Below, one piece after another: positions 1-52,544 of a stretch of DNA of 52,544 nucleotides (position 1 is the first letter of the stretch; every line of letters begins with the position of its first letter). This DNA is from a virus. The notes under the pieces were generated by a model. It had not been told where the DNA came from. It did not search any database and saw only the letters and a program-made list of their open reading frames with translations. The DNA is taken from positions 1-52,544 of the IMG/VR virus record IMGVR_UViG_3300013188_000002; one strand, written 5' to 3'. The translations under genes were made by a program, and so were the position numbers.

Positions 1-370
1 CGGAGGCGGCGGAGGCGGAGCAGGCTCAGCAGGATTTTTATCAAACGGCGGAGCAGGCACACAAGGTGACGGCGGATTTGGGCTTAGCAAATCAAACTAC
101 TCGCAGTTTGGCGCATCTGGTGTATTTGCTGGCGGCGGCGGTGGTCATACAGATGGCAGAGCTTCTCCGTTTGTTGGTACTAATACTTCAGGAGGCGCTG
201 GCGGCGGAGGTAATGGCGGGCGGTATGTCACCGGTAGCGGTTCCAGTGACTTAAATGCTACGGCAGGCTCAACTAACACTGGTGGCGGAGGCGGCGGCGC
301 TTACGGAGCCAGTTCTTCACTAGCAGCCGCCGGTGGTTCTGGCGTAGTAATTATTAGGTATATCGAGTAG
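1..370 (+). CDS. Glycine-rich tail protein, C-terminal part (5' end missing)
   Basis: An open frame runs from base 2 to a TAG at 368-370, with no start in the window. The product is dominated by GGGGGG and GAGGGGN runs and ends GGSGVVIIRY plus two residues, a closing signature of glycine-rich phage tail or adhesin proteins. Such glycine-rich domains form a rigid receptor-binding sandwich in known tail adhesins; that role here is inferred. The gene at 51765, which runs off the right end, has the same glycine-rich style and is probably its N-terminal half. The direct junction is out of frame by one base, so sequence is missing between them. Confidence 0.75.
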   Translation, partial: GGGGGGAGSAGFLSNGGAGTQGDGGFGLSKSNYSQFGASGVFAGGGGGHTDGRASPFVGTNTSGGAGGGGNGGRYVTGSGSSDLNATAGSTNTGGGGGGAYGASSSLAAAGGSGVVIIRYIE

Positions 371-380
371 GGAGAGCAAC

Positions 381-770
381 ATGGCACATTATGCAAAAGT
401 AGTTAACGGCATTGTCGCTCAAGTAATTGTTGCTGAGCCTGAGTTTTTTGATACGTTTGTAGACGATACTCCAGGTGAGTGGGTAAAAACTAGCTATAAT
501 ATGAGAGGCGGAGTTTATTATGATCCAAGCACAAATACTCCTGCAGAAGATCAGTCAGTTATAACAGGTGATGAAGCCAGAGAACGTAAAAATTATGCGT
601 CTATCGGAGATGTTTATGACTCCGCTGCAGATGTTTTTTACAAGCCGCAGCCGTTTGATAGCTGGACATTAAACACAACAAGTTATGTATGGGAGGCACC
701 TGTAGCCTATCCTGATAGCGGCTTCCACCTTTGGAATGAAACAGAACAACGCTGGGATGAGGTGACATAA
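381..770 (+). CDS. Conserved marine-phage tail/structural protein (129 aa)
   Basis: The start ATG follows a GGGAGAG ribosome site. The N-terminus (MAHYAKVVNGIVAQVIVAE), the internal YNMRGGVYYDP and the FDSWTLN / WEAPVAYPD motifs match a family I recall next to tail-fibre genes in marine cyanophages and other marine phages. Its exact role is unknown. It sits between the glycine-rich adhesin and a fibre-like gene, and its TAA overlaps the ATG of the next gene by one base, so it is probably a virion or fibre-assembly protein. No membrane segment or signal peptide is visible. Confidence 0.65.
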   Translation: MAHYAKVVNGIVAQVIVAEPEFFDTFVDDTPGEWVKTSYNMRGGVYYDPSTNTPAEDQSVITGDEARERKNYASIGDVYDSAADVFYKPQPFDSWTLNTTSYVWEAPVAYPDSGFHLWNETEQRWDEVT

Positions 771-1951
771 TGGGCGTAAAAGTAGAAAATAATGCCTTCG
801 GCACGCTAAGTGCTGGGATAACTACTTCTGACACTACTGTCACACTGGACTCAGGTGAAGGCGCACGTTTCCCCACACTTGGCTCGGGCGATTATTTTTA
901 CGCCACGATTGTCGATACCAGCAACAATCTAGAGATTGTAAAAGTCACTGCTAGGTCTACTGACTCTATGACTGTAACTCGTGCGCAAGATGGTACTACA
1001 GCTCGTGCGTTTTCTATTGGTGACCGCTTTGAACTTCGCCCTGTAGCTGCGTTGTTTGAAGATATTGATATTAGAGGTTCTGGAGGTACAATTTCTGGTA
1101 ACGTAGATATAGATTCTTCTGGCGCTGAACCTCTTACTATTACAGGTACAGACGCTACACAAACTCGTGTACAACTTATAAATACAACTAGCGGAGTTGA
1201 CTACACTTACGTCCAAGCAAGGACAGACGCTGGTTCAGGTTATTTTATCCACAACGGTACGGGTCAAGGTAACGGTCTTGCATCTAATGAGACTTATCTA
1301 TGGTCGGATAATGGTAAAATATCTCTTATCCCAAACAGTACTATCGCTAACAAACTAGAAGTAGCTACCAATGGTGATGTTACTGTAAATGGTAAAGTAT
1401 TTGGCGGTGGACTAGTTTTATTAGGTCAATCATCTTGGACTACTAATACTACTGGTGCTAGTTTTGACGTTTTTGACTACACAAAGTATTCGAACTATTT
1501 ACTGACTTGGATTGTAAGTCATTCTCCTGTCTGGGAGCATACATATTTTAGGTTTAGAAATAGTAGTGGAGATATAACTACTGCTAGTGCATACAACGGT
1601 GTAACCGCTTGGTACGGTTCAAGTCAGACTGATGGTCATCCTACTTACAACAGTAGCGGAAACTTTGGAGGATCGCGAAATCATATATGGATGGCCGGTA
1701 ACGGTACGGGATACTCATCACATGGAATGGCTATAATTAGTATTCCTCACAATGGAGCTTATGCTAGAGCTGCTATACGAGGAGATTCTCAACTTGTTTA
1801 CAGGAATAGTACTGTTCACTATTTAGAACAATTTAGCGGCGCACTTTCATTGTCTAATCCCCATACGGCTATAACAGGCTGTTCTGTATTCGGCTCTGGA
1901 GGCAACAGTGAATATGGGTCTGTTGAGATATTCGGAATTGAGAGGGGGTAA
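770..1951 (+). CDS. Tail fibre-like protein (393 aa)
   Basis: The first ~100 residues (NNAFGTLSAGIT, FPTLGSGDYFYA, NNLEIVKVTARSTD, TARAFSIGDRFELR) are nearly the same as the N-terminus of the gene at 51765. This is probably the virion-anchoring module shared by two fibres. The middle has repetitive beta-type sequence. The C-terminal ~180 residues (from GLVLLGQSSWTT to VEIFGIERG) look like a compact terminal receptor-binding domain rich in Ser, Tyr and Gly. The start overlaps the stop of the previous gene. Receptor binding is inferred from the layout. Confidence 0.65.
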   Translation: MGVKVENNAFGTLSAGITTSDTTVTLDSGEGARFPTLGSGDYFYATIVDTSNNLEIVKVTARSTDSMTVTRAQDGTTARAFSIGDRFELRPVAALFEDIDIRGSGGTISGNVDIDSSGAEPLTITGTDATQTRVQLINTTSGVDYTYVQARTDAGSGYFIHNGTGQGNGLASNETYLWSDNGKISLIPNSTIANKLEVATNGDVTVNGKVFGGGLVLLGQSSWTTNTTGASFDVFDYTKYSNYLLTWIVSHSPVWEHTYFRFRNSSGDITTASAYNGVTAWYGSSQTDGHPTYNSSGNFGGSRNHIWMAGNGTGYSSHGMAIISIPHNGAYARAAIRGDSQLVYRNSTVHYLEQFSGALSLSNPHTAITGCSVFGSGGNSEYGSVEIFGIERG

Positions 1952-1953
1952 TT

Positions 1954-2253
1954 ATGGCTGAGCAATATTACCAAATAATAAATGGCGAGCGAGTAGAGAT
2001 TACAGGTGACGACCTTACTGCTAGAAAAGCTGAATGGGCGTCTGAGAACGCACAATCTGATGCTCGGGCATTAGACTTTCTTAGGAACGATCGTAATAAT
2101 TTACTAGCACAATCCGATTGGGTAGTTGTTAGAGCACAAGAAGACGGTACGGCAGTACCAGCAGCTTGGGTCACATACAGGCAAGCACTACGAGATATAA
2201 CTAACACCTATTCAAACGTAGAAGAAGTAGTGTGGCCGGAGAAACCAGAATGA
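1954..2253 (+). CDS. Tail fibre assembly/chaperone-like protein (99 aa)
   Basis: The core RNNLLAQSDWVV followed by AAWVTYRQALRDIT is the hallmark of the small phage tail assembly chaperone family (Phage_tail_APC-like), often encoded right after tail fibre genes. In this family the protein assists folding or attachment of the fibre. Here it lies 2 bp downstream of a fibre-like gene, which fits. The ATG follows GAGGGGG. Its stop overlaps the next start as ATGA. Confidence 0.7.
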   Translation: MAEQYYQIINGERVEITGDDLTARKAEWASENAQSDARALDFLRNDRNNLLAQSDWVVVRAQEDGTAVPAAWVTYRQALRDITNTYSNVEEVVWPEKPE

Positions 2254-2429
2254 AGCGTACTCCTCTATATATGTTTCCTAACGGCACGTTTGCTAGAACA
2301 GCAGACAAAGTGCCTGATGATTGCGTGTTAGTGGAAGAACCAGAGTTACCGGATGAGCCGGAAGTAAAGATAGAAGATCAAACTCAAGCTGTATTGGAGG
2401 CAGAGCGTGGCGAGAATGACAGTCGCTGA
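2250..2429 (+). CDS. Small acidic protein of unknown function (59 aa)
   Basis: I chose the ATG at 2250, which overlaps the previous stop (ATGA) and has GGAG about 9 bases upstream; an in-frame GTG at 2232 is less likely. The product starts MKRTPLYMFPNGTFARTAD and becomes strongly acidic and proline-rich (VEEPELPDEPEVK). No domain is recognised. Its position just after the assembly chaperone suggests a tail-related or accessory role, but nothing in the sequence proves it. Confidence 0.5.
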   Translation: MKRTPLYMFPNGTFARTADKVPDDCVLVEEPELPDEPEVKIEDQTQAVLEAERGENDSR

Positions 2430-2589
2430 GATACAGCAAGAACTTCTCACACATGAAGCTGTGTGTGCTGAACGGTATAATACGTTTATAACTCGTGTTG
2501 ATCGGCTTGAACGTATTTTGATTGTGGCATGTGGCACAATCATTGTCGGACTAGCGTCCATCCTTAGTGCAATTCTAATAGGAGGCTGA
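2407..2589 (+). CDS. Small single-pass membrane protein, XhlA-like layout (60 aa)
   Basis: A GGAGG six bases upstream favours the GTG start at 2407 over the ATG at 2416. Residues ~5-36 are amphipathic and likely helical (TRVDRLERI); residues ~38-58 form one hydrophobic segment (ILIVACGTIIVGLASILSAI). This coil-then-anchor layout is like small hemolysin/XhlA-type phage membrane proteins. It is the first of several small membrane proteins upstream of the holin and endolysin, so a part in lysis or membrane remodelling is plausible but unproven. Confidence 0.55.
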   Translation: MARMTVAEIQQELLTHEAVCAERYNTFITRVDRLERILIVACGTIIVGLASILSAILIGG

Positions 2590-2590
2590 T

Positions 2591-2761
2591 ATGCCAGGAT
2601 ACGGAATGTCGAAAGACAAAAAGAAAAAAGTTGCTTCTTACAAAAAAGGTGGCGAAGTAAAAAAAGCTAGTGCTTCTGCAGGGTTCAAGATGTGCCCTCA
2701 GTGTAAGACTAAGCGTGCTTGTGCCATTGCTAAGAAGTGCATGAAAAAAGTTTATGCATAG
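2591..2761 (+). CDS. Small basic four-cysteine protein (56 aa)
   Basis: This frame starts ATG-CCA with GGAGG about 5 bases upstream and ends TAG just before the next gene. The product opens MPGYGMSKDKKKK, is very lysine-rich, and has CPQC followed by two more cysteines at residues 44 and 50, a possible zinc site. The MPGYGM opening with a lysine tail is common among tiny marine phage proteins of unknown function. The tight fit between neighbours (1 bp after the previous stop, 3 bp before the next start) and the ribosome site support it as real. Confidence 0.6.
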   Translation: MPGYGMSKDKKKKVASYKKGGEVKKASASAGFKMCPQCKTKRACAIAKKCMKKVYA

Positions 2762-2764
2762 CAC

Positions 2765-3214
2765 ATGCTAGCAGAACTTGCTGCCGCTAACGCTGCTTTC
2801 TCAGTTATAAAGTCAGCTGTACAGAACGGCGCAGATTTGACCCGCTGTGCGAAGCAAGTCGGTCAGCTAGTTAGCGCGAAAGAGGATCTGCAAAAGAAGG
2901 TAAATAAGAAAAAGGCTACGCATCAGACAAATGACTTTGAAGAGTTTATGGCGCTTGAGCGTATCCGAGAGCAAGAGGAGCAACTGAAACAACTAATGAT
3001 CTATGTGGGAAGGCCAGGTTTACTTAGTGATTGGCAGAAGTTTCAAAAAGACGCCCGAGTAGCCCGTAGAGAAGCTGAGCTAGCTGCTGAACGTAGACGG
3101 GAAAGAATCATAGAATATGTTGGTGCAGGAGTTCTAGCTCTAATTTTAATAGCGGTACTTGCTGCGTTTGCTGCATGGGTAGCATGGCTAAAAGGATGGA
3201 TAAAATGGCCGTAA
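2765..3214 (+). CDS. Membrane-anchored coiled-coil protein (149 aa)
   Basis: Residues 1-40 (LAELAAANAAFSVIKSAVQNGADL) form a conserved N-terminal block I associate with marine phages. Residues ~40-115 are charged and probably coiled coil (REQEEQLKQ, ARREAELAAERRRER). Residues ~118-142 form a strong transmembrane helix followed by a Trp-rich tail (WVAWLKGWIKWP). The enzymatic role is unknown. It lies in the small-membrane-protein cassette ahead of the holin. The next gene starts within its last codons. Confidence 0.6.
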   Translation: MLAELAAANAAFSVIKSAVQNGADLTRCAKQVGQLVSAKEDLQKKVNKKKATHQTNDFEEFMALERIREQEEQLKQLMIYVGRPGLLSDWQKFQKDARVARREAELAAERRRERIIEYVGAGVLALILIAVLAAFAAWVAWLKGWIKWP

Positions 3215-3522
3215 GGAAAAAGCTAGAAGAGGCATCTAAGTACGCAGACTATGACACAGACGGCGACGGTACTGTAACTGATGCTGAAATCGCCAGAGCA
3301 AAAGAAATTAAGGCCACAGAAGATGAACTGCGCAAGCATCTAGCACAACTACGCATGGCTAGGTATACGTTAGTAGCTATGGGTGCTTTTACAGCTGGCA
3401 TGTTTTTTGTGCCTATAGAGCGTGTAGAAGCACTCTCTGACATAAGTAATTTATTCTACATAAGTGGTGCAGGTATTGTCGGCGCGTATATGGGTGCTAC
3501 TGCGTGGATGAGTAGGAAGTGA
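3205..3522 (+). CDS. EF-hand-containing two-helix membrane protein (105 aa)
   Basis: I chose the ATG at 3205 because AAAGGA lies 8 bases upstream; ATGs at 3175, 3184 and 3196 are in frame but less well placed. Residues 17-28 (DTDGDGTVTDAE) are a textbook EF-hand loop, with Asp at positions 1, 3 and 5, Gly at 6, a hydrophobic residue at 8 and Glu at 12. A charged helix follows, then two hydrophobic segments (about residues 52-70 and 82-101). It may be a calcium-responsive membrane protein in the lysis cassette, but calcium binding is inferred from the loop only. Confidence 0.6.
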   Translation: MAVRKKLEEASKYADYDTDGDGTVTDAEIARAKEIKATEDELRKHLAQLRMARYTLVAMGAFTAGMFFVPIERVEALSDISNLFYISGAGIVGAYMGATAWMSRK

Positions 3523-3529
3523 TAAATGT

Positions 3530-3928
3530 ATGGCAGCTAAGCTTAGTGAGAATACAGAGGTAGCGTTACCACTTCGGAACATTATTTCGATGGTGGTTGC
3601 CGCATCTGTTGCTACTTGGGCTTACTTTGGCATCATAGAACGTCTTAACCAGATAGAGACTAACATCACTATGATGAAGTCAGATCTGGAGCATAACACA
3701 GAATTTAGAATTAAGTGGCCGCGAGGCGAGATGGGCAGTCTACCCGCCGACAGTGAGCAGTTCATGCTCATTGAACACCTTGCACAGCAGCTCGATGAGT
3801 TAGCTACACAGATAGACGAAGGCCGTGCGCCGCACGACCAACAACAAAAACTTACTTTAGATTTTTATGAAAAACGCATCGCAGGGCTAGAAGCTCAGAT
3901 AGAAAAGCTGAGAAATAGGAGTAAGTGA
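3530..3928 (+). CDS. Membrane-anchored coiled-coil protein, marine-phage family (132 aa)
   Basis: Residues ~16-36 form one transmembrane helix (IISMVVAASVATWAYFG). A probable coiled coil follows (IERLNQIETNITMM), then the conserved block FRIKWPRGEMGSLPADSEQFMLIEHL and a C-terminal coil (EKRIAGLEAQIEKLRN). The KWPRGE-G-LPAD block is one I recall from many marine phages without known function. The topology (short cytoplasmic N-terminus, long outside coil) would also suit a spanin-like protein, but no such homology is seen. Its TGA overlaps the next ATG. Confidence 0.6.
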   Translation: MAAKLSENTEVALPLRNIISMVVAASVATWAYFGIIERLNQIETNITMMKSDLEHNTEFRIKWPRGEMGSLPADSEQFMLIEHLAQQLDELATQIDEGRAPHDQQQKLTLDFYEKRIAGLEAQIEKLRNRSK

Positions 3929-4146
3929 TGGGTGTAATAACTATAGTTCTTATTTTATACCTAGGCGGCGAAGCTATAGAGTACACACAAAGAGGCAGTA
4001 TATCTGAGTGTCTAGGAGTAAAGCGTAAGATTGAGCGTCTAGGGTGGAAAGACACACGCAACACTAGATACGCATGTGAAAAACGTGAAGTGGAACTTGA
4101 AACCGGCCCAGACGGTAAGCCACAAGTTGTAAAGTTATTAGATTAG
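3928..4146 (+). CDS. Small protein with N-terminal signal/anchor (72 aa)
   Basis: I use the ATG at 3928, which shares a base with the previous stop and has AGGAG upstream; an upstream GTG (3925) is in frame. Residues ~2-14 are hydrophobic (GVITIVLILYLGG) and could be a signal anchor. The rest is charged, with two cysteines (SECLGVKRK, YACEKREVE) that could form a disulfide if exported. It lies directly upstream of the holin. The overlapping pair 3530/3928 loosely resembles i-spanin/o-spanin order, but no lipobox is visible. Confidence 0.5.
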   Translation: MGVITIVLILYLGGEAIEYTQRGSISECLGVKRKIERLGWKDTRNTRYACEKREVELETGPDGKPQVVKLLD

Positions 4147-4161
4147 GAGGAGGATGTACAG

Positions 4162-4557
4162 ATGTTACAAGCGTTAATTGGCCCTGTTACAGGGATTCTT
4201 GATAAGTTTATCGAGGACAAAGACCAGAAAGCTAAGCTCGCTCACGAGATAGCTACTATGGCAGAAAAACAAATGCACGAGCAGGCAATGGGCCAGCTTG
4301 AGATCAATAAGATGGAGGCGCAACACAGGAGCATATTTGTGGCTGGCTGGCGACCATTTTTGGGTTGGGGGCTTTCGTTTGCCATGATATGGCACTTTGT
4401 TCTGGTGCCTATGGTTACGTTTGGTTTTGCATACGCAGGTATGGAAGCCCCTGATTTACCAGCGTTTGACATGGACTCGCTGATGACTGTACTACTGGGG
4501 ATGCTCGGACTCGGAGGACTCCGTAGCTTCGAAAAAGCAAAAGGATTGACTAAATGA
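4162..4557 (+). CDS. Holin, 3TM-type family
   Basis: The ATG follows a strong AGGAGGAGG. The motif GWRPFLGWGLSFAMIWHF at residues ~57-75, with a preceding amphipathic helix of Gln/Glu/Met-rich sequence and two later hydrophobic segments, fits the Holin_3TM family found in many phages. Holins form lesions in the inner membrane that release or activate the endolysin at the end of infection. Length (131 aa) is normal for the family. It overlaps the endolysin start as ATGA, so the two are translationally coupled, which supports the assignment. Confidence 0.8.
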   Translation: MLQALIGPVTGILDKFIEDKDQKAKLAHEIATMAEKQMHEQAMGQLEINKMEAQHRSIFVAGWRPFLGWGLSFAMIWHFVLVPMVTFGFAYAGMEAPDLPAFDMDSLMTVLLGMLGLGGLRSFEKAKGLTK

Positions 4558-5066
4558 AAGATAACTTTGGTAAGTGCCTAACACTAATTTTACATCATGA
4601 AGGGGGCTATGTTAACCACCCCCGAGATCCAGGCGGTGAAACCAACCTTGGTGTTACTAAACGCGTCTACGAAGAATGGGGCGGTACTAAGGATATGAAG
4701 GATCTTACAGTAGAAGATGTTGCTCCAATATACGAAAAAAACTACTGGCTAAGAGCAAAATGCCAGCATCTTCCTGCGGGCCTTGACCTTGCCGTTTTTG
4801 ATTGGAGTGTAAATTCTGGGGTTGGTAGAGCTGCTAAAAAACTACAAGCTATGATTGGCACAGAAGTAGACGGAGGCATCGGCCCCAATACTTTACGCAC
4901 ACTAGATGAGTATATCGAACACCACGGTATAGAGAAAACGATTGAAAATTACAGAAAAATACGGCAAGATTTCTATGAGTCTTTATCTACGTTTGATACG
5001 TTTGGTAAAGGCTGGACTCGTAGAAACGAAGAAACCTGCGAGGCTGCTTTGGGAATGGTACAGTAA
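4554..5066 (+). CDS. Endolysin, GH108 N-acetylmuramidase-like
   Basis: Residues 14-35 carry the glycoside hydrolase 108 signature: HHEGGYVN, with Glu16 the likely catalytic acid, then DPGGETNLGVT. The C-terminal half (DLAVFDWSVNSGVGRAAKKLQ, later GPNTLRTL) fits the peptidoglycan-binding domain usually fused to this family. The enzyme would cut the glycan chain of peptidoglycan to lyse the host. No signal peptide is visible, so it depends on the holin just upstream, with which it overlaps by 4 bp. Length of 170 aa is typical. Confidence 0.85.
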   Translation: MKDNFGKCLTLILHHEGGYVNHPRDPGGETNLGVTKRVYEEWGGTKDMKDLTVEDVAPIYEKNYWLRAKCQHLPAGLDLAVFDWSVNSGVGRAAKKLQAMIGTEVDGGIGPNTLRTLDEYIEHHGIEKTIENYRKIRQDFYESLSTFDTFGKGWTRRNEETCEAALGMVQ

Positions 5067-7438
5067 TGGCGTCAGTAAAGCTTACAAAGTTTCTAGGTGA
5101 AGCACCTAAAATTTCATCAGAGCTATTGCCTGACGGCGTGGCTCAAGAAGCATTTAACGTTAAGCTTTATTCAGGCGATTTACTTCCCTACCGCACACCA
5201 AAGGACGTAGACAGTACAGAACGATCTGTAGAAGCTAAAACTTTACACGCTTTGCGCGATCCTGTTACAGATGCTCTTGTGTGGTTATCTTGGACTACTG
5301 ACGTAGATATTGCTGTCGCGTCTGACAGTGATGACAATGCTCAGCGGTTTTACTACACAGGAGACGGAGAGCCTAAAGTATCTGACTATGCTTTAGCTAC
5401 TAGCGGTAGTGAGCCGTATCCTGTGTCTAACGGGTATTATGACCTTGGACTGCCGCTGCCAACTACTAAAGTCACCGTAGCGGCCACATCTTTTACTGTT
5501 GTAAATTCAACACACTATGAACGAGATAGTGGCAATACTGCAACATTTTACGGTAGCACTGCCCACAACTTACGCACAGGTAATATCGTAACTGTTCGTG
5601 ACTTCGGCACATCTGATGAAGCTAAAGGGTTTAACGCTAAGAATGTTGAGGTCACAGTAACAAGTGACAATAACTTTCAGTATTTTAGTTCTGGCGATCA
5701 GGTTGCTAAGACAGCTAACACTACAGGCCGCGCTGACTTGGCCGGTAACACGCAGATCAGAACGTATGTTTACACTTGGGTTACACCGTGGGACGAAGAA
5801 TCTATCCCATCTAACGTATCTAACGAATTATATATTAAAGAAGGCCAGACAGTTACTGTTTCCTCCCTGCCCCAGACTGCACCGACTGGGGACAACTTTA
5901 TCCGTGGCGTTAGGCTGTACCGAAGCGTTGCTTCTGCGTCTGCCACGGATTTCTTTTTACTTGCTACGTTGTGGTTTCCTACAACTGTCGCTGAGTTTTC
6001 GCGTACTAGTAATGTATCTAGCCTTACTTTATCTAAACCCCATAATTTTATTAAAGACGACAGATTCAAATTAAGTGGGTGTTCTGACGCTAGTTTTGAC
6101 ATTACTGACGGTGTAGTAACAGAAGTTGTAGATGATTTTACATTTAAGTATGCGCAGACTGCTACTGATGTAGGGACAACTAATGCATCTGCTGGCACTG
6201 TTTTCCACGATGTGTCTGAATCTTTGGACGACCCTGCTCGATATTGGGGAGATTCTAGCTTTGATTTTACAGATGATTTTCTAGTATCTAGCTTGGATAC
6301 AATTATTCCATCCGAGGAATATGATCCTCCACCTACAAATATGAGAGGCTTGATTGCAGCTCACAATAATATTCTTGTAGGGTTTTTTGGTAATCAGCTG
6401 TGTTTTTCTTTTCCTGATAAACCACATGCGTGGCCCGAAAAATACAGGCTTACGTTCGACGCTGACATTGTAGGTATTGCAGCCGCAGCTGGATATATAC
6501 TTGTTCTCACAGAAGAGTATCCGTTTCAGGTATCAGGTAATGATCCAGCCACAATGGTGTCTGCACGTATTGATACGTTGTATCCGTGTTACTCTAAGAG
6601 ATCTATTGTAAACATGGGCTATGGCGTTGTGTGGTCTACTCACGGCGGACTTGCTACATGGAGTCCTACAACAGGTATTGATCTTATCACTAAGTTTGTC
6701 CACGATTGGGATACATGGAATGAAGCGCTAGATCCAAGTACTATTGTAGGCCATTTCCACGACGGTAAATATTTTGGGTCGCACAGTACTAAGTCATTTA
6801 TTTTTGAGCGTGACGATAAGGTAGGCGGGTTTTTTGTACAAATTCAATATAAGTTTAGTGCAGCGTACTCAGATCCTAAAACTGGCACTATGTATTATAC
6901 TGAAGGTGCTGACGGAGAAATTTACGAGTGGGATAACGAAGGCGAAGTTTTATCCCCTATGGAATGGAAATCTAAAACTATTGTTACCAAAGACTATCTT
7001 AATTTAGGAGCCTTTAGAGTTGTAGCTGACTATGATGCTAGTGCTGAAGAAACCCAGAATATTACTAACTATAACAATAGCCTTGCTAACCTCAATCAAG
7101 TTATCTGGAATAGAAGCCAGCAATTAGCACCGATAAATGGCCCAACGCATTATGTATCTGGTGGTGTAACGTTTACACCAAGTGGTACTCTTAACGCTTT
7201 TACTGTAAACGGCGACCCTCAAACTTCCTATCCTAAAGCTAATACAGGCACACAGCCTGTAACGTTTAGACTTTGGGTAGACAAAAGTCTTGTGTTTCAA
7301 GGTGTAGTTGCAACAAATGATATATTTAGATTGCCTACAGGCTATCGTTCGGATACATTTGAGGTAGGGGTGTCAGGTTCCGCTAGAGTGCGTGCTATAC
7401 ATTTTGGCGAGACGCCCTATGGATTGAGGACATCATAA
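5066..7438 (+). CDS. Virion structural protein, probable tail nozzle/tail tube B-like (790 aa)
   Basis: The N-terminus (FLGEAPKISSELLPDGVAQEAFNVKLYSGDL) matches the opening I recall from the large podovirus protein that occupies the T7 gp12 (nozzle) position: a gene product that 'undoes' the genome exit path. Much of the rest is beta-rich repeats (e.g. GVVWSTHGGLATWSPTTG), fitting a beta-propeller-like nozzle. Its length is close to T7 gp12. It precedes the internal virion proteins, as expected in a podovirus. The assignment rests on the N-terminal motif, length and place only. Confidence 0.5.
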   Translation: MASVKLTKFLGEAPKISSELLPDGVAQEAFNVKLYSGDLLPYRTPKDVDSTERSVEAKTLHALRDPVTDALVWLSWTTDVDIAVASDSDDNAQRFYYTGDGEPKVSDYALATSGSEPYPVSNGYYDLGLPLPTTKVTVAATSFTVVNSTHYERDSGNTATFYGSTAHNLRTGNIVTVRDFGTSDEAKGFNAKNVEVTVTSDNNFQYFSSGDQVAKTANTTGRADLAGNTQIRTYVYTWVTPWDEESIPSNVSNELYIKEGQTVTVSSLPQTAPTGDNFIRGVRLYRSVASASATDFFLLATLWFPTTVAEFSRTSNVSSLTLSKPHNFIKDDRFKLSGCSDASFDITDGVVTEVVDDFTFKYAQTATDVGTTNASAGTVFHDVSESLDDPARYWGDSSFDFTDDFLVSSLDTIIPSEEYDPPPTNMRGLIAAHNNILVGFFGNQLCFSFPDKPHAWPEKYRLTFDADIVGIAAAAGYILVLTEEYPFQVSGNDPATMVSARIDTLYPCYSKRSIVNMGYGVVWSTHGGLATWSPTTGIDLITKFVHDWDTWNEALDPSTIVGHFHDGKYFGSHSTKSFIFERDDKVGGFFVQIQYKFSAAYSDPKTGTMYYTEGADGEIYEWDNEGEVLSPMEWKSKTIVTKDYLNLGAFRVVADYDASAEETQNITNYNNSLANLNQVIWNRSQQLAPINGPTHYVSGGVTFTPSGTLNAFTVNGDPQTSYPKANTGTQPVTFRLWVDKSLVFQGVVATNDIFRLPTGYRSDTFEVGVSGSARVRAIHFGETPYGLRTS

Positions 7439-7785
7439 TGGCGAGGTTTACAGCTATACCAGCAGTTCCCCAAGGTGGGATTACAGATTGGCAGAGTGTA
7501 CTTATTAGCTCTGTTAAAGAAAACGTTGAGCTTCTTACAGGACTTCGCGGCGAAGCTGACCTTGCTAGTAAAGCTATTACCAAAGGCCAAATAACTTTAC
7601 TTGAGATGCCTGATCAAAATATGAGGCAAATATCTTCTAAAGGTTCAGGCTTTACAATCAGCGGCCAACAGGTTGCTGGACTTGACGACTATGGTTTGCT
7701 ATTAACAGATGTGCAAACTTTAGCAAATGACCTTGCGTTCACTAGAGCTGTAGTAAACGCGTTAATTAACCAGCTTAAAGGATGA
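7438..7785 (+). CDS. Probable small virion protein of unknown function (115 aa)
   Basis: The ATG overlaps the previous TAA (TAATG). The product has no membrane segment; it opens ARFTAIPAVPQGGITDWQ and contains ENVELLTGLRGE, then ends with a helical region (DVQTLANDLAFTRAVVNALINQLK). It sits between the nozzle-like gene and the internal virion protein cluster, so it is probably a virion or assembly component. No family is recognised with confidence. Confidence 0.55.
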   Translation: MARFTAIPAVPQGGITDWQSVLISSVKENVELLTGLRGEADLASKAITKGQITLLEMPDQNMRQISSKGSGFTISGQQVAGLDDYGLLLTDVQTLANDLAFTRAVVNALINQLKG

Positions 7786-7791
7786 TGTGAC

Positions 7792-8649
7792 ATGGCTATG
7801 AGACCTACAACACCACCCGCAGGCATGGCACCTGTTCCTGTCATGGCTGGCGGCGCAACCCCTGCAGCAATACCGACTACTGTTTCTATGGATTTACCAC
7901 CAAGTATTCAGCAACTTATTGCTGCACCTTCTCCTGCTGTAAACGAACAAGCTGTAGGAACTATACCTACAGGTACAGCAAACACAAACCCACAGTTTCC
8001 GGTTCTTGATTTTCGTATGCAACCTTCTTACGAGGAAGGCGGTCTGATTGGCCCTAGTGGTATGCCAGCCCCTACAGGCGTAGGATTGCAGACTCAGGCA
8101 CCTCAGCAGATGAACTCGCAGATGGCTGACATGCAGATCAATGACATGCTTAGCAAGAACCCTGAAGTTGTAGCCCGTATTCGTGCTGCTATCGAAGCAG
8201 GTTTGCAGTCAGGTGAGCTATCACAACAGGAACTACAGATGGCCACGCAGCTTGCGCAGGTTGCATTGCAGAACCCACAGATGTACCCGCAGCTCCGTCA
8301 GTTTGCTATTGATCGCGGACTAGCTGGGCCTAATGACCTACCTATGGAATATGACCAAGGTCTAGTTATTGCACTTGTTACTGCAGCGAAAGCTATGCAG
8401 GCCGATGTACAGATCGAAGGCGGACAGCCAATGCCGCAACAACCTCCGGTACAGGAAATGGAGTTTGGCGGATTGCTTGTTGGCCCCTCTCACGACCAAG
8501 GTGGCATCCGCGTTAAGATGAAACACGGCGGCGAGATTGAAGCCGAAGGCGGTGAGTACGTTATTCCTAAAGACATTGTAGCCCGTAAAGGCACAGAGTT
8601 TTTTGATAGACTAATTGGTAAAGATACTAAAAAGACAGATATGGCATGA
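7792..8649 (+). CDS. Pro/Gln/Met-rich virion-associated protein with GEYVIPKD motif (285 aa)
   Basis: The first ~90 residues are low-complexity Pro/Ala/Met. The centre is Gln-rich and helical. The last ~60 residues hold GGLLVGPSHDQGGIRVKM and GGEYVIPKDIVARKGTEFFDRLI. The 'G-E-(Y/F)-VIP-x-D-(I/V)-V' plus 'G(T)-x-FFD' ending recurs in phage structural or minor tail proteins. It stands at the head of the internal virion protein genes and overlaps the next gene by 4 bp, supporting a virion role. Confidence 0.5.
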   Translation: MAMRPTTPPAGMAPVPVMAGGATPAAIPTTVSMDLPPSIQQLIAAPSPAVNEQAVGTIPTGTANTNPQFPVLDFRMQPSYEEGGLIGPSGMPAPTGVGLQTQAPQQMNSQMADMQINDMLSKNPEVVARIRAAIEAGLQSGELSQQELQMATQLAQVALQNPQMYPQLRQFAIDRGLAGPNDLPMEYDQGLVIALVTAAKAMQADVQIEGGQPMPQQPPVQEMEFGGLLVGPSHDQGGIRVKMKHGGEIEAEGGEYVIPKDIVARKGTEFFDRLIGKDTKKTDMA

Positions 8650-9134
8650 GCTTACAAGTAGTAGAAAAACAAAAACCGGAGAGTCTCGCACCCAAAAAGT
8701 ACGAGGCTATTCTGCTATCTACGCAAGAGGCTTATGATAAGTACTGGGCGCAGTGCGTACCCCACCTACAGAAGTGTATAGAAGGTATGCATGGTGAGCT
8801 TACTGTCGAAGATATATACACCAGAGCATTGCAAGGTCAGATGTTTGTCCTTGTGGCTAAGAACGACGACACGGAAGTGCCTGAGGTAAAGTTAGTTTTG
8901 GTTATGGAATTGGTGTACTACCCACAGTACACCACAATGAACGTGGTTGCGATGGGCGGCAAAGACTTACGCCACCTTATCAAGCTGTTCTGGAAAGACG
9001 TTTGTGGGTGGGCGCGAATTTGCGGCGTCAAAAAAATTGAATGTTCAGTAGCACCAGCTATGGAGCGCATCCTGCTAAGTACTGGTTTTGAACGCAAATA
9101 TGTCCAGTTACAACAGGATTTAATGGAGGTCTAA
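8646..9134 (+). CDS. GNAT-like internal virion protein (162 aa)
   Basis: The fold outline matches the acetyltransferase-like (GNAT-type) phage proteins found near podovirus internal core genes: an N-terminal helical part, a strand pair (FVLVAKNDD, VKLVLVMELVYYP), then a helix with WKDVCGWARICGVKKIECSV and a closing strand STGFERKYVQLQQDLMEV. The central GNAT acetyl-CoA loop (Q/RxxGxG/A) is not clear, so it may be a non-catalytic relative. It overlaps its upstream neighbour by 4 bp and precedes the internal virion proteins. Confidence 0.5.
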   Translation: MSLQVVEKQKPESLAPKKYEAILLSTQEAYDKYWAQCVPHLQKCIEGMHGELTVEDIYTRALQGQMFVLVAKNDDTEVPEVKLVLVMELVYYPQYTTMNVVAMGGKDLRHLIKLFWKDVCGWARICGVKKIECSVAPAMERILLSTGFERKYVQLQQDLMEV

Positions 9135-9135
9135 A

Positions 9136-10701
9136 ATGACAACTATCGCTATAAACCCGATGGTAGTATCCGTTAGCCCAAGTGCCGATGCTACCATTTC
9201 TCGTATTCAACCCACTATGCACGGCGGAGGCGGCGGCATTAAGAAAGTTATTGCGGTTGTTGCCGCAGTTGCCATTCCTATTGCAGCCCCGACCATTGCA
9301 GCGTCTATCGGACTTTCAGGTGCGATTGGTGCCGCTATTGGTACCTCAGCCGTTGCAGGCACAATAGGCGCTACAGTAGGTTCCGCGATTGTAGGCGCAG
9401 GACTTGGAGCTATTTCTGCTAAAGTAACAGGCCAAGATGTAAAACGCGGTGCTATTATGGGCGGTCTTAGCGGCGGTATTGCAGGATACTTTAGAGGAGC
9501 GCCTCAAACTCAGGCTACATCTGGTTCAGGCGTTAGCCCTACAGCAGCCGGTGAAGGATCTCAGCTTGGCACAGACCTGAGTAGTAGTTCACAACAGTTT
9601 GGCAATATTGGCCCTGGCGATCCTACTACTTTTGGCCCTGACGCAGTCAATCAGCCTCAAACACTTACAAACCTCAACGCTGGCACAACAGGTGGGGATG
9701 TAGCTTCGCAGCTATCTAACACTACCAACCCAAATATAATACAGACTAGCGCTGGTGGTGCAGGGAATGTAGCCCAAGGTGCGCAGAATCTAGCACAAGG
9801 TGGTGCAAATCTACAAGGTGCAGTAACAGGCACACAGGCAGCTCCTACAGCGCTGAGTCAACTTGGCCCTAACGCTAGCATTGGCGAAAAGTTTGTGGCC
9901 ACTATGAAAGACAGCGGCTCTGCTTTGGTTAATAAGTTTACTGATCCTGAGGCTCTTGCTAACGTTACTATGCAGGCCGGTGGTCAGCTACTTGGTACTG
10001 CACTAGCACCAGATCCAGAGATGCCGCCAGAGCAGCGTGAGCTGCTTGAGATGCGTAAGCAGGAACTTGCGGAGCTTAAACAGAAAGACGAAGCAGCGTT
10101 TAACGCACAGATGGATGCAGCTAAACAGTATCTACAGCAGGCTAAGCAGTATGATCCTACATACATGGCGTTCCAAGCAGCTAACAAAGAAGCCATTGAC
10201 CAGCAGCGTAAGCTGCGTGAGCAGTATCGTAGGGCAGCTCTTAGCGGTGGCCGTGATATTAGTGAAGCTGAAAAACGTCGTATGAGCCTAGATTCTGCGC
10301 GTCAGGTTAGCTCTGAGTATGACCGTGGATTCCAACAAGGTTTGTCAGCTCAGAACAAAGTGACACAAGCCGGTCTGTCTGCGATACCTAACTCAGCGCA
10401 GTTTGCTAACTACACCAACGCACTTCGCACACTACAAAGCGATGAAGGCAGGCTTGCTGAATACTACGCTGGCAAGTCGCAGGGTGCAGCTAAGAACATT
10501 TCTGATCTGTTTTCTAACTTTAACACTGAGACAGGCACAGGCGTTCAATACCAACGGCGCGGCGGGCAGGCTCCCAAAGCTCCTGTAACGAAAGGCGGTC
10601 TTCCTGACTCCGGTATTGAGAAAAAAGGCGGGCTAACTCTACCAGACGAAGACGAGAATGTGACTCCGTTCTACCAACCTGGTCAGTCATACGCGATATA
10701 A
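9136..10701 (+). CDS. Internal virion protein with glycine-zipper hydrophobic N-terminus (521 aa)
   Basis: Residues ~33-130 are a long Ala/Gly/Ile-rich block (VVAAVAIPIAAPTIAASIG, GAIGAAIGTSAVAGTIGATVG) able to insert into membranes, followed by GAIMGGLSGGIAGYF. A Gly/Asn/Gln-rich stretch follows, and from ~residue 300 a highly charged, probable coiled-coil region (LLEMRKQELAELKQKDEAAF). It fits a virion core protein ejected with the DNA, as in T7 gp14-gp16; homology is not seen directly. The next gene starts 12 bp downstream. Confidence 0.55.
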   Translation: MTTIAINPMVVSVSPSADATISRIQPTMHGGGGGIKKVIAVVAAVAIPIAAPTIAASIGLSGAIGAAIGTSAVAGTIGATVGSAIVGAGLGAISAKVTGQDVKRGAIMGGLSGGIAGYFRGAPQTQATSGSGVSPTAAGEGSQLGTDLSSSSQQFGNIGPGDPTTFGPDAVNQPQTLTNLNAGTTGGDVASQLSNTTNPNIIQTSAGGAGNVAQGAQNLAQGGANLQGAVTGTQAAPTALSQLGPNASIGEKFVATMKDSGSALVNKFTDPEALANVTMQAGGQLLGTALAPDPEMPPEQRELLEMRKQELAELKQKDEAAFNAQMDAAKQYLQQAKQYDPTYMAFQAANKEAIDQQRKLREQYRRAALSGGRDISEAEKRRMSLDSARQVSSEYDRGFQQGLSAQNKVTQAGLSAIPNSAQFANYTNALRTLQSDEGRLAEYYAGKSQGAAKNISDLFSNFNTETGTGVQYQRRGGQAPKAPVTKGGLPDSGIEKKGGLTLPDEDENVTPFYQPGQSYAI

Positions 10702-10713
10702 GGGGTAAGTCAG

Positions 10714-13350
10714 ATGGGATTGCTCGGAGATTTTGTAGGTAACACGCTAGGGCTTCAGTCGGGAGCGGATTACGCTTCCTCTGTTGAATCAGCTAGTAAG
10801 TTGCGTGCGCTACAGCGTAAAAATCAAGCTATTGCTGATATGCGAGACTTTGGGCAACCGTCGCAGTCAACTCCTATAAGCTCTGTAGAACCGTTTAATC
10901 CTGACGATTCCTCACTTAGCTTTGACAACCTGCAACAGCCAGGATTACGCAACATCCCCCCATCACCAAAGCCACCTGTTGATCAAGAAGGCGGCGTGGC
11001 ACAGGGTATGGATCAAGCGGATGAAGCTACTACCGAGCCTACACCTAAGCGCGATTCAAGTGGCAACATTATTATGGAGCCATCAGCAGATGGCCGTCTA
11101 GGTGACGCACCTACTCTTGATACACCTGATCCATACGAAAACCCAGCAAATGAATTTTCTTTGTTGCCTGATCTTGGGCCAGAGCTTCCAGACCTAAGCA
11201 CATATAACAAAGCTGCTCGCGCAGGCGAAGTAGCAAAGCGTAAGAATTTACAGACTTCTCTTACAGACATTATGAAGTCTGCAGGCATTCGACGTAAATC
11301 AGGTATCGGCTCGCGTAATATTACAAAGGAGCAAGGCGATGCATACAAATGGTGGTCTAGCGACAATGCTTTCCGGTTGTTCTACAACAATCCAAGGTTG
11401 CTTGATGAAGCTAGAAGAGATCCTATCGGATTTGCCAAGCGTTATTCAAGTCAGCAGCCTCAAAGAACTCAATCTGATATTGCTACTAATTCTGGAACTC
11501 GCACTAAAAAACTTATCGACGGGCGTATCGAGGGTCTAAAGACTCAGATTGATGGTGATAAAGTACAAGAAGTTTATAGAGCCGCCAATGAAATCGGTAT
11601 CGACCCGTTTGCTGCAATCGCAATTTTTGGTATTGAGTCTGACTTCGGACGAGCCAAAGGTGTAAGCGCTAAGGGTGCAGTCGGCGGTATGCAGGTTATG
11701 CCTGCGCAGTTTGACCGCCTAAAGAAATGGTTTGCTGACCCCGCCAACCTTGATCAAATTAAAAACGCGTTCCGTATGCCTAACGGCGAAGTAAACATGA
11801 AACGCGTAGAGTACGCAATCCAAACATTTTCTAACATGCAACAGCCTGGGTCTCGTGGCCGTGGCACTCCTAATGCCAACGTCTACGCTGGACTTGCGCA
11901 GCTAGTGTACAACAAAGCCATTGGGCTACCCAAAAACCTATGGGGTGCAGGCTATCAAGGTAACGCTAACGAAGTTTTAGCCGCAGGTCGCCCGCTTATG
12001 GTGGACGATGGTAACATTAGCAACTCTGATTACAATCGCGCCTATGTCTCACTATACAACCATATCCAACAAACCTATGGCGGAAAGCTAGCAGAAATAC
12101 AAACTCCGTATGGTATAGACCTCAACACGATTGCAGGGTCTGGCGTAGGCCAGCCTGTTATGACAGGAGAACCTGTTACAGATACAGATATCTCTACTCG
12201 CGTCGGTATGGGCGATTTAAGTCAGTCTATGCCTGCTGCGGGTCTTAATACAGGCCAAAAACAAACACAGACAAGCACCGATGGCTATGAGATTCGCCAA
12301 GAAGATGGCCCTGTAGTCTATAAAGACGGCAAGCCTGTGTTTAGATTTGCTGGCCCAGACGGCCAGAAAAGAGCTGAAGAATATATTGCAGGTGAGACGG
12401 GTACGGGATCTATCGCAAGCCCGTCAGTACAGCCTGATGAGAATACTATTACTCGGTTCCTTGAGAATCCGCCTAACATCGGCATTGAGATGAACAATCT
12501 CCTCAAGCAGCGCGAGCTTACAGTAAATTCCATTAACCGTCAGCTACAGCTAACCAATGAAAAAATTAACGCTGCAAATGCAAAAGCTGCTGAGTATGAC
12601 AGATATGCAGAGATTGCACTGGCTAACGGCCAGATTGCTGATTTTGAAAGATATAAGGGTCTAGCTCAGACCGAAGTTGATAACGCTAGAACTTTGCGTG
12701 ATGAATCTATTATAGCTAGAGACGGCAAACAGATTGAGATTTTACAGGGCGACAACAAGATGCTGCTGGTACAGGGTGCACAAGCACTGCGTGACCTATC
12801 GTATGGCTCTACCGCTCGCGCTGGCGCTGTTATGTCTGCCTTCACTGGGCTAGATATTAAGATACAACCACGGTCTGACGGCAAGTTTGACATCGTTGTA
12901 CAAGGTAACGTGCAGCAAACACTTACAAAGGCGCAGCTGTCAGACAGACTGCAGCGTACATATAGCCAAGCATACAGAGATAGCCAGACTAAGATCCTGA
13001 CAGAACGTCAGACATATCTGTTTGAAAAGTCTGTTGACCTTGAAGCTAAACTGGTTGAAGAACAGGCAAAATTCATAAACCAAATGAAGACTGATAAACT
13101 AAAATACCAAGCTGAAGCGTACCTTGAGAAGCTGAAGCAAATGGGCGGTGAGTTTAAGGCTTTGGGTAACGGCATGGCTCTTGTCCAGCAAGGCGGCCAG
13201 TTCTTCTTGGTCAACCCTACTAAGATAGTTAAAACTGCAGACGACGAAGCAGAAGAGCGGTTGGACGTACAGCCGATTGCATTACCACAAGCTATGGCGT
13301 TACTAAGTGGTGCGTCAAAAGGTGAAGATTTCGTAGCCGCGACAGAGTGA
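10714..13350 (+). CDS. Internal virion protein with lytic transglycosylase domain (878 aa)
   Basis: Around residues 285-420 lies an SLT-type transglycosylase fold: FAAIAIFGIESDFGRAKG with Glu308 as the likely catalytic acid, then GAVGGMQVMP, and AGLAQLVYN later. The role in podovirus virions (as in T7 gp16) is to open peptidoglycan locally during DNA ejection. The N-terminal ~250 residues are Pro/Gly/Ser-rich and low-complexity; the C-terminal ~350 are helical and charged. It lies between the hydrophobic internal protein and the giant protein, an expected ejectosome order. Confidence 0.75.
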   Translation: MGLLGDFVGNTLGLQSGADYASSVESASKLRALQRKNQAIADMRDFGQPSQSTPISSVEPFNPDDSSLSFDNLQQPGLRNIPPSPKPPVDQEGGVAQGMDQADEATTEPTPKRDSSGNIIMEPSADGRLGDAPTLDTPDPYENPANEFSLLPDLGPELPDLSTYNKAARAGEVAKRKNLQTSLTDIMKSAGIRRKSGIGSRNITKEQGDAYKWWSSDNAFRLFYNNPRLLDEARRDPIGFAKRYSSQQPQRTQSDIATNSGTRTKKLIDGRIEGLKTQIDGDKVQEVYRAANEIGIDPFAAIAIFGIESDFGRAKGVSAKGAVGGMQVMPAQFDRLKKWFADPANLDQIKNAFRMPNGEVNMKRVEYAIQTFSNMQQPGSRGRGTPNANVYAGLAQLVYNKAIGLPKNLWGAGYQGNANEVLAAGRPLMVDDGNISNSDYNRAYVSLYNHIQQTYGGKLAEIQTPYGIDLNTIAGSGVGQPVMTGEPVTDTDISTRVGMGDLSQSMPAAGLNTGQKQTQTSTDGYEIRQEDGPVVYKDGKPVFRFAGPDGQKRAEEYIAGETGTGSIASPSVQPDENTITRFLENPPNIGIEMNNLLKQRELTVNSINRQLQLTNEKINAANAKAAEYDRYAEIALANGQIADFERYKGLAQTEVDNARTLRDESIIARDGKQIEILQGDNKMLLVQGAQALRDLSYGSTARAGAVMSAFTGLDIKIQPRSDGKFDIVVQGNVQQTLTKAQLSDRLQRTYSQAYRDSQTKILTERQTYLFEKSVDLEAKLVEEQAKFINQMKTDKLKYQAEAYLEKLKQMGGEFKALGNGMALVQQGGQFFLVNPTKIVKTADDEAEERLDVQPIALPQAMALLSGASKGEDFVAATE

Positions 13351-13357
13351 GGATAGT

Positions 13358-16300
13358 ATGGCAAAAGCAGGACTTAAATCTTTCGGAAGCCCTACACTCA
13401 GCGCGATGGATTTGGAGCCACTAGGCAACCCTTACGATGTTGCACCTGACATCGGGATGGGCAACCTCCTAGGTAGCAGGGAAGCTCTTACTAACGAAGC
13501 AGACAGTGTCTTTAATCAAGCCATGTCTCAGTTCTCTATGCCTGAGATGAAGCGGCCTGCGCCTACTGGCCCTAATGTTCTGTTCGATCCATCAGCTAAC
13601 AAGATGTTTGTAAACGGGTCGTTGTTTGACCTTGACGACGCTGACGCAGCCGTAAAATCCAAAGGTTTTTTAACTGGCCCGCGCCAAGAGCCGCCGTCAG
13701 GCAACTGGCAGCGTGTTACACCTGCTGAATATGGCAGGTACTATAAGTCTATTACTGACCCCACACTTAGCCGTAGATTCTCTGAGAACGTTGATATTGG
13801 TATGGCCAACCTGCGATCTTTGTTTGGCGCAGGTGCTGTATTGCTTGGCGCTGACGAATACGGCCTTGGGGTTATGGAGCGTGCAGATGAAGTTATCCGC
13901 AAAAAATCACCGTTTGCAGGTGAAGCTACAGACATCGGCTTTGGAGATGAAGATCTCGGCCCTGTAGAGTGGTTTGTAGGCGTACTGGGCGCACAAGGCC
14001 CGATGCTTCTTGAGACCATTGCTGCAGCAGGTGTAGGTTTTGTCCTAGGTTCTGCCACTGCAGGGCCAGGTTTGGGTTCCGCAGCAGGTACAGTCGGTGG
14101 CCTGTTTGGTAAGACAGCGTTTAAGAAAGCTGTAAAAGAAGCTGCAGAAGAATATGCAACAATTAAAGCTAGGGACGGCAAGGCAGCGGCCAAAGCCTTC
14201 CTGAAGACTGACAAGGGTAAGACGCTCAAGCGTGCGTCCGGTGCTGCAGGTGCCGTTGGCCTTAGCTATGTCAACAACTTTGGTATTGCATCGTCTGATG
14301 TGTACTCAGAGCTATTGGAGTCAGGCGTAGATGTAAACGATTTTAACGCTAAGATGACTGCACTTACAGCCGCAGTGCCATACGCTGCACTCGATACCAT
14401 CCCTGAGTTTGTCGTAGGTGCTAAGCTTTTTGGTGGGTTGCGTGCAGGATCAAAGGGCGGACGCTTGCGTCGTGGTGCTAAAGGTGCAGGAGTAGGTGCT
14501 GTCTTAGAAGGCACTACTGAAGCAGGCCAAGAAGGCATTATTATGGGTGCAACTAGCGCCTACACTGGACGCGAGTATGAAAGCGATGAGGTACTTAATC
14601 GACTGGTCAACTCCTTTGCCGCAGGCGCAGCTATTGGTGGCACCATTGGTAGTGTTACCAATCTAAAAACCAATAAGCCAGCTGACCTACTACAAGGCAC
14701 GGCTAATGAACAAGAAACACAACAGGATGAAGGCCCAGCGCAGACTGAAATGTTTGCAGAGGACACTGACTTTGGTACTGCTCCTGAGGTTGACCCAGAT
14801 ATAGCCGCACTACGCGCACAAGACGAGGCGCTAAGACAAGAGGTAGTGGCCGATCTTGAGTTGGATAGAGAAAATGAAGCTATTAGGCAGGAGATTGCAG
14901 GTGTGGCAAACATGCCACCAGCACCAGTCATCCCTGCACAACGAGAAGCTGAGATCCAAGAAGAAATAGGTCGCCGTGAGCGGGCAGAAGCCGACCGCCT
15001 AGACAGAACTATGGAGGCAGCGCAGCCTCTTTCTGACCGTACAGGTGGCGTGCAGCCTGACCAAGGTGATTTGTTTGCTCTTGATGGCCCTGCTTATACA
15101 CCCCCACCGGCTCCACCGGCTCCACCAACTCCTCCACAGCCTGTGGATAACGTTGTGGAAAGTATTGAGCAAGTTGCACAACAGCAACCACAAGCACAGC
15201 CAAACTTGTTGCAGCAACGTATGCAAGAAGCAGCGGCAAGACAGCGTGAGCAAGAAGCACAAGCTGAAGCTCGCAGACAGGAAGATGAACGCATAGAACG
15301 GAATAACCGCGAAGTCGAAAACGCACTGGCTTTACAGCAGGCGCAAAACGAAATCGCGGCTTATGAGGCGGAGCAGGCTGGCGTGACGCAGCCCGAACTT
15401 CCTCCCGTGGCAGCTCCGGTACAGACGAATAATCTCCCTACTGTACCAGTTCCTCCTGCTCCGCCTCGCCAGTTAAACTTGTTCCGTGGCCAAGTAAAGC
15501 TACCAAGAATATCTAAAGCGGAACAAAAAGCTATCAACAAAGCTAATCGTCTACGCCGCAAGCAAGAGCAAGAAGCACAGAAGGCAGCTGAAGAAGCAGC
15601 ACGCCCAATGACTCCAGCGGAAGCTCGTGCAGCAGGGCAAGGTATCCTACTTACACAGCGTGGCGAACCGTCAGTTGCTGCACTCAAGGCAGCGGGCACC
15701 GTAGCACCGACAACCACACCAGAACTTGTTCAGACAACACCTGCTGAAGAAGCCGTCGTTGCGCAGCAGCAAGAAATCAACAGGCTCCAGCAACAAGTAC
15801 AGGAGCTTTCTGCAGCTCGTACAGAGGAAAGCAGTTCCGCCGCTGAGTATAAAACTACTAAACAAGAGGAGTTTGACGTTGCTGAGCGCGGAATGCCTGC
15901 GCGAGAGCTTATGGGTCAGTATTGGCAAAATCAATGGAACAACGCTAATTCTATCGCAGAGGTAGATAAAGTTCTTGCCGATATGAAGCAAGTCAGAGAA
16001 GAGGTAACACAAAATGTACAAGAGCAAAGCACAGAAAACGTGGATGGAAGCGAACAGGCCAGACCTAGCGAAGCAGTTCGAAGCGGAAACACCCAAGAAC
16101 GCGCAGCTGCCGCAGTCGTTGAGTCCGAGAAGCGCCTCAGAGAAGCGGAGGATAGCAAGGCAGCTAGCCGCCCTGCGGAAACAGAAGCAGCCGTTCGGGA
16201 AGATAGCGGTCAACAAGGTGTACAGGAAGATAGCGTACAAGGGGGAACTCAGCTAGATCCAGACTCTGAGCAGGCCATCGCCGAAGAGCTAACCTATCAG

Positions 16301-19300
16301 TTTGATTTACAAGAAGCCATAGGGGAGCTACGTGGTATTGCTGTATCCCTGTTGGATTACGCATACTGGGCTGCTGCACCTAGTGGCACAAGTAACGCAG
16401 CAGATGACTACAGAGCTGCGCGGGCCACAGCTAAAGCCTATGTAGATAAAGCGTTTACAGACCCTGAGTATTTTACAGAAGCTCAACTAAAAATCTTAGA
16501 CGAACAGTTTGTTAAGTTTGCTACATATGAAACGGACACCCGCTCGTCTACGCAACCGTGGTTTGAGTATGCTGCACGTCGTGGTCTTGTAGAAAGAATC
16601 GCTAATCCTGACCCAAAGAAAGGTATAAGGATTACAGGTGCGCCGTACGAAAAGATGAGCAAGGCAGCAGCCAAGGCTGCTAACGTATCTCCGGCCCGCA
16701 GTGAAGACACCACAAACCTTAACGAAGCAGCGACAGCAGCTGATGGCAAAGTTACTGGCGGCGGTAGGTATTTCAAGATCGACGACAACACCGAGATCAC
16801 ACAGCCTCTGGATAAGCTGCGTGTAACTGCTATCGCAAAGAACGCTATCCGTAAGCTGAAGACCAAGCCCACTGTGACCGTGGTCAAAGACCAAAACGAT
16901 CTGCGTGAGAACCACCCAGAGCTATTCAAGCGGGCTATGGAGTCTCGTCCTAACGGCGACTTTGAGTTCACACCTGCTGGCGGTTTCTCTGTTGGCGATC
17001 AAGTCATTCTGTTCAGCGATAATATCAAGACCGAGAAGCAGGCTCGCTTCATCATTGCCCACGAAACTATGGGCCACTTTGGTCTGGGTGCTTTCTTAGG
17101 CAAACCGCAGCTAGAAACTGTGATGGATAACATCTATCAAGATGACTCTAGCGTACGAGTGAAAGCTGACCGCCGTATGGAAATGTACGGTGAAAGCAAA
17201 GCCGAAGCAGTTGAAGAAGTCATTGCCAATATGGCAGCTGACCTAGACGCACACCTTATCAAGCGGATCTGGTACGCCATCAAGGATGCTCTTGAGACTA
17301 TGGGCATGGAGTTTGAGGATAGTCTTGCCAGGTATATGCTAAGACAATCACGCAGGAACTTGTTGCAGGGTGGTAGCGGCCTTGTAAGTATGCAAGAGCT
17401 TAGCAAAAACTTAGAAAGTTTAAGAACTGACAACACGTTGGGGCGGTTTAATGTTGTTGACGACACTGCAAATGCCGCATCACGGGCGCTTTCGTCACAT
17501 GCCTACACCAAGCGTGCAGGCGATACAGGCGGACTGAAAGGTCTAGCACAGACATTCAAAAAGATTAAAGATGTAGAGAACATCCGCGACTTTAGTGTAT
17601 GGCTTGGCTCACTGGCTGAAAACGTGCAGTCACTGGACAATGCAGCTACCAGAAGTGACGGCCTGCAGCAGGTGTTTAACATCTTCCAAGCTAGAGCCAA
17701 CCGTTCACGCCGCCACCTCGCGACCTACGAGTCTATGACTTCGTACTCACATCAAGCGTTTAACGGGCCAACGAAAGAAGAACTAGAAAAAGCTGGCGAG
17801 CTTCTTGCCCATGCTGCACTACACAAGCAGGACATGATTACTGATGAGCAAATCAGAGACTTGTCAGTAGAAGTAGGCACTGATCAGAACGGCGATCCGA
17901 TTAAGGTAAGCGATCTCGTGGTTATGGAGAACGGTGTAGCTGGCATCAACCGTGAGCTGTTTGAAGCAGCAGTAGCGGCAGGCAATGTTACACGCGAACA
18001 GTTTGCTCAGGGACTTGCTGTTACTCTGGGCGACCAAGACCAGAAAGTATTTGCTACTCAAACCTATACACCAGCAGAAGCTATCACAGATAACGAGTGG
18101 CGCATCTACACCGAGCAACGCAAAGCAGTAAATCAAGCAGCACTGGATGTTGTTCGGTCTACAGTAGAGGGTGCAATCGCACAGAAAGATGCCACAATCA
18201 GCGGGTTCAAGAAAGCATACCGCATGTCAGACGCAGACACACAAGTCATGCGGCAGGTCATGGATCGGTATGTAGAGCTGTACCAGAAAGATGCACGCCA
18301 AGAAGGTGGAGCGTTCCAGTACAAAACCGAATCCGTAGAGAATGCAAGAGACTTCCTAAGAGAAATCAATCGTGCGCTATTTGTAAAAGACAAAGTGCAA
18401 GACTTCAAGCAAAGCAAAGGCGACGCAGCCAAGTTCCAAGGCCCAGAGTTCCAAGGTATCATTGATGGCCTGGATTCGCTGTCCGACAAAAACTACACAC
18501 AGAGCCAAGCTAACCGCATTACATCAGCTATTGGTAACTTGTACCTGCTGGATGTTCAGGTAGCTAACGCACAGTTTAACGCCAAGCGTACGATTATGAC
18601 ATCGTATGTACCATTTACTCGCCGTGGCGATCATCAGATCCGCCTTGCTGCTTTCAATGAGAATGGCGATATAGTTCAGCTAGATGAAGTTTGGAAAACT
18701 GTACTGCCATACTACCAAGCACAGGGTCGCGCTGATGCCAGAGAGATTGCAGCAAACTTAGACTCTGAGTTTAGCGACAGAGAGTTCAAGATTATGGACG
18801 CCAACGGGGTTGAGCAAACCGTAACCTTCCGAGCTGTGGCGGAGAAGTCTCGTAAAGGCTCAGTTCTAGGGCAGCAATTTAGTCTCAATGACTTCGTCAA
18901 TACATTGGCTCGTCTTGATGTGAACATAAACCCACAAGAACGTGAACGTATTGTGGAAGCTCTGACAGCGCAGACTCAACGTGCTCGTAGAAGTTTGCAG
19001 AGAGCAGGTGTTAGAGGGTGGGATCGTGATGTCATCCGTAGCACCTCAGAATATCTTGAGATGCAGGGCCACATTGCAGGTCAGGCTTTCTATCGCCACC
19101 GTCTCAATAACATCATGCTTACAGACAGCTTCTGGCGCGGTGACTACAAGCGAGTACAAGACTTGTTTGCTGAGACTCAACGAACAGACTTGTCTCCTGA
19201 AAAGCTACGTCAAGCGCAGACTGAGTACGATAAGTATGCCTACATGTATCAGTACATGGCAGGTGATGGTATGCCACAGGCTGTTAACCGCAAAACTGGC

Positions 19301-21100
19301 AAGCCCATGAAGAACCTCGGCAGAGGTGAAGACTACAGAGGCACAGCACTCGGATTACAGCAGTGGTTTGCGGACGCCGCCAACATCAACAACTCAACTG
19401 AGGACTTGTTGTCAGGCGAGACAGGTTCACAGATTAAGATGTGGACAGTTATCGCTCAGCTTGGCGGTAACTTAGCTACAGCCTTTATCAACATGGCTTC
19501 GATGGCCACTCACAGCATCCCATACCTCGGCACATACAACGAGGCTAGAGGCTTCGGTGGCGGATTCGGTTTGCGTAAGTCAGCGTTTGAGATCCAACGT
19601 GCGGCTTTCCAGATGGGTCGCCCTGCTATGGCAGACTTCACCAAGCTCAGAGACCTCATCAATGACGAGGCGGCTCTGCGTAAGGCAGGTCTGACTAGAG
19701 ATGAAGCTATCTTCCTGACAGACGCCACACAAGAAGGTGTTCTACAGGCGGCACAAGCCAATGCTCTGGTCGGTACGGCTAGAGGCGGTATCCACAGCAA
19801 CAAGCTACAGGCAGGTATCAAACTGTGGATGGGAGCGTTCTCTTATACTGAGCAACTTAACCGTAGATCGACAGCACTGGCGGCTTTCCGTCTGCACAAG
19901 CAACGTGCGGTAGCAGGTTCTCCTGAGTTCACAGCCCTACAACAGAAGCGCAACAAGACTCCAGAGGAGACAGAACAGCTTCAGCAAATGGAAGCTAAGA
20001 TGAACGCTGATGCCACTGAGTTCGCGCGTACAGCGGTGAACACATCACAGGGTGAGTACGGTATGTTTAACCGCCCTGAGATGGCTCGTGGTAACATCGG
20101 TCAATACCTGTTTATCTATAAGCAGTTCTCTATCATCACCATCCAGATGATGAAAGGACTCAGCCCTAAGGGTCGAATCGCGTTTGTCTCTATGCTCCTG
20201 CTTGCATCTGGCCTCAAAGGTATGCCATTCGCAGATGACTTGGCAGACTTGATTGATACGCTCTTGCAGTTCTTCGGAATTAAGAAGGCAAGCGTAGAGC
20301 AATATCTTGTGGAGACAATCGGTGAGTTCGCACCTGACATGCCATTCGACATCAACCTGACTAACATCGCAATGCGTGGTGTCCTTGATCAGATCATGGC
20401 AGGTACATTCTCAACACGTTTGGGTATGGGTGATCTTATCCCTCTGACTGGCGCATTCAAAGCAGGTGCTGATACAGGCCGTGAGATTACTAACTTCTTC
20501 GGGCCAGTCTACTCAGGAATTGAAGGCGCAATAGTTACAGCAGGTAACTTTGCTAGATACGGAGCGCAAACAGTCGGGCTAAGAGATGCTACTATGACAT
20601 TCCCTGAAGTACTGCGTGACGCACCAGTGGCAGGTATCAGAGCTTTGACAGACGCTTACACTTACTACGACTCAGGTGTCATCACTAATGCACAAGGTAA
20701 GGTGATTGATCCGTCAGCTAGCACTGCGGACATCCTGTTCAGAGCCGCAGGGTTCTACCCATCTATTGCTACCAAAGAGAATGATGCTGTACGTCTGACT
20801 AAACAGATGGCCGCTTACGCAAAGCAACTGCACGCAGGGTATAAGGATGCCTACGTCAAAGCCTATATAGAGAAAGACTTCTCTCGTATGCTAGACGTCC
20901 GCCAGATGGTTATGGAGTGGAACCTGATTCACCGTGGTACAGAGTTTGAATTGACAGACTTTAGGCAGAAAGCTGATAGAGCCGCTAAAGCCGCCTCAAT
21001 GCCAACTGCTCAACGCTACCTCAAGACTGCGCCTAAGAACGTGCGTGAAGGTATGCGTGAACTGTTGGACATCTACGGATTGAATGACGAGAAACTCTAG
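13358..21100 (+). CDS. Giant internal virion protein with HExxGH motif and LPD38-like C-terminus (2580 aa)
   Basis: The product has an N-terminal region with hydrophobic glycine-rich stretches (about residues 210-260), then a Pro-rich linker near residue 577 (YTPPPAPPAPP) and long Gln/Ala/Glu-rich coils to ~950. Residues 1235-1240 read HETMGH, the HExxGH zinc-site pattern known from dipeptidyl peptidase III. The C-terminal part (MFNRPEMARGNIGQYLFIYKQF, GLKGMPFADDLADLIDTLL) matches my memory of a large polyvalent-protein-associated domain (LPD38 type). It is probably ejected into the host with the DNA. Its stop overlaps the leftward gene by 4 bp. Confidence 0.65.
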   Translation: MAKAGLKSFGSPTLSAMDLEPLGNPYDVAPDIGMGNLLGSREALTNEADSVFNQAMSQFSMPEMKRPAPTGPNVLFDPSANKMFVNGSLFDLDDADAAVKSKGFLTGPRQEPPSGNWQRVTPAEYGRYYKSITDPTLSRRFSENVDIGMANLRSLFGAGAVLLGADEYGLGVMERADEVIRKKSPFAGEATDIGFGDEDLGPVEWFVGVLGAQGPMLLETIAAAGVGFVLGSATAGPGLGSAAGTVGGLFGKTAFKKAVKEAAEEYATIKARDGKAAAKAFLKTDKGKTLKRASGAAGAVGLSYVNNFGIASSDVYSELLESGVDVNDFNAKMTALTAAVPYAALDTIPEFVVGAKLFGGLRAGSKGGRLRRGAKGAGVGAVLEGTTEAGQEGIIMGATSAYTGREYESDEVLNRLVNSFAAGAAIGGTIGSVTNLKTNKPADLLQGTANEQETQQDEGPAQTEMFAEDTDFGTAPEVDPDIAALRAQDEALRQEVVADLELDRENEAIRQEIAGVANMPPAPVIPAQREAEIQEEIGRRERAEADRLDRTMEAAQPLSDRTGGVQPDQGDLFALDGPAYTPPPAPPAPPTPPQPVDNVVESIEQVAQQQPQAQPNLLQQRMQEAAARQREQEAQAEARRQEDERIERNNREVENALALQQAQNEIAAYEAEQAGVTQPELPPVAAPVQTNNLPTVPVPPAPPRQLNLFRGQVKLPRISKAEQKAINKANRLRRKQEQEAQKAAEEAARPMTPAEARAAGQGILLTQRGEPSVAALKAAGTVAPTTTPELVQTTPAEEAVVAQQQEINRLQQQVQELSAARTEESSSAAEYKTTKQEEFDVAERGMPARELMGQYWQNQWNNANSIAEVDKVLADMKQVREEVTQNVQEQSTENVDGSEQARPSEAVRSGNTQERAAAAVVESEKRLREAEDSKAASRPAETEAAVREDSGQQGVQEDSVQGGTQLDPDSEQAIAEELTYQFDLQEAIGELRGIAVSLLDYAYWAAAPSGTSNAADDYRAARATAKAYVDKAFTDPEYFTEAQLKILDEQFVKFATYETDTRSSTQPWFEYAARRGLVERIANPDPKKGIRITGAPYEKMSKAAAKAANVSPARSEDTTNLNEAATAADGKVTGGGRYFKIDDNTEITQPLDKLRVTAIAKNAIRKLKTKPTVTVVKDQNDLRENHPELFKRAMESRPNGDFEFTPAGGFSVGDQVILFSDNIKTEKQARFIIAHETMGHFGLGAFLGKPQLETVMDNIYQDDSSVRVKADRRMEMYGESKAEAVEEVIANMAADLDAHLIKRIWYAIKDALETMGMEFEDSLARYMLRQSRRNLLQGGSGLVSMQELSKNLESLRTDNTLGRFNVVDDTANAASRALSSHAYTKRAGDTGGLKGLAQTFKKIKDVENIRDFSVWLGSLAENVQSLDNAATRSDGLQQVFNIFQARANRSRRHLATYESMTSYSHQAFNGPTKEELEKAGELLAHAALHKQDMITDEQIRDLSVEVGTDQNGDPIKVSDLVVMENGVAGINRELFEAAVAAGNVTREQFAQGLAVTLGDQDQKVFATQTYTPAEAITDNEWRIYTEQRKAVNQAALDVVRSTVEGAIAQKDATISGFKKAYRMSDADTQVMRQVMDRYVELYQKDARQEGGAFQYKTESVENARDFLREINRALFVKDKVQDFKQSKGDAAKFQGPEFQGIIDGLDSLSDKNYTQSQANRITSAIGNLYLLDVQVANAQFNAKRTIMTSYVPFTRRGDHQIRLAAFNENGDIVQLDEVWKTVLPYYQAQGRADAREIAANLDSEFSDREFKIMDANGVEQTVTFRAVAEKSRKGSVLGQQFSLNDFVNTLARLDVNINPQERERIVEALTAQTQRARRSLQRAGVRGWDRDVIRSTSEYLEMQGHIAGQAFYRHRLNNIMLTDSFWRGDYKRVQDLFAETQRTDLSPEKLRQAQTEYDKYAYMYQYMAGDGMPQAVNRKTGKPMKNLGRGEDYRGTALGLQQWFADAANINNSTEDLLSGETGSQIKMWTVIAQLGGNLATAFINMASMATHSIPYLGTYNEARGFGGGFGLRKSAFEIQRAAFQMGRPAMADFTKLRDLINDEAALRKAGLTRDEAIFLTDATQEGVLQAAQANALVGTARGGIHSNKLQAGIKLWMGAFSYTEQLNRRSTALAAFRLHKQRAVAGSPEFTALQQKRNKTPEETEQLQQMEAKMNADATEFARTAVNTSQGEYGMFNRPEMARGNIGQYLFIYKQFSIITIQMMKGLSPKGRIAFVSMLLLASGLKGMPFADDLADLIDTLLQFFGIKKASVEQYLVETIGEFAPDMPFDINLTNIAMRGVLDQIMAGTFSTRLGMGDLIPLTGAFKAGADTGREITNFFGPVYSGIEGAIVTAGNFARYGAQTVGLRDATMTFPEVLRDAPVAGIRALTDAYTYYDSGVITNAQGKVIDPSASTADILFRAAGFYPSIATKENDAVRLTKQMAAYAKQLHAGYKDAYVKAYIEKDFSRMLDVRQMVMEWNLIHRGTEFELTDFRQKADRAAKAASMPTAQRYLKTAPKNVREGMRELLDIYGLNDEKL

Positions 21101-23958
21101 TCTGTAACAATTTGTAACTGTCCGTAAGCCAAGTCGTCAGCTGTTACATCTGCGTTCTCAAGCAAGCTCTGGAAACGAGGGTGCGTCAGGTTAAAGCCGA
21201 TGACATAGGATTGTGCCAGTTTGATTGGTGTGTCCTTGCCAAGTGAAGCCTTCTCTGACTTTGGTGTAGCAATCGCGTTCTCCACAGCAAGTTCCTGTTT
21301 GAATGACTTGTAGTCAGCTCCCCGCACAGACAACCATTTGCGGAAGTGAGTGCGGTCAATCATCATAGTACCCTTATCGAATGGGTCAGCCGCAGACTTA
21401 CGGAACACATCAAGACGAACACGAACATCCCCTCGTGGCATACGTCCATAGTCAGGCTGTGGTTTCTGACCTGCTGTGTGCATCACTGTTACCTGTGCAT
21501 CTGCACTGTCAGCCATATACTCAGCGATAAGGTCAAAGCAATCAACTTGGTTCTCTTGCACTGTCCTACGGATAGCACCAATCTGTGACAGTACCCACTC
21601 GGTTGCTTGGCGATAGTCAAACTGTAGCAGGTTCCATTCACTTGCCAGTTTCATACCTAAGTCTGCAAGCACAATAGCCTGTTCCCAATAACGCTCCTCG
21701 CCACTAAAGCGAGACTTGTATCGCTTCTGGAATGTATCTGATGCCTCTGCGATTGCCGCCTGTATACCGTCCTCGCCCATCTCTAGCAGGTTCTTGATGA
21801 AGATCCGCCCTGCGTGGCCATAGTTAGCGTGGATAGCTTCGTATATCTTACGCCCTGCTTCTGAGTTTCGTATGAATATAGGACTCTGCGGCACAGTAAT
21901 CTCTAACATACGAGCCATCTGTGCGTCTGTGTCTAAACCGGATGCAATCAGCTTACTTTGTAGAGACTTGTTGGTGGATACCACGACTGGTGTAGCCCAT
22001 GTCTTAGCATCACGTTCTTCTGCATTACGATTAAGACGAGCCTTGTCTCGGCCTTGTGTCACCCAATAACAGAAGTCACCGACTTCTTTATCGTTCATCA
22101 TAGTGACTTCGTCTATCGTCAGCGGAAGGTTAGCGTATGTGCCAAGTCGTGCGAACAAGCTGTTCTGTGTGTACTTAGCCGCAAAGTGTAGCTTGTCAGG
22201 GTTGCCGTATATCGACTGCGCCCAGTACTGAGCCAGTGTTTTACCACCGCCTGTGGCCCCATACAAAGATACTGTCAGACCTTTGAGTCCAGTGAAGTTA
22301 TATAAAGGCGCAGACAAAGCCACGCCTAGTGTAAACATATGAGCTTTTAGATCAGCCTTCTCCATAATAGAGGTGAGGTTAGACCACCCCTCTAGTGTAC
22401 CTTTTGTCTGGTACAATTCTCCCCCTTGGCGTTGCACACCAGAGGATAATTTAACTGCTTCTTCTGACACCAGTCCATTAGCGTCACGCTTAATAACTGT
22501 GTCGCCTAGAACAAATGCCGTGTTGTTTTCTTTCCAACCCATTGTTGAATAGAGGTTAGTCATGGCACGGATTTGTCTAAGCTCTTCCATGTATGACCGC
22601 ATCATAAGTTGAAAGTACTCCGTTTGCCGTTTGTTATATAGGACAATACCTTGGTCTGCGATTGCCGTTGCAAACTCTCGACTGCCCTCTGCTAAGTACG
22701 CTTGTCTCAGTGTAATCTCTTGCCACCCCATGTGCGGCCTGTTCCAATGAAAGCGAACTGTCTCGTATCCCAGTGACTCATCATAGCCGTAGCCCACTGG
22801 ATAAATGTCGAACTTACATACATCAATATCTGTATCGTCTATCGTAACTTTGATGCCATCAGCTGTGCGCTTGAATGGCTTCGGCATAGGTATAGAGTTA
22901 GCGACTTTATCTAGTGCCTCTTGTGGAATAGCCACCTCTTGATACTGCACCCCAAGTCTGGCAGGTGAACCGATTTTGCCTTTGAACTTACAGCCTCTAC
23001 AGCCATTCGGCCTGTCTGCTTCAAACTTCGCGCATGTCGTTGGCCCTGTCGTGGACTGCTTCCAGTGAGCGAGTTTCCGTAAGGTTGCCCTTTCATCATA
23101 TGACGGATGTTTATTGCTCCACTCCTTTGCTGTTTCCTCAGGGTCAATACAGTGTGCCGCTACGCCTATGATGTCGTACCATAGTGGCTCATCTACATCA
23201 CCTTGGTTAGCTATAGCCCACTCAATCTGCTTACACTTGCTTGCTACTACAGAGCCTACAGCAGGTGGAAACTCTTGCTTTACTGCTAAACTACTCAGCA
23301 ACGTGTTGTCACGAGTGTGATCTATAGCGCTGCCAGGGGATGCTTTGAAGTAATAACTTAGACAATCCCTCAGAGTCTGAACGTCCACAGGGTCAGCATC
23401 AACGAGCATCTTTACTTCGTTGCCGCCCTTCGTGTTCGTAGTTCCTACAGGCCGCAGTACTCTTGCACTGTCAGCAGGTACAGCAGGGTCAACCTCAAAG
23501 CCCTTTGCGACACAGGCTTCCTTCATAGCCTCTGCCAGTGGCTTCCAATCATCAGGCTCTAGCTCTTTGGTCAGCACCCAGTACACATGCAGACCGTTGC
23601 CTGAATGAATGATAAGTGGTTTGGGCAAGCGCATCTCAGATACAAACTTACCAAGAGCTTGTAGCCCTTCTTTCCATGTGGGGAATGGTTTACCGTCGCC
23701 ACAGTCCACATCTACAGCTATCAGCTTAGTAGCTCGTACATTGTCTTGCTTTCTGTTGCCCTTATTTCCGAAAGCAGACACAGCGAAATAGACGTTCTTG
23801 TCTGGTTGTGACGTTGATAACCTCTTACAGGCTTGTGCGAGTTCCTCTACCGTATCAAAAAAGCCTTGTTGTACTTTACCTTCAGGGCTTATTAGAGTTG
23901 TTACATAGTACCCTTCAGACGGTAGGACTCGCTGTAAAAAACTCAGCGTATCCATCAT
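21097..23958 (-). CDS. AEP primase fused to DUF927-type helicase (953 aa)
   Basis: I use the ATG at 23958 (AAGGT upstream; a second ATG follows at 23955; an in-frame GTG at 23970 is less likely). Residue numbers below count from that GTG; subtract 4. The N-terminus has the archaeo-eukaryotic primase motifs VDVD (Asp87, Asp89) and IHSGNGLHVYW (His128). A Cys-x10-Cys-x2-Cys zinc site lies at 313-327. The C-terminal half has Walker A GATGGGKT (571-578) and Walker B LPLTIDE (to 621), as in DUF927 ATPases. One chain can thus prime and unwind at the replication fork. It closes the leftward operon. Confidence 0.75.
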   Translation of the reverse strand: MMDTLSFLQRVLPSEGYYVTTLISPEGKVQQGFFDTVEELAQACKRLSTSQPDKNVYFAVSAFGNKGNRKQDNVRATKLIAVDVDCGDGKPFPTWKEGLQALGKFVSEMRLPKPLIIHSGNGLHVYWVLTKELEPDDWKPLAEAMKEACVAKGFEVDPAVPADSARVLRPVGTTNTKGGNEVKMLVDADPVDVQTLRDCLSYYFKASPGSAIDHTRDNTLLSSLAVKQEFPPAVGSVVASKCKQIEWAIANQGDVDEPLWYDIIGVAAHCIDPEETAKEWSNKHPSYDERATLRKLAHWKQSTTGPTTCAKFEADRPNGCRGCKFKGKIGSPARLGVQYQEVAIPQEALDKVANSIPMPKPFKRTADGIKVTIDDTDIDVCKFDIYPVGYGYDESLGYETVRFHWNRPHMGWQEITLRQAYLAEGSREFATAIADQGIVLYNKRQTEYFQLMMRSYMEELRQIRAMTNLYSTMGWKENNTAFVLGDTVIKRDANGLVSEEAVKLSSGVQRQGGELYQTKGTLEGWSNLTSIMEKADLKAHMFTLGVALSAPLYNFTGLKGLTVSLYGATGGGKTLAQYWAQSIYGNPDKLHFAAKYTQNSLFARLGTYANLPLTIDEVTMMNDKEVGDFCYWVTQGRDKARLNRNAEERDAKTWATPVVVSTNKSLQSKLIASGLDTDAQMARMLEITVPQSPIFIRNSEAGRKIYEAIHANYGHAGRIFIKNLLEMGEDGIQAAIAEASDTFQKRYKSRFSGEERYWEQAIVLADLGMKLASEWNLLQFDYRQATEWVLSQIGAIRRTVQENQVDCFDLIAEYMADSADAQVTVMHTAGQKPQPDYGRMPRGDVRVRLDVFRKSAADPFDKGTMMIDRTHFRKWLSVRGADYKSFKQELAVENAIATPKSEKASLGKDTPIKLAQSYVIGFNLTHPRFQSLLENADVTADDLAYGQLQIVTD

Positions 23959-23979
23959 TGTTACCTTCACAGTTACGGA

Positions 23980-23995
23980 AGGGGCTTGCGCCCCT
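23980..23995 (-). other. Intergenic RNA hairpin with GCAA tetraloop
   Basis: On the minus strand the sequence reads AGGGGC-GCAA-GCCCCT, a 6-bp stem closed by a GNRA tetraloop. It sits between the HTH gene stop (24006) and the primase-helicase start (23958). No T-run follows, so it is more likely a processing or stabilising hairpin than a terminator. Three other leftward hairpins share the same loop. Confidence 0.55.
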
Positions 23996-24005
23996 CCCTT
24001 TTACC

Positions 24006-24290
24006 TTAGTCCTGTTTGTCCAAAATCTCAAGAAGCCTTTGGAAACGATCCTTCTGATCAAGGGCTATGACCTCTGGTTGAGGCCACCCTTCTGACAGCA
24101 TGGCTAGCATCTGCCTCAATACTTCACGGACTTTCTCATCGTTCTTTTTACGGATAGCTTTGCCCTTTACCCATCCGTAATAAGTCATCCGTGACACATC
24201 AAGTAGTTGTGCCATGTTACCAGTGGTCAGTAGCATGTGTTTCCGCAGAGCTTCCACTTTCGTGAAGTCAAGCGGTGGCACATTAGTCAT
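24006..24290 (-). CDS. Small helix-turn-helix protein (94 aa)
   Basis: Residues ~22-50 (TTGNMAQLLDVSRMTYYGWVKGKAIRKKNDEKV) have the spacing of a Cro/CI-type HTH: a helix, a turn at LDVSRMT and a recognition helix with YYGW. The C-terminus is helical and charged. It may be a transcription regulator or an origin/primase accessory; its place between the probable ssDNA-binding protein and the primase-helicase leaves both open. It overlaps the previous gene by 8 bp. Confidence 0.6.
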   Translation of the reverse strand: MTNVPPLDFTKVEALRKHMLLTTGNMAQLLDVSRMTYYGWVKGKAIRKKNDEKVREVLRQMLAMLSEGWPQPEVIALDQKDRFQRLLEILDKQD

Positions 24291-25236
24291 CAGCTACATC
24301 TCCCACCAGTGCGGCAATCTCAGCCGCCAAGTCATCAGCTTGACCGTTGGCTACAGGTGCGGCCTTAGGTTCTTCAGCTACCTTCGGTGCAGGTGTAGGC
24401 TCAGCGGCCTTCTTTGCACCAAACCCTTTTACAGGAGCAGGTTTCTCTGCGACTGACTCAGGTGCAGGTGCAGGAGCAACAGGCTCAGGCTTGCTTTCAA
24501 CTGCCGGTACTTCGACAGGCTTACTCGCAGCAGCAAGTTCTCCTGTGATTTCCTTAACTTGGTCTGTCCCGAACAGCTTATCGACAGCAGTTTGTGTCTG
24601 CTCATCGTTGAAGCCACCAAAGGCAAACATCAACTTCGGAAAAGAAGCACTGGTATCAAACGAGACTTTAGTACGCACAATCTCTGGCGCAATGCCACGG
24701 ACTGACAGTTCCTTTTGGTATTGGTTCAGCCCCTTCAATGCGGCAGGTGTAACTGACAGCAGATACACAGCACCCTCAGGGTCATCAGCCGCTACGATTG
24801 CAAGCCGCTTCTGGTCAGAGCAAGCCTTCACTTGTTGTCCATTAGGTGTCACCTTGGAACCCCATGCGTTGTGAGGGCATGAAGCACACAGATCATTCTG
24901 CGGATCTTCTACAGCAGAGTGAGGGCTAACACCATCAAGTGAGTAGCAATCAGGGCCAGTAGCCTCAACATCTGGATTCCACTCTTTCGCATACCATGTC
25001 TTAGATAGTCGTGGGTTAGCCCCGACAATCACAGCTTCAAGGGTATTGCTATCAAGCACAGTCTCAGTCTTGCCTTCGACAATACGGAAACGTGAGCCTT
25101 TGATTGAAATACGAGGATAAGCATCCTCAGTAGTTGCCATGCCTCCTGACAGCGATGCGGCAAGCGCAGATGGTTTGCCAACTTTATCCGCCAGATGGGC
25201 AGGAACTTGAATGTTTGCAGGTATAATATCGTTCAT
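24283..25236 (-). CDS. Probable single-stranded DNA-binding protein (317 aa)
   Basis: I chose the ATG at 25236 because GGAG lies six bases upstream of it; the ATG at 25242 abuts the GGAG. The core has SLDGVSPHSAVEDPQNDLCASCPHNAWGS and KACSDQKRLAIV, a cysteine-bearing block I recall from marine-phage proteins annotated as ssDNA-binding. The C-terminal ~80 residues are low-complexity Pro/Ala/Glu and end in an acidic tail (LVGDVADD), like other SSBs that use such a tail to recruit partners. It sits among replication genes. Homology is by memory, not search. Confidence 0.5.
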   Translation of the reverse strand: MNDIIPANIQVPAHLADKVGKPSALAASLSGGMATTEDAYPRISIKGSRFRIVEGKTETVLDSNTLEAVIVGANPRLSKTWYAKEWNPDVEATGPDCYSLDGVSPHSAVEDPQNDLCASCPHNAWGSKVTPNGQQVKACSDQKRLAIVAADDPEGAVYLLSVTPAALKGLNQYQKELSVRGIAPEIVRTKVSFDTSASFPKLMFAFGGFNDEQTQTAVDKLFGTDQVKEITGELAAASKPVEVPAVESKPEPVAPAPAPESVAEKPAPVKGFGAKKAAEPTPAPKVAEEPKAAPVANGQADDLAAEIAALVGDVADD

Positions 25237-25245
25237 TGTCATCTC

Positions 25246-25644
25246 CTAGTCTTCGACTTTTGCAACAGGTTTACGGACGTTTACATCAATGCGTGTTCCG
25301 TAATTCACGCCTGACGGTACAGTTTTATTCTGTTCGATGTAGCCCCGAACAGCGTTCTTACTGACACGTTTCTCTAACATGTCATATGCTTCGTTCTCCT
25401 TGACAAAGGATAGAACAGCATCCCAATCGGCTACGTTTGCGTAGTCATTGGTTGTGACAAAGGCAGTGCCGTGTGCTGTCTTGAAAGACGTTACTCCCTC
25501 GGCATCAGCTTTTGTCTTAATCCACGCTTCAAGTTTCGCCATCTTGTCCTTGAGTTCTTTAACTTGGTCTTTGATCTCAGCTTCAAGAGCTTCCTTCTTA
25601 TTGCGATACTTGAGGTACGCTTCTATTACTTGGTCTACAGTCAT
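25246..25644 (-). CDS. Coiled-coil protein of phage replication cassettes (132 aa)
   Basis: The ATG follows GAGGTAACGAT. Residues 1-45 are strongly helical and charged (YRNKKEALEAEIKDQVKELKDKM). The second half holds SFKTAHGTAFVTT, VADWDAVLSFVKENEAYDMLEKRVSKNAV and PSGVNYGTRIDVNVRKP. This layout matches a phage family I recall between helicase and ssDNA-binding genes, without firm function; a nuclease-inhibitor-like role has been guessed for similar coiled-coil proteins. Gaps to both neighbours are only a few bases. Confidence 0.6.
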   Translation of the reverse strand: MTVDQVIEAYLKYRNKKEALEAEIKDQVKELKDKMAKLEAWIKTKADAEGVTSFKTAHGTAFVTTNDYANVADWDAVLSFVKENEAYDMLEKRVSKNAVRGYIEQNKTVPSGVNYGTRIDVNVRKPVAKVED

Positions 25645-25648
25645 ATCG

Positions 25649-27199
25649 TTACCTCGTTTCTTGTTGTATCAAATCCAGTAACAAGCCTTGTAGTTTCTGC
25701 TTGTTCTTGAGCCGTTCATACATACGGTACTCAACTTCTGTACCTTCTATATGCACAACATTTGACACATGTTTTTTACCAATGCGCTCTATCCGACCAT
25801 TCGCCTGAACGTATTGTTCGTTGCTTGTTACTGGCCCATACCAGACAACCGTAGATGCGGCAGTCAAGGTTAGCCCATGAGCCATAGTCGCAGGGTGCGC
25901 TATCAACACATGTGGTTCTTTGCCATTCTGAAAGTTATGGAATATCTCGTTGCGTTGCTTGGCAGATACCTCGCCATTCACTACACCGACAGACCAATGC
26001 TTTCCTAGCTCTCGCTCCAACATGCGTAACGTGCCTGTTAGTGGCACGAATATAATTACTTTCTGTCCTACTTCATCTATTACCTCCTTCACAGCGTTTA
26101 CTCTTGGGGAACAATCAAGTTCTATGTTGCGGCCATCATCCCCATAGGCCACACCACATGCTATCTGAACAAGTTTCTGTAACTTGACCGCTTCGTTTAC
26201 AGCGGTGATAGTTCCTTCCTCCGCCATCTCGGTTACAAAATGACGTAGCATCTTTGTGTAGTGTTCCTTCTGCTCCTTGGTCATCTCGACCTTGCGTGTC
26301 TGGAACACTGTATCTGGTAAGTCAAAGCACTCATCCCTTGTGTACCTGACAGCAGGTTGCAGGATATGTTTGACAGTATCCACTGACTCTGGTCTTGGTA
26401 TCCACTTCCACTGTCCAATCTTCATCATCACCTGTTCTCTGAACGCAGTGTATGTCTTGGTACAGAACGGACTATCTACTAGCTTTGCTAATGCCCAAGC
26501 ATCTGTCGGATCATTCGGCGTGGGTGTACCTGTCATCAGCCACAAACGTGTTGTGGTGTTCTTTGCCATCCACCTCCTCAAGATCTTGAATCTGTTTGTA
26601 GATGGATTGCGGTAAACAGCGGCCTCGTCAACCACCACTAAGTCAAACATACCAAGGGCTTCCTCTGCTATGATTGGAAAACCATCGTGGTTGATGATAA
26701 AAAAGTCAGCATCTACATGTAGTAGCTTCTTACGTTTAGCCGCAGTGCCATGTAAGGTTACATGCTTACGCTCAGGGAAGCCCATAAAGATACCGTCACC
26801 CCATACACGTTCAAGTGTGGATAACGGGGATATAATTAAGACCTTCTTAACAGAACCTGTTTTCATAAGGTAGTCAGCCGCCCACAGTGCAGACTGTGTC
26901 TTACCAGTTCCAATCTCATTAAGCACCAATGCCCTCTGGTTCATAGTCAAGAACGCAGATGTCATCTTCTGATGCTCGTATGGTGTGAACCTGCCTACCC
27001 AATCATAATAATAAAGTATAGGCGCAGGTGCTTGGATGCCTAGGTTACGCAGAACCTTGACCTCATCCTGTCGGTGCGGTGTCACAACCAAGTTCTTACC
27101 CTTGAAGTTAAGAACCTTCGCAGTTGGTATTGTGTCTAGCACTCTGTTTGGATTAGTAAGGTTAAGTGCCAAAGCCTTTGCTTGCTCTACCACTAACAT
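25649..27199 (-). CDS. SNF2-type DEAD/DEAH-like helicase (516 aa)
   Basis: I prefer the ATG at 27199 (a GGTGG site upstream) over the ATG at 27214, which has none. Motif I is NEIGTGKTQ near residues 94-102; motif II is VVVDEAAVYRN near 188-198; motif III is WLMTGTPTP. The C-terminal half has KVIIFVPLTG, VNGEVSAKQR and NGRIERIGKKH, matching motifs IV-VI of superfamily 2, SNF2-like. It would translocate on DNA to aid replication or recombination. It is encoded with two nucleases and the polymerase. Overlap with the VRR-NUC gene is 7 bp. Confidence 0.8.
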   Translation of the reverse strand: MLVVEQAKALALNLTNPNRVLDTIPTAKVLNFKGKNLVVTPHRQDEVKVLRNLGIQAPAPILYYYDWVGRFTPYEHQKMTSAFLTMNQRALVLNEIGTGKTQSALWAADYLMKTGSVKKVLIISPLSTLERVWGDGIFMGFPERKHVTLHGTAAKRKKLLHVDADFFIINHDGFPIIAEEALGMFDLVVVDEAAVYRNPSTNRFKILRRWMAKNTTTRLWLMTGTPTPNDPTDAWALAKLVDSPFCTKTYTAFREQVMMKIGQWKWIPRPESVDTVKHILQPAVRYTRDECFDLPDTVFQTRKVEMTKEQKEHYTKMLRHFVTEMAEEGTITAVNEAVKLQKLVQIACGVAYGDDGRNIELDCSPRVNAVKEVIDEVGQKVIIFVPLTGTLRMLERELGKHWSVGVVNGEVSAKQRNEIFHNFQNGKEPHVLIAHPATMAHGLTLTAASTVVWYGPVTSNEQYVQANGRIERIGKKHVSNVVHIEGTEVEYRMYERLKNKQKLQGLLLDLIQQETR

Positions 27200-27519
27200 T
27201 CTAAGTCCACCCATCGTGTGTCAAGTTGTTCGTGTATGTATTGACGAACCTCCTCGATAGTGGCGTCATCATACACAAGAAAGCATTTGCCCCCTGCCAT
27301 CTCTATCTCCTTCATACATTTGATTTGTAGGGCGGTTGGCTTCTTAGTTTTGTCAGCCTTACATTCCATTCCTACAAACCGTCCACTTACAATAGCTACC
27401 TTGTCTGGGATACCCGACCTTCCAAAAGGCCCTGCCTGTGGGTTGTAATACCAGACACCTTCTTCCTTCAACATCTTGTCAAGTTTACGTTTAATCTTTC
27501 CTTCAGGTGTAGATGCCAT
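27193..27519 (-). CDS. VRR-NUC domain nuclease (108 aa)
   Basis: The fold core is clear: an early Glu6, then QAGPFGRSGIPDKVAIVSGRFVGMECKAD, giving the catalytic PD..ExK set Asp39, Glu52, Lys54. VRR-NUC domains cut branched or flapped DNA; phages often carry them as a stand-alone protein of about 100 residues, as here. The neighbours are a SNF2 helicase downstream (overlapping) and a Cas4/RecB-like nuclease upstream, which fits DNA recombination or junction processing. Confidence 0.8.
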   Translation of the reverse strand: MASTPEGKIKRKLDKMLKEEGVWYYNPQAGPFGRSGIPDKVAIVSGRFVGMECKADKTKKPTALQIKCMKEIEMAGGKCFLVYDDATIEEVRQYIHEQLDTRWVDLEC

Positions 27520-27539
27520 AAGATTACATACTTGTCAAG

Positions 27540-28199
27540 TTAAATTTGTGCGTACTCACACATATTTTGTGCGGGGCAGAACCTACATAAACCACTTGGT
27601 TTAGCAGGCCAGTTCTCTGTCTCCGCAGATTTGTAGATACGGTCTATCCTAGCTAGTAGGTTTTGCCACATCTCAGCAGACTGGTCTCGACTAAATTCTT
27701 CCGAGTCCATCTTCATCTCTTTGAGCCAGACAAACGTGGTCTTTATGTTTACGACCTCAGGGAAATGCTTCCACACTTGTAGTGCGAACATCTCAAGCTG
27801 TGTAAAATCTGGCCTACGCTTACCTGTTTTCCAATCAAGTACGATTGCTGTGTCCTCTTTCAGTATCAGTACATCAAGTATGGATCTCAGCCATGCGTCA
27901 TCCGCAAACCAACTTGTTGGTGTAAGGTCTTCCGTCAGTGTCAGCTGTCGTTCAGCGTGTAACTCTCCGCCCCTTGCCATACCCTCTATGGTCTGACATA
28001 GCACTTCGTACTTCTCGACCTCAGGCGGCAGGACTGTGTTGTTCACTAACCTCTGCTCTAAGTATTCGTGGATACGCTCGCCATACTTGCTTGCTTCGCC
28101 ACCTTTATCCTGCACTTCTTTCGTTACTCGTTGGTGATAGTAACGTTTCGGGCAGTTCTCATACAGCTTGATAGCCGAGAATGAATGCGCTAACTGCAT
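27540..28199 (-). CDS. Cas4/RecB-like PD-(D/E)XK nuclease with Fe-S cysteines (219 aa)
   Basis: I chose the ATG at 28199 (GGAG five bases upstream) over an ATG at 28241. The N-terminus SFSAIKLYENCPKRYYH is the classic RecB-family opening. The nuclease core has ILDVLILKEDTAIVLDWKTGKRRPDFTQL (Asp, then Asp-x-Lys). The C-terminus holds GLCRFCPAQNMCEYA. Together with the N-terminal Cys this gives four cysteines, the iron-sulfur arrangement of Cas4/AddB. The likely role is 5'-end resection of phage or host DNA. Confidence 0.8.
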   Translation of the reverse strand: MQLAHSFSAIKLYENCPKRYYHQRVTKEVQDKGGEASKYGERIHEYLEQRLVNNTVLPPEVEKYEVLCQTIEGMARGGELHAERQLTLTEDLTPTSWFADDAWLRSILDVLILKEDTAIVLDWKTGKRRPDFTQLEMFALQVWKHFPEVVNIKTTFVWLKEMKMDSEEFSRDQSAEMWQNLLARIDRIYKSAETENWPAKPSGLCRFCPAQNMCEYAQI

Positions 28200-28253
28200 A
28201 TAAACTCCATAGGGTTGCACCGTGAAGGCGGTATTCGCCACCCACGGTAAAGT

Positions 28254-30128
28254 TTACTTAGCATCACTATAGTTATACCCCACGCCTGACTCGCAAGCAA
28301 CAGGTAAATCCTTTGCCCAGCGCGGAGGAGTAGACATTCTCTTCTCAACAAGTTGCTGTGCGTGTGACTTATCCTCTTCCGCGGCAGTGATGATTACTTC
28401 GTCATGTACCTGAAAGGCAACGTGGTATGACTGACCGATTGATGCCATCTGTTCAGCCACCACAATCCTAGCTAGTGCTTGGACTATGTTCTCTGTGACC
28501 TTCCCACCATAGATGCGTGTCCAGTCAACGGTTATCTGTTCGCCCGATGTCACTCGTGCCTTCGCTAGTTTGCGATAGGTTCGTGCGTCTGCGATATATT
28601 CAAAGCCATCTGGTGTCTGACGCAGAGCGTTGTACTGGATGCGTAGTCCGTTGGGTAGGACGATACCGTTACTGTCGAATGGTAGTAAGTCAGTGATGTT
28701 CCCACTGCCACCTGCCACCATAGTAGTAAGAGCATGACCACACTTGTTCCACAGGGATACAATCTTGTGGTTCTTCTGTCGATACAACCTGACAATACGT
28801 TGTGCTTCGTTCTCGTCAATGTCTACCGCTATTCCCCCCTGCCCAAGCGCAAGCGTGTTACGAAATTTAACATGACCCATACCGTAACCTAACCCTAGAA
28901 TACAGGTCTTGCCGACAAAGCGTTCAATCTTGTCAGCCTTAGTCACCTTCTTACCGTAGACTTCAGAGGCAAACTCACTGTACACATCACGGCCTTCTCT
29001 AAATGCCTGTACAAGATCCTCTTGTCCTGCAATGTAAGCGACCATCCTCGCTTCTATCTGCGATGAGTCACAGGCTACAAGCACCTCTCCAAGTGGGGCG
29101 GTCAACGCCTCTCTGATAGCACCGTTGCGTGGTAGGTTCTGTAAGTTCAGCTTATCACCGCCACTAAACCTACCTGTATGTGCGCCATAGTAGTTGAGCA
29201 TGATAGGTAATGCGCCTCGCTCGGCCACCTTCATCAAGTTCTCTGTGCGTGTCTCTTCGATTGTGGATTTAGTACCTAGCCTTGCCGCCACTAAGTTCTG
29301 GACTCTTGGGTCTGGATGTTCAAGTAGGGCTGTAAACTCTTTGTCTGTCTTGGCAAAAGCGTATGTCTCTTTACCTGTACGCAGACTGGTTTTCATTGGT
29401 GGTTCTACACCTACCGTAGACAACAGCTTAGAGAATATCTGGTTAGACATAAGGGCTTTCTTCACCTTGTCCTCACTCAATCCTTTCAGAGCCAAGTCGT
29501 CTATCAGTTTGCGCTTGTCTGCCTTCACCTTTTCCAAGTGACGCTCAAGCACATCAGTGTCGAGTTGGATTACAGGTTGCGTGTACATCCGTATCGTCTG
29601 GTCAATGACCATCAGCTCCGATACAGGAAACCCCTCTTTCAATTTTTGGAATAGTTGGTATGTCAGTTCAACATCGTTGACACAGTAGGACGCATACCTG
29701 TCAAGTTCTTCTGGTGTGAAGTCCTTCAAGTGACGGCCCAGATTGTTGAACACTTCATCACCCTTCTGCCCCAAGCCATAGTGTGCAGTCAGGTTCTTGA
29801 GCGACCCACCTACCGTGGCATTGTGTAGGGGTCTTGCCATAGACAGAGTATCTAACCAAAACCTAGGCTTGATACCGTAGTGCCATGACAAGATAGCCCC
29901 ATCAAATGCGGCATTGTGAGCAAGTATCGCCTTGTCAGAATAGTCTAACGAGTTGAGAAACTTGCCCACATTGTCACCGCTATACCAGTCGGTAGGGAAA
30001 TCGTTCACCTTGACGCATACACCAATCACCTCAAAGCGAGGGTCACGAACATAAGCCTCCGTTGTCATCTTCGACAATGAGTACTCACGGTCATAGTAGG
30101 TTTCAAAGTCAATGGTAACGATGTCCAT
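28254..30128 (-). CDS. Family A DNA polymerase with 3'-5' exonuclease, Leu at the Phe762 position (624 aa)
   Basis: The exonuclease motifs are DFE (Asp7, Glu9), HNAAFD (Asp76) and YCVNDVELT (Asp152). Polymerase motif A is VACDSSQIEAR (Asp354); motif B is RFVGKTCILGLGYG with Arg403, Lys407, Leu411, Tyr415; motif C is QVHDEV (576-578). Leu411 aligns with E. coli Pol I Phe762, a class reported to be common in marine viruses. No 5'-3' exonuclease domain and no inserted domain is seen. It is the replicative polymerase of this phage, encoded with the nucleases and helicase. Confidence 0.9.
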   Translation of the reverse strand: MDIVTIDFETYYDREYSLSKMTTEAYVRDPRFEVIGVCVKVNDFPTDWYSGDNVGKFLNSLDYSDKAILAHNAAFDGAILSWHYGIKPRFWLDTLSMARPLHNATVGGSLKNLTAHYGLGQKGDEVFNNLGRHLKDFTPEELDRYASYCVNDVELTYQLFQKLKEGFPVSELMVIDQTIRMYTQPVIQLDTDVLERHLEKVKADKRKLIDDLALKGLSEDKVKKALMSNQIFSKLLSTVGVEPPMKTSLRTGKETYAFAKTDKEFTALLEHPDPRVQNLVAARLGTKSTIEETRTENLMKVAERGALPIMLNYYGAHTGRFSGGDKLNLQNLPRNGAIREALTAPLGEVLVACDSSQIEARMVAYIAGQEDLVQAFREGRDVYSEFASEVYGKKVTKADKIERFVGKTCILGLGYGMGHVKFRNTLALGQGGIAVDIDENEAQRIVRLYRQKNHKIVSLWNKCGHALTTMVAGGSGNITDLLPFDSNGIVLPNGLRIQYNALRQTPDGFEYIADARTYRKLAKARVTSGEQITVDWTRIYGGKVTENIVQALARIVVAEQMASIGQSYHVAFQVHDEVIITAAEEDKSHAQQLVEKRMSTPPRWAKDLPVACESGVGYNYSDAK

Positions 30129-30130
30129 GA

Positions 30131-30589
30131 TTAGCTTTCCTTAACTACTTCGCTAGCTAAAGCTACATAACCACAAGTATCGACGTAGTTATCTGAGTTA
30201 TCAGGACTGCTTTTTACCCTAGCAATCTTGAGCAACGCCATCATCATAGGTACATCATGAGCAGAAAACTCTACCCCTTTATAAGCAGACCACAGTTCAG
30301 CAGTAGTCTTTGCGTTATCTGCAAAGTCACCATGCTGTTCTTCACGCACTTCTTCTACCAAACTAGTAGCAACGTACAACGTCTTGCTACGAGTGCGCTT
30401 ATGCGGATGCTCATTCTGAGTAACCTCGGCTTCAATAACTTCCTTTGGCGTACCTATCTTCTGCATCAGCTTATAGGTATACCCATACGAAACACCAGTA
30501 GCTTTGGATACTTCCTTTGGACTGGCGAGTTTATTCTTGAGAAGGTATGCCCACACCTTCTCTGCTTTAGTCTTTTTCTTACGAGCCAT
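30131..30589 (-). CDS. DUF6378-like protein with N-terminal HTH-like region (152 aa)
   Basis: I chose the ATG at 30589 (AGGAGAACGAG upstream). The C-terminus (HGDFADNAKTTAELWSAY, HDVPMMMALLKIARVK, DNYVDTCGYVALASE) matches a phage family I know as DUF6378, of unknown function. The first ~55 residues (AEKVWAYLLKNKLASPKEVSKATGVSYGYTYKLMQKIG) look like a winged or simple HTH, an addition I do not recall for the family. It starts inside the last codons of the Ntn-hydrolase gene and ends 2 bp before the polymerase gene. Confidence 0.65.
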   Translation of the reverse strand: MARKKKTKAEKVWAYLLKNKLASPKEVSKATGVSYGYTYKLMQKIGTPKEVIEAEVTQNEHPHKRTRSKTLYVATSLVEEVREEQHGDFADNAKTTAELWSAYKGVEFSAHDVPMMMALLKIARVKSSPDNSDNYVDTCGYVALASEVVKES

Positions 30590-31079
30590 TCTCGTTCTCC
30601 TCAAAGTTACTCTCCTGTAAAGTATACAATGCCACGCCTTTACCGCAGTGTAAAGAGTATTCATTAGCTACACTTACTGCTTGAGCCGCATTAGCCCCCA
30701 TAGCAAGTGCGCCCATTGCGTATTCTTTACCCTCACCGAAAGCCATTGGTGCTTGTAATCTCACAGGTGAGAAGGTTGCTTTACTTTCATGACCATGAAA
30801 GCCTTCATAGACACACAGCCCTTGTTCATCGACAACGATTAGCTGTGCCATAGATGGGGCTATATCCAAGTGCATTCGGTGTTCCCAATCATAACCTCCT
30901 GCAAACCAGTCTCTCAACTGGATGATATATCCCAACATACCAACGCCTGAGACTATACAAACTTTCTTAGTGTCAGGGTGGGTAATATACCAAGCCTTCT
31001 CTGCCTCCCATTTCATAGAGCCATCGTTAGCCTGTTGATCAGTGGCAAGCGACTTACCATCCCATACAATTACTGTCAT
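30579..31079 (-). CDS. Proteasome/HslV-like Ntn hydrolase (166 aa)
   Basis: The ATG at 31079 has GGAGAAAG upstream and starts M-TVIVWDGKSLATDQQ; removal of Met exposes Thr as a possible N-terminal nucleophile. After it, Asp13 and Lys27 fall near the Asp17/Lys33 positions of HslV and proteasome beta subunits. The second half (APMAFGEGKEYAMGALAMGANAAQAVSVANEY) resembles the IGSGG-x-YA-x-AA helix region of HslV. Similar phage proteins exist but I know of no tested activity. Position: zinc-ribbon gene upstream (4-bp overlap), DUF6378 gene downstream. Confidence 0.65.
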   Translation of the reverse strand: MTVIVWDGKSLATDQQANDGSMKWEAEKAWYITHPDTKKVCIVSGVGMLGYIIQLRDWFAGGYDWEHRMHLDIAPSMAQLIVVDEQGLCVYEGFHGHESKATFSPVRLQAPMAFGEGKEYAMGALAMGANAAQAVSVANEYSLHCGKGVALYTLQESNFEENENGS

Positions 31080-31288
31080 TCTTTCTCCTTCCAATTAACA
31101 TTAAAATGTAGCCATCCCCTGAAGGGATACCAAAGCATCACGTTGTTATAAAACTTACACTCTCGGTTCACACATTGCCGCACACTAATTGGCTTGATGT
31201 GTTTGAAAGGGCCTTTGCCCCAGTGGGTATGTCGGGTCATTACTCCGCACTCAAAACAACTTGGTGATGATGCTTTGGTAATCTTCAA
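31076..31288 (-). CDS. Small zinc-ribbon-like protein (70 aa)
   Basis: It carries Cys11-x2-Cys14 (SCFECGVMTRH) and Cys39-x4-Cys44 (QCVNRECKFY), a plausible four-cysteine zinc site, plus a Trp/His-rich C-terminus (LWYPFRGWLHFNVNW). The stop overlaps the start of the Ntn hydrolase gene. Function is unknown; in phages such ribbons often contact host transcription or replication proteins, which is only a guess here. Confidence 0.6.
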   Translation of the reverse strand: MKITKASSPSCFECGVMTRHTHWGKGPFKHIKPISVRQCVNRECKFYNNVMLWYPFRGWLHFNVNWKEKE

Positions 31289-32173
31289 TTAGCCCTCCGC
31301 AAATACACCGAAACGTCTACGCAGTTCGATGCTCTGGTTGTTACACACATAATCAAGAGCCTTGAGTACATCTTTACCTTTTGGCTTGCTAGACATGTAG
31401 TATCCTGTACTTGTGGTCTGTGCTAGCCCCTTGAGCAACTCAGGTGGAAACTCGTTGTCACGAATAGAACTCTCAAGCAAGTCCATCCACTGCTTTGATT
31501 CCCACTGTGGTTGTTGCCAATGCCATTGGTTCTTCTCAGCCTGACGCTCAGCCCACATCTCATCAATGATGCCATCGAAAGCATGGACTCTGACACGAGC
31601 CTTGATACCACGTTTGAAGGTAGCCAATGCCCTGCGCCATTGCTTACGCTCCTCTGGCTTCTCGACTAGCTTTACATCTGCTTTGGGATTGAGACACTCA
31701 CCGTTCACAATGTCGAACTGAATACCTTCAAAGTAATAGGCTTGTTCACGCATCGCAGGGTTGTAGTATCGGTAAGTAGAGTACCAGTGATTTTCGACTT
31801 TCGCGTCATCCTCAATCTCTAACTCTTTCATGCGCTTGAGTACAGGCTGAGTACCTGCGATACGATACAGCCCTTTACGGTGTCGCATAGTAGTGAAGGG
31901 TAGCCAACGGTGTAGGGCAGAGACTACTGTCTGTGCATAAGACTGCCACACCTCTGGCGGTGCGACAAACGTCAACGTGTTGTCAGGTGACAGTCGGCAT
32001 AAGTCGTTCGTGCCATAGCCTGTAATCTTGAACAGGTAATCATCGCCATCACGGAACATACGAAGCCAACCTGTAATGGGCTTGCCCTTGTGTGGCGTAC
32101 GCACCCTTGACCAGAGTGCATCCGCTTGTTGATAATTTAGAATGGTTCTATCCTGTGGTTCTAACCAACTCAT
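31289..32173 (-). CDS. Uncharacterised protein, Trp-rich (294 aa)
   Basis: The ATG follows AAGGAGGAAAAGCA. I recognise no domain. The N-terminus has DRTILNYQQADALWSRVRT and a strand-rich block (YLFKITGYGTNDLCRLSPDNTLTFVAP). The centre is rich in Arg/Tyr/Trp (NHWYSTYRYYNPAMREQAYYFEG) and the C-terminal third has WHWQQPQWESKQWMDLLESSI. Basic and aromatic residues suggest nucleic-acid contact. It overlaps the coiled-coil gene upstream by 4 bp, so it belongs to the MoxR/VWA transcription unit. Confidence 0.6.
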   Translation of the reverse strand: MSWLEPQDRTILNYQQADALWSRVRTPHKGKPITGWLRMFRDGDDYLFKITGYGTNDLCRLSPDNTLTFVAPPEVWQSYAQTVVSALHRWLPFTTMRHRKGLYRIAGTQPVLKRMKELEIEDDAKVENHWYSTYRYYNPAMREQAYYFEGIQFDIVNGECLNPKADVKLVEKPEERKQWRRALATFKRGIKARVRVHAFDGIIDEMWAERQAEKNQWHWQQPQWESKQWMDLLESSIRDNEFPPELLKGLAQTTSTGYYMSSKPKGKDVLKALDYVCNNQSIELRRRFGVFAEG

Positions 32174-32565
32174 TGCTTTTCCTCCTTGTTATATTCATCT
32201 TTGAAACTGCCAGATAAGGTAAAGTCCGTGTCATCTTTCAGCATTTCTTGTAGCTTGCTGACTGGCACAAGCCTTGCCTTCCACATGTAACTATCAATCG
32301 CTCTATCAAACGCAGTAGAGTAGTCATCAAGTTTATCAGCAACCTGCTTTTCCACATTGTCATAAAGCACATGCATCATCTGCTCCATGTCTACTGGTCT
32401 GCGATTGATTTGCTTGAGGTGTTCTGCAAGTGTGCTATCTACCTCTCGCATTTCGTCTTTATGCTTCTGCATTTGCTCGTGCATCACAGACATAAAGTGT
32501 CTAGTAGAGCGTTGCAGTTCATCGACTTGACGCTCCAACTTATTTATCCTTTCTAACTCGTTCAT
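32170..32565 (-). CDS. Coiled-coil protein of the MoxR/VWA operon (131 aa)
   Basis: The first ~60 residues form a clear coiled coil (ERINKLERQVDELQRSTRHF, MHEQMQKHKDEMREVDSTLAEHLKQI). The rest is helical and ends in a charged tail. No known domain. It is encoded between the uncharacterised 224-aa and 294-aa proteins, with start and stop overlaps or gaps of only a few bases, so it probably works with them, perhaps as an oligomerising adaptor. Confidence 0.6.
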   Translation of the reverse strand: MNELERINKLERQVDELQRSTRHFMSVMHEQMQKHKDEMREVDSTLAEHLKQINRRPVDMEQMMHVLYDNVEKQVADKLDDYSTAFDRAIDSYMWKARLVPVSKLQEMLKDDTDFTLSGSFKDEYNKEEKQ

Positions 32566-32567
32566 AG

Positions 32568-33242
32568 TTACCTCGTCAGTTTGTTTAGGGTTACAGCAGC
32601 AGTCATACTGTTAAGGTCAACGTCTAGCTCGACCTCAGCTTTCTTACGTTCGACTACCTTCTTGTGACGTTCCTTAGCTTCCTCTGGAACCAAGTCCCAA
32701 AGGGCAGGGAAAGCCTTGAGTGCAGGGGCAAGGGTAGAGTATGTCTCCATCAGCTTGTTGATACCCTCAAGAAACTTCTCTTGCTTAGCCTCTTGTTCGA
32801 ATATCTTACGGACATACTCTTTGAACTCAGGGATTAGCCATGACCAACGGCTGTCATTGTAGTCAGCTTTGTTTGACCGCCACTCTGACTTGAAGCCTGT
32901 AGTCTCTGGATGAAAGTTGTGAGGCCACGGCATAGCCTTGCTGAACTCTAGCCGTACCTCATCACACTCATAAGCGTTGCGTTTGTATTCAGCAGTTTGG
33001 AATACATCTTCTGGTGCGTTGAAGAACCCTGCAAAGTTTATGCTCGACTCTTTCTTCATTGCGTAGTCAGGCAATGCGTTGAACTTTGCAATCACATCAG
33101 CAGGGAAAAAGGACTGATAAAGTTTATCAGCCCAGTGTGCAGGTACATCCGCCTTAGCCTTGTCGATGCTCTCCTTGAACATCGCTCTCGCATTGTTGCG
33201 AATGTTATCTTTAAGTTGATCAGAAAATCTTACAGTAGCCAT
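32568..33242 (-). CDS. Uncharacterised protein downstream of the VWA gene (224 aa)
   Basis: The start lies 3 bp after the VWA gene stop, with GGAGGTATAAG as ribosome site. It opens MATVRFSDQLKDNIRNNARAMF, contains FFPADVIAKFNALPDY and FHPETTGFKSEWRS, and has a charged helical C-terminus (KERHKKVVERKKAEVELDV). I know no domain for it. Position makes it a likely client or partner of the MoxR/VWA pair. Confidence 0.6.
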   Translation of the reverse strand: MATVRFSDQLKDNIRNNARAMFKESIDKAKADVPAHWADKLYQSFFPADVIAKFNALPDYAMKKESSINFAGFFNAPEDVFQTAEYKRNAYECDEVRLEFSKAMPWPHNFHPETTGFKSEWRSNKADYNDSRWSWLIPEFKEYVRKIFEQEAKQEKFLEGINKLMETYSTLAPALKAFPALWDLVPEEAKERHKKVVERKKAEVELDVDLNSMTAAVTLNKLTR

Positions 33243-33245
33243 GTC

Positions 33246-34343
33246 TTATACCTCCATCATTACTACTTCACCGAATGGTGCTTCATTGTCGTGTGTGGAT
33301 ACCCACAGCACAGGATATTCTGGTGCATCACCGAAGTCGTTACAGCACAGGTCAGTTAGAAATACACAAGCGACAGGATTGATGTCGTTGTCTCTCATGT
33401 ATTGAAACACTGGACTGAAAGCTGTACCGCCACCGCCATGCGGCTTGATAACTGGTGCTTCACCTTGTTCGAACACATCGTAGTGACATACTTCTGAATC
33501 GAAGTAGATGATGTGTAGTTTGGATGGGTGATGGTCTTGCTGAACCTTGAGTATCTCTGCCGCATACTGGTCAATCTCTTCTTGCCCGATTGAACCTGAG
33601 CAGTCGATAGCAAACGCCATCTCACCCAATGCCTCGCCTGTGATACTTGGCAGATACATACCTTGCTGTATAAACCTGCGGTTAGGTCTGGCAAATGAAC
33701 GGTCATCAGTCTTGTGCTTGACAATGAACCGCTGAAGTATATCCGCCCAATAGACTTTGGGTTGCAGGATGTTTTCGACAAGACGTTCAAGTCCTGCACT
33801 CATCTTGCCCATCATCTTGGCGGCTTGTGCGGCTTGAGCAACCTTGACCTTCCACTCTGCGGCCTGTTGCTCTAGCTCGGCAGGTGAACCCTCGCCATCC
33901 TGACAATCATCAAGCGGGTCATCCTGCCCCTCTGGTGTGTCTGGCAAGATGTTGTAGATACCATCACTGGTTCCGTTACCTGCATTGTAAATGTCATCAC
34001 TGAGCAGACCGACATCAGGCATCTTGCCGATGTGTTCATCAGTCAGCAACTTGTTGATGACATAATCAGCCGCTTGATTCCACTTACGAGGGTCACGGCT
34101 TTGTCTGCGAAAGTTATGCTCCAACATAGGGTGCATACATTCGTGAGCGATGAGGAACTTTAGCTCCTCATCATTCAACGACTCGCAGAACTCAGGGTTG
34201 AATAGCACCTGCTTGCCGTTAGTAGCGGCAGTAGGTACGTCCTCGCTCAGTTTGAATGGCATGTTCATGGCGACATTGCCTATGAACGGATGCTCAAGCA
34301 CAAGGGCAGTCTTGCCCTTGCTAAGTCGTTTGTTAAGATCCAT
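33246..34343 (-). CDS. DUF2201-like metallopeptidase plus VWA domain protein (365 aa)
   Basis: Residues 60-80 hold FLIAHECMHPMLEHNFR, with HECMH (67-71) as a zinc-binding HExxH motif, as in the DUF2201 N-terminal domain. An acidic linker (DTPEGQDDPLDDCQDGEG) follows. Residues 240-365 form a von Willebrand A-like fold with the MIDAS motif AIDCSGSIG (Asp247, Ser249, Ser251), then GGGGTAFSP and VFLTDLCC. VWA partners of MoxR ATPases deliver or hold substrates for remodelling. Its gene follows the DUF3150-like gene with touching ends, two genes after the MoxR gene. Confidence 0.8.
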   Translation of the reverse strand: MDLNKRLSKGKTALVLEHPFIGNVAMNMPFKLSEDVPTAATNGKQVLFNPEFCESLNDEELKFLIAHECMHPMLEHNFRRQSRDPRKWNQAADYVINKLLTDEHIGKMPDVGLLSDDIYNAGNGTSDGIYNILPDTPEGQDDPLDDCQDGEGSPAELEQQAAEWKVKVAQAAQAAKMMGKMSAGLERLVENILQPKVYWADILQRFIVKHKTDDRSFARPNRRFIQQGMYLPSITGEALGEMAFAIDCSGSIGQEEIDQYAAEILKVQQDHHPSKLHIIYFDSEVCHYDVFEQGEAPVIKPHGGGGTAFSPVFQYMRDNDINPVACVFLTDLCCNDFGDAPEYPVLWVSTHDNEAPFGEVVMMEV

Positions 34344-35194
34344 TAGTTACCTCCCATGAAAGCGCCCATCTTGTCCATGATTGCCTTAGCTTCTGCGGCT
34401 TTATCACGGCGTAAGTCTGGGTCATTACGAAGTGCATCAGGATGATGCTGTGTGAGTGATTGCTCCACCTCAAGACGCATGGCCTCAAGGTTGGGGTCAT
34501 CGGTGAAGTTCAACCGTGACAGGATTGAACATATCTCACGAGTGTTGCCGACCATTGTGTCTTTGAAGCCTTTAGCAGGGTCAGCAAGTGTCTCAGCCAT
34601 GTGCTTGACACGCTCATGCAGTCGGCTCCAAGCCTCATTCATTGCGTTCTGAGCCGCGTCTTGAACTCGTGCTTCCACATCGGAAGTGATACGAGCAAGT
34701 TCCTCGTCTGCAATGTCAACTCGGAAGTCGCCACTTGGAACAGGCATGATGCCCATGTCTATACTGAACTTAGCCGCGACCTCATCCAACGTGGGATAGT
34801 CTGCGTCATTGTATAGGTGGCCAAGAAAGCGTTGAGCGTCATACTTGAGCGACTCATACTCAGTCTTGAACTGATTGACGAGCATCTGCCACTCATACTT
34901 TTCCTTGCGGAAGTCAGTCATGAAAGACAGATAGTTTGCACTAGGCAAGATTTGTGTACCGTCAATGCCCCACGGCAACGTGTTGGCGTAGTACTTCTTG
35001 CGGATAGCAGTTGTTTTCTGATGAACATTGTTAAGGTAATCGTTCATCGGAAGCAGAGACTTGTTGTATCTACCTGCTGAGTTTACCGCAGAGTTTGCAG
35101 AGGCCACCTGTTCGGTGGCTCTCTTGTCGTATTTACGAGCAGTCCACTGCGACACACGCAGTTGAACAAGTAATGCTTTGTCTGAAAGTTTCAT
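34343..35194 (-). CDS. DUF3150-like protein of the MoxR/VWA module (283 aa)
   Basis: The ATG follows GGAGGTAACT. Residues ~70-92 read NTLPWGIDGTQILPSANYLSFM, followed by a helical stretch (RKEKYEWQMLVNQFKTEYESL), then LYNDADYPTLDEVAAKFSIDMGIMPVPSGDFRVDI. This 'LPW..G..lLP..NY', 'DYP', 'F....PVP..GDFRV' pattern fits what I recall of DUF3150, a family found beside MoxR and VWA genes. Its role is unknown. Encoded between the MoxR and VWA genes, it probably bridges or regulates them. Confidence 0.65.
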   Translation of the reverse strand: MKLSDKALLVQLRVSQWTARKYDKRATEQVASANSAVNSAGRYNKSLLPMNDYLNNVHQKTTAIRKKYYANTLPWGIDGTQILPSANYLSFMTDFRKEKYEWQMLVNQFKTEYESLKYDAQRFLGHLYNDADYPTLDEVAAKFSIDMGIMPVPSGDFRVDIADEELARITSDVEARVQDAAQNAMNEAWSRLHERVKHMAETLADPAKGFKDTMVGNTREICSILSRLNFTDDPNLEAMRLEVEQSLTQHHPDALRNDPDLRRDKAAEAKAIMDKMGAFMGGN

Positions 35195-35208
35195 AGTTAC
35201 CTCCGTTT

Positions 35209-36204
35209 CTAGAACAAGACATCTTGATGGTTAATCGCCCACTTAGTGAACGCTTGAGTCGAAGCCAACTCTGGCTTCTTCCGTGCCGCATAGGACACAG
35301 ATAAGACTGAGAACTCTGGCGGCATACGCTCTGCATAAGTGCAGACACGCTCAAAGTTACTCTCAGTTGCTCGCTCTGCGATTGCACCAGACAGTGCATA
35401 CAGAGTAGCAGGGTCATCAGGAACATCCGCAGTAGTTGGATTCATGATGATATTGTCAGGGTTAGGTAGCTTACGATAGATGCGTACAAAGCCAACGAAC
35501 TCTGCCGCCGCACCTTCACCAACAGCACCCTTGAAGCACTCGTACTCAGCCTCGGCACTAACGACACCAAGCACTGCACTGACACCCTCGACCCATGAAC
35601 GTGGCGTTGGATTCTGGTCACGCTGAGGATCGAAATCATGTAGCAGGTTAGGACGGAATCGAAGGAACGCTACTACCTCGGTAGCAACATCGTTCTCAAT
35701 CATCCACTTGGTTGAGTCATCAAGGTGAGTGTCAAGTTCGATGACAGTCTCACGGTTAGCGAGGTGAGATAGGATACGATTAGCACCTGCCCTGTCCTCT
35801 TGGCGGTTGCCAGTAGTGACGACCATCCAACCGTCTTTCATCTTGACGCCATGCAATGTCCTAGCCTGTTCGATATTGGCTAGCACTTTCTGCAAGTCAT
35901 TACCTGCTTGGTTACGGTCATCGAAACAGATGATACCCTCGTCAGGTATATCGTCACGACCTACCGCAGGAAACCAATCGGGTAGCTTGTAAGCAAAGTT
36001 ATCATCCCCAGTTGCCATGTCGGGAATACCGAAGTCCTCGACTAGCATGGTAGGCATGTGTTTCTCGATGTAGCCAATGGACAACTGCTGAGAAGCTGTT
36101 CTCACAAGGCTGGTCTTACCGCCACCTGGAGGGCCAACGATAGACAGTGGACGTTTGATAGGAAATAAATCCTTGATAGTTTGAAGAACTAATTCGGCTC
36201 GCAT
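35209..36204 (-). CDS. MoxR-type AAA+ ATPase (331 aa)
   Basis: I chose the ATG at 36204 (GGGAG upstream; TAATG overlap with the previous gene) over the ATG at 36219. Walker A is GPPGGGKTS (residues 24-32). Walker B is IICFDDRNQAG with Asp95-Asp96, so the usual second acidic residue Glu is Asp here. Sensor 1 is VVTTGNRQ (Asn133) and a finger-like arginine lies in ILSHLANR (Arg151). MoxR enzymes remodel proteins with a VWA partner; that partner is encoded two genes later. The same pair is conserved in N4-like phages (gp24/gp25) with no known role. Confidence 0.8.
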   Translation of the reverse strand: MRAELVLQTIKDLFPIKRPLSIVGPPGGGKTSLVRTASQQLSIGYIEKHMPTMLVEDFGIPDMATGDDNFAYKLPDWFPAVGRDDIPDEGIICFDDRNQAGNDLQKVLANIEQARTLHGVKMKDGWMVVTTGNRQEDRAGANRILSHLANRETVIELDTHLDDSTKWMIENDVATEVVAFLRFRPNLLHDFDPQRDQNPTPRSWVEGVSAVLGVVSAEAEYECFKGAVGEGAAAEFVGFVRIYRKLPNPDNIIMNPTTADVPDDPATLYALSGAIAERATESNFERVCTYAERMPPEFSVLSVSYAARKKPELASTQAFTKWAINHQDVLF

Positions 36205-36392
36205 TATACAATCTCCCAATGAGCGTTGAATTTGTTATGGTCAGGGCCATAGGACACTTTCATGTCCTTGTTACGAATAGCCTTAGCGGCTTTTTTGCTA
36301 CTGAAGAATAACGGCTTGCCATCATCGCCAGTAACGATTGCTCCACCCTTGATGTACCGAAGTACAAAGAGTTTCAGTGCGGACTTAGTCAT
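36204..36392 (-). CDS. Small basic protein upstream of MoxR (62 aa)
   Basis: The ATG follows GAGGGTATAACAC. The sequence KLFVLRYIKGGAIVTGDDGKPLFFSSKKAAKAIRN is basic with a beta-type pattern and a lysine-rich helix. No family recognised. The stop overlaps the MoxR start (TAATG), which suggests coupled translation and maybe a shared function. Confidence 0.55.
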   Translation of the reverse strand: MTKSALKLFVLRYIKGGAIVTGDDGKPLFFSSKKAAKAIRNKDMKVSYGPDHNKFNAHWEIV

Positions 36393-36564
36393 GTGTTATA
36401 CCCTCCCAGATTTGAGTGATGGTGATACAGGAGTTCGTCTCAGTCCAAAGAGACTCATCCCAAGTTTCACAGCCCAACAAGAAGTTGAGTGCTATGAAGG
36501 CGATAGCAAAACCTACCGTTACTGATAACAGTAGGCCGCCAATAATGTTGATCAGTCGAGCCAT
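36385..36564 (-). CDS. Small membrane protein (59 aa)
   Basis: I chose the ATG at 36564 (GGGGG upstream) over the ATG at 36579. Residues ~5-30 (INIIGGLLLSVTVGFAIAFIALNFLLG) form one transmembrane helix; the rest is acidic with two cysteines. Function unknown. It overlaps the next gene by 8 bp. Confidence 0.55.
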   Translation of the reverse strand: MARLINIIGGLLLSVTVGFAIAFIALNFLLGCETWDESLWTETNSCITITQIWEGITHD

Positions 36565-36662
36565 GTGAATAGCCCCCAATCAAAGTAGATGTCTAACATC
36601 GTCATCACGACAGACGAGACGACTCCGTATAGAACCCACATGAAGAGCGTTGACAATTTCAT
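36552..36662 (-). CDS. Tiny membrane peptide (36 aa)
   Basis: The ATG overlaps the stop of the zinc-ribbon gene (ATGA) and has GGGAGG nine bases upstream. The product (MKLSTLFMWVLYGVVSSVV and so on) is one hydrophobic helix with a Trp/Asp end. It overlaps the next membrane-protein gene by 13 bp. Evidence is the ribosome site, the coupling and the hydrophobic pattern; no homologue is known to me. Confidence 0.45.
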   Translation of the reverse strand: MKLSTLFMWVLYGVVSSVVMTMLDIYFDWGLFTWLD

Positions 36663-36865
36663 CGGACATTACCTCCCTTGTTATTGATACCCTTCAAATC
36701 CTCAGGATTAGTGAAGAGCATATAGTTAGACTTGTGCATCGGAGCGACAGTGAACACTCGCTCTCGTGCTAGCTTATCGCCACAGACTAGACATGTGTCA
36801 TAGCCCAGAGCTGAACGGCGAGGATGAACCTCGCCGCCACAACGTACACACTCAACGAACGACAT
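36659..36865 (-). CDS. Marine-phage zinc-ribbon protein (68 aa)
   Basis: I chose the ATG at 36865 (GAGG upstream) over the ATG at 36919. The sequence VECVRCGGEVHPRRSALGYDTCLVCGDKLARE has two CxxC pairs of a zinc ribbon, followed by TVAPMHKSNYMLFTNPEDLKGINNKGGN. I recall this C-terminal block in many T7-like and other marine phages. The role is unknown; zinc ribbons of this size often bind host polymerase or nucleic acid. Confidence 0.7.
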   Translation of the reverse strand: MSFVECVRCGGEVHPRRSALGYDTCLVCGDKLARERVFTVAPMHKSNYMLFTNPEDLKGINNKGGNVR

Positions 36866-37010
36866 AGAGAAAACCTCTGTGTGATGCTGTCTTAGAGTGC
36901 CAGCTGTCAGGTTTGGCATACTCGTCTGGTGTAAGAGTCCAGACTAGAAAGCCGTTGGTAAACCAACCATAAACACCAGACTGAGTGCGTGACTTGTAAA
37001 CTTGTTGCAT
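36852..37010 (-). CDS. Small protein of unknown function (52 aa)
   Basis: The frame starts ATGCAACAAG with GAGGTC five bases upstream and ends TGA inside the next gene (14-bp overlap). The product has MQQVYKSRTQSGVYGWFTNGF and LVWTLTPDEYAKPDSW, aromatic and soluble. No family recognised. The overlap and ribosome site support it over an overlapping, weaker frame at 36907-37098. Confidence 0.5.
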   Translation of the reverse strand: MQQVYKSRTQSGVYGWFTNGFLVWTLTPDEYAKPDSWHSKTASHRGFLYVVR

Positions 37011-37032
37011 GATAGACCTCGCTTGATAGAAA

Positions 37033-37065
37033 CACAGAAAGGGAACGCCACAGAGTGACGCTCCC
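37033..37065 (-). terminator. Partial intrinsic terminator after the 121-aa gene
   Basis: On the minus strand an 11-bp stem with a UCU loop (bases 37041-37065) can form, with two G-U wobbles. On the plus strand the same two places are A/C mismatches, so the hairpin works only in leftward RNA. It is followed by TTTCTGTGTTTC, a weak T-tract. It probably lowers transcription past the gene at 37076-37441 rather than ending it fully. Confidence 0.6.
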
Positions 37066-37075
37066 AGAGAGAAGT

Positions 37076-37441
37076 TTACAGGGTGACAATATTGTCATCC
37101 GCTTTCTTGATGTGTTTTACAGGCCCTGCAATAGTCACCTTAGGCTTGCCCCATTTGCCGACACCAAGAGTCGCTACATCACCTCGATCAATAGCATCCT
37201 TGACCTTGGATTGAGGAAGCGCCTTAGACTCACGGTCTAGTTCTTGGTTTACATTGGGGATATAGAAGTCCCAACGATTGAATGCCGCCTTAGGATTGGA
37301 ATCACAGAACGCCATAGCAGACGCTACAAGTTCAGGGATATTGGAAGCATTATACTTCCCATCCTCAGCAGGTTGCAGATAGAGCAATCCAGTAGCTTTG
37401 TTGAATTGCAGATTGATATTACCTTCATAAGTTTTAGCCAT
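37076..37441 (-). CDS. Early protein with NIVTL end, paralogue of 38530 (121 aa)
   Basis: The ATG follows GGAGGTTAGTCAC. It shares with the protein at 38530 the central block RWDFYI..VNQELDRE, the GKWGKPK segment and the final NIVTL; spacing of these blocks is equal. The protein is small, soluble and mixed in charge. It begins the second leftward operon, behind a structured leader and in front of a hairpin, a layout typical for a highly made early protein. Function unknown; DNA binding or host takeover are only guesses. Confidence 0.65.
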   Translation of the reverse strand: MAKTYEGNINLQFNKATGLLYLQPAEDGKYNASNIPELVASAMAFCDSNPKAAFNRWDFYIPNVNQELDRESKALPQSKVKDAIDRGDVATLGVGKWGKPKVTIAGPVKHIKKADDNIVTL

Positions 37442-37470
37442 GTGACTAACCTCCAGTTAAAAGTTACAAT

Positions 37471-37501
37471 AAAACTCTCTAAGAGAGTCGCCCCGAAGGA
37501 C
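37471..37501 (-). promoter_or_regulatory. Structured leader with possible attenuator
   Basis: Leftward RNA here can form a GUCC-UUCG-GGGC hairpin (37490-37501) and then an ACTCTC-TTA-GAGAGT stem (37474-37488) followed directly by TTTATTG. The second element resembles a short intrinsic terminator 30 bp ahead of the 37441 start codon, so it could limit or time expression of the whole replication operon. Confidence 0.45.
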
Positions 37502-37507
37502 AGCCCC

Positions 37508-37541
37508 AAACTTGACACGCTTTGCCCCAGATGTCAAGTTT
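37508..37541. promoter_or_regulatory. Inverted repeat, candidate operator
   Basis: AAACTTGACA (37508-37517) is repeated in inverse as TGTCAAGTTT (37532-37541) with a 14-bp spacer, a perfect 10-bp palindromic pair. The same ACTTGACA core recurs at 37660-37667 and 37984-37991 in the same non-coding region. Although it contains a -35-like TTGACA, no -10 lies at the right distance, so a protein-binding site is the better reading. Confidence 0.5.
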
Positions 37542-37772
37542 GCCCCCCGTTTACAGACTGAATGGGGGTATATAGATTTCTCTAGAGTAGGCGGCGCCGT
37601 TTTCCGAAGTATCTACTAACAACAGATACTCAGAAGATGAGGTTAATCAAGGGGTTAGATGTCAAGTATCTAAACTATCTAGTGATTGTGGAATGATAAG
37701 ACGCTACGCGCAAATTACAATATTGCAGGATATTTAAGTTTAGGAAAGGGTATATGTAAAAAAACTATATAA

Positions 37773-37790
37773 TTTAGATAGTTTAGATAG
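37773..37790. repeat. Tandem TTTAGATAG repeat
   Basis: Two perfect adjacent copies of TTTAGATAG occur here; an inverted copy (CTATCTAAA) lies at 37861-37869 and shorter TATCTA pieces at 37667-37680. The surrounding DNA is AT-rich. Such short iterons are typical of replication origins and of regulator sites. Confidence 0.5.
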
Positions 37791-37990
37791 TAATACTGTA
37801 CATATGGCTCGGAATATATTGATTTCTATGGCCTTCCTATCAATATGTTGTATAGTTTCGCTATCTAAAACACAGGATATAGTGTAAACTTAAACGTAGA
37901 TACTATAGATAGCTCTGATTCCTGGCTATAGAGTGTGCCGTAACCCCCCGAGCAATGGGTGTATATATATAAAATAACAGAAACTTGACA

Positions 37991-38019
37991 CAAAAAGAGA
38001 GGGAGCCTTGCGACTCCCC
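37991..38019 (-). terminator. Leftward intrinsic terminator with GCAA loop
   Basis: Minus-strand RNA reads GGGAGUC-GCAA-GGCUCCC (38019 to 38002), a 7-bp stem that includes one U-G wobble not possible on the other strand, followed by UCUCUUUUUGU. It lies 56 bp after the stop of the membrane-protein gene at 38075 and should end the first leftward operon. Confidence 0.7.
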
Positions 38020-38074
38020 CTTGGTCATTTGCCTATCAGTCTCCCGATACGTTTGGATTGCTTGGGTTTACACC

Positions 38075-38266
38075 TTATGATGATCGGTTTCGACATAGCA
38101 TCATACCTGCGAACCAAGTAACTACCCCGATCAGTGTGATCAGTGCCCAGATTATTAGCTCGATGCCGACAATACTGTTGTCATACTCGATGGTGCCTAC
38201 GCCTGCCATCATAAGAAAGAATCCAGCCATGCTGAATATTACTCCAAATACCTTCATAGTTTTCAC
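38075..38266 (-). CDS. Small two-helix membrane protein (63 aa)
   Basis: The ATG follows GGAGTGAAAACT. Two hydrophobic segments (residues ~6-24 FGVIFSMAGFFLMMAGVGT and ~33-56 IVGIELIIWALITLIGVVTWFAGMM) are joined by a short acidic loop; the tail is CRNRSS. This is the last gene of the first leftward operon, ahead of a terminator. Function unknown; early phage membrane proteins often act in exclusion or host takeover. Confidence 0.6.
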   Translation of the reverse strand: MKTMKVFGVIFSMAGFFLMMAGVGTIEYDNSIVGIELIIWALITLIGVVTWFAGMMLCRNRSS

Positions 38267-38284
38267 TCCAGTTTGTTGAAAGGT

Positions 38285-38310
38285 AGCTGGGGCGATTGCC
38301 CGCCCCAGCT
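38285..38310 (-). other. Intergenic hairpin with GCAA loop
   Basis: AGCTGGGGCG (38285-38294) pairs with CGCCCCAGCT (38301-38310). In leftward RNA the six-base loop GGCAAU closes by G-U to give a GCAA tetraloop, an 11-bp stem. It lies between the genes at 38321 and 38075. No T-run follows, so it is more likely an RNA-stability or processing element. Confidence 0.6.
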
Positions 38311-38320
38311 GTTAGGTGGC

Positions 38321-38482
38321 TCACTGTTCTGATATGTTTACCAAGTGTTTTGGTATCTTCACATCGTGGACAAGTGTTAGATATAAAGCTCGGGCAGCGC
38401 CCTCGGTTTTATACCAGCGGAAGTAAAGGGTTCCGTACTCAACCCAGTCGACGCGAAAACGTCTTAGCTTTTCTACTTTCAT
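38321..38482 (-). CDS. Small basic protein of unknown function (53 aa)
   Basis: The ATG has GGAGG seven bases upstream. The product (MKVEKLRRFRVDWVEYGTLYF, then RWYKTEGAARALYLTLVHD) is basic and aromatic at the N-terminus, mixed later, with no membrane segment. It sits between two GCAA-loop hairpins in the first leftward operon. No family recognised. Support is the strong ribosome site and a good fit between its neighbours. Confidence 0.6.
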   Translation of the reverse strand: MKVEKLRRFRVDWVEYGTLYFRWYKTEGAARALYLTLVHDVKIPKHLVNISEQ

Positions 38483-38500
38483 AGTTGCCTCCGGTAGAAG

Positions 38501-38522
38501 GGCTGGGGCTTGCGCCCCAGCC
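38501..38522 (-). other. Intergenic hairpin with GCAA loop
   Basis: Leftward RNA reads GGCUGGGGC-GCAA-GCCCCAGCC, a perfect 9-bp stem with a GNRA tetraloop, starting 8 bp after the stop of the 38530 gene. It is followed by CCTTCTACCGGAGG, which carries the next ribosome site, not a T-run. Sequence and loop are close to the hairpins at 38285 and 23980. Confidence 0.6.
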
Positions 38523-38529
38523 GGTTGAG

Positions 38530-38892
38530 TTACAGAGTAACGATGTTCTCGTTGCCCTTGGCGACAGGTGCGTCAGGGTTGACTAGGTCAAGCCTTGGCT
38601 TGCCCCACTTGCCAGCTTTGAGTACTGGCATGTGGCCCGCCTTCAACGCTTGCTCCATCTGCTTGGCGTTCAGGTTTTCGCCTTCGGCGAGTTCCTGATT
38701 GACGCCCTTGATGTAGAAGCTCCAGCGGTCAATCGACGCCTTGTGCTTTTTAGCGGCCTCGACCACCAGCTTTGCGACCTGAGCCGCTTCGCCTGCGGAA
38801 TACTTTCCGCTGCTAGCCTTAGCAAGGCTGATTACACCTGTTTCTTTGTTCAAACGAACATCGAAACGCCCTTCAAAGATACGTGCGTTCAT
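38530..38892 (-). CDS. Early protein with NIVTL end, paralogue of 37076 (120 aa)
   Basis: I chose the ATG at 38892 (AGGAGAAAGTGCA upstream) over the ATG at 38913. The product has MNARIFEGRFDVRLNKETGVISL, an Ala/Lys-rich helix, RWSFYIKGVNQELAEG, GKWGKPRLDL and the final NIVTL, which it shares with the protein at 37076. It is the first gene behind the leftward promoter at 38993, so it is likely made at once after infection and in high amount. Function unknown. Confidence 0.65.
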   Translation of the reverse strand: MNARIFEGRFDVRLNKETGVISLAKASSGKYSAGEAAQVAKLVVEAAKKHKASIDRWSFYIKGVNQELAEGENLNAKQMEQALKAGHMPVLKAGKWGKPRLDLVNPDAPVAKGNENIVTL

Positions 38893-38992
38893 TGCACTTT
38901 CTCCTATACCCACATTGTCAAACAGCGTGGCGGATGTGGGCTTCCCCGCCCGCCGTCGTTGCCGTCATCAGCAACAACTACATACAAGCATA

Positions 38993-39001
38993 ATTATACC
39001 A
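38993..39001 (-). promoter_or_regulatory. Leftward extended -10 promoter
   Basis: The minus strand reads TTGGTATAAT: a perfect TATAAT (38998-38993) with the upstream TG-N of an extended -10. No good -35 lies 17 bases upstream, as usual for this class. The start would be near 38986, about 94 bases before the first leftward gene (38892). Confidence 0.6.
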
Positions 39002-39013
39002 AGATGTAAAGTT
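39001..39013. repeat. 13-bp direct repeat AAGATGTAAAGTT, copy 1
   Basis: The same 13 bases occur at 39168-39180. Copy 1 touches the upstream edge of the leftward extended -10. Copy 2 lies 11 bp ahead of the rightward -35. A regulator that binds it could switch between the divergent promoters. Confidence 0.55.
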
Positions 39014-39167
39014 ACAGCATTTTGCCTAGGTTTTCTGCGCTGTCTAGCGCGTCGCTTTTCGCGTCGCATCATGCACGCGCACGCGCAAGGGAGGGGGGCA
39101 CATGGATTATTTTTTGCAACCCCCCGCCTATATAAGTAAACCTCACATAACAAGACCCTAAAAAATG

Positions 39168-39180
39168 AAGATGTAAAGTT
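39168..39180. repeat. 13-bp direct repeat AAGATGTAAAGTT, copy 2
   Basis: Perfect second copy, same orientation as copy 1 and 167 bp away. It is followed by TTGAAAGTTTC and then the TTGACA box of the rightward promoter. Between the two copies lie a GC-rich stretch with two GCGTCGC pieces (39049-39055, 39061-39067) and a G6/C6 pair; no gene is visible. Confidence 0.55.
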
Positions 39181-39191
39181 TTGAAAGTTTC

Positions 39192-39221
39192 TTGACAGTC
39201 CCGTAACTTACACCGTAGAGT
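39192..39221 (+). promoter_or_regulatory. Rightward sigma70-type promoter
   Basis: A perfect TTGACA (39192-39197) is followed after 18 bases by TAGAGT (39216-39221), four of six matches to TATAAT. The expected start of RNA is about 39228, which is the A of the ATG of the small terminase gene, so the mRNA may be leaderless. Confidence 0.55.
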
Positions 39222-39227
39222 CTGGGT

Positions 39228-39734
39228 ATGGATACGTTACCGTTGAAACATACTAAGTGGTCTGACCGTCTTGCCTTTGACATGGCTTTGATGCTGGAAG
39301 GTAGCGGTGAGACTTTGGATGAAGTTAAAGATCGCCACAACATTACGGCGGAACAGTTGCTTGTGTTTAACAAGGACACTGTGTTTCTGAAGAAAGTCGA
39401 GTCCTATCGCGACGAAGTCCGCGAAAAGGGTATGACGTTCAAGCTTAAAGCCAGGGCACAGGCGGAAGAACTCCTGACAACAAGTTGGACGCTGATACAC
39501 AGCCCAGAGGTGTCCGCAGCTGTAAAAGCAGATCTTATTAAGTCTACAGTCAAGTGGGGCGGGCTAGAACCTAAGAACGAAGTAAATGCGGAGGGAGCAG
39601 GTGGCGGAGTTAAAATTACAATTAACCTCGGGGGTCAAGACCTCGCAGCGACTGTCGTTGATCACGAACCTATTGACGAAGTTTACTCAGAAGGACAAGG
39701 GTCAGAAGATGGCCACCTTCTCGACGCTGGATGA
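39228..39734 (+). CDS. Terminase small subunit (168 aa)
   Basis: The N-terminal half (WSDRLAFDMALMLEGSGETLDEVKDRHNITAEQLLVFN) has the HTH-like DNA-binding fold of small terminases; the middle (AQAEELLTTSWTLIHSPEVSAAVKADLIKSTVKWGGLE) fits the oligomer core, and the C-terminus is Gly-rich and acidic. It would recognise phage DNA and start packaging. It is two short genes ahead of the large subunit. No ribosome site precedes the ATG; the promoter spacing suggests a leaderless mRNA. Confidence 0.7.
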   Translation: MDTLPLKHTKWSDRLAFDMALMLEGSGETLDEVKDRHNITAEQLLVFNKDTVFLKKVESYRDEVREKGMTFKLKARAQAEELLTTSWTLIHSPEVSAAVKADLIKSTVKWGGLEPKNEVNAEGAGGGVKITINLGGQDLAATVVDHEPIDEVYSEGQGSEDGHLLDAG

Positions 39735-39996
39735 ATGCGAGCGGTGTGCGGCAGTATTGTCGCAGCTGAACGTACGATACAAGCAGAAGATTCGGAGGAA
39801 AAAGAGTATCGAAGAACCTTACGCAATAGTACTCCTCGACGATCCGTCTCTTCTGCTTGCCCAGACCGAAGTGTCTGAGCAGTGTCCACATTGCGGAGAA
39901 CACACTACAGATTATAAGTGGTGTAAGTATTGTGGGGACATAACACATTTGGATGAGTATGAAGATGCAGCAAAGAAACAGGGTTGGCCAGGTTAA
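39709..39996 (+). CDS. Small double-zinc-finger protein (95 aa)
   Basis: I chose the ATG at 39709 (AAGGACAAGGG upstream), inside the end of the small terminase; the longer frame to 39586 overlaps that gene too much. It has DECERCAAVLSQL near the N-terminus and QCPHCGEHTTDYKWCKYCGD at ~60-78, so one clear CxxC...CxxC zinc ribbon. Between them lies a basic stretch (KQKIRRKKS). It may bind DNA during packaging, an inference from position. Confidence 0.6.
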   Translation: MATFSTLDECERCAAVLSQLNVRYKQKIRRKKSIEEPYAIVLLDDPSLLLAQTEVSEQCPHCGEHTTDYKWCKYCGDITHLDEYEDAAKKQGWPG

Positions 39997-40159
39997 GAAC
40001 GCAGCCAACATGACAGTAGAAGAATTTGCGTTAGAGCTTCAGCGTATAAAGCATAAGGCGTTGTTTATTGATACATCACCTACAGGCAGGGAAGCTGCTA
40101 AACGTACGCGTAGCTATATGAACCAAAAGCGAGGGCAAGCTATTGGCTCTAGATATTAA
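39953..40159 (+). CDS. Small basic protein between terminase genes (68 aa)
   Basis: Several ATGs (39953, 39959, 39965, 40010) could start this frame; the true start is uncertain. The core is MTVEEFALELQRIKHKALFIDTSPTGREAAKRTRSY, helical and basic at the end. It overlaps both neighbours (the zinc protein and the large terminase start), which suggests coupled translation. No family recognised. Confidence 0.45.
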   Translation: MSMKMQQRNRVGQVKNAANMTVEEFALELQRIKHKALFIDTSPTGREAAKRTRSYMNQKRGQAIGSRY

Positions 40160-41528
40160 CTTTACACCATCGCGGACTGCTGCGAACTTTATGAGTTCGG
40201 ATGCAAAGATGCGTGTGCTTATGGGGCCAGTCGGGTCAGGTAAGTCTGTGGCGAGCTGTTTTGAAATTGTCCGCAGGGCATCACAGCAAGCTCCAGGTCA
40301 GGACGGGGTGAGACGCTCCCGTGCCGCTGTTGTTCGTGAAACCGTTCGTCAGCTGACTGATACGACCATTAAGACGTTTCTCGACTGGTTCCCGCCAGGC
40401 CCGTGCGGTAATTTTATGCGCACGACCAAAACATATTTCTTTAAGGTAGGCGATGTAGAGTGTGAGATTATGTTCCGCGCACTTGACGACGCTGACGATG
40501 TGGCAAACTTGAACTCTCTTGAACTTACGTTTGCATGGTTCAACGAATGTAGGGACATCAACTCCGAGATTGTGGACGCGATGTCTAAACGTATTGGCCG
40601 TTTTCCTTCTGCGAAAGACGGCGGGCCATCATGGTTCGGTATGTGGGGCGACACCAACCCGCCGACTATGGATACTTGGTGGTACTACCAGATGGAGAAG
40701 CTAGATCCTCAAGACGGAGTCAGCCACAACGATAATGGTTGGGATGTGTTCAAGCAGCCATCCGGACGTAGTGTTAACGCAGAAAATGTGGAGAACTTAC
40801 CCGATGGATATTATGACACCCAAGGGCGCAGTGAAGAATATATCAGGGTCTTTATTGACGGAGAGTACGGACTCAGCTCAGCAGGACAACCCGTCTACAA
40901 GTATTTCAGACCGGACTATCACATGGCTGACGAGACTCTCAGTCCTATTCTCAATGGCGTGCGTCCTGTCGTTGTTGGTATGGATTTGGGGTTGACACCG
41001 GCAGCAGTTATAGGGCAACAAGACCCTCGCGGACGAGTGCTAGTGCTCGATGAGGCAGTGTCTTTTGATATGGGCATTCAGCGTTTCGTCCGCACCATAC
41101 TTAAACCAATGATCTATGAGCGGTTCAGCGGGGCACCAATACTAGTTATTACTGACCCCGCTGGTATTCAGCGTGCGCAAACTGACGAACGCTCGGCAGT
41201 TGACATCATCAAAGCTGAAGGATTTCGTGTTCTGCCAGCTAAGACAAACAATGTGTCAGCACGTTTGTCTGCGGTGGACGACTTCCTTATGAGGCATGTC
41301 GATGGTGACAGCGCATTCCTGTTAGATCCTAAATGTTCTCACCTCAAAGCTGCTATGATGGGTGGGTACAGGTTCCACCACAAAAACGGCACGATTGATA
41401 AAAACAACCACTCGCACATAGCTGAAGCTTTACAATACTTCATGCTGCATGTAGCTACAGCTGGCGAGGGCGTGATCATACCTCAACGACGAGATGTTAA
41501 AAGGGTTGCAGCAGCAGGCTGGACTTGA
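40143..41528 (+). CDS. Terminase large subunit (461 aa)
   Basis: A TTG start at 40143 with GAGGGC upstream gives MALDINFTPSRTAANFMSSD; the first ATG in frame (40191) is possible. The ATPase has Walker A LMGPVGSGKS near residues 28-37 and a coupling motif LTFAWFNECRDI near 130. The nuclease part has VVGMDLGLTPAAVIGQQD and the closing NHSHIAEALQYFMLHV. Length is normal. It drives DNA into the procapsid and cuts the concatemer. A strong terminator follows. Confidence 0.85.
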   Translation: MALDINFTPSRTAANFMSSDAKMRVLMGPVGSGKSVASCFEIVRRASQQAPGQDGVRRSRAAVVRETVRQLTDTTIKTFLDWFPPGPCGNFMRTTKTYFFKVGDVECEIMFRALDDADDVANLNSLELTFAWFNECRDINSEIVDAMSKRIGRFPSAKDGGPSWFGMWGDTNPPTMDTWWYYQMEKLDPQDGVSHNDNGWDVFKQPSGRSVNAENVENLPDGYYDTQGRSEEYIRVFIDGEYGLSSAGQPVYKYFRPDYHMADETLSPILNGVRPVVVGMDLGLTPAAVIGQQDPRGRVLVLDEAVSFDMGIQRFVRTILKPMIYERFSGAPILVITDPAGIQRAQTDERSAVDIIKAEGFRVLPAKTNNVSARLSAVDDFLMRHVDGDSAFLLDPKCSHLKAAMMGGYRFHHKNGTIDKNNHSHIAEALQYFMLHVATAGEGVIIPQRRDVKRVAAAGWT

Positions 41529-41574
41529 TATTGTTCAAATGTCATCTCGTGACACCTTCATAGTTACCAACCTT

Positions 41575-41610
41575 AAACCTTCCACGGATTGCCCCCGTGG
41601 GGGGTTTTTT
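41575..41610 (+). terminator. Rightward intrinsic terminator
   Basis: AAACCTTCCACGG (41575-41587) pairs with CCGTGGGGGGTTT (41595-41607): a 13-bp stem with two T-G wobbles that are only good on the plus strand, a loop of seven bases, then the end of a T6 run (41605-41610). It lies 46 bp after the terminase stop and separates the packaging genes from the portal operon. Confidence 0.85.
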
Positions 41611-41611
41611 C

Positions 41612-41645
41612 TTGACTTGTACAGGAACTTGTTGTCATGTATAAA
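41612..41645 (+). promoter_or_regulatory. Candidate rightward promoter of the structural operon
   Basis: Directly after the terminator there is TTGACT (41612-41617) and TATAAA (41640-41645). Their 22-base spacing is too long; TTGTAC at 41617-41622 gives 17 bases but matches poorly. A restart of transcription is expected here, since the terminator would otherwise cut off the capsid genes. Confidence 0.4.
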
Positions 41646-41677
41646 TAAAAGTGTACACTTACTGCAGGAGTGTGAAT

Positions 41678-42046
41678 ATGCACAAAAACGGAATGCCTTG
41701 CGGCTGTAGCAAACCTTACGTTGTCTATTCGGATAATTCGAAGATGGACACTAGCGGCATGGCTGAACGTAAAGTACAGAGCTATAGAAATGGTGGAGCT
41801 ATCCTTCCTGCAGCGCGTATTGATGGTGATGTGTTTGTTAGGGCTGCGCAAGCAGTAGGACTACCTACTACTAATGCGTCTCTTAATCGTATTGTAAATT
41901 TAGTAAATCAAGGCATGACCCCCAACCAAGCTGCAAAGAAACTGGCCGAAGTCCGTAGCTACAAATCAGGTGGTTATGTTTACACCGACGCAAATGATCC
42001 TGATACAATGACCGAAGATAAGGATCGTGAAAAGGAGATGTACTGA
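41678..42046 (+). CDS. Small protein upstream of the portal (122 aa)
   Basis: I chose the ATG at 41678 (AGGAG seven bases upstream) over GTG at 41651. It opens MHKNGMPCGCSKPYVVYSDN, contains SYRNGGAILPAARIDGDVFVRAAQAVGLP and NLVNQGMTPNQAAKKLAEV, and ends with an acidic tail. No known family; the CxC may bind metal. It is the first gene of the portal operon and overlaps the next start (TGATGG). Confidence 0.6.
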   Translation: MHKNGMPCGCSKPYVVYSDNSKMDTSGMAERKVQSYRNGGAILPAARIDGDVFVRAAQAVGLPTTNASLNRIVNLVNQGMTPNQAAKKLAEVRSYKSGGYVYTDANDPDTMTEDKDREKEMY

Positions 42047-42615
42047 TGGCTAGAATAATCGACACCCGTGGCTCTGATGGTAGAGGTATTAGGTACACGG
42101 CTTACGATACAAAGCTTGTTGATTACGCTAAAGCACCAGCTACCGGTATTGATCCAGATAAACGATTTAAGGTTGGCAAGCCTAAAACTTTAGACCGGCC
42201 AGGAAACGTAGAGTATTTCGGTTCTGAGTTTAGGAAAGAGGCTGAAGACCTTGCAAATGCTCGTGAAGCTGCATATCGACGCCGTCAGACAAACGAATAT
42301 ATTAGAACGGGCGCAGCTGCACCTGGCGATGTGGTTAGTCAAGCTACGTCAAATGTTAAGATCGGGCAGCTTCGTACAGAAGGGTTTACTGCTGCGGATC
42401 GTGCGCAGAAACAAGCTGGACGCCAACAAAAGATTGAGCAAAATCGTGCAGATCTTGTTGCAAAAGGGCAACAGCAGCTGACTAATTTTGCTACTGGCCT
42501 TACTTCAGGCAATCTTAGAAAAGCTAGAAAAGCTTTTCGTAACCTAAAGGGTACTGCTGCGGAGGGCTTGACTACTTTTCGTAACACAAAAGACGATGAC
42601 GGGGGTATTGCCTAG
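42046..42615 (+). CDS. Uncharacterised protein upstream of the portal (189 aa)
   Basis: The start overlaps the previous stop. It opens ARIIDTRGSDGRGIRYTAYD, followed by a long, charged helical middle (RKEAEDLANAREAAYRRRQ, DRAQKQAGRQQKIEQNRADLVAKGQQQL) and an acidic end. Possibly a virion or assembly protein given its place; no homologue known to me. Its TAG overlaps the GTG start of the portal. Confidence 0.55.
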   Translation: MARIIDTRGSDGRGIRYTAYDTKLVDYAKAPATGIDPDKRFKVGKPKTLDRPGNVEYFGSEFRKEAEDLANAREAAYRRRQTNEYIRTGAAAPGDVVSQATSNVKIGQLRTEGFTAADRAQKQAGRQQKIEQNRADLVAKGQQQLTNFATGLTSGNLRKARKAFRNLKGTAAEGLTTFRNTKDDDGGIA

Positions 42616-44666
42616 TGCTTAATGTCGTAAGTAATTCAGAACTCCGTAAGCGCGAAAAAGAACTTGTAGACAAAGAACTCGCTGCTCGTCAGAACAACGC
42701 TGTTGTTTTGGGGCTAGCTTCGCATCTTCGTGAGTGCTGGGACGCTGCGCGTCAAGCCAAAAAACCTATTGAAAACATTATGCTACGTGGACTACGTCAG
42801 CGTAACGGTGAATACGAAGCTGACAAGCTATCTCAGATACACGAGCAAGGTGGCTCAGACATCTATATGATGATTACTGAGGTTAAGTGCCGTGCAGCCG
42901 AAAGTTGGCTGCGCGACATTTTGTTAGACACAGGTACTCCACCTTGGGATCTAAAACCAACACCTATTCCAGATCTATCACCTGAGCAAACAACTGAGCT
43001 ACAAGCTGCGTTTGCTGCGGTTGTTACTCGTATAGTTGAAAATGAAAAGCGTGCGCCAAACGCCAATGAAATGGTCGAGCTAAAAGAAATGGTAGGTCAA
43101 GACTACCGCTTTAAGCTGCTAGAAGCTGCAGACAACCGCTCACAGAAGATGCGTATAAAAATTGCTGACCAGTTTGCACAAGGCGGCTGGGGTGATTCTT
43201 TTAATGAATTTATTACTGACCTAGTTACATACCCATGTGCTTTTATCAAAGGGCCTGTTGTCCGTAGACAACGTAAACTTGGTTGGTCACAAGGGCCAGA
43301 TGGTAAAACTATTGTAGAAGCTACAGAGGTTATCGCACCTGAGTTTGAGCGTGTTGATCCTTTCCGTATTTATCCTGAGCCAGGAATTTCAAATGTTAAC
43401 GAAGGTTACATCTTTGAGCATCATCCCCTAAGTCGTACCGAGCTGGCTGACCTTGTTGGTGTGCCAGGGTACGACGACGATGCTATCCGCAAAGTACTGG
43501 ACATCGGTAACGGCTCGTCATGGATTAACGAAGATGTTGAGCTTGTTAAAGACGAAGAAGAACGTAAGTTCCATTCGTTTAACCGTCCTACTGAAACCTT
43601 TGATGCTCTAGAGTTTTGGGGCAAAGTAACTGGTAAAATGCTTATCGAGTGGGGACTTGATGAAGAAGAAATTGATGATGAGCATCGAGAGTACGATGCC
43701 AATGTTTGGATTGTAGGTAATTACGTTATTAAGGCTATTCTTAACTACGATCCGTTAGGAGAGAAGCCATATGCTAAAACGTCTTTCATCAAGCGCCCTG
43801 GGGCGTTTTGGGGTAGCGGTATCCCAGAAATTATCGAAGATATACAAAGCGTGTGTAACGCTGCTGCTAGAGCTTTGGTTAACAACATGGGCATTTCTAG
43901 CGGGCCTCAGGTCGAAGTTAACCTTGAGCGTATCCCGCCAAATGAAGATATTACGCAGCTCCACCCGTGGAAAATCTGGCAAGTAACTAATGACCCTCTT
44001 GGGTCTAGCGCACCTGCAGTGCGGTTTACACAGCCAGATGACAACGCAAACACGTTGCTGGGTGTCTATGACAAGTTCAGTAAACTAGCCGACGATCACT
44101 CAGGAATACCTTCCTACGTGTATGGCGACCTTAACGTCCAAGGGGCGGGGCGCACATCATCAGGCTTGTCCATGCTTATGGGTGCAGCTGGTAAGGGTAT
44201 TCGACAGGTGGTTATGCACATCGACACAGATGTGATTAAGCCAGTTGTACACCGTCAGTTCGTATACAACATGCGATATGACGAAGACGAAACTATTAAA
44301 GGCGATGTTGAGATCTTGCCAAAAGGCTCGATTAACCTTGCAGTTAAAGAGACTGTTAACATCCGCCGTCTTGAGTTTCTTAACGCAACCGCCAATCAGA
44401 TCGACATGGAGATCGTTGGTAAAGAAGGCCGTGCAGCGATTCTTCGCGAAGTGGCTAAAGGGTTGCAGATGCCTGTGGACGACATCATCCCATCTAGGGA
44501 GAAGGAAGGCTACATGAATCGAATGGCAGCTACAATGCAGCTTGAAGCTAAACAAGCAGAACAAGCAGCAGGAGGTAAGCCAGCCGAGATGCAGCCTGAC
44601 GGTACCCCCAAAGGTGGGCAAGATGCGAACACAGTTAGTAACCGCGACACAGGAGGAGCAGGATGA
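42615..44666 (+). CDS. Portal protein (683 aa)
   Basis: A GTG start overlaps the previous stop. The size, the position after terminase and before scaffold and capsid genes, and motifs such as YGDLNVQGAGRTSSGLSMLM and SVCNAAARALVNNMGI (the stem helix region of podovirus-type portals) support the call. The N-terminal ~100 residues are helical and basic; the C-terminus is Gln/Ala/Gly-rich (KQAEQAAGGKPAEMQ). Portals form the 12-mer DNA gate of the capsid. It overlaps the next gene as ATGA. Confidence 0.75.
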   Translation: MLNVVSNSELRKREKELVDKELAARQNNAVVLGLASHLRECWDAARQAKKPIENIMLRGLRQRNGEYEADKLSQIHEQGGSDIYMMITEVKCRAAESWLRDILLDTGTPPWDLKPTPIPDLSPEQTTELQAAFAAVVTRIVENEKRAPNANEMVELKEMVGQDYRFKLLEAADNRSQKMRIKIADQFAQGGWGDSFNEFITDLVTYPCAFIKGPVVRRQRKLGWSQGPDGKTIVEATEVIAPEFERVDPFRIYPEPGISNVNEGYIFEHHPLSRTELADLVGVPGYDDDAIRKVLDIGNGSSWINEDVELVKDEEERKFHSFNRPTETFDALEFWGKVTGKMLIEWGLDEEEIDDEHREYDANVWIVGNYVIKAILNYDPLGEKPYAKTSFIKRPGAFWGSGIPEIIEDIQSVCNAAARALVNNMGISSGPQVEVNLERIPPNEDITQLHPWKIWQVTNDPLGSSAPAVRFTQPDDNANTLLGVYDKFSKLADDHSGIPSYVYGDLNVQGAGRTSSGLSMLMGAAGKGIRQVVMHIDTDVIKPVVHRQFVYNMRYDEDETIKGDVEILPKGSINLAVKETVNIRRLEFLNATANQIDMEIVGKEGRAAILREVAKGLQMPVDDIIPSREKEGYMNRMAATMQLEAKQAEQAAGGKPAEMQPDGTPKGGQDANTVSNRDTGGAG

Positions 44667-44881
44667 TCCGGCCCTCTCCTGAAGTTACTAAGGCACTAGC
44701 CGCAAGTGTGCGCCAATATCCCGAGATAGCTAAATGGCTACAGGAATGGCGTATGCACGAGTTAGAGCAGCTACCCAGCGTCGCACAGAATACGACACTT
44801 GCACAGGGGCGGTGTCAAGTTCTGTCAGAGCTTTCTAAGCTCGTGAGCGAGTCCCCTGAGATAGCGGCAAAGTCATCATGA
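44663..44881 (+). CDS. Small protein encoded after the portal (72 aa)
   Basis: It overlaps the portal stop by 4 bp (ATGA). It opens MIRPSPEVTKALAASVRQYPEIAKWLQEW and holds TTLAQGRCQVLSELSKLV, a helical pattern I recall from small proteins encoded just after the portal in several phages, with no known role. It is probably an assembly factor. Confidence 0.6.
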   Translation: MIRPSPEVTKALAASVRQYPEIAKWLQEWRMHELEQLPSVAQNTTLAQGRCQVLSELSKLVSESPEIAAKSS

Positions 44882-44918
44882 CAGCTGTTAATTGCGCACA
44901 CCGATAGGAGCGTTCAAC

Positions 44919-45929
44919 ATGGCAATACCAAAGCAAGTTCAGATGCAATCTGAGGCAGTACAAGAACTCTATAAAGAACTCAATGGTGAGGTTGAGGCAC
45001 AGGGCAATGCGCCCGAGGCTGAAGCTAATACTAATGAAGCACCTGTAGAGGAGGCTGTAGCCGACAGTGCAGAAGAGCAAGCACCTCAGTCTGGAACCGA
45101 GGAGCAAGGACAACCAGACACCGAAACTAAAGATACTTGGGAACAAAAGTACAAAACACTGCAAGGTATGTACAACGCAGAGGTTCCCCGCATGAAAGCG
45201 GAGAATCGTGAGTTGACATCCCGTGTTTCTCAAATGGAGCAACTGCTTAGCACACTGAATAGTCAGCCTGCTGCACAACCTGTATCTAGCGATCCATTGA
45301 TTACAGATAAGGATGTTCAGGAGTACGGCGATTCTATTGATGTTATGCGGCGTGCAGCACGAGAAGAAGTGGCGCAAGCCAATGCTCGGGTCGCACAGCT
45401 AGAGCAACAAGTAATGCAGATGCAGACCAGCGTGGTACCGCAGATGAATCAGATCTCGCACGCACAGGCTCAGTCAGCAACGCAGCAGTTTTGGGCAGAC
45501 CTTTCCAATAAAATACCCGAGTGGAATGACATCAATAATGATCAAAACTTTCAGTCTTGGTTGTTAGAGATTGACCCGCTTACAGGTATTTCTCGTCAGA
45601 CATATCTAGAAGACGCACAGTCTAACCTAGATTCTAACCGTGTGGCGCAGTTCTTTAAGTCTTGGCAAGAGGCAAACGGTACACCAAGTGTTGCTCAAAC
45701 CAATCGGAAGGTTCCTTCTGATCAGTTGGAGAAGCAGGTATCGCCAGGGCGAGGTCGCTCAGGCACCAATACTATGCCATCCGAAGGCCAGACATACTCA
45801 CCCGCCGACATCGAGCAGTTCTTTGATGCTGTCCGTAAGGGTAAGTACAAAGGTCGTGAAGAGGAACGTGGCCGAATAGAGCGTGACATTTTCGCTGCAC
45901 AGCGAGAAGGTCGCATAGTCACTGCATAA
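44919..45929 (+). CDS. Scaffolding protein (336 aa)
   Basis: I chose the ATG at 44919 (TAGGAG eight bases upstream) over a TTG at 44892. The first ~80 residues are very acidic and low-complexity (EAEANTNEAPVEEAVADSAEE). A coiled coil follows (YKTLQGMYNAEVPRMKAENRELTSRVSQMEQLLSTL), with another at ~150-180, and a basic C-terminus (KGKYKGREEERGRIERD) that could bind the coat protein. This is the usual layout of podovirus scaffold proteins, just upstream of the capsid gene. Confidence 0.75.
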   Translation: MAIPKQVQMQSEAVQELYKELNGEVEAQGNAPEAEANTNEAPVEEAVADSAEEQAPQSGTEEQGQPDTETKDTWEQKYKTLQGMYNAEVPRMKAENRELTSRVSQMEQLLSTLNSQPAAQPVSSDPLITDKDVQEYGDSIDVMRRAAREEVAQANARVAQLEQQVMQMQTSVVPQMNQISHAQAQSATQQFWADLSNKIPEWNDINNDQNFQSWLLEIDPLTGISRQTYLEDAQSNLDSNRVAQFFKSWQEANGTPSVAQTNRKVPSDQLEKQVSPGRGRSGTNTMPSEGQTYSPADIEQFFDAVRKGKYKGREEERGRIERDIFAAQREGRIVTA

Positions 45930-45945
45930 TTAAAAGGAGGCTAAC

Positions 45946-46854
45946 ATGGCTTTTGCAGTATCATCAGGTCGTCCGGACTACACGGGCAACTTTATTCCTG
46001 AGATCTGGTCAGGCAAGCTCATCGAGAATTTCTACGATGCGACTGTCCTGTCTGCGATCTCTAACACTGACTACGAAGGTGAAATTCGTAACATGGGTGA
46101 CACGGTTAACATCCGTACCACTCCGGAGATCACCATTCAAACCTACGTTAAGGGCCAGACTCTTTCAGTCGAAAACCCTGACAAGGCTAAACTGCAGCTC
46201 GTAATCGACAAAGGCGAGTACTTCGCTTGCGTTGAAGACGATGTTGATCAGGTTCAGTCTGACATCGCATTGATGGATATGTGGTCTAAAGACGCTTCTG
46301 AGCGTATGAAGATCAAAATCGACGAGCGTGTCTTGACTGATCTACTACCAGATGTATCCGCAAATAACAAAGGCACAACAGCTGGCGCTATTTCTGGAAA
46401 CATTGATTTGGGTGTAGCAGGTACCCCTGAAGCTCTTACAAAGACTAACGTCATTGATAAGATCGTGGATATGGGTACTGTTCTTGACGAAGCTAACTGT
46501 CCAGAAGGGGATCGCTTCCTTGTGATTCCTGCGAAGATGGCTGGCCTTATCAAGCAGTCTGACCTGAAAGACGCGTCTATTACTGGTGACAACCAGTCGC
46601 CACTGCGTAATGGCCGTTTGGGTATGATCGACAGATTTACCGTTTACGTTTCTCACAACCTAAAGAAAACTGCAGGCGGTGAGTTCAGCGTAATTGGTGG
46701 TCACAAGATGGGTTTTACATTTGCATCTCAGATGACAAACATGGAAACCATCCGGTCTGAAACAACTTTTGGCAACATCATTCGTGGCCTTCAAGTTTAC
46801 GGCTATAAAGTCGTTAAGCCTGAAGCTCTTGCTACGATGATTGTTACTGTATAA
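45946..46854 (+). CDS. Major capsid protein (302 aa)
   Basis: A very strong AAAGGAGG precedes the ATG, as expected for the most abundant virion protein. The sequence opens AFAVSSGRPDYTGNFIPEIWSGKLIENFYDATV and continues with GDTVNIRTTPEITIQTYVKGQ, then ASERMKIKIDERVL, matching marine-phage HK97-fold coat proteins in style and length. It follows the scaffold gene and precedes a decoration-like gene. Confidence 0.8.
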   Translation: MAFAVSSGRPDYTGNFIPEIWSGKLIENFYDATVLSAISNTDYEGEIRNMGDTVNIRTTPEITIQTYVKGQTLSVENPDKAKLQLVIDKGEYFACVEDDVDQVQSDIALMDMWSKDASERMKIKIDERVLTDLLPDVSANNKGTTAGAISGNIDLGVAGTPEALTKTNVIDKIVDMGTVLDEANCPEGDRFLVIPAKMAGLIKQSDLKDASITGDNQSPLRNGRLGMIDRFTVYVSHNLKKTAGGEFSVIGGHKMGFTFASQMTNMETIRSETTFGNIIRGLQVYGYKVVKPEALATMIVTV

Positions 46855-46868
46855 GGAGGGCTTAGATC

Positions 46869-47324
46869 ATGGCTACTTATAACGACGGTAAAGGTTACAA
46901 CATGGGTACAGGTGCCGCACACGTTGCTGCAGGTATCAACAAAGTATCATCTGTAACTGTAGATCTAAACTTCGCTACTATCACTACTGAGAGAGCAGCA
47001 GCTGGTCTGACTGCACTTACAAGTGCTGATATTCTTGAAGTTATCAAAGTCCCAGCACAAACTTTGGTCACACATGTGGCTCTAGAAGTTACTACTGCTG
47101 AGGGCGGAACACTAACAGTTGACGTTGGTGACGGCGATAACCCAGATGGATACCTTGATGGTGTTAACGCTAATGCTACAGCAGCATATATTTCTGTAGC
47201 TGGAACTGACGCTTTTGAGCAAGGTAAGTTTTATACTGCTGCCGATACAATCGACATTGTGCTTAACAATGCCGCTGACGCAGCAGTTATGAAACTTACA
47301 GCTGTAATGGTTGACTGTTCATAA
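46869..47324 (+). CDS. Capsid decoration-like structural protein (151 aa)
   Basis: The gene lies 14 bp after the capsid gene with GGAGGG as ribosome site. The product is rich in Ala, Thr, Asp and short strands (EVIKVPAQTLVTHVALEVTTAEGGTLTVDVGDGDNPDGYLDG, TIDIVLNNAADAAVMKLTAV), like small beta-sandwich head proteins in marine phages. It probably decorates or stabilises the head; no direct proof. Confidence 0.6.
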   Translation: MATYNDGKGYNMGTGAAHVAAGINKVSSVTVDLNFATITTERAAAGLTALTSADILEVIKVPAQTLVTHVALEVTTAEGGTLTVDVGDGDNPDGYLDGVNANATAAYISVAGTDAFEQGKFYTAADTIDIVLNNAADAAVMKLTAVMVDCS

Positions 47325-47331
47325 CTTGGTT

Positions 47332-47349
47332 GGGGGGCTTCGGCCCCCC
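47332..47349 (+). terminator. UUCG-loop hairpin after the decoration gene
   Basis: GGGGGGC-TTCG-GCCCCCC is a perfect 7-bp GC stem with the very stable UUCG tetraloop, starting 7 bp after the 47324 stop. No T-run follows (TCCCTACC). It may lower transcription into the next genes or protect the 3' end of the abundant capsid mRNA. Confidence 0.55.
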
Positions 47350-47369
47350 TCCCTACCTAGGAGGCGCAT

Positions 47370-47615
47370 ATGGCTAAGATTGATAAAAGCAAGATGGCTT
47401 GTAATAAACCTAAGCGTCAGGTCTCTGGAGGTAAAAAATTTGTTGTTAAGGCATGTCAGAACGGTAAAGAAAAGATAATTCGGTTCGGGGATGCCAATAT
47501 GAAGATTAAAAAGAATCAACCTGGGCGGCGTAAGAATTTTCGTGCAAGACACGGTTGTGATAGTAGGCCACCCTCAAAGATGACCGCACGTTATTGGTCT
47601 TGTAAAAAGTGGTGA
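47370..47615 (+). CDS. Small basic marine-phage protein (81 aa)
   Basis: The ATG follows AGGAGGCGCAT. The sequence MAKIDKSKMACNKPKRQVSGGKKFVV, KIIRFGDANMKIKKNQPGRR and the end ARHGCDSRPPSKMTARYWSCKKW form a well-conserved small family in marine phages. It is basic with four cysteines (positions ~11, 29, 63, 78) that could bind zinc. Role unknown; possibly DNA or capsid contact, given position among head genes. Confidence 0.7.
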   Translation: MAKIDKSKMACNKPKRQVSGGKKFVVKACQNGKEKIIRFGDANMKIKKNQPGRRKNFRARHGCDSRPPSKMTARYWSCKKW

Positions 47616-47619
47616 TAGC

Positions 47620-47781
47620 ATGGCAGCTCCTAAAGCAAAATCTAAAAAAGACGCCTGCTACTATAAAGTAAAGGCTCGCTACAAGGTTTGGCCCTCAGCT
47701 TATGCATCAGGGGCTTTGGCTAAATGCCGAAAGGTTGGAGCAGCAAACTGGGGTAATAAGAGTGGCCGTAAGAAAAAGTAA
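47620..47781 (+). CDS. Tiny basic marine-phage protein (53 aa)
   Basis: This frame starts 4 bp after the previous stop. The product KKDACYYKVKARYKVWPSAYASGALAKCRKVGAANWGNKS is a motif I recall from tiny proteins in several marine phages. It is very basic. It overlaps the next gene by 20 bp. Role unknown. Confidence 0.65.
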   Translation: MAAPKAKSKKDACYYKVKARYKVWPSAYASGALAKCRKVGAANWGNKSGRKKK

Positions 47782-47998
47782 AAAGGGCGCATCGCTTCGA
47801 AAGTGGTTTAGCCAAAACGACGGCAAAGGCTGGGTAGACTGCAAAACAGGTAAACCTTGTGGACGAAGTGGGTCAAAAAGTGATAGTAAGAGGGGGTATC
47901 CAGCGTGCCGTCCTACTATGGCGCAATGTAAAACTGCAGCGGCAAAGGCGGCAATGAGGAAGAAAAGCTCGTCTAGTCGCGTTAGCTGGAAAAAATAA
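47762..47998 (+). CDS. Small basic DUF5872-like protein (78 aa)
   Basis: A GTG start at 47762 gives MAVRKSKKGASLRKWFSQNDGKGWVDCKTGKPCGR, a typical opening; a longer frame to 47702 has no ribosome site. The centre (CGRSGSKSDSKRGYPACRPT) matches a small cysteine-containing family (DUF5872-like, by memory). The tail is Ala/Lys/Ser-rich. It belongs to the same small basic cluster as its two upstream neighbours. Confidence 0.6.
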   Translation: MAVRKSKKGASLRKWFSQNDGKGWVDCKTGKPCGRSGSKSDSKRGYPACRPTMAQCKTAAAKAAMRKKSSSSRVSWKK

Positions 47999-48008
47999 GG
48001 AGACTAAC

Positions 48009-48245
48009 ATGACCAGATGGTTAAAAAACAAAGTTGACGGCGAGATCTACGAGTGGGATCCAATCTTAGCCGAAAACCCTAAGACAGAAGAAGTTACTGA
48101 GGAGCAAGCGTTTCCTGAGAAACATATCCCTAAGAAGCAACGTGGCAGACCTGCAAAGGTAAATTTAGCTACTGAAGAGCCGGAAGCACCTGATAACACT
48201 CCTGCAGAACTGGCTGAAGAAGCATCAAGAGGGCTACCTGAATGA
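48009..48245 (+). CDS. Small protein with AT-hook-like motif (78 aa)
   Basis: The ATG follows AAGGAGACTAAC. It has TRWLKNKVDGEIYEWDPILAENPKTEEV, then a basic KKQRGRPAK piece that looks like an AT-hook, then an acidic tail (EEPEAPDNTPAELAEEAS). Role unknown; it overlaps the next gene by 4 bp and sits between head and connector genes. Confidence 0.6.
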   Translation: MTRWLKNKVDGEIYEWDPILAENPKTEEVTEEQAFPEKHIPKKQRGRPAKVNLATEEPEAPDNTPAELAEEASRGLPE

Positions 48246-48886
48246 TTCTAAACGATGTAATCACTGAGGTTAGGCGTATCATACAAGATACCAACACACC
48301 GTTTCGCTACAGCGATGATGTATTGCTGGGGTTTGCTAATCAGGCTCTGAAGCGAATTGCTGTGTTGCGGCCTGATCTTTTTGCTTTCATCGGAGATATT
48401 ACATGTACAGACGGCGAGGTTGTTCAATCTACGCCGTCTGATTCTATTCGTCTTATAGAAATATATTCTGTAAAAAACGGTAACGGAATTATCGAGACAA
48501 ACCGTGAAGCGTTAGATCAAGCGTACCCTACATGGATGAACGACGTAGCAGGGCCAACTGTAAACTTTATGCGGCATGTTCGTAACCCCAATAAGTTTTT
48601 TATATACCCCAAGGCTCCTGCGGGGCAGATATTGGTGGGTGAATACGCGAAGACTCCACCTGACTATAGTGGTACTCAAACTGTAGAATTAATTCCTGAT
48701 GCGTATTTTCCCGTAGTTATTGACGCTACAGTATTTATTGCAGAGTCGGTGGACAACGAACACGTTAACTCTAACCGAGCGCAGTTGTTTCAGCAGTCGT
48801 TTACTCAGGCACTTGGCGTTGCTGCTCAGAGCCGTGCGATTACTGATCCTGAACGTGGCGGGCTACAAGAGGAGGACGTTGTATAA
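48242..48886 (+). CDS. Head-tail adaptor protein (DUF6682-like, 214 aa)
   Basis: The product starts ILNDVITEVRRIIQDTNTPFRYSDDVLLGFANQALKRIAVLRPDLF, the helix pattern of phage adaptor proteins. It continues with beta strands (NKFFIYPKAPAGQILVGEYAKTPPDY) and a helical end. Such adaptors form a ring below the portal. Overlaps of 4 bp and 1 bp with neighbours place it in the connector operon. Confidence 0.65.
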   Translation: MILNDVITEVRRIIQDTNTPFRYSDDVLLGFANQALKRIAVLRPDLFAFIGDITCTDGEVVQSTPSDSIRLIEIYSVKNGNGIIETNREALDQAYPTWMNDVAGPTVNFMRHVRNPNKFFIYPKAPAGQILVGEYAKTPPDYSGTQTVELIPDAYFPVVIDATVFIAESVDNEHVNSNRAQLFQQSFTQALGVAAQSRAITDPERGGLQEEDVV

Positions 48887-49539
48887 TGCCTAATAGAAAG
48901 TTTTCCGAATTAGTCACTAGACTCGCTCCAAGCGTCCCTGGCGCTCCTAACGTTGTTGTAGAGCAGTATGTGCGGGACGCGGCTATAGAGGCGTGTGAGC
49001 GCACTCTAGCATGGCGTCATGAGCAAGCCCCTATAAGACTTAATAAAGGCGGACATGACTATGCGTATGAACCACCAGATTACGCTGAGGTGCATGCGAT
49101 TATTACCGCTACTGTAAACGGTAATAAACTGAAGTCCGTGTCTCTAGATCATTTACATGATTTATACCCTAAGTGGCCGTATGGAGCAGCTAATGAACAG
49201 GCTGAGCCTAGATATATTACAACCATTGATGTTGATAATTTTGCTGTAGCTCCCATTCCAGACGGTATCACTAACTATGACGTTCGTATGATAGTTGCTT
49301 GTAAGCCACTAAGAACAGCGGAGGAAATGGATAAAACTGTGCTTGATGATTTAGAGAATGTGATCATGCACGGTGCGCTACAACATCTTCTGGTGCTGCC
49401 CGAGCGAACATGGAGTGATAGAGAACTAGCTTCATACCATGCAAAACAGTTTGCATATAAATTATCAGAGCGTAGAGCCAGAGCTAACCTTGGTACAGGC
49501 AGAGGTTCTATGCGTGTACAAAATCAACGATTTGCGTGA
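48886..49539 (+). CDS. Tail connector / tail tubular A-like protein (217 aa)
   Basis: It overlaps the previous TAA by one base. The sequence holds YVRDAAIEACERTLAWRHE, a pattern common in podovirus connector proteins, then FAVAPIPDGITNYDVRMIVACKPLRTAEEMDKTVLDDLENVIMHGALQHLLVLPE and a basic end. Helical outer and strand inner parts fit a second connector ring (T7 gp11-like position). No direct homology is claimed. Confidence 0.55.
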   Translation: MPNRKFSELVTRLAPSVPGAPNVVVEQYVRDAAIEACERTLAWRHEQAPIRLNKGGHDYAYEPPDYAEVHAIITATVNGNKLKSVSLDHLHDLYPKWPYGAANEQAEPRYITTIDVDNFAVAPIPDGITNYDVRMIVACKPLRTAEEMDKTVLDDLENVIMHGALQHLLVLPERTWSDRELASYHAKQFAYKLSERRARANLGTGRGSMRVQNQRFA

Positions 49540-49547
49540 GGTAAGCT

Positions 49548-49889
49548 ATGGCGGATACAATTAGATTAGTAAAAGGTGATGCAAAACCCGTTGTTATACT
49601 TACGCTTACTGATGAGTCTACCGACAGTGCTTTAGATGTTTCCCCAGCGGGTACAACTGTATCTGTGCGTTTTCGTAAAGCTAATACCGACACGCTACTT
49701 AGCACAATTACTTGTAGTAACGTTACCAATGGTACAGATGGCAAAGTTCAGTTTGATTTTTCAGGTGGCGTATTAGATAGCGTAGATGCAGGACAGTACG
49801 AAGGTGAAGTAGTTGTTACTACCTCAGGCGCTGGTACACAGACAGTATATGAACTATTAAGTTTTAGAGTAAGGGATAACCTTACATGA
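49548..49889 (+). CDS. Small beta-sandwich tail protein (113 aa)
   Basis: It has alternating strands (TIRLVKGDAKPVVILTLTDE, TTVSVRFRKANTDTLLSTITC, GQYEGEVVVTTSGAG, YELLSFRVRD), like the N-terminal upper-baseplate/BppU-type domain or a fibre-anchoring protein. It overlaps the next gene by 4 bp. Likely a tail or collar component, inferred from fold style and place. Confidence 0.5.
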   Translation: MADTIRLVKGDAKPVVILTLTDESTDSALDVSPAGTTVSVRFRKANTDTLLSTITCSNVTNGTDGKVQFDFSGGVLDSVDAGQYEGEVVVTTSGAGTQTVYELLSFRVRDNLT

Positions 49890-51301
49890 AGATAGGTCTT
49901 AGCGTCAGTGTAGTATCTTTTAGTGCTTTTGCTGCGGTAAGTAATATATCTGTTACTGCGGAAGCAGCATACGTAGTTGCTGATGTTGCCGCAAAAACTA
50001 TTATACTTGACAGTGCTGATCGACCTTTTGTCTTACCACAAACTAATTTAGCATCTGAATCTGTTACAGTTAGTGATGTTGGGGACGGAATTAATGTTGA
50101 AATAGATTTACAAAAAGATTTTGAAACTTTTAAGACTGACGGCCCAGATATAACTGACTCTGATCCTGTGTTTCTTGTTGAGCCTGACTTTAGTGATTCG
50201 GTAATAGTAACTGACGCGCAGCTTGTTGTAACGTTTGACGATGTAGCAGACTTTGACCCATCTACGCCAGCTGTGGATTTTGACCCTGTAAGTATTACAG
50301 AGGCTGACGCCAAAGATGTTACGGTTGCAGAGCTGGCCGATAACGACGATGTATCTGTAACCGAAGCTATCTCTAATCAACCTGATATACCTAAGTCTGA
50401 TGCTGTTACAGCTACTGAAGTTAGTGTGCTAAATCCACAACTTGCTAAATCAGAGACGTTAACTGTAACTGACGCTGTTGATGATTTTGATGTAGATAAG
50501 GTATTGGCTGACTCAGTGTCTGTTACTGAGGCTATAGAGAATGAAGTAACTTTACCTCAGTCTGATTCTGTGTCTGCTGTGCAGTCAAATGTTAAAACGT
50601 TTACATCTAATGTAGACTTTGATCTTTCCGATGCTGACGTAGACCCAGACCCAGTTACAGCTACAGATGCTATTGATGATTTTGATTTCGATAAAGGCGT
50701 TACTGACACAGCGTCTATAACTGAGTCAGATGCCAAAAACGTTACAGTTGCAGAGTTGGCTGACAGCGATACAGCTTCTGTGGTAGAGTCTATTGCGCTT
50801 GATCCTGAAAGCGTTCTGACTGATTCCCTCACAGCCGTGGAAGGGATCAAGCTTAATCCTGACATACCAGTATCCGACACTGTATCTGCTACAGAAGCGC
50901 AAGTATTTGATATGCGGCCAGAACTTTCTGATACTGCAACTGCTACGGAAAGCATAAATACTTTACTTACTCTTGGCGAGTCTAGCTATGTGTATCCAGA
51001 TTTTGTTTCTGTTTCAGATGGTTATAGAGGTGGGTTTATAGAAGAACCTTACTCTTATACCATTTCTAGTGTAGAGTATTTTGTACCTTATACAGGTGTT
51101 ATAGGATCAGCAGAAACACTCAATACTGTAATACTTAACGCTGACCGTGTAACAGCACCAGATACAAGTTCTTCTGGACTTGTTGTCAACTTTCATTATA
51201 CTGATGTTGACGAAGATGACCGCGTTATGGGCGGATACATGTATAACCAAACGCCTCTGTGTGCCGGTAACAGCACGGTAGGCCAACGAGCAATCTTGTA
51301 A
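49886..51301 (+). CDS. Acidic repeat-containing virion protein (471 aa)
   Basis: An N-terminal hydrophobic segment (SVVSFSAFAAVSNI) is followed by about 330 residues of degenerate repeats built on 'SDSV-x-VTEA' (ADSVSVTEAIENE, SDTVSATEAQV). Two longer units are doubled: DAK(D/N)VTVAELAD at ~140 and ~283, and DA(V/I)DDFD(V/F)DK near ~196 and ~262. The last ~110 residues are a separate folded end (YVYPDFVSVSDGYRGGF, VIGSAETLNTVIL). It is probably an elongated tail or head fibre. Confidence 0.6.
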   Translation: MKIGLSVSVVSFSAFAAVSNISVTAEAAYVVADVAAKTIILDSADRPFVLPQTNLASESVTVSDVGDGINVEIDLQKDFETFKTDGPDITDSDPVFLVEPDFSDSVIVTDAQLVVTFDDVADFDPSTPAVDFDPVSITEADAKDVTVAELADNDDVSVTEAISNQPDIPKSDAVTATEVSVLNPQLAKSETLTVTDAVDDFDVDKVLADSVSVTEAIENEVTLPQSDSVSAVQSNVKTFTSNVDFDLSDADVDPDPVTATDAIDDFDFDKGVTDTASITESDAKNVTVAELADSDTASVVESIALDPESVLTDSLTAVEGIKLNPDIPVSDTVSATEAQVFDMRPELSDTATATESINTLLTLGESSYVYPDFVSVSDGYRGGFIEEPYSYTISSVEYFVPYTGVIGSAETLNTVILNADRVTAPDTSSSGLVVNFHYTDVDEDDRVMGGYMYNQTPLCAGNSTVGQRAIL

Positions 51302-51312
51302 AGGAGCTAACC

Positions 51313-51753
51313 ATGATCCAAGATTCTATCAAAATGACCGGTGAACTTCGTATCACGGTTACTAATCCTGAGGGTAACATTACTCAAGAAACTGTTATCC
51401 CAAACCTTGTAGTTACTGCGGGTAAAAACCTCATTGCTTCTCGGCTAAAAGACACAACTGATGGTGCTATGTCTCACATGGCTATTGGCACGGGCACAAC
51501 TGCTGCGGCAGCTGGCAACACTGCGCTAGTCACTGAAGCAGGTCGTGTTGCCCTTACTTCTACTACGGTCACAAACAACGCAGTGGCATACGTTGCTACG
51601 TTTGGAGCAGGTACAGGCACCGGTGCAATCACCGAAGCAGGTCTGTTTAACGCTAGCTCTTCAGGCACAATGTTGTGCCGCACAGTGTTTTCTGTTATCA
51701 ACAAAGGAGCAGCTGATACTCTAGGTATTACATGGACTGTCACTGTTAACTAA
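51313..51753 (+). CDS. Tail-associated structural protein (146 aa)
   Basis: The ATG follows AAGGAG. The product has MTGELRITVTNPEGNITQETVIPNLVVTAGKNLIASRL, then MSHMAIGTGTTAAAAGNTAL and AITEAGLFNASSSGTMLCRTVFSVINKGAADTLGITWTV. The 'VTxAG..LIA..L', 'MAIGTGTTAA' and 'EAGLFNA' blocks are typical of small phage tail-fibre associated proteins. Located just ahead of the glycine-rich fibre gene. Confidence 0.65.
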   Translation: MIQDSIKMTGELRITVTNPEGNITQETVIPNLVVTAGKNLIASRLKDTTDGAMSHMAIGTGTTAAAAGNTALVTEAGRVALTSTTVTNNAVAYVATFGAGTGTGAITEAGLFNASSSGTMLCRTVFSVINKGAADTLGITWTVTVN

Positions 51754-51764
51754 GGAATCGTAAG

Positions 51765-52544
51765 ATGGGCTTGAAATTTGCTAACAATGCCTTCGGCACG
51801 CTAAGTGCTGGTATAACAAATTCAGCTACGAGTATCACCCTTTCTAGTGGGCAGGGTGCTCGTTTCCCTACTCTTGCCGTTGGTGACTATTTCTACGCAA
51901 CGTTAATTGACACTAGCAATAACTTAGAGATTGTAAAAGTTACAGCTAGGTCTACTGATGTTTTGACTGCTACACGAGCGCAAGATAACACTACAGCTCG
52001 TGCATTTGCTATCGGAGATCGTATAGAGCTTCGTATTACAGCAGCTACGCTTGAAGAAGTAGTATCAGGGGCTACAGTTTTAACCGACCAAAGTCCTCAG
52101 TTGGGCGGCAATTTGGACTTAAATAGCCAAGACATCACAGGCACGGGTAACATAGATATTACCGGTGACATTGATGCTTCTAGCGAATTTAAGATAGGCG
52201 GCACAGTTTTAGCTGACAGTGATGGGATTCATGTACCTCAGCTATCATCTAACCCTTCTTCTCCTGTAGAAGGTCAGATGTATTACAATACAACCAATAA
52301 AGTTATCTATAATTGGGATGGCAGCCAGTGGCTACAAATGTCCAATAAGTTTACAGGCAGCGGCGGAACTGAAAGCACTTCAGGTGGCTACAAATTTCAC
52401 TTATTTACTACGTCTGGTACTTTTGTAGCTGATACAGCAGGTATAATTGACGTTCTTATTATAGCTGGCGGCGGCGGAGGCGGCGGCTGGGGCGGCGGAG
52501 GCGGAGCCGGTGGGCTTGTTGACGCTACTTCTGCGTCTATTAGT
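51765..52544 (+). CDS. Glycine-rich tail fibre protein, N-terminal part (runs off the window)
   Basis: The frame opens at the ATG 51765 and stays open to the last base (260 codons). Residues 1-100 (NNAFGTLSAGIT, FPTLAVGDYFYA, NNLEIVKVTARSTD) are almost the same as in the fibre gene at 770. The middle (LNSQDITGTGNIDITGDIDA, SSPVEGQMYYNTTNKVIYNWDGSQW) is a common fibre segment, and the end is glycine-rich (IIAGGGGGGGWGGGGGAGG). It very likely continues into the partial gene at 1-370 through a short missing stretch. Confidence 0.7.
   Translation, partial: MGLKFANNAFGTLSAGITNSATSITLSSGQGARFPTLAVGDYFYATLIDTSNNLEIVKVTARSTDVLTATRAQDNTTARAFAIGDRIELRITAATLEEVVSGATVLTDQSPQLGGNLDLNSQDITGTGNIDITGDIDASSEFKIGGTVLADSDGIHVPQLSSNPSSPVEGQMYYNTTNKVIYNWDGSQWLQMSNKFTGSGGTESTSGGYKFHLFTTSGTFVADTAGIIDVLIIAGGGGGGGWGGGGGAGGLVDATSASIS

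Follow-up and report, generated by a model that had tools for sequence, protein, structure and literature searches.

A MoxR-class ATPase, DUF3150-like protein and DUF2201 zincin-VWA protein encoded together in phages, plasmids and bacterial genomes: a candidate three-subunit protein-remodelling machine

NorQ/NorD, RavA/ViaA and CbbQ/CbbO are chaperone pairs made up of a MoxR ATPase and a MIDAS-bearing VWA protein. Canonical DUF3150 genes adjoin genes for an AAA_5 (CobS-like) ATPase and a CobT-like VWA protein, and phage N4 and its relatives (Schitoviridae) encode an ATPase and a zincin-VWA protein, gp24/gp25, near their replication genes. NorQ/NorD was described as an enzyme-maturation factor (PMC9976466). 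In jumbo phages, a MoxR AAA+ ATPase was found paired with a vWA domain fused to an N-terminal metallopeptidase, and virion assembly was proposed for the pair with the archaeal ATV tail as precedent (Iyer et al., 2021, PMC7824862). The text of Kaur et al. (2020) on MoxR-vWA ternary conflict systems contained neither DUF2201 nor DUF3150, and the literature searched yielded no paper on DUF3150.

The window analysed here, IMG/VR record IMGVR_UViG_3300013188_000002 (52,544 nucleotides), is a podovirus-like genome of about 52 kb, and carriers of the operon form a group of uncultured bacterial viruses, mostly marine. Minus-strand genes at positions 36204-31289 (Table 1) encode a MoxR-class AAA+ ATPase, a middle protein (MID) and a DUF2201 zincin-VWA protein, together referred to as the triad, followed by proteins U224 and U294. 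The operon sits in the replication arm, next to the genes for DNA polymerase, helicase and primase; the structural genes are encoded on the other strand. The original prediction of four same-strand genes from the ATPase to U224 was borne out; they are co-directional as described, but the "one overlapping operon" has a single overlap, of 1 base between MID and VWA, and the remaining gaps are 14 and 3 bases. All four are conserved, yet the conserved unit is longer, continuing beyond position 32568 through a 131-aa ORF to U294 and often to an HslV-like peptidase. Because the U224-U294 spacing differed among loci, the 131-aa ORF was placed outside the conserved core. The upstream 62-aa ORF likely shares a transcript with the ATPase. 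Searches for RNA families and tRNAs found none, promoter-like sites showed no excess over shuffled sequence, and 15 terminator-like sites were counted against a mean of 9.3; the operon ends were set without either type of site.

Table 1. Features of the operon and its immediate neighbours in the window
Feature	Length (aa)	Positions	Strand	Remarks
62-aa ORF	62	36392-36204	-	1-base overlap with the start of the ATPase gene; conserved in 43/80 loci
MoxR-class AAA+ ATPase	331	36204-35209	-	N4 gp24 family, phrog_1297
MID	283	35194-34343	-	DUF3150-superfamily middle subunit (predicted)
Zincin-VWA protein	365	34343-33246	-	DUF2201_N + DUF2201 VWA; N4 gp25 family, phrog_1314
U224	224	33242-32568	-	Nmad5-like
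131-aa ORF	131	32565-32170	-	predicted coiled-coil; outside conserved core
U294	294	32173-31289	-	conserved, family not assigned
HslV-like (proteasome-fold) peptidase	166 (from ATG at 31079)	31079-30579	-	frequent, non-universal neighbour

The assignment of the window ATPase to the MoxR class of AAA+ proteins, made from sequence homology, agreed with the original prediction. The protein matched phrog_1297 (E 8.5e-67) and its profile found midasin as the best PDB match (4e-37), while the score against Pfam AAA_5 was 20.5 bits, below the gathering cut-off of 22. The Walker A motif GPPGGGKTS was located at residues 24-32, with G27, G29, K30 and T31 invariant in 183 copies of the lineage. The Walker B motif is Asp-Asp (CFDD, D95-D96) rather than the Asp-Glu of the MoxR class. 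All 186 copies of the lineage share this Asp-Asp, as do 36 triad copies from plasmids and bacteria, and no ATPase outside the triads was seen with it; other ATPases of the family, including the N4 type, have DE.

The VWA protein was identified by homology as a DUF2201 zincin-VWA protein, again as predicted, with matches above cut-off to DUF2201_N (PF13203, E 2.2e-46, 159.1 bits) and the DUF2201 VWA domain (PF09967, E 4.7e-24, 85.3 bits) and a match to phrog_1314 (E 2.8e-101). The label "HNH endonuclease" that PHROG and RefSeq give this family was rejected as a mislabel. HECMH corresponds to H67-E68-C-M-H71, with H76, N89 and D93 likewise invariant, and the MIDAS to D247-C-S249-G-S251 plus T307 and D331. 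The catalytic Glu was lost in 5 of 85 bacterial and plasmid proteins, an observation that counts against the machine reading given below. In 180-217 related viral copies the motif residues of the operon were invariant or nearly so, with HExxH and MIDAS kept in the VWA protein. These residues, the DUF2201 and PHROG matches and purifying selection across the five operon genes (pN/pS 0.07-0.37) argue that the operon features are not due to chance.

The PHROG matches identify the window ATPase and VWA protein, at the level of homology, as an already known pair of the N4 gp24/gp25 type, a kinship that had been proposed. Identity between the window VWA protein and the copies of N4-like phages was roughly 22-34%, and MID, present in the window lineage, was not detected in the annotated N4-like loci examined. 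In the trees, the window ATPase and VWA protein grouped with plasmid and bacterial triads, not with Schitoviridae (moderate support, 80/89 and 88/95), and the triad lineage was separate from the N4 and jumbo-phage pairs in both trees with moderate support. The jumbo-phage pair shares the domain architecture of the window proteins, but the available part of that report mentions no third subunit (PMC7824862). The ATPase/VWA pair is thus not undescribed; the candidate three-part ATPase/MID/VWA machine was not found in the literature searched.

MID is largely built of long helices, apart from a small beta portion at the N-terminus. Direct searches of Pfam, PHROG and NCBIfam were uninformative, the window copy having no significant Pfam match and falling short of the gathering score of DUF3150 (PF11348); apolipoprotein and spike matches were discarded as coiled-coil artefacts. 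Kinship became visible through relatives: 8 of 25 matched DUF3150 (best 4.1e-7), and hhalign of MID against DUF3150 gave 96.4% and E 1.4e-9 over 187 columns. MID is therefore assigned by profile homology as a distant DUF3150 homologue, in line with the predicted DUF3150-like middle protein. Its gene stands between the ATPase and VWA genes, a position that fits the DUF3150 superfamily, and MID probably behaves as a third subunit of a putative complex with them. The DUF3150/CobS/CobT-like set has the same three-part layout with a middle protein homologous to MID, but its VWA protein is CobT-like without a DUF2201_N match, whereas the window protein has this domain. The three genes and the zincin fusion also set the operon apart, by what is known of the families, from NorQ/NorD, RavA/ViaA and CbbQ/CbbO.

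Co-occurrence in related phages, proposed as a check of the original prediction, was found. The co-directional order ATPase, MID, VWA was present in 42/42 viral loci fetched with MID and having enough flank, in 34 of which U224 and U294 followed; all five genes stood in that order in 34/34 loci fetched with U224, and the triad was present in 29/29 fetched with VWA. No opposite-strand arrangement was seen in about 200 loci. VWA preceded MID in L044, L225 and L232, and U294 preceded the ATPase in L038, with linkage kept in each case. Synteny among the marine phages is partly due to shared descent. The three-gene core is not phage-specific, contrary to the prediction of a phage complex, because it was also found on at least 40 plasmids (44 plasmid records matched MID, 40 of them over at least 80% of its length) and, by a search of genome contigs with the VWA alignment, in Burkholderiales, Acidobacteria and Chitinophaga. 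Some plasmid triads lie near PRTRC and transfer genes. PRTRC was rejected as an obligate partner since four other PRTRC plasmids had no annotated triad nearby; the association remains a lead.

U224 had been called unknown, but its family matches Nmad5 (PF18757) in 47 of 66 members (best 1.2e-7), although the window copy alone gave no match. Foldseek aligned the AlphaFold model of U224 with some viral proteins named Nmad5 (E 3e-4, TM 0.36). U224 is tentatively placed by family-level similarity in an Nmad5-like family, putatively associated with nucleotide modification; unlike Nmad5 phage proteins, it is embedded in an AAA+/VWA operon. The N4-like Vibrio phage 1.097.O carries a bona fide Nmad5 gene (1.4e-12) between its ATPase and VWA genes, a closeness that may be chance because other genes intervene. 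Profiles of U224 and U294 found no companion in plasmid, bacterial and annotated phage loci, except that U224 marginally matched (E 6e-4) the Nmad5 gene in Vibrio phage phi 1. For U294, direct scans against Pfam, PHROG and NCBIfam were uninformative. The HslV-like peptidase has an N-terminal nucleophile (T or S, 131/131) with D (131/131) and K (131/131), and its PDB matches were all proteasome-type but weak. Since Foldseek matched the models of MID and U224 to no solved fold in the PDB, the roles of these two proteins are guesses.

We give a probability of about 0.5 to the reading that the operon encodes a three-subunit AAA+/MIDAS protein-remodelling machine with dedicated companions. The triad proteins belong by homology to families that are found together and co-directional in phages, plasmids and bacterial genomes, and they keep their active-site motifs; a chaperone or remodelling role, as first proposed, is the one best suggested by the families. 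Most likely the remodeller is ATP-driven and acts in the replication phase, with a hypothetical complex and substrate. The ATPase would assemble into a MoxR/midasin-type hexameric ring, on which the VWA protein would dock through its MIDAS, its zincin domain presenting or cleaving the substrate. The helical MID may bridge the motor and the VWA protein or recognise the substrate, and ATP hydrolysis would pull on or remodel the target. The replication-arm location and the same triad on plasmids point to DNA replication or modification proteins, or host proteins hindering the invading replicon, as a guess at the targets, while U224 and U294 may be clients or adaptors.

Virion assembly or maturation, with the machine folding, assembling or cleaving structural proteins, is an unlikely explanation for this operon. 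The proposal for jumbo phages and its ATV precedent favour it (Iyer et al., 2021, PMC7824862), and the location of the PBECO4 pair beside virion genes and the ESI-MS/MS tag of the annotated PA5oct ATPase fit a virion role in those phages. However, no virion genes were annotated around the triads of conjugative plasmids and bacterial chromosomes, and its presence on plasmids, which have no virions, makes it unlikely that the triad serves virion assembly alone. The window operon also lies in the replication arm, opposite in strand to the structural genes, and the triad lineage branches apart, with moderate support, from the N4 and jumbo-phage pairs.

Counter-defence or host takeover, in which the zincin-VWA protein and the HslV-like peptidase would destroy or disarm host proteins early in infection, appears doubtful. 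One operon holding two protease folds is consistent with it, as are the PRTRC and transfer genes close to plasmid copies and the host defences that phages and plasmids meet alike. Against this, PADLOC returned only a weak ATPase match for the operon, the HslV-like gene was undetected in about one third of the loci, and the strongly conserved core of ATPase, MID and VWA evolves slowly (pN/pS 0.07-0.22), unlike host-directed effectors, which typically change fast.

It is rather improbable that the ATPase and VWA protein insert metal into or activate one phage enzyme, likeliest U224 or U294, in the manner of NorQ/NorD (PMC9976466) or CobS/CobT. Known MoxR/VWA pairs do so, and U224 and U294 co-occur with the triad in 34/34 loci of the lineage, but neither protein showed a motif of metal enzymes. 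In plasmids, bacteria and cyanophage MinM2, the triad had no detected U224 or U294 next to it, so these proteins cannot be its general client. That the genes form no functional complex, and replication-arm genes merely keep their order by descent within the one phage lineage that supplies most viral loci, is very improbable, given that the triad recurs on plasmids and across three bacterial phyla, shuffled in order but still linked, and given the parallel DUF3150/CobS/CobT arrangement.

More tentatively, ATPase/DUF3150/VWA sets may represent an undescribed AAA+ machine with three subunits that is general to mobile DNA and exists in two parallel versions, with a zincin-VWA or a CobT-like VWA protein. 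Such a machine would serve phages, conjugative plasmids and integrated elements in remodelling complexes of replication or host defence, and on many plasmids it would accompany the ubiquitin-like PRTRC conjugation system. Beyond the known pair, the new elements are MID as a probable recurrent third subunit, the Nmad5-like U224, the lineage-fixed Asp-Asp Walker B and the frequent HslV-like peptidase. A functional context is now available for DUF3150, and an Nmad5-like protein is locked to the triad in one phage lineage. What the ATPase/VWA pair does in N4-type phages, and in the many jumbo phages that keep it, is a long-standing question; the presence of the triad on virion-less plasmids weakens the guess that the machine exists solely for virion assembly, and the triad offers testable hypotheses for its function.

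The four-gene module of the original prediction, comprising a MoxR-class AAA+ ATPase, a middle protein (MID), a VWA protein and a 224-aa protein (U224), was confirmed in the window (a viral record 52,544 bases long), and its interpretation was supported in part. The minus-strand arm that carries it also has a helicase gene and a gene for a primase-like protein. The opposite strand codes for tail fibre, internal virion protein, portal-type protein and terminase, and the structural arm holds a 2580-aa ORF (13358-21100, +). The relatives of the portal protein and of the polymerase suggest a podovirus-like phage, with the Rhizobium RHph_TM, Roseobacter CRP-9 and Pelagibacter HTVC115P phages as distant kin.

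Features of the minus-strand arm of the window, in gene order
Feature	Coordinates	Strand	Position
62-aa ORF		-	first, before ATPase
ATPase	36204-35209	-	
MID	35194-34343	-	
VWA protein	34343-33246	-	
U224	33242-32568	-	
131-aa coiled-coil ORF		-	between U224 and U294
U294 (294 aa)	32173-31289	-	
HslV-like ORF	31079-30579	-	
DUF6378 protein		-	after HslV-like ORF
Family A DNA polymerase		-	after DUF6378 protein

The VWA protein clearly belonged to DUF2201 (PF13203, 2.2e-46; PF09967, 4.7e-24), a zincin-VWA family widely mislabelled as HNH endonuclease (phrog_1314, RefSeq phage annotations). The catalytic Glu of HExxH was lost (ATxxH, HTxxH) and MIDAS kept in related loci L091 (9935-11221), L210, L218, L221 and L224; the Glu-less proteins come from a Variovorax plasmid and Desulfovibrionaceae/Desulfobacterium. 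The ATPase narrowly missed the AAA_5 cut-off and matched phrog_1297 (8.5e-67), and midasin was the top solved structure for its family profile (4e-37). MID alone gave no significant family match. DUF3150 was matched by 8/25 MID relatives (best 4e-7), and profile-profile comparison with true DUF3150 proteins gave 96.4% (E 1.4e-9, 187 columns); the predicted DUF3150 assignment is therefore correct at the superfamily level.

The Asp-Asp Walker B of the ATPase, flagged as unusual in the original prediction, was seen only beside MID (222 copies, all with MID alongside; 0/29 ATPases without it), and a DE Walker B was kept in 19 copies that have MID. Among viral loci fetched with MID, all 42 with sufficient flank had it between the ATPase and VWA genes (the three together being the triad), and in about 200 loci none showed an opposite-strand arrangement. 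A MID match was present in 44 plasmid records, and the regions read placed the triad on plasmids of Burkholderia, Cupriavidus, Paraburkholderia, Variovorax, Simplicispira and Rhodovastum. It also occurred in genomes of Burkholderiales, Rhodocyclus, Acidobacteria and Chitinophaga (where VWA precedes MID) and, interrupted by small ORFs, in cyanophage MinM2. True DUF3150 genes were found in 7/349 Pseudomonadota genomes and one desulfovibrio; where flanks were readable, several adjoined an AAA_5 ATPase and some a CobT-like VWA gene. In the VWA and ATPase trees, with moderate support, the window lineage grouped with plasmid and bacterial triads rather than with N4-like or jumbo-phage pairs. Both trees placed the triad of L229, a MAG contig binned as an actinobacterium, inside the clade of marine phages, and L229 is probably a phage contig within that bin.

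U224, previously called unknown, belongs to a family of which 47/66 members matched Nmad5 (best 1.2e-7). Its AlphaFold model was confident (pLDDT 89) and matched viral proteins, some named Nmad5, at low TM-score. All five genes (the triad, U224 and U294) kept an identical order in 34/34 U224-fetched loci with at least 4 kb upstream, drawn from the nearest 80 of 326 relatives, so triad-free relatives may exist beyond these. No U294 relatives were recognisable outside the window lineage. In the N4-like Vibrio phage 1.097.O, a clear Nmad5 gene (1.4e-12; gp74, L273:6869-7465, annotated hypothetical) sits between the ATPase and VWA genes.

The gene after U294 often encodes an HslV-like, proteasome-fold peptidase, which shares the operon of the AAA+ ATPase in 82/124 related loci (about two thirds); in several loci its start overlaps the U294 stop by 4 bases. 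The window ORF matched phrog_1040 (1.2e-21); its PDB matches were weak and exclusively proteasome-type, and the nucleophile Thr/Ser, Asp and Lys were invariant in 131 copies. No paper in the literature searched named DUF3150. The ATPase/VWA pair is previously known; it is the three-subunit form, its phage, plasmid and bacterial spread, and its Nmad5-like and HslV-like companions that appear undescribed in that literature.

On Burkholderiaceae plasmids and in several Acidobacteria, the triad lay some kilobases downstream of PRTRC genes encoding ThiF and an E2-like protein (Prok-E2_D; L090:1-3562, L195:690-3673, L351:13784-19709). By our count, 23/30 MID plasmids among the matches listed were also within the best 60 PRTRC plasmids listed, at a distance of roughly 7-24 kb in the pairs compared; on an Aromatoleum plasmid a canonical DUF3150 gene adjoins PRTRC. 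Shared carriage on one backbone type is an adequate explanation, since four other PRTRC plasmids had no annotated triad nearby. RNase H genes recurred next to or within triad or pair loci of Acidobacteria (L195:9229-10370, followed by a Sipho_Gp157 gene), the Variovorax plasmid (L091:7272-7772) and Thermus phage phiFa (L085:5279-5776).

An Nmad5-like client of the triad would be interesting, not explanatory, for two reasons. DNA modification by Nmad5 is a prediction only. Escape of a Dhillonvirus from Tmn defence followed point mutation of nmad5, not its deletion (PMC11846954).

The families suggest that an AAA+ ring and its MIDAS-bearing partner would together remodel a protein target. The zincin motif was invariant across 214 viral VWA copies of the window lineage, and therefore proteolysis or zinc binding matters there; mechanical remodelling is the likelier shared core, because five bacterial or plasmid copies lost the catalytic Glu yet kept VWA. 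Virion assembly and structural-protein processing, proposed for the jumbo-phage pair by Iyer et al. (2021; PMC7824862), is a less probable main role for the triad, as plasmids carrying it have no virions and the window operon sits in the replication arm. On the same grounds we favour a reading in which the triad would act in the replication phase, remodelling replication-, modification- or host-derived complexes.
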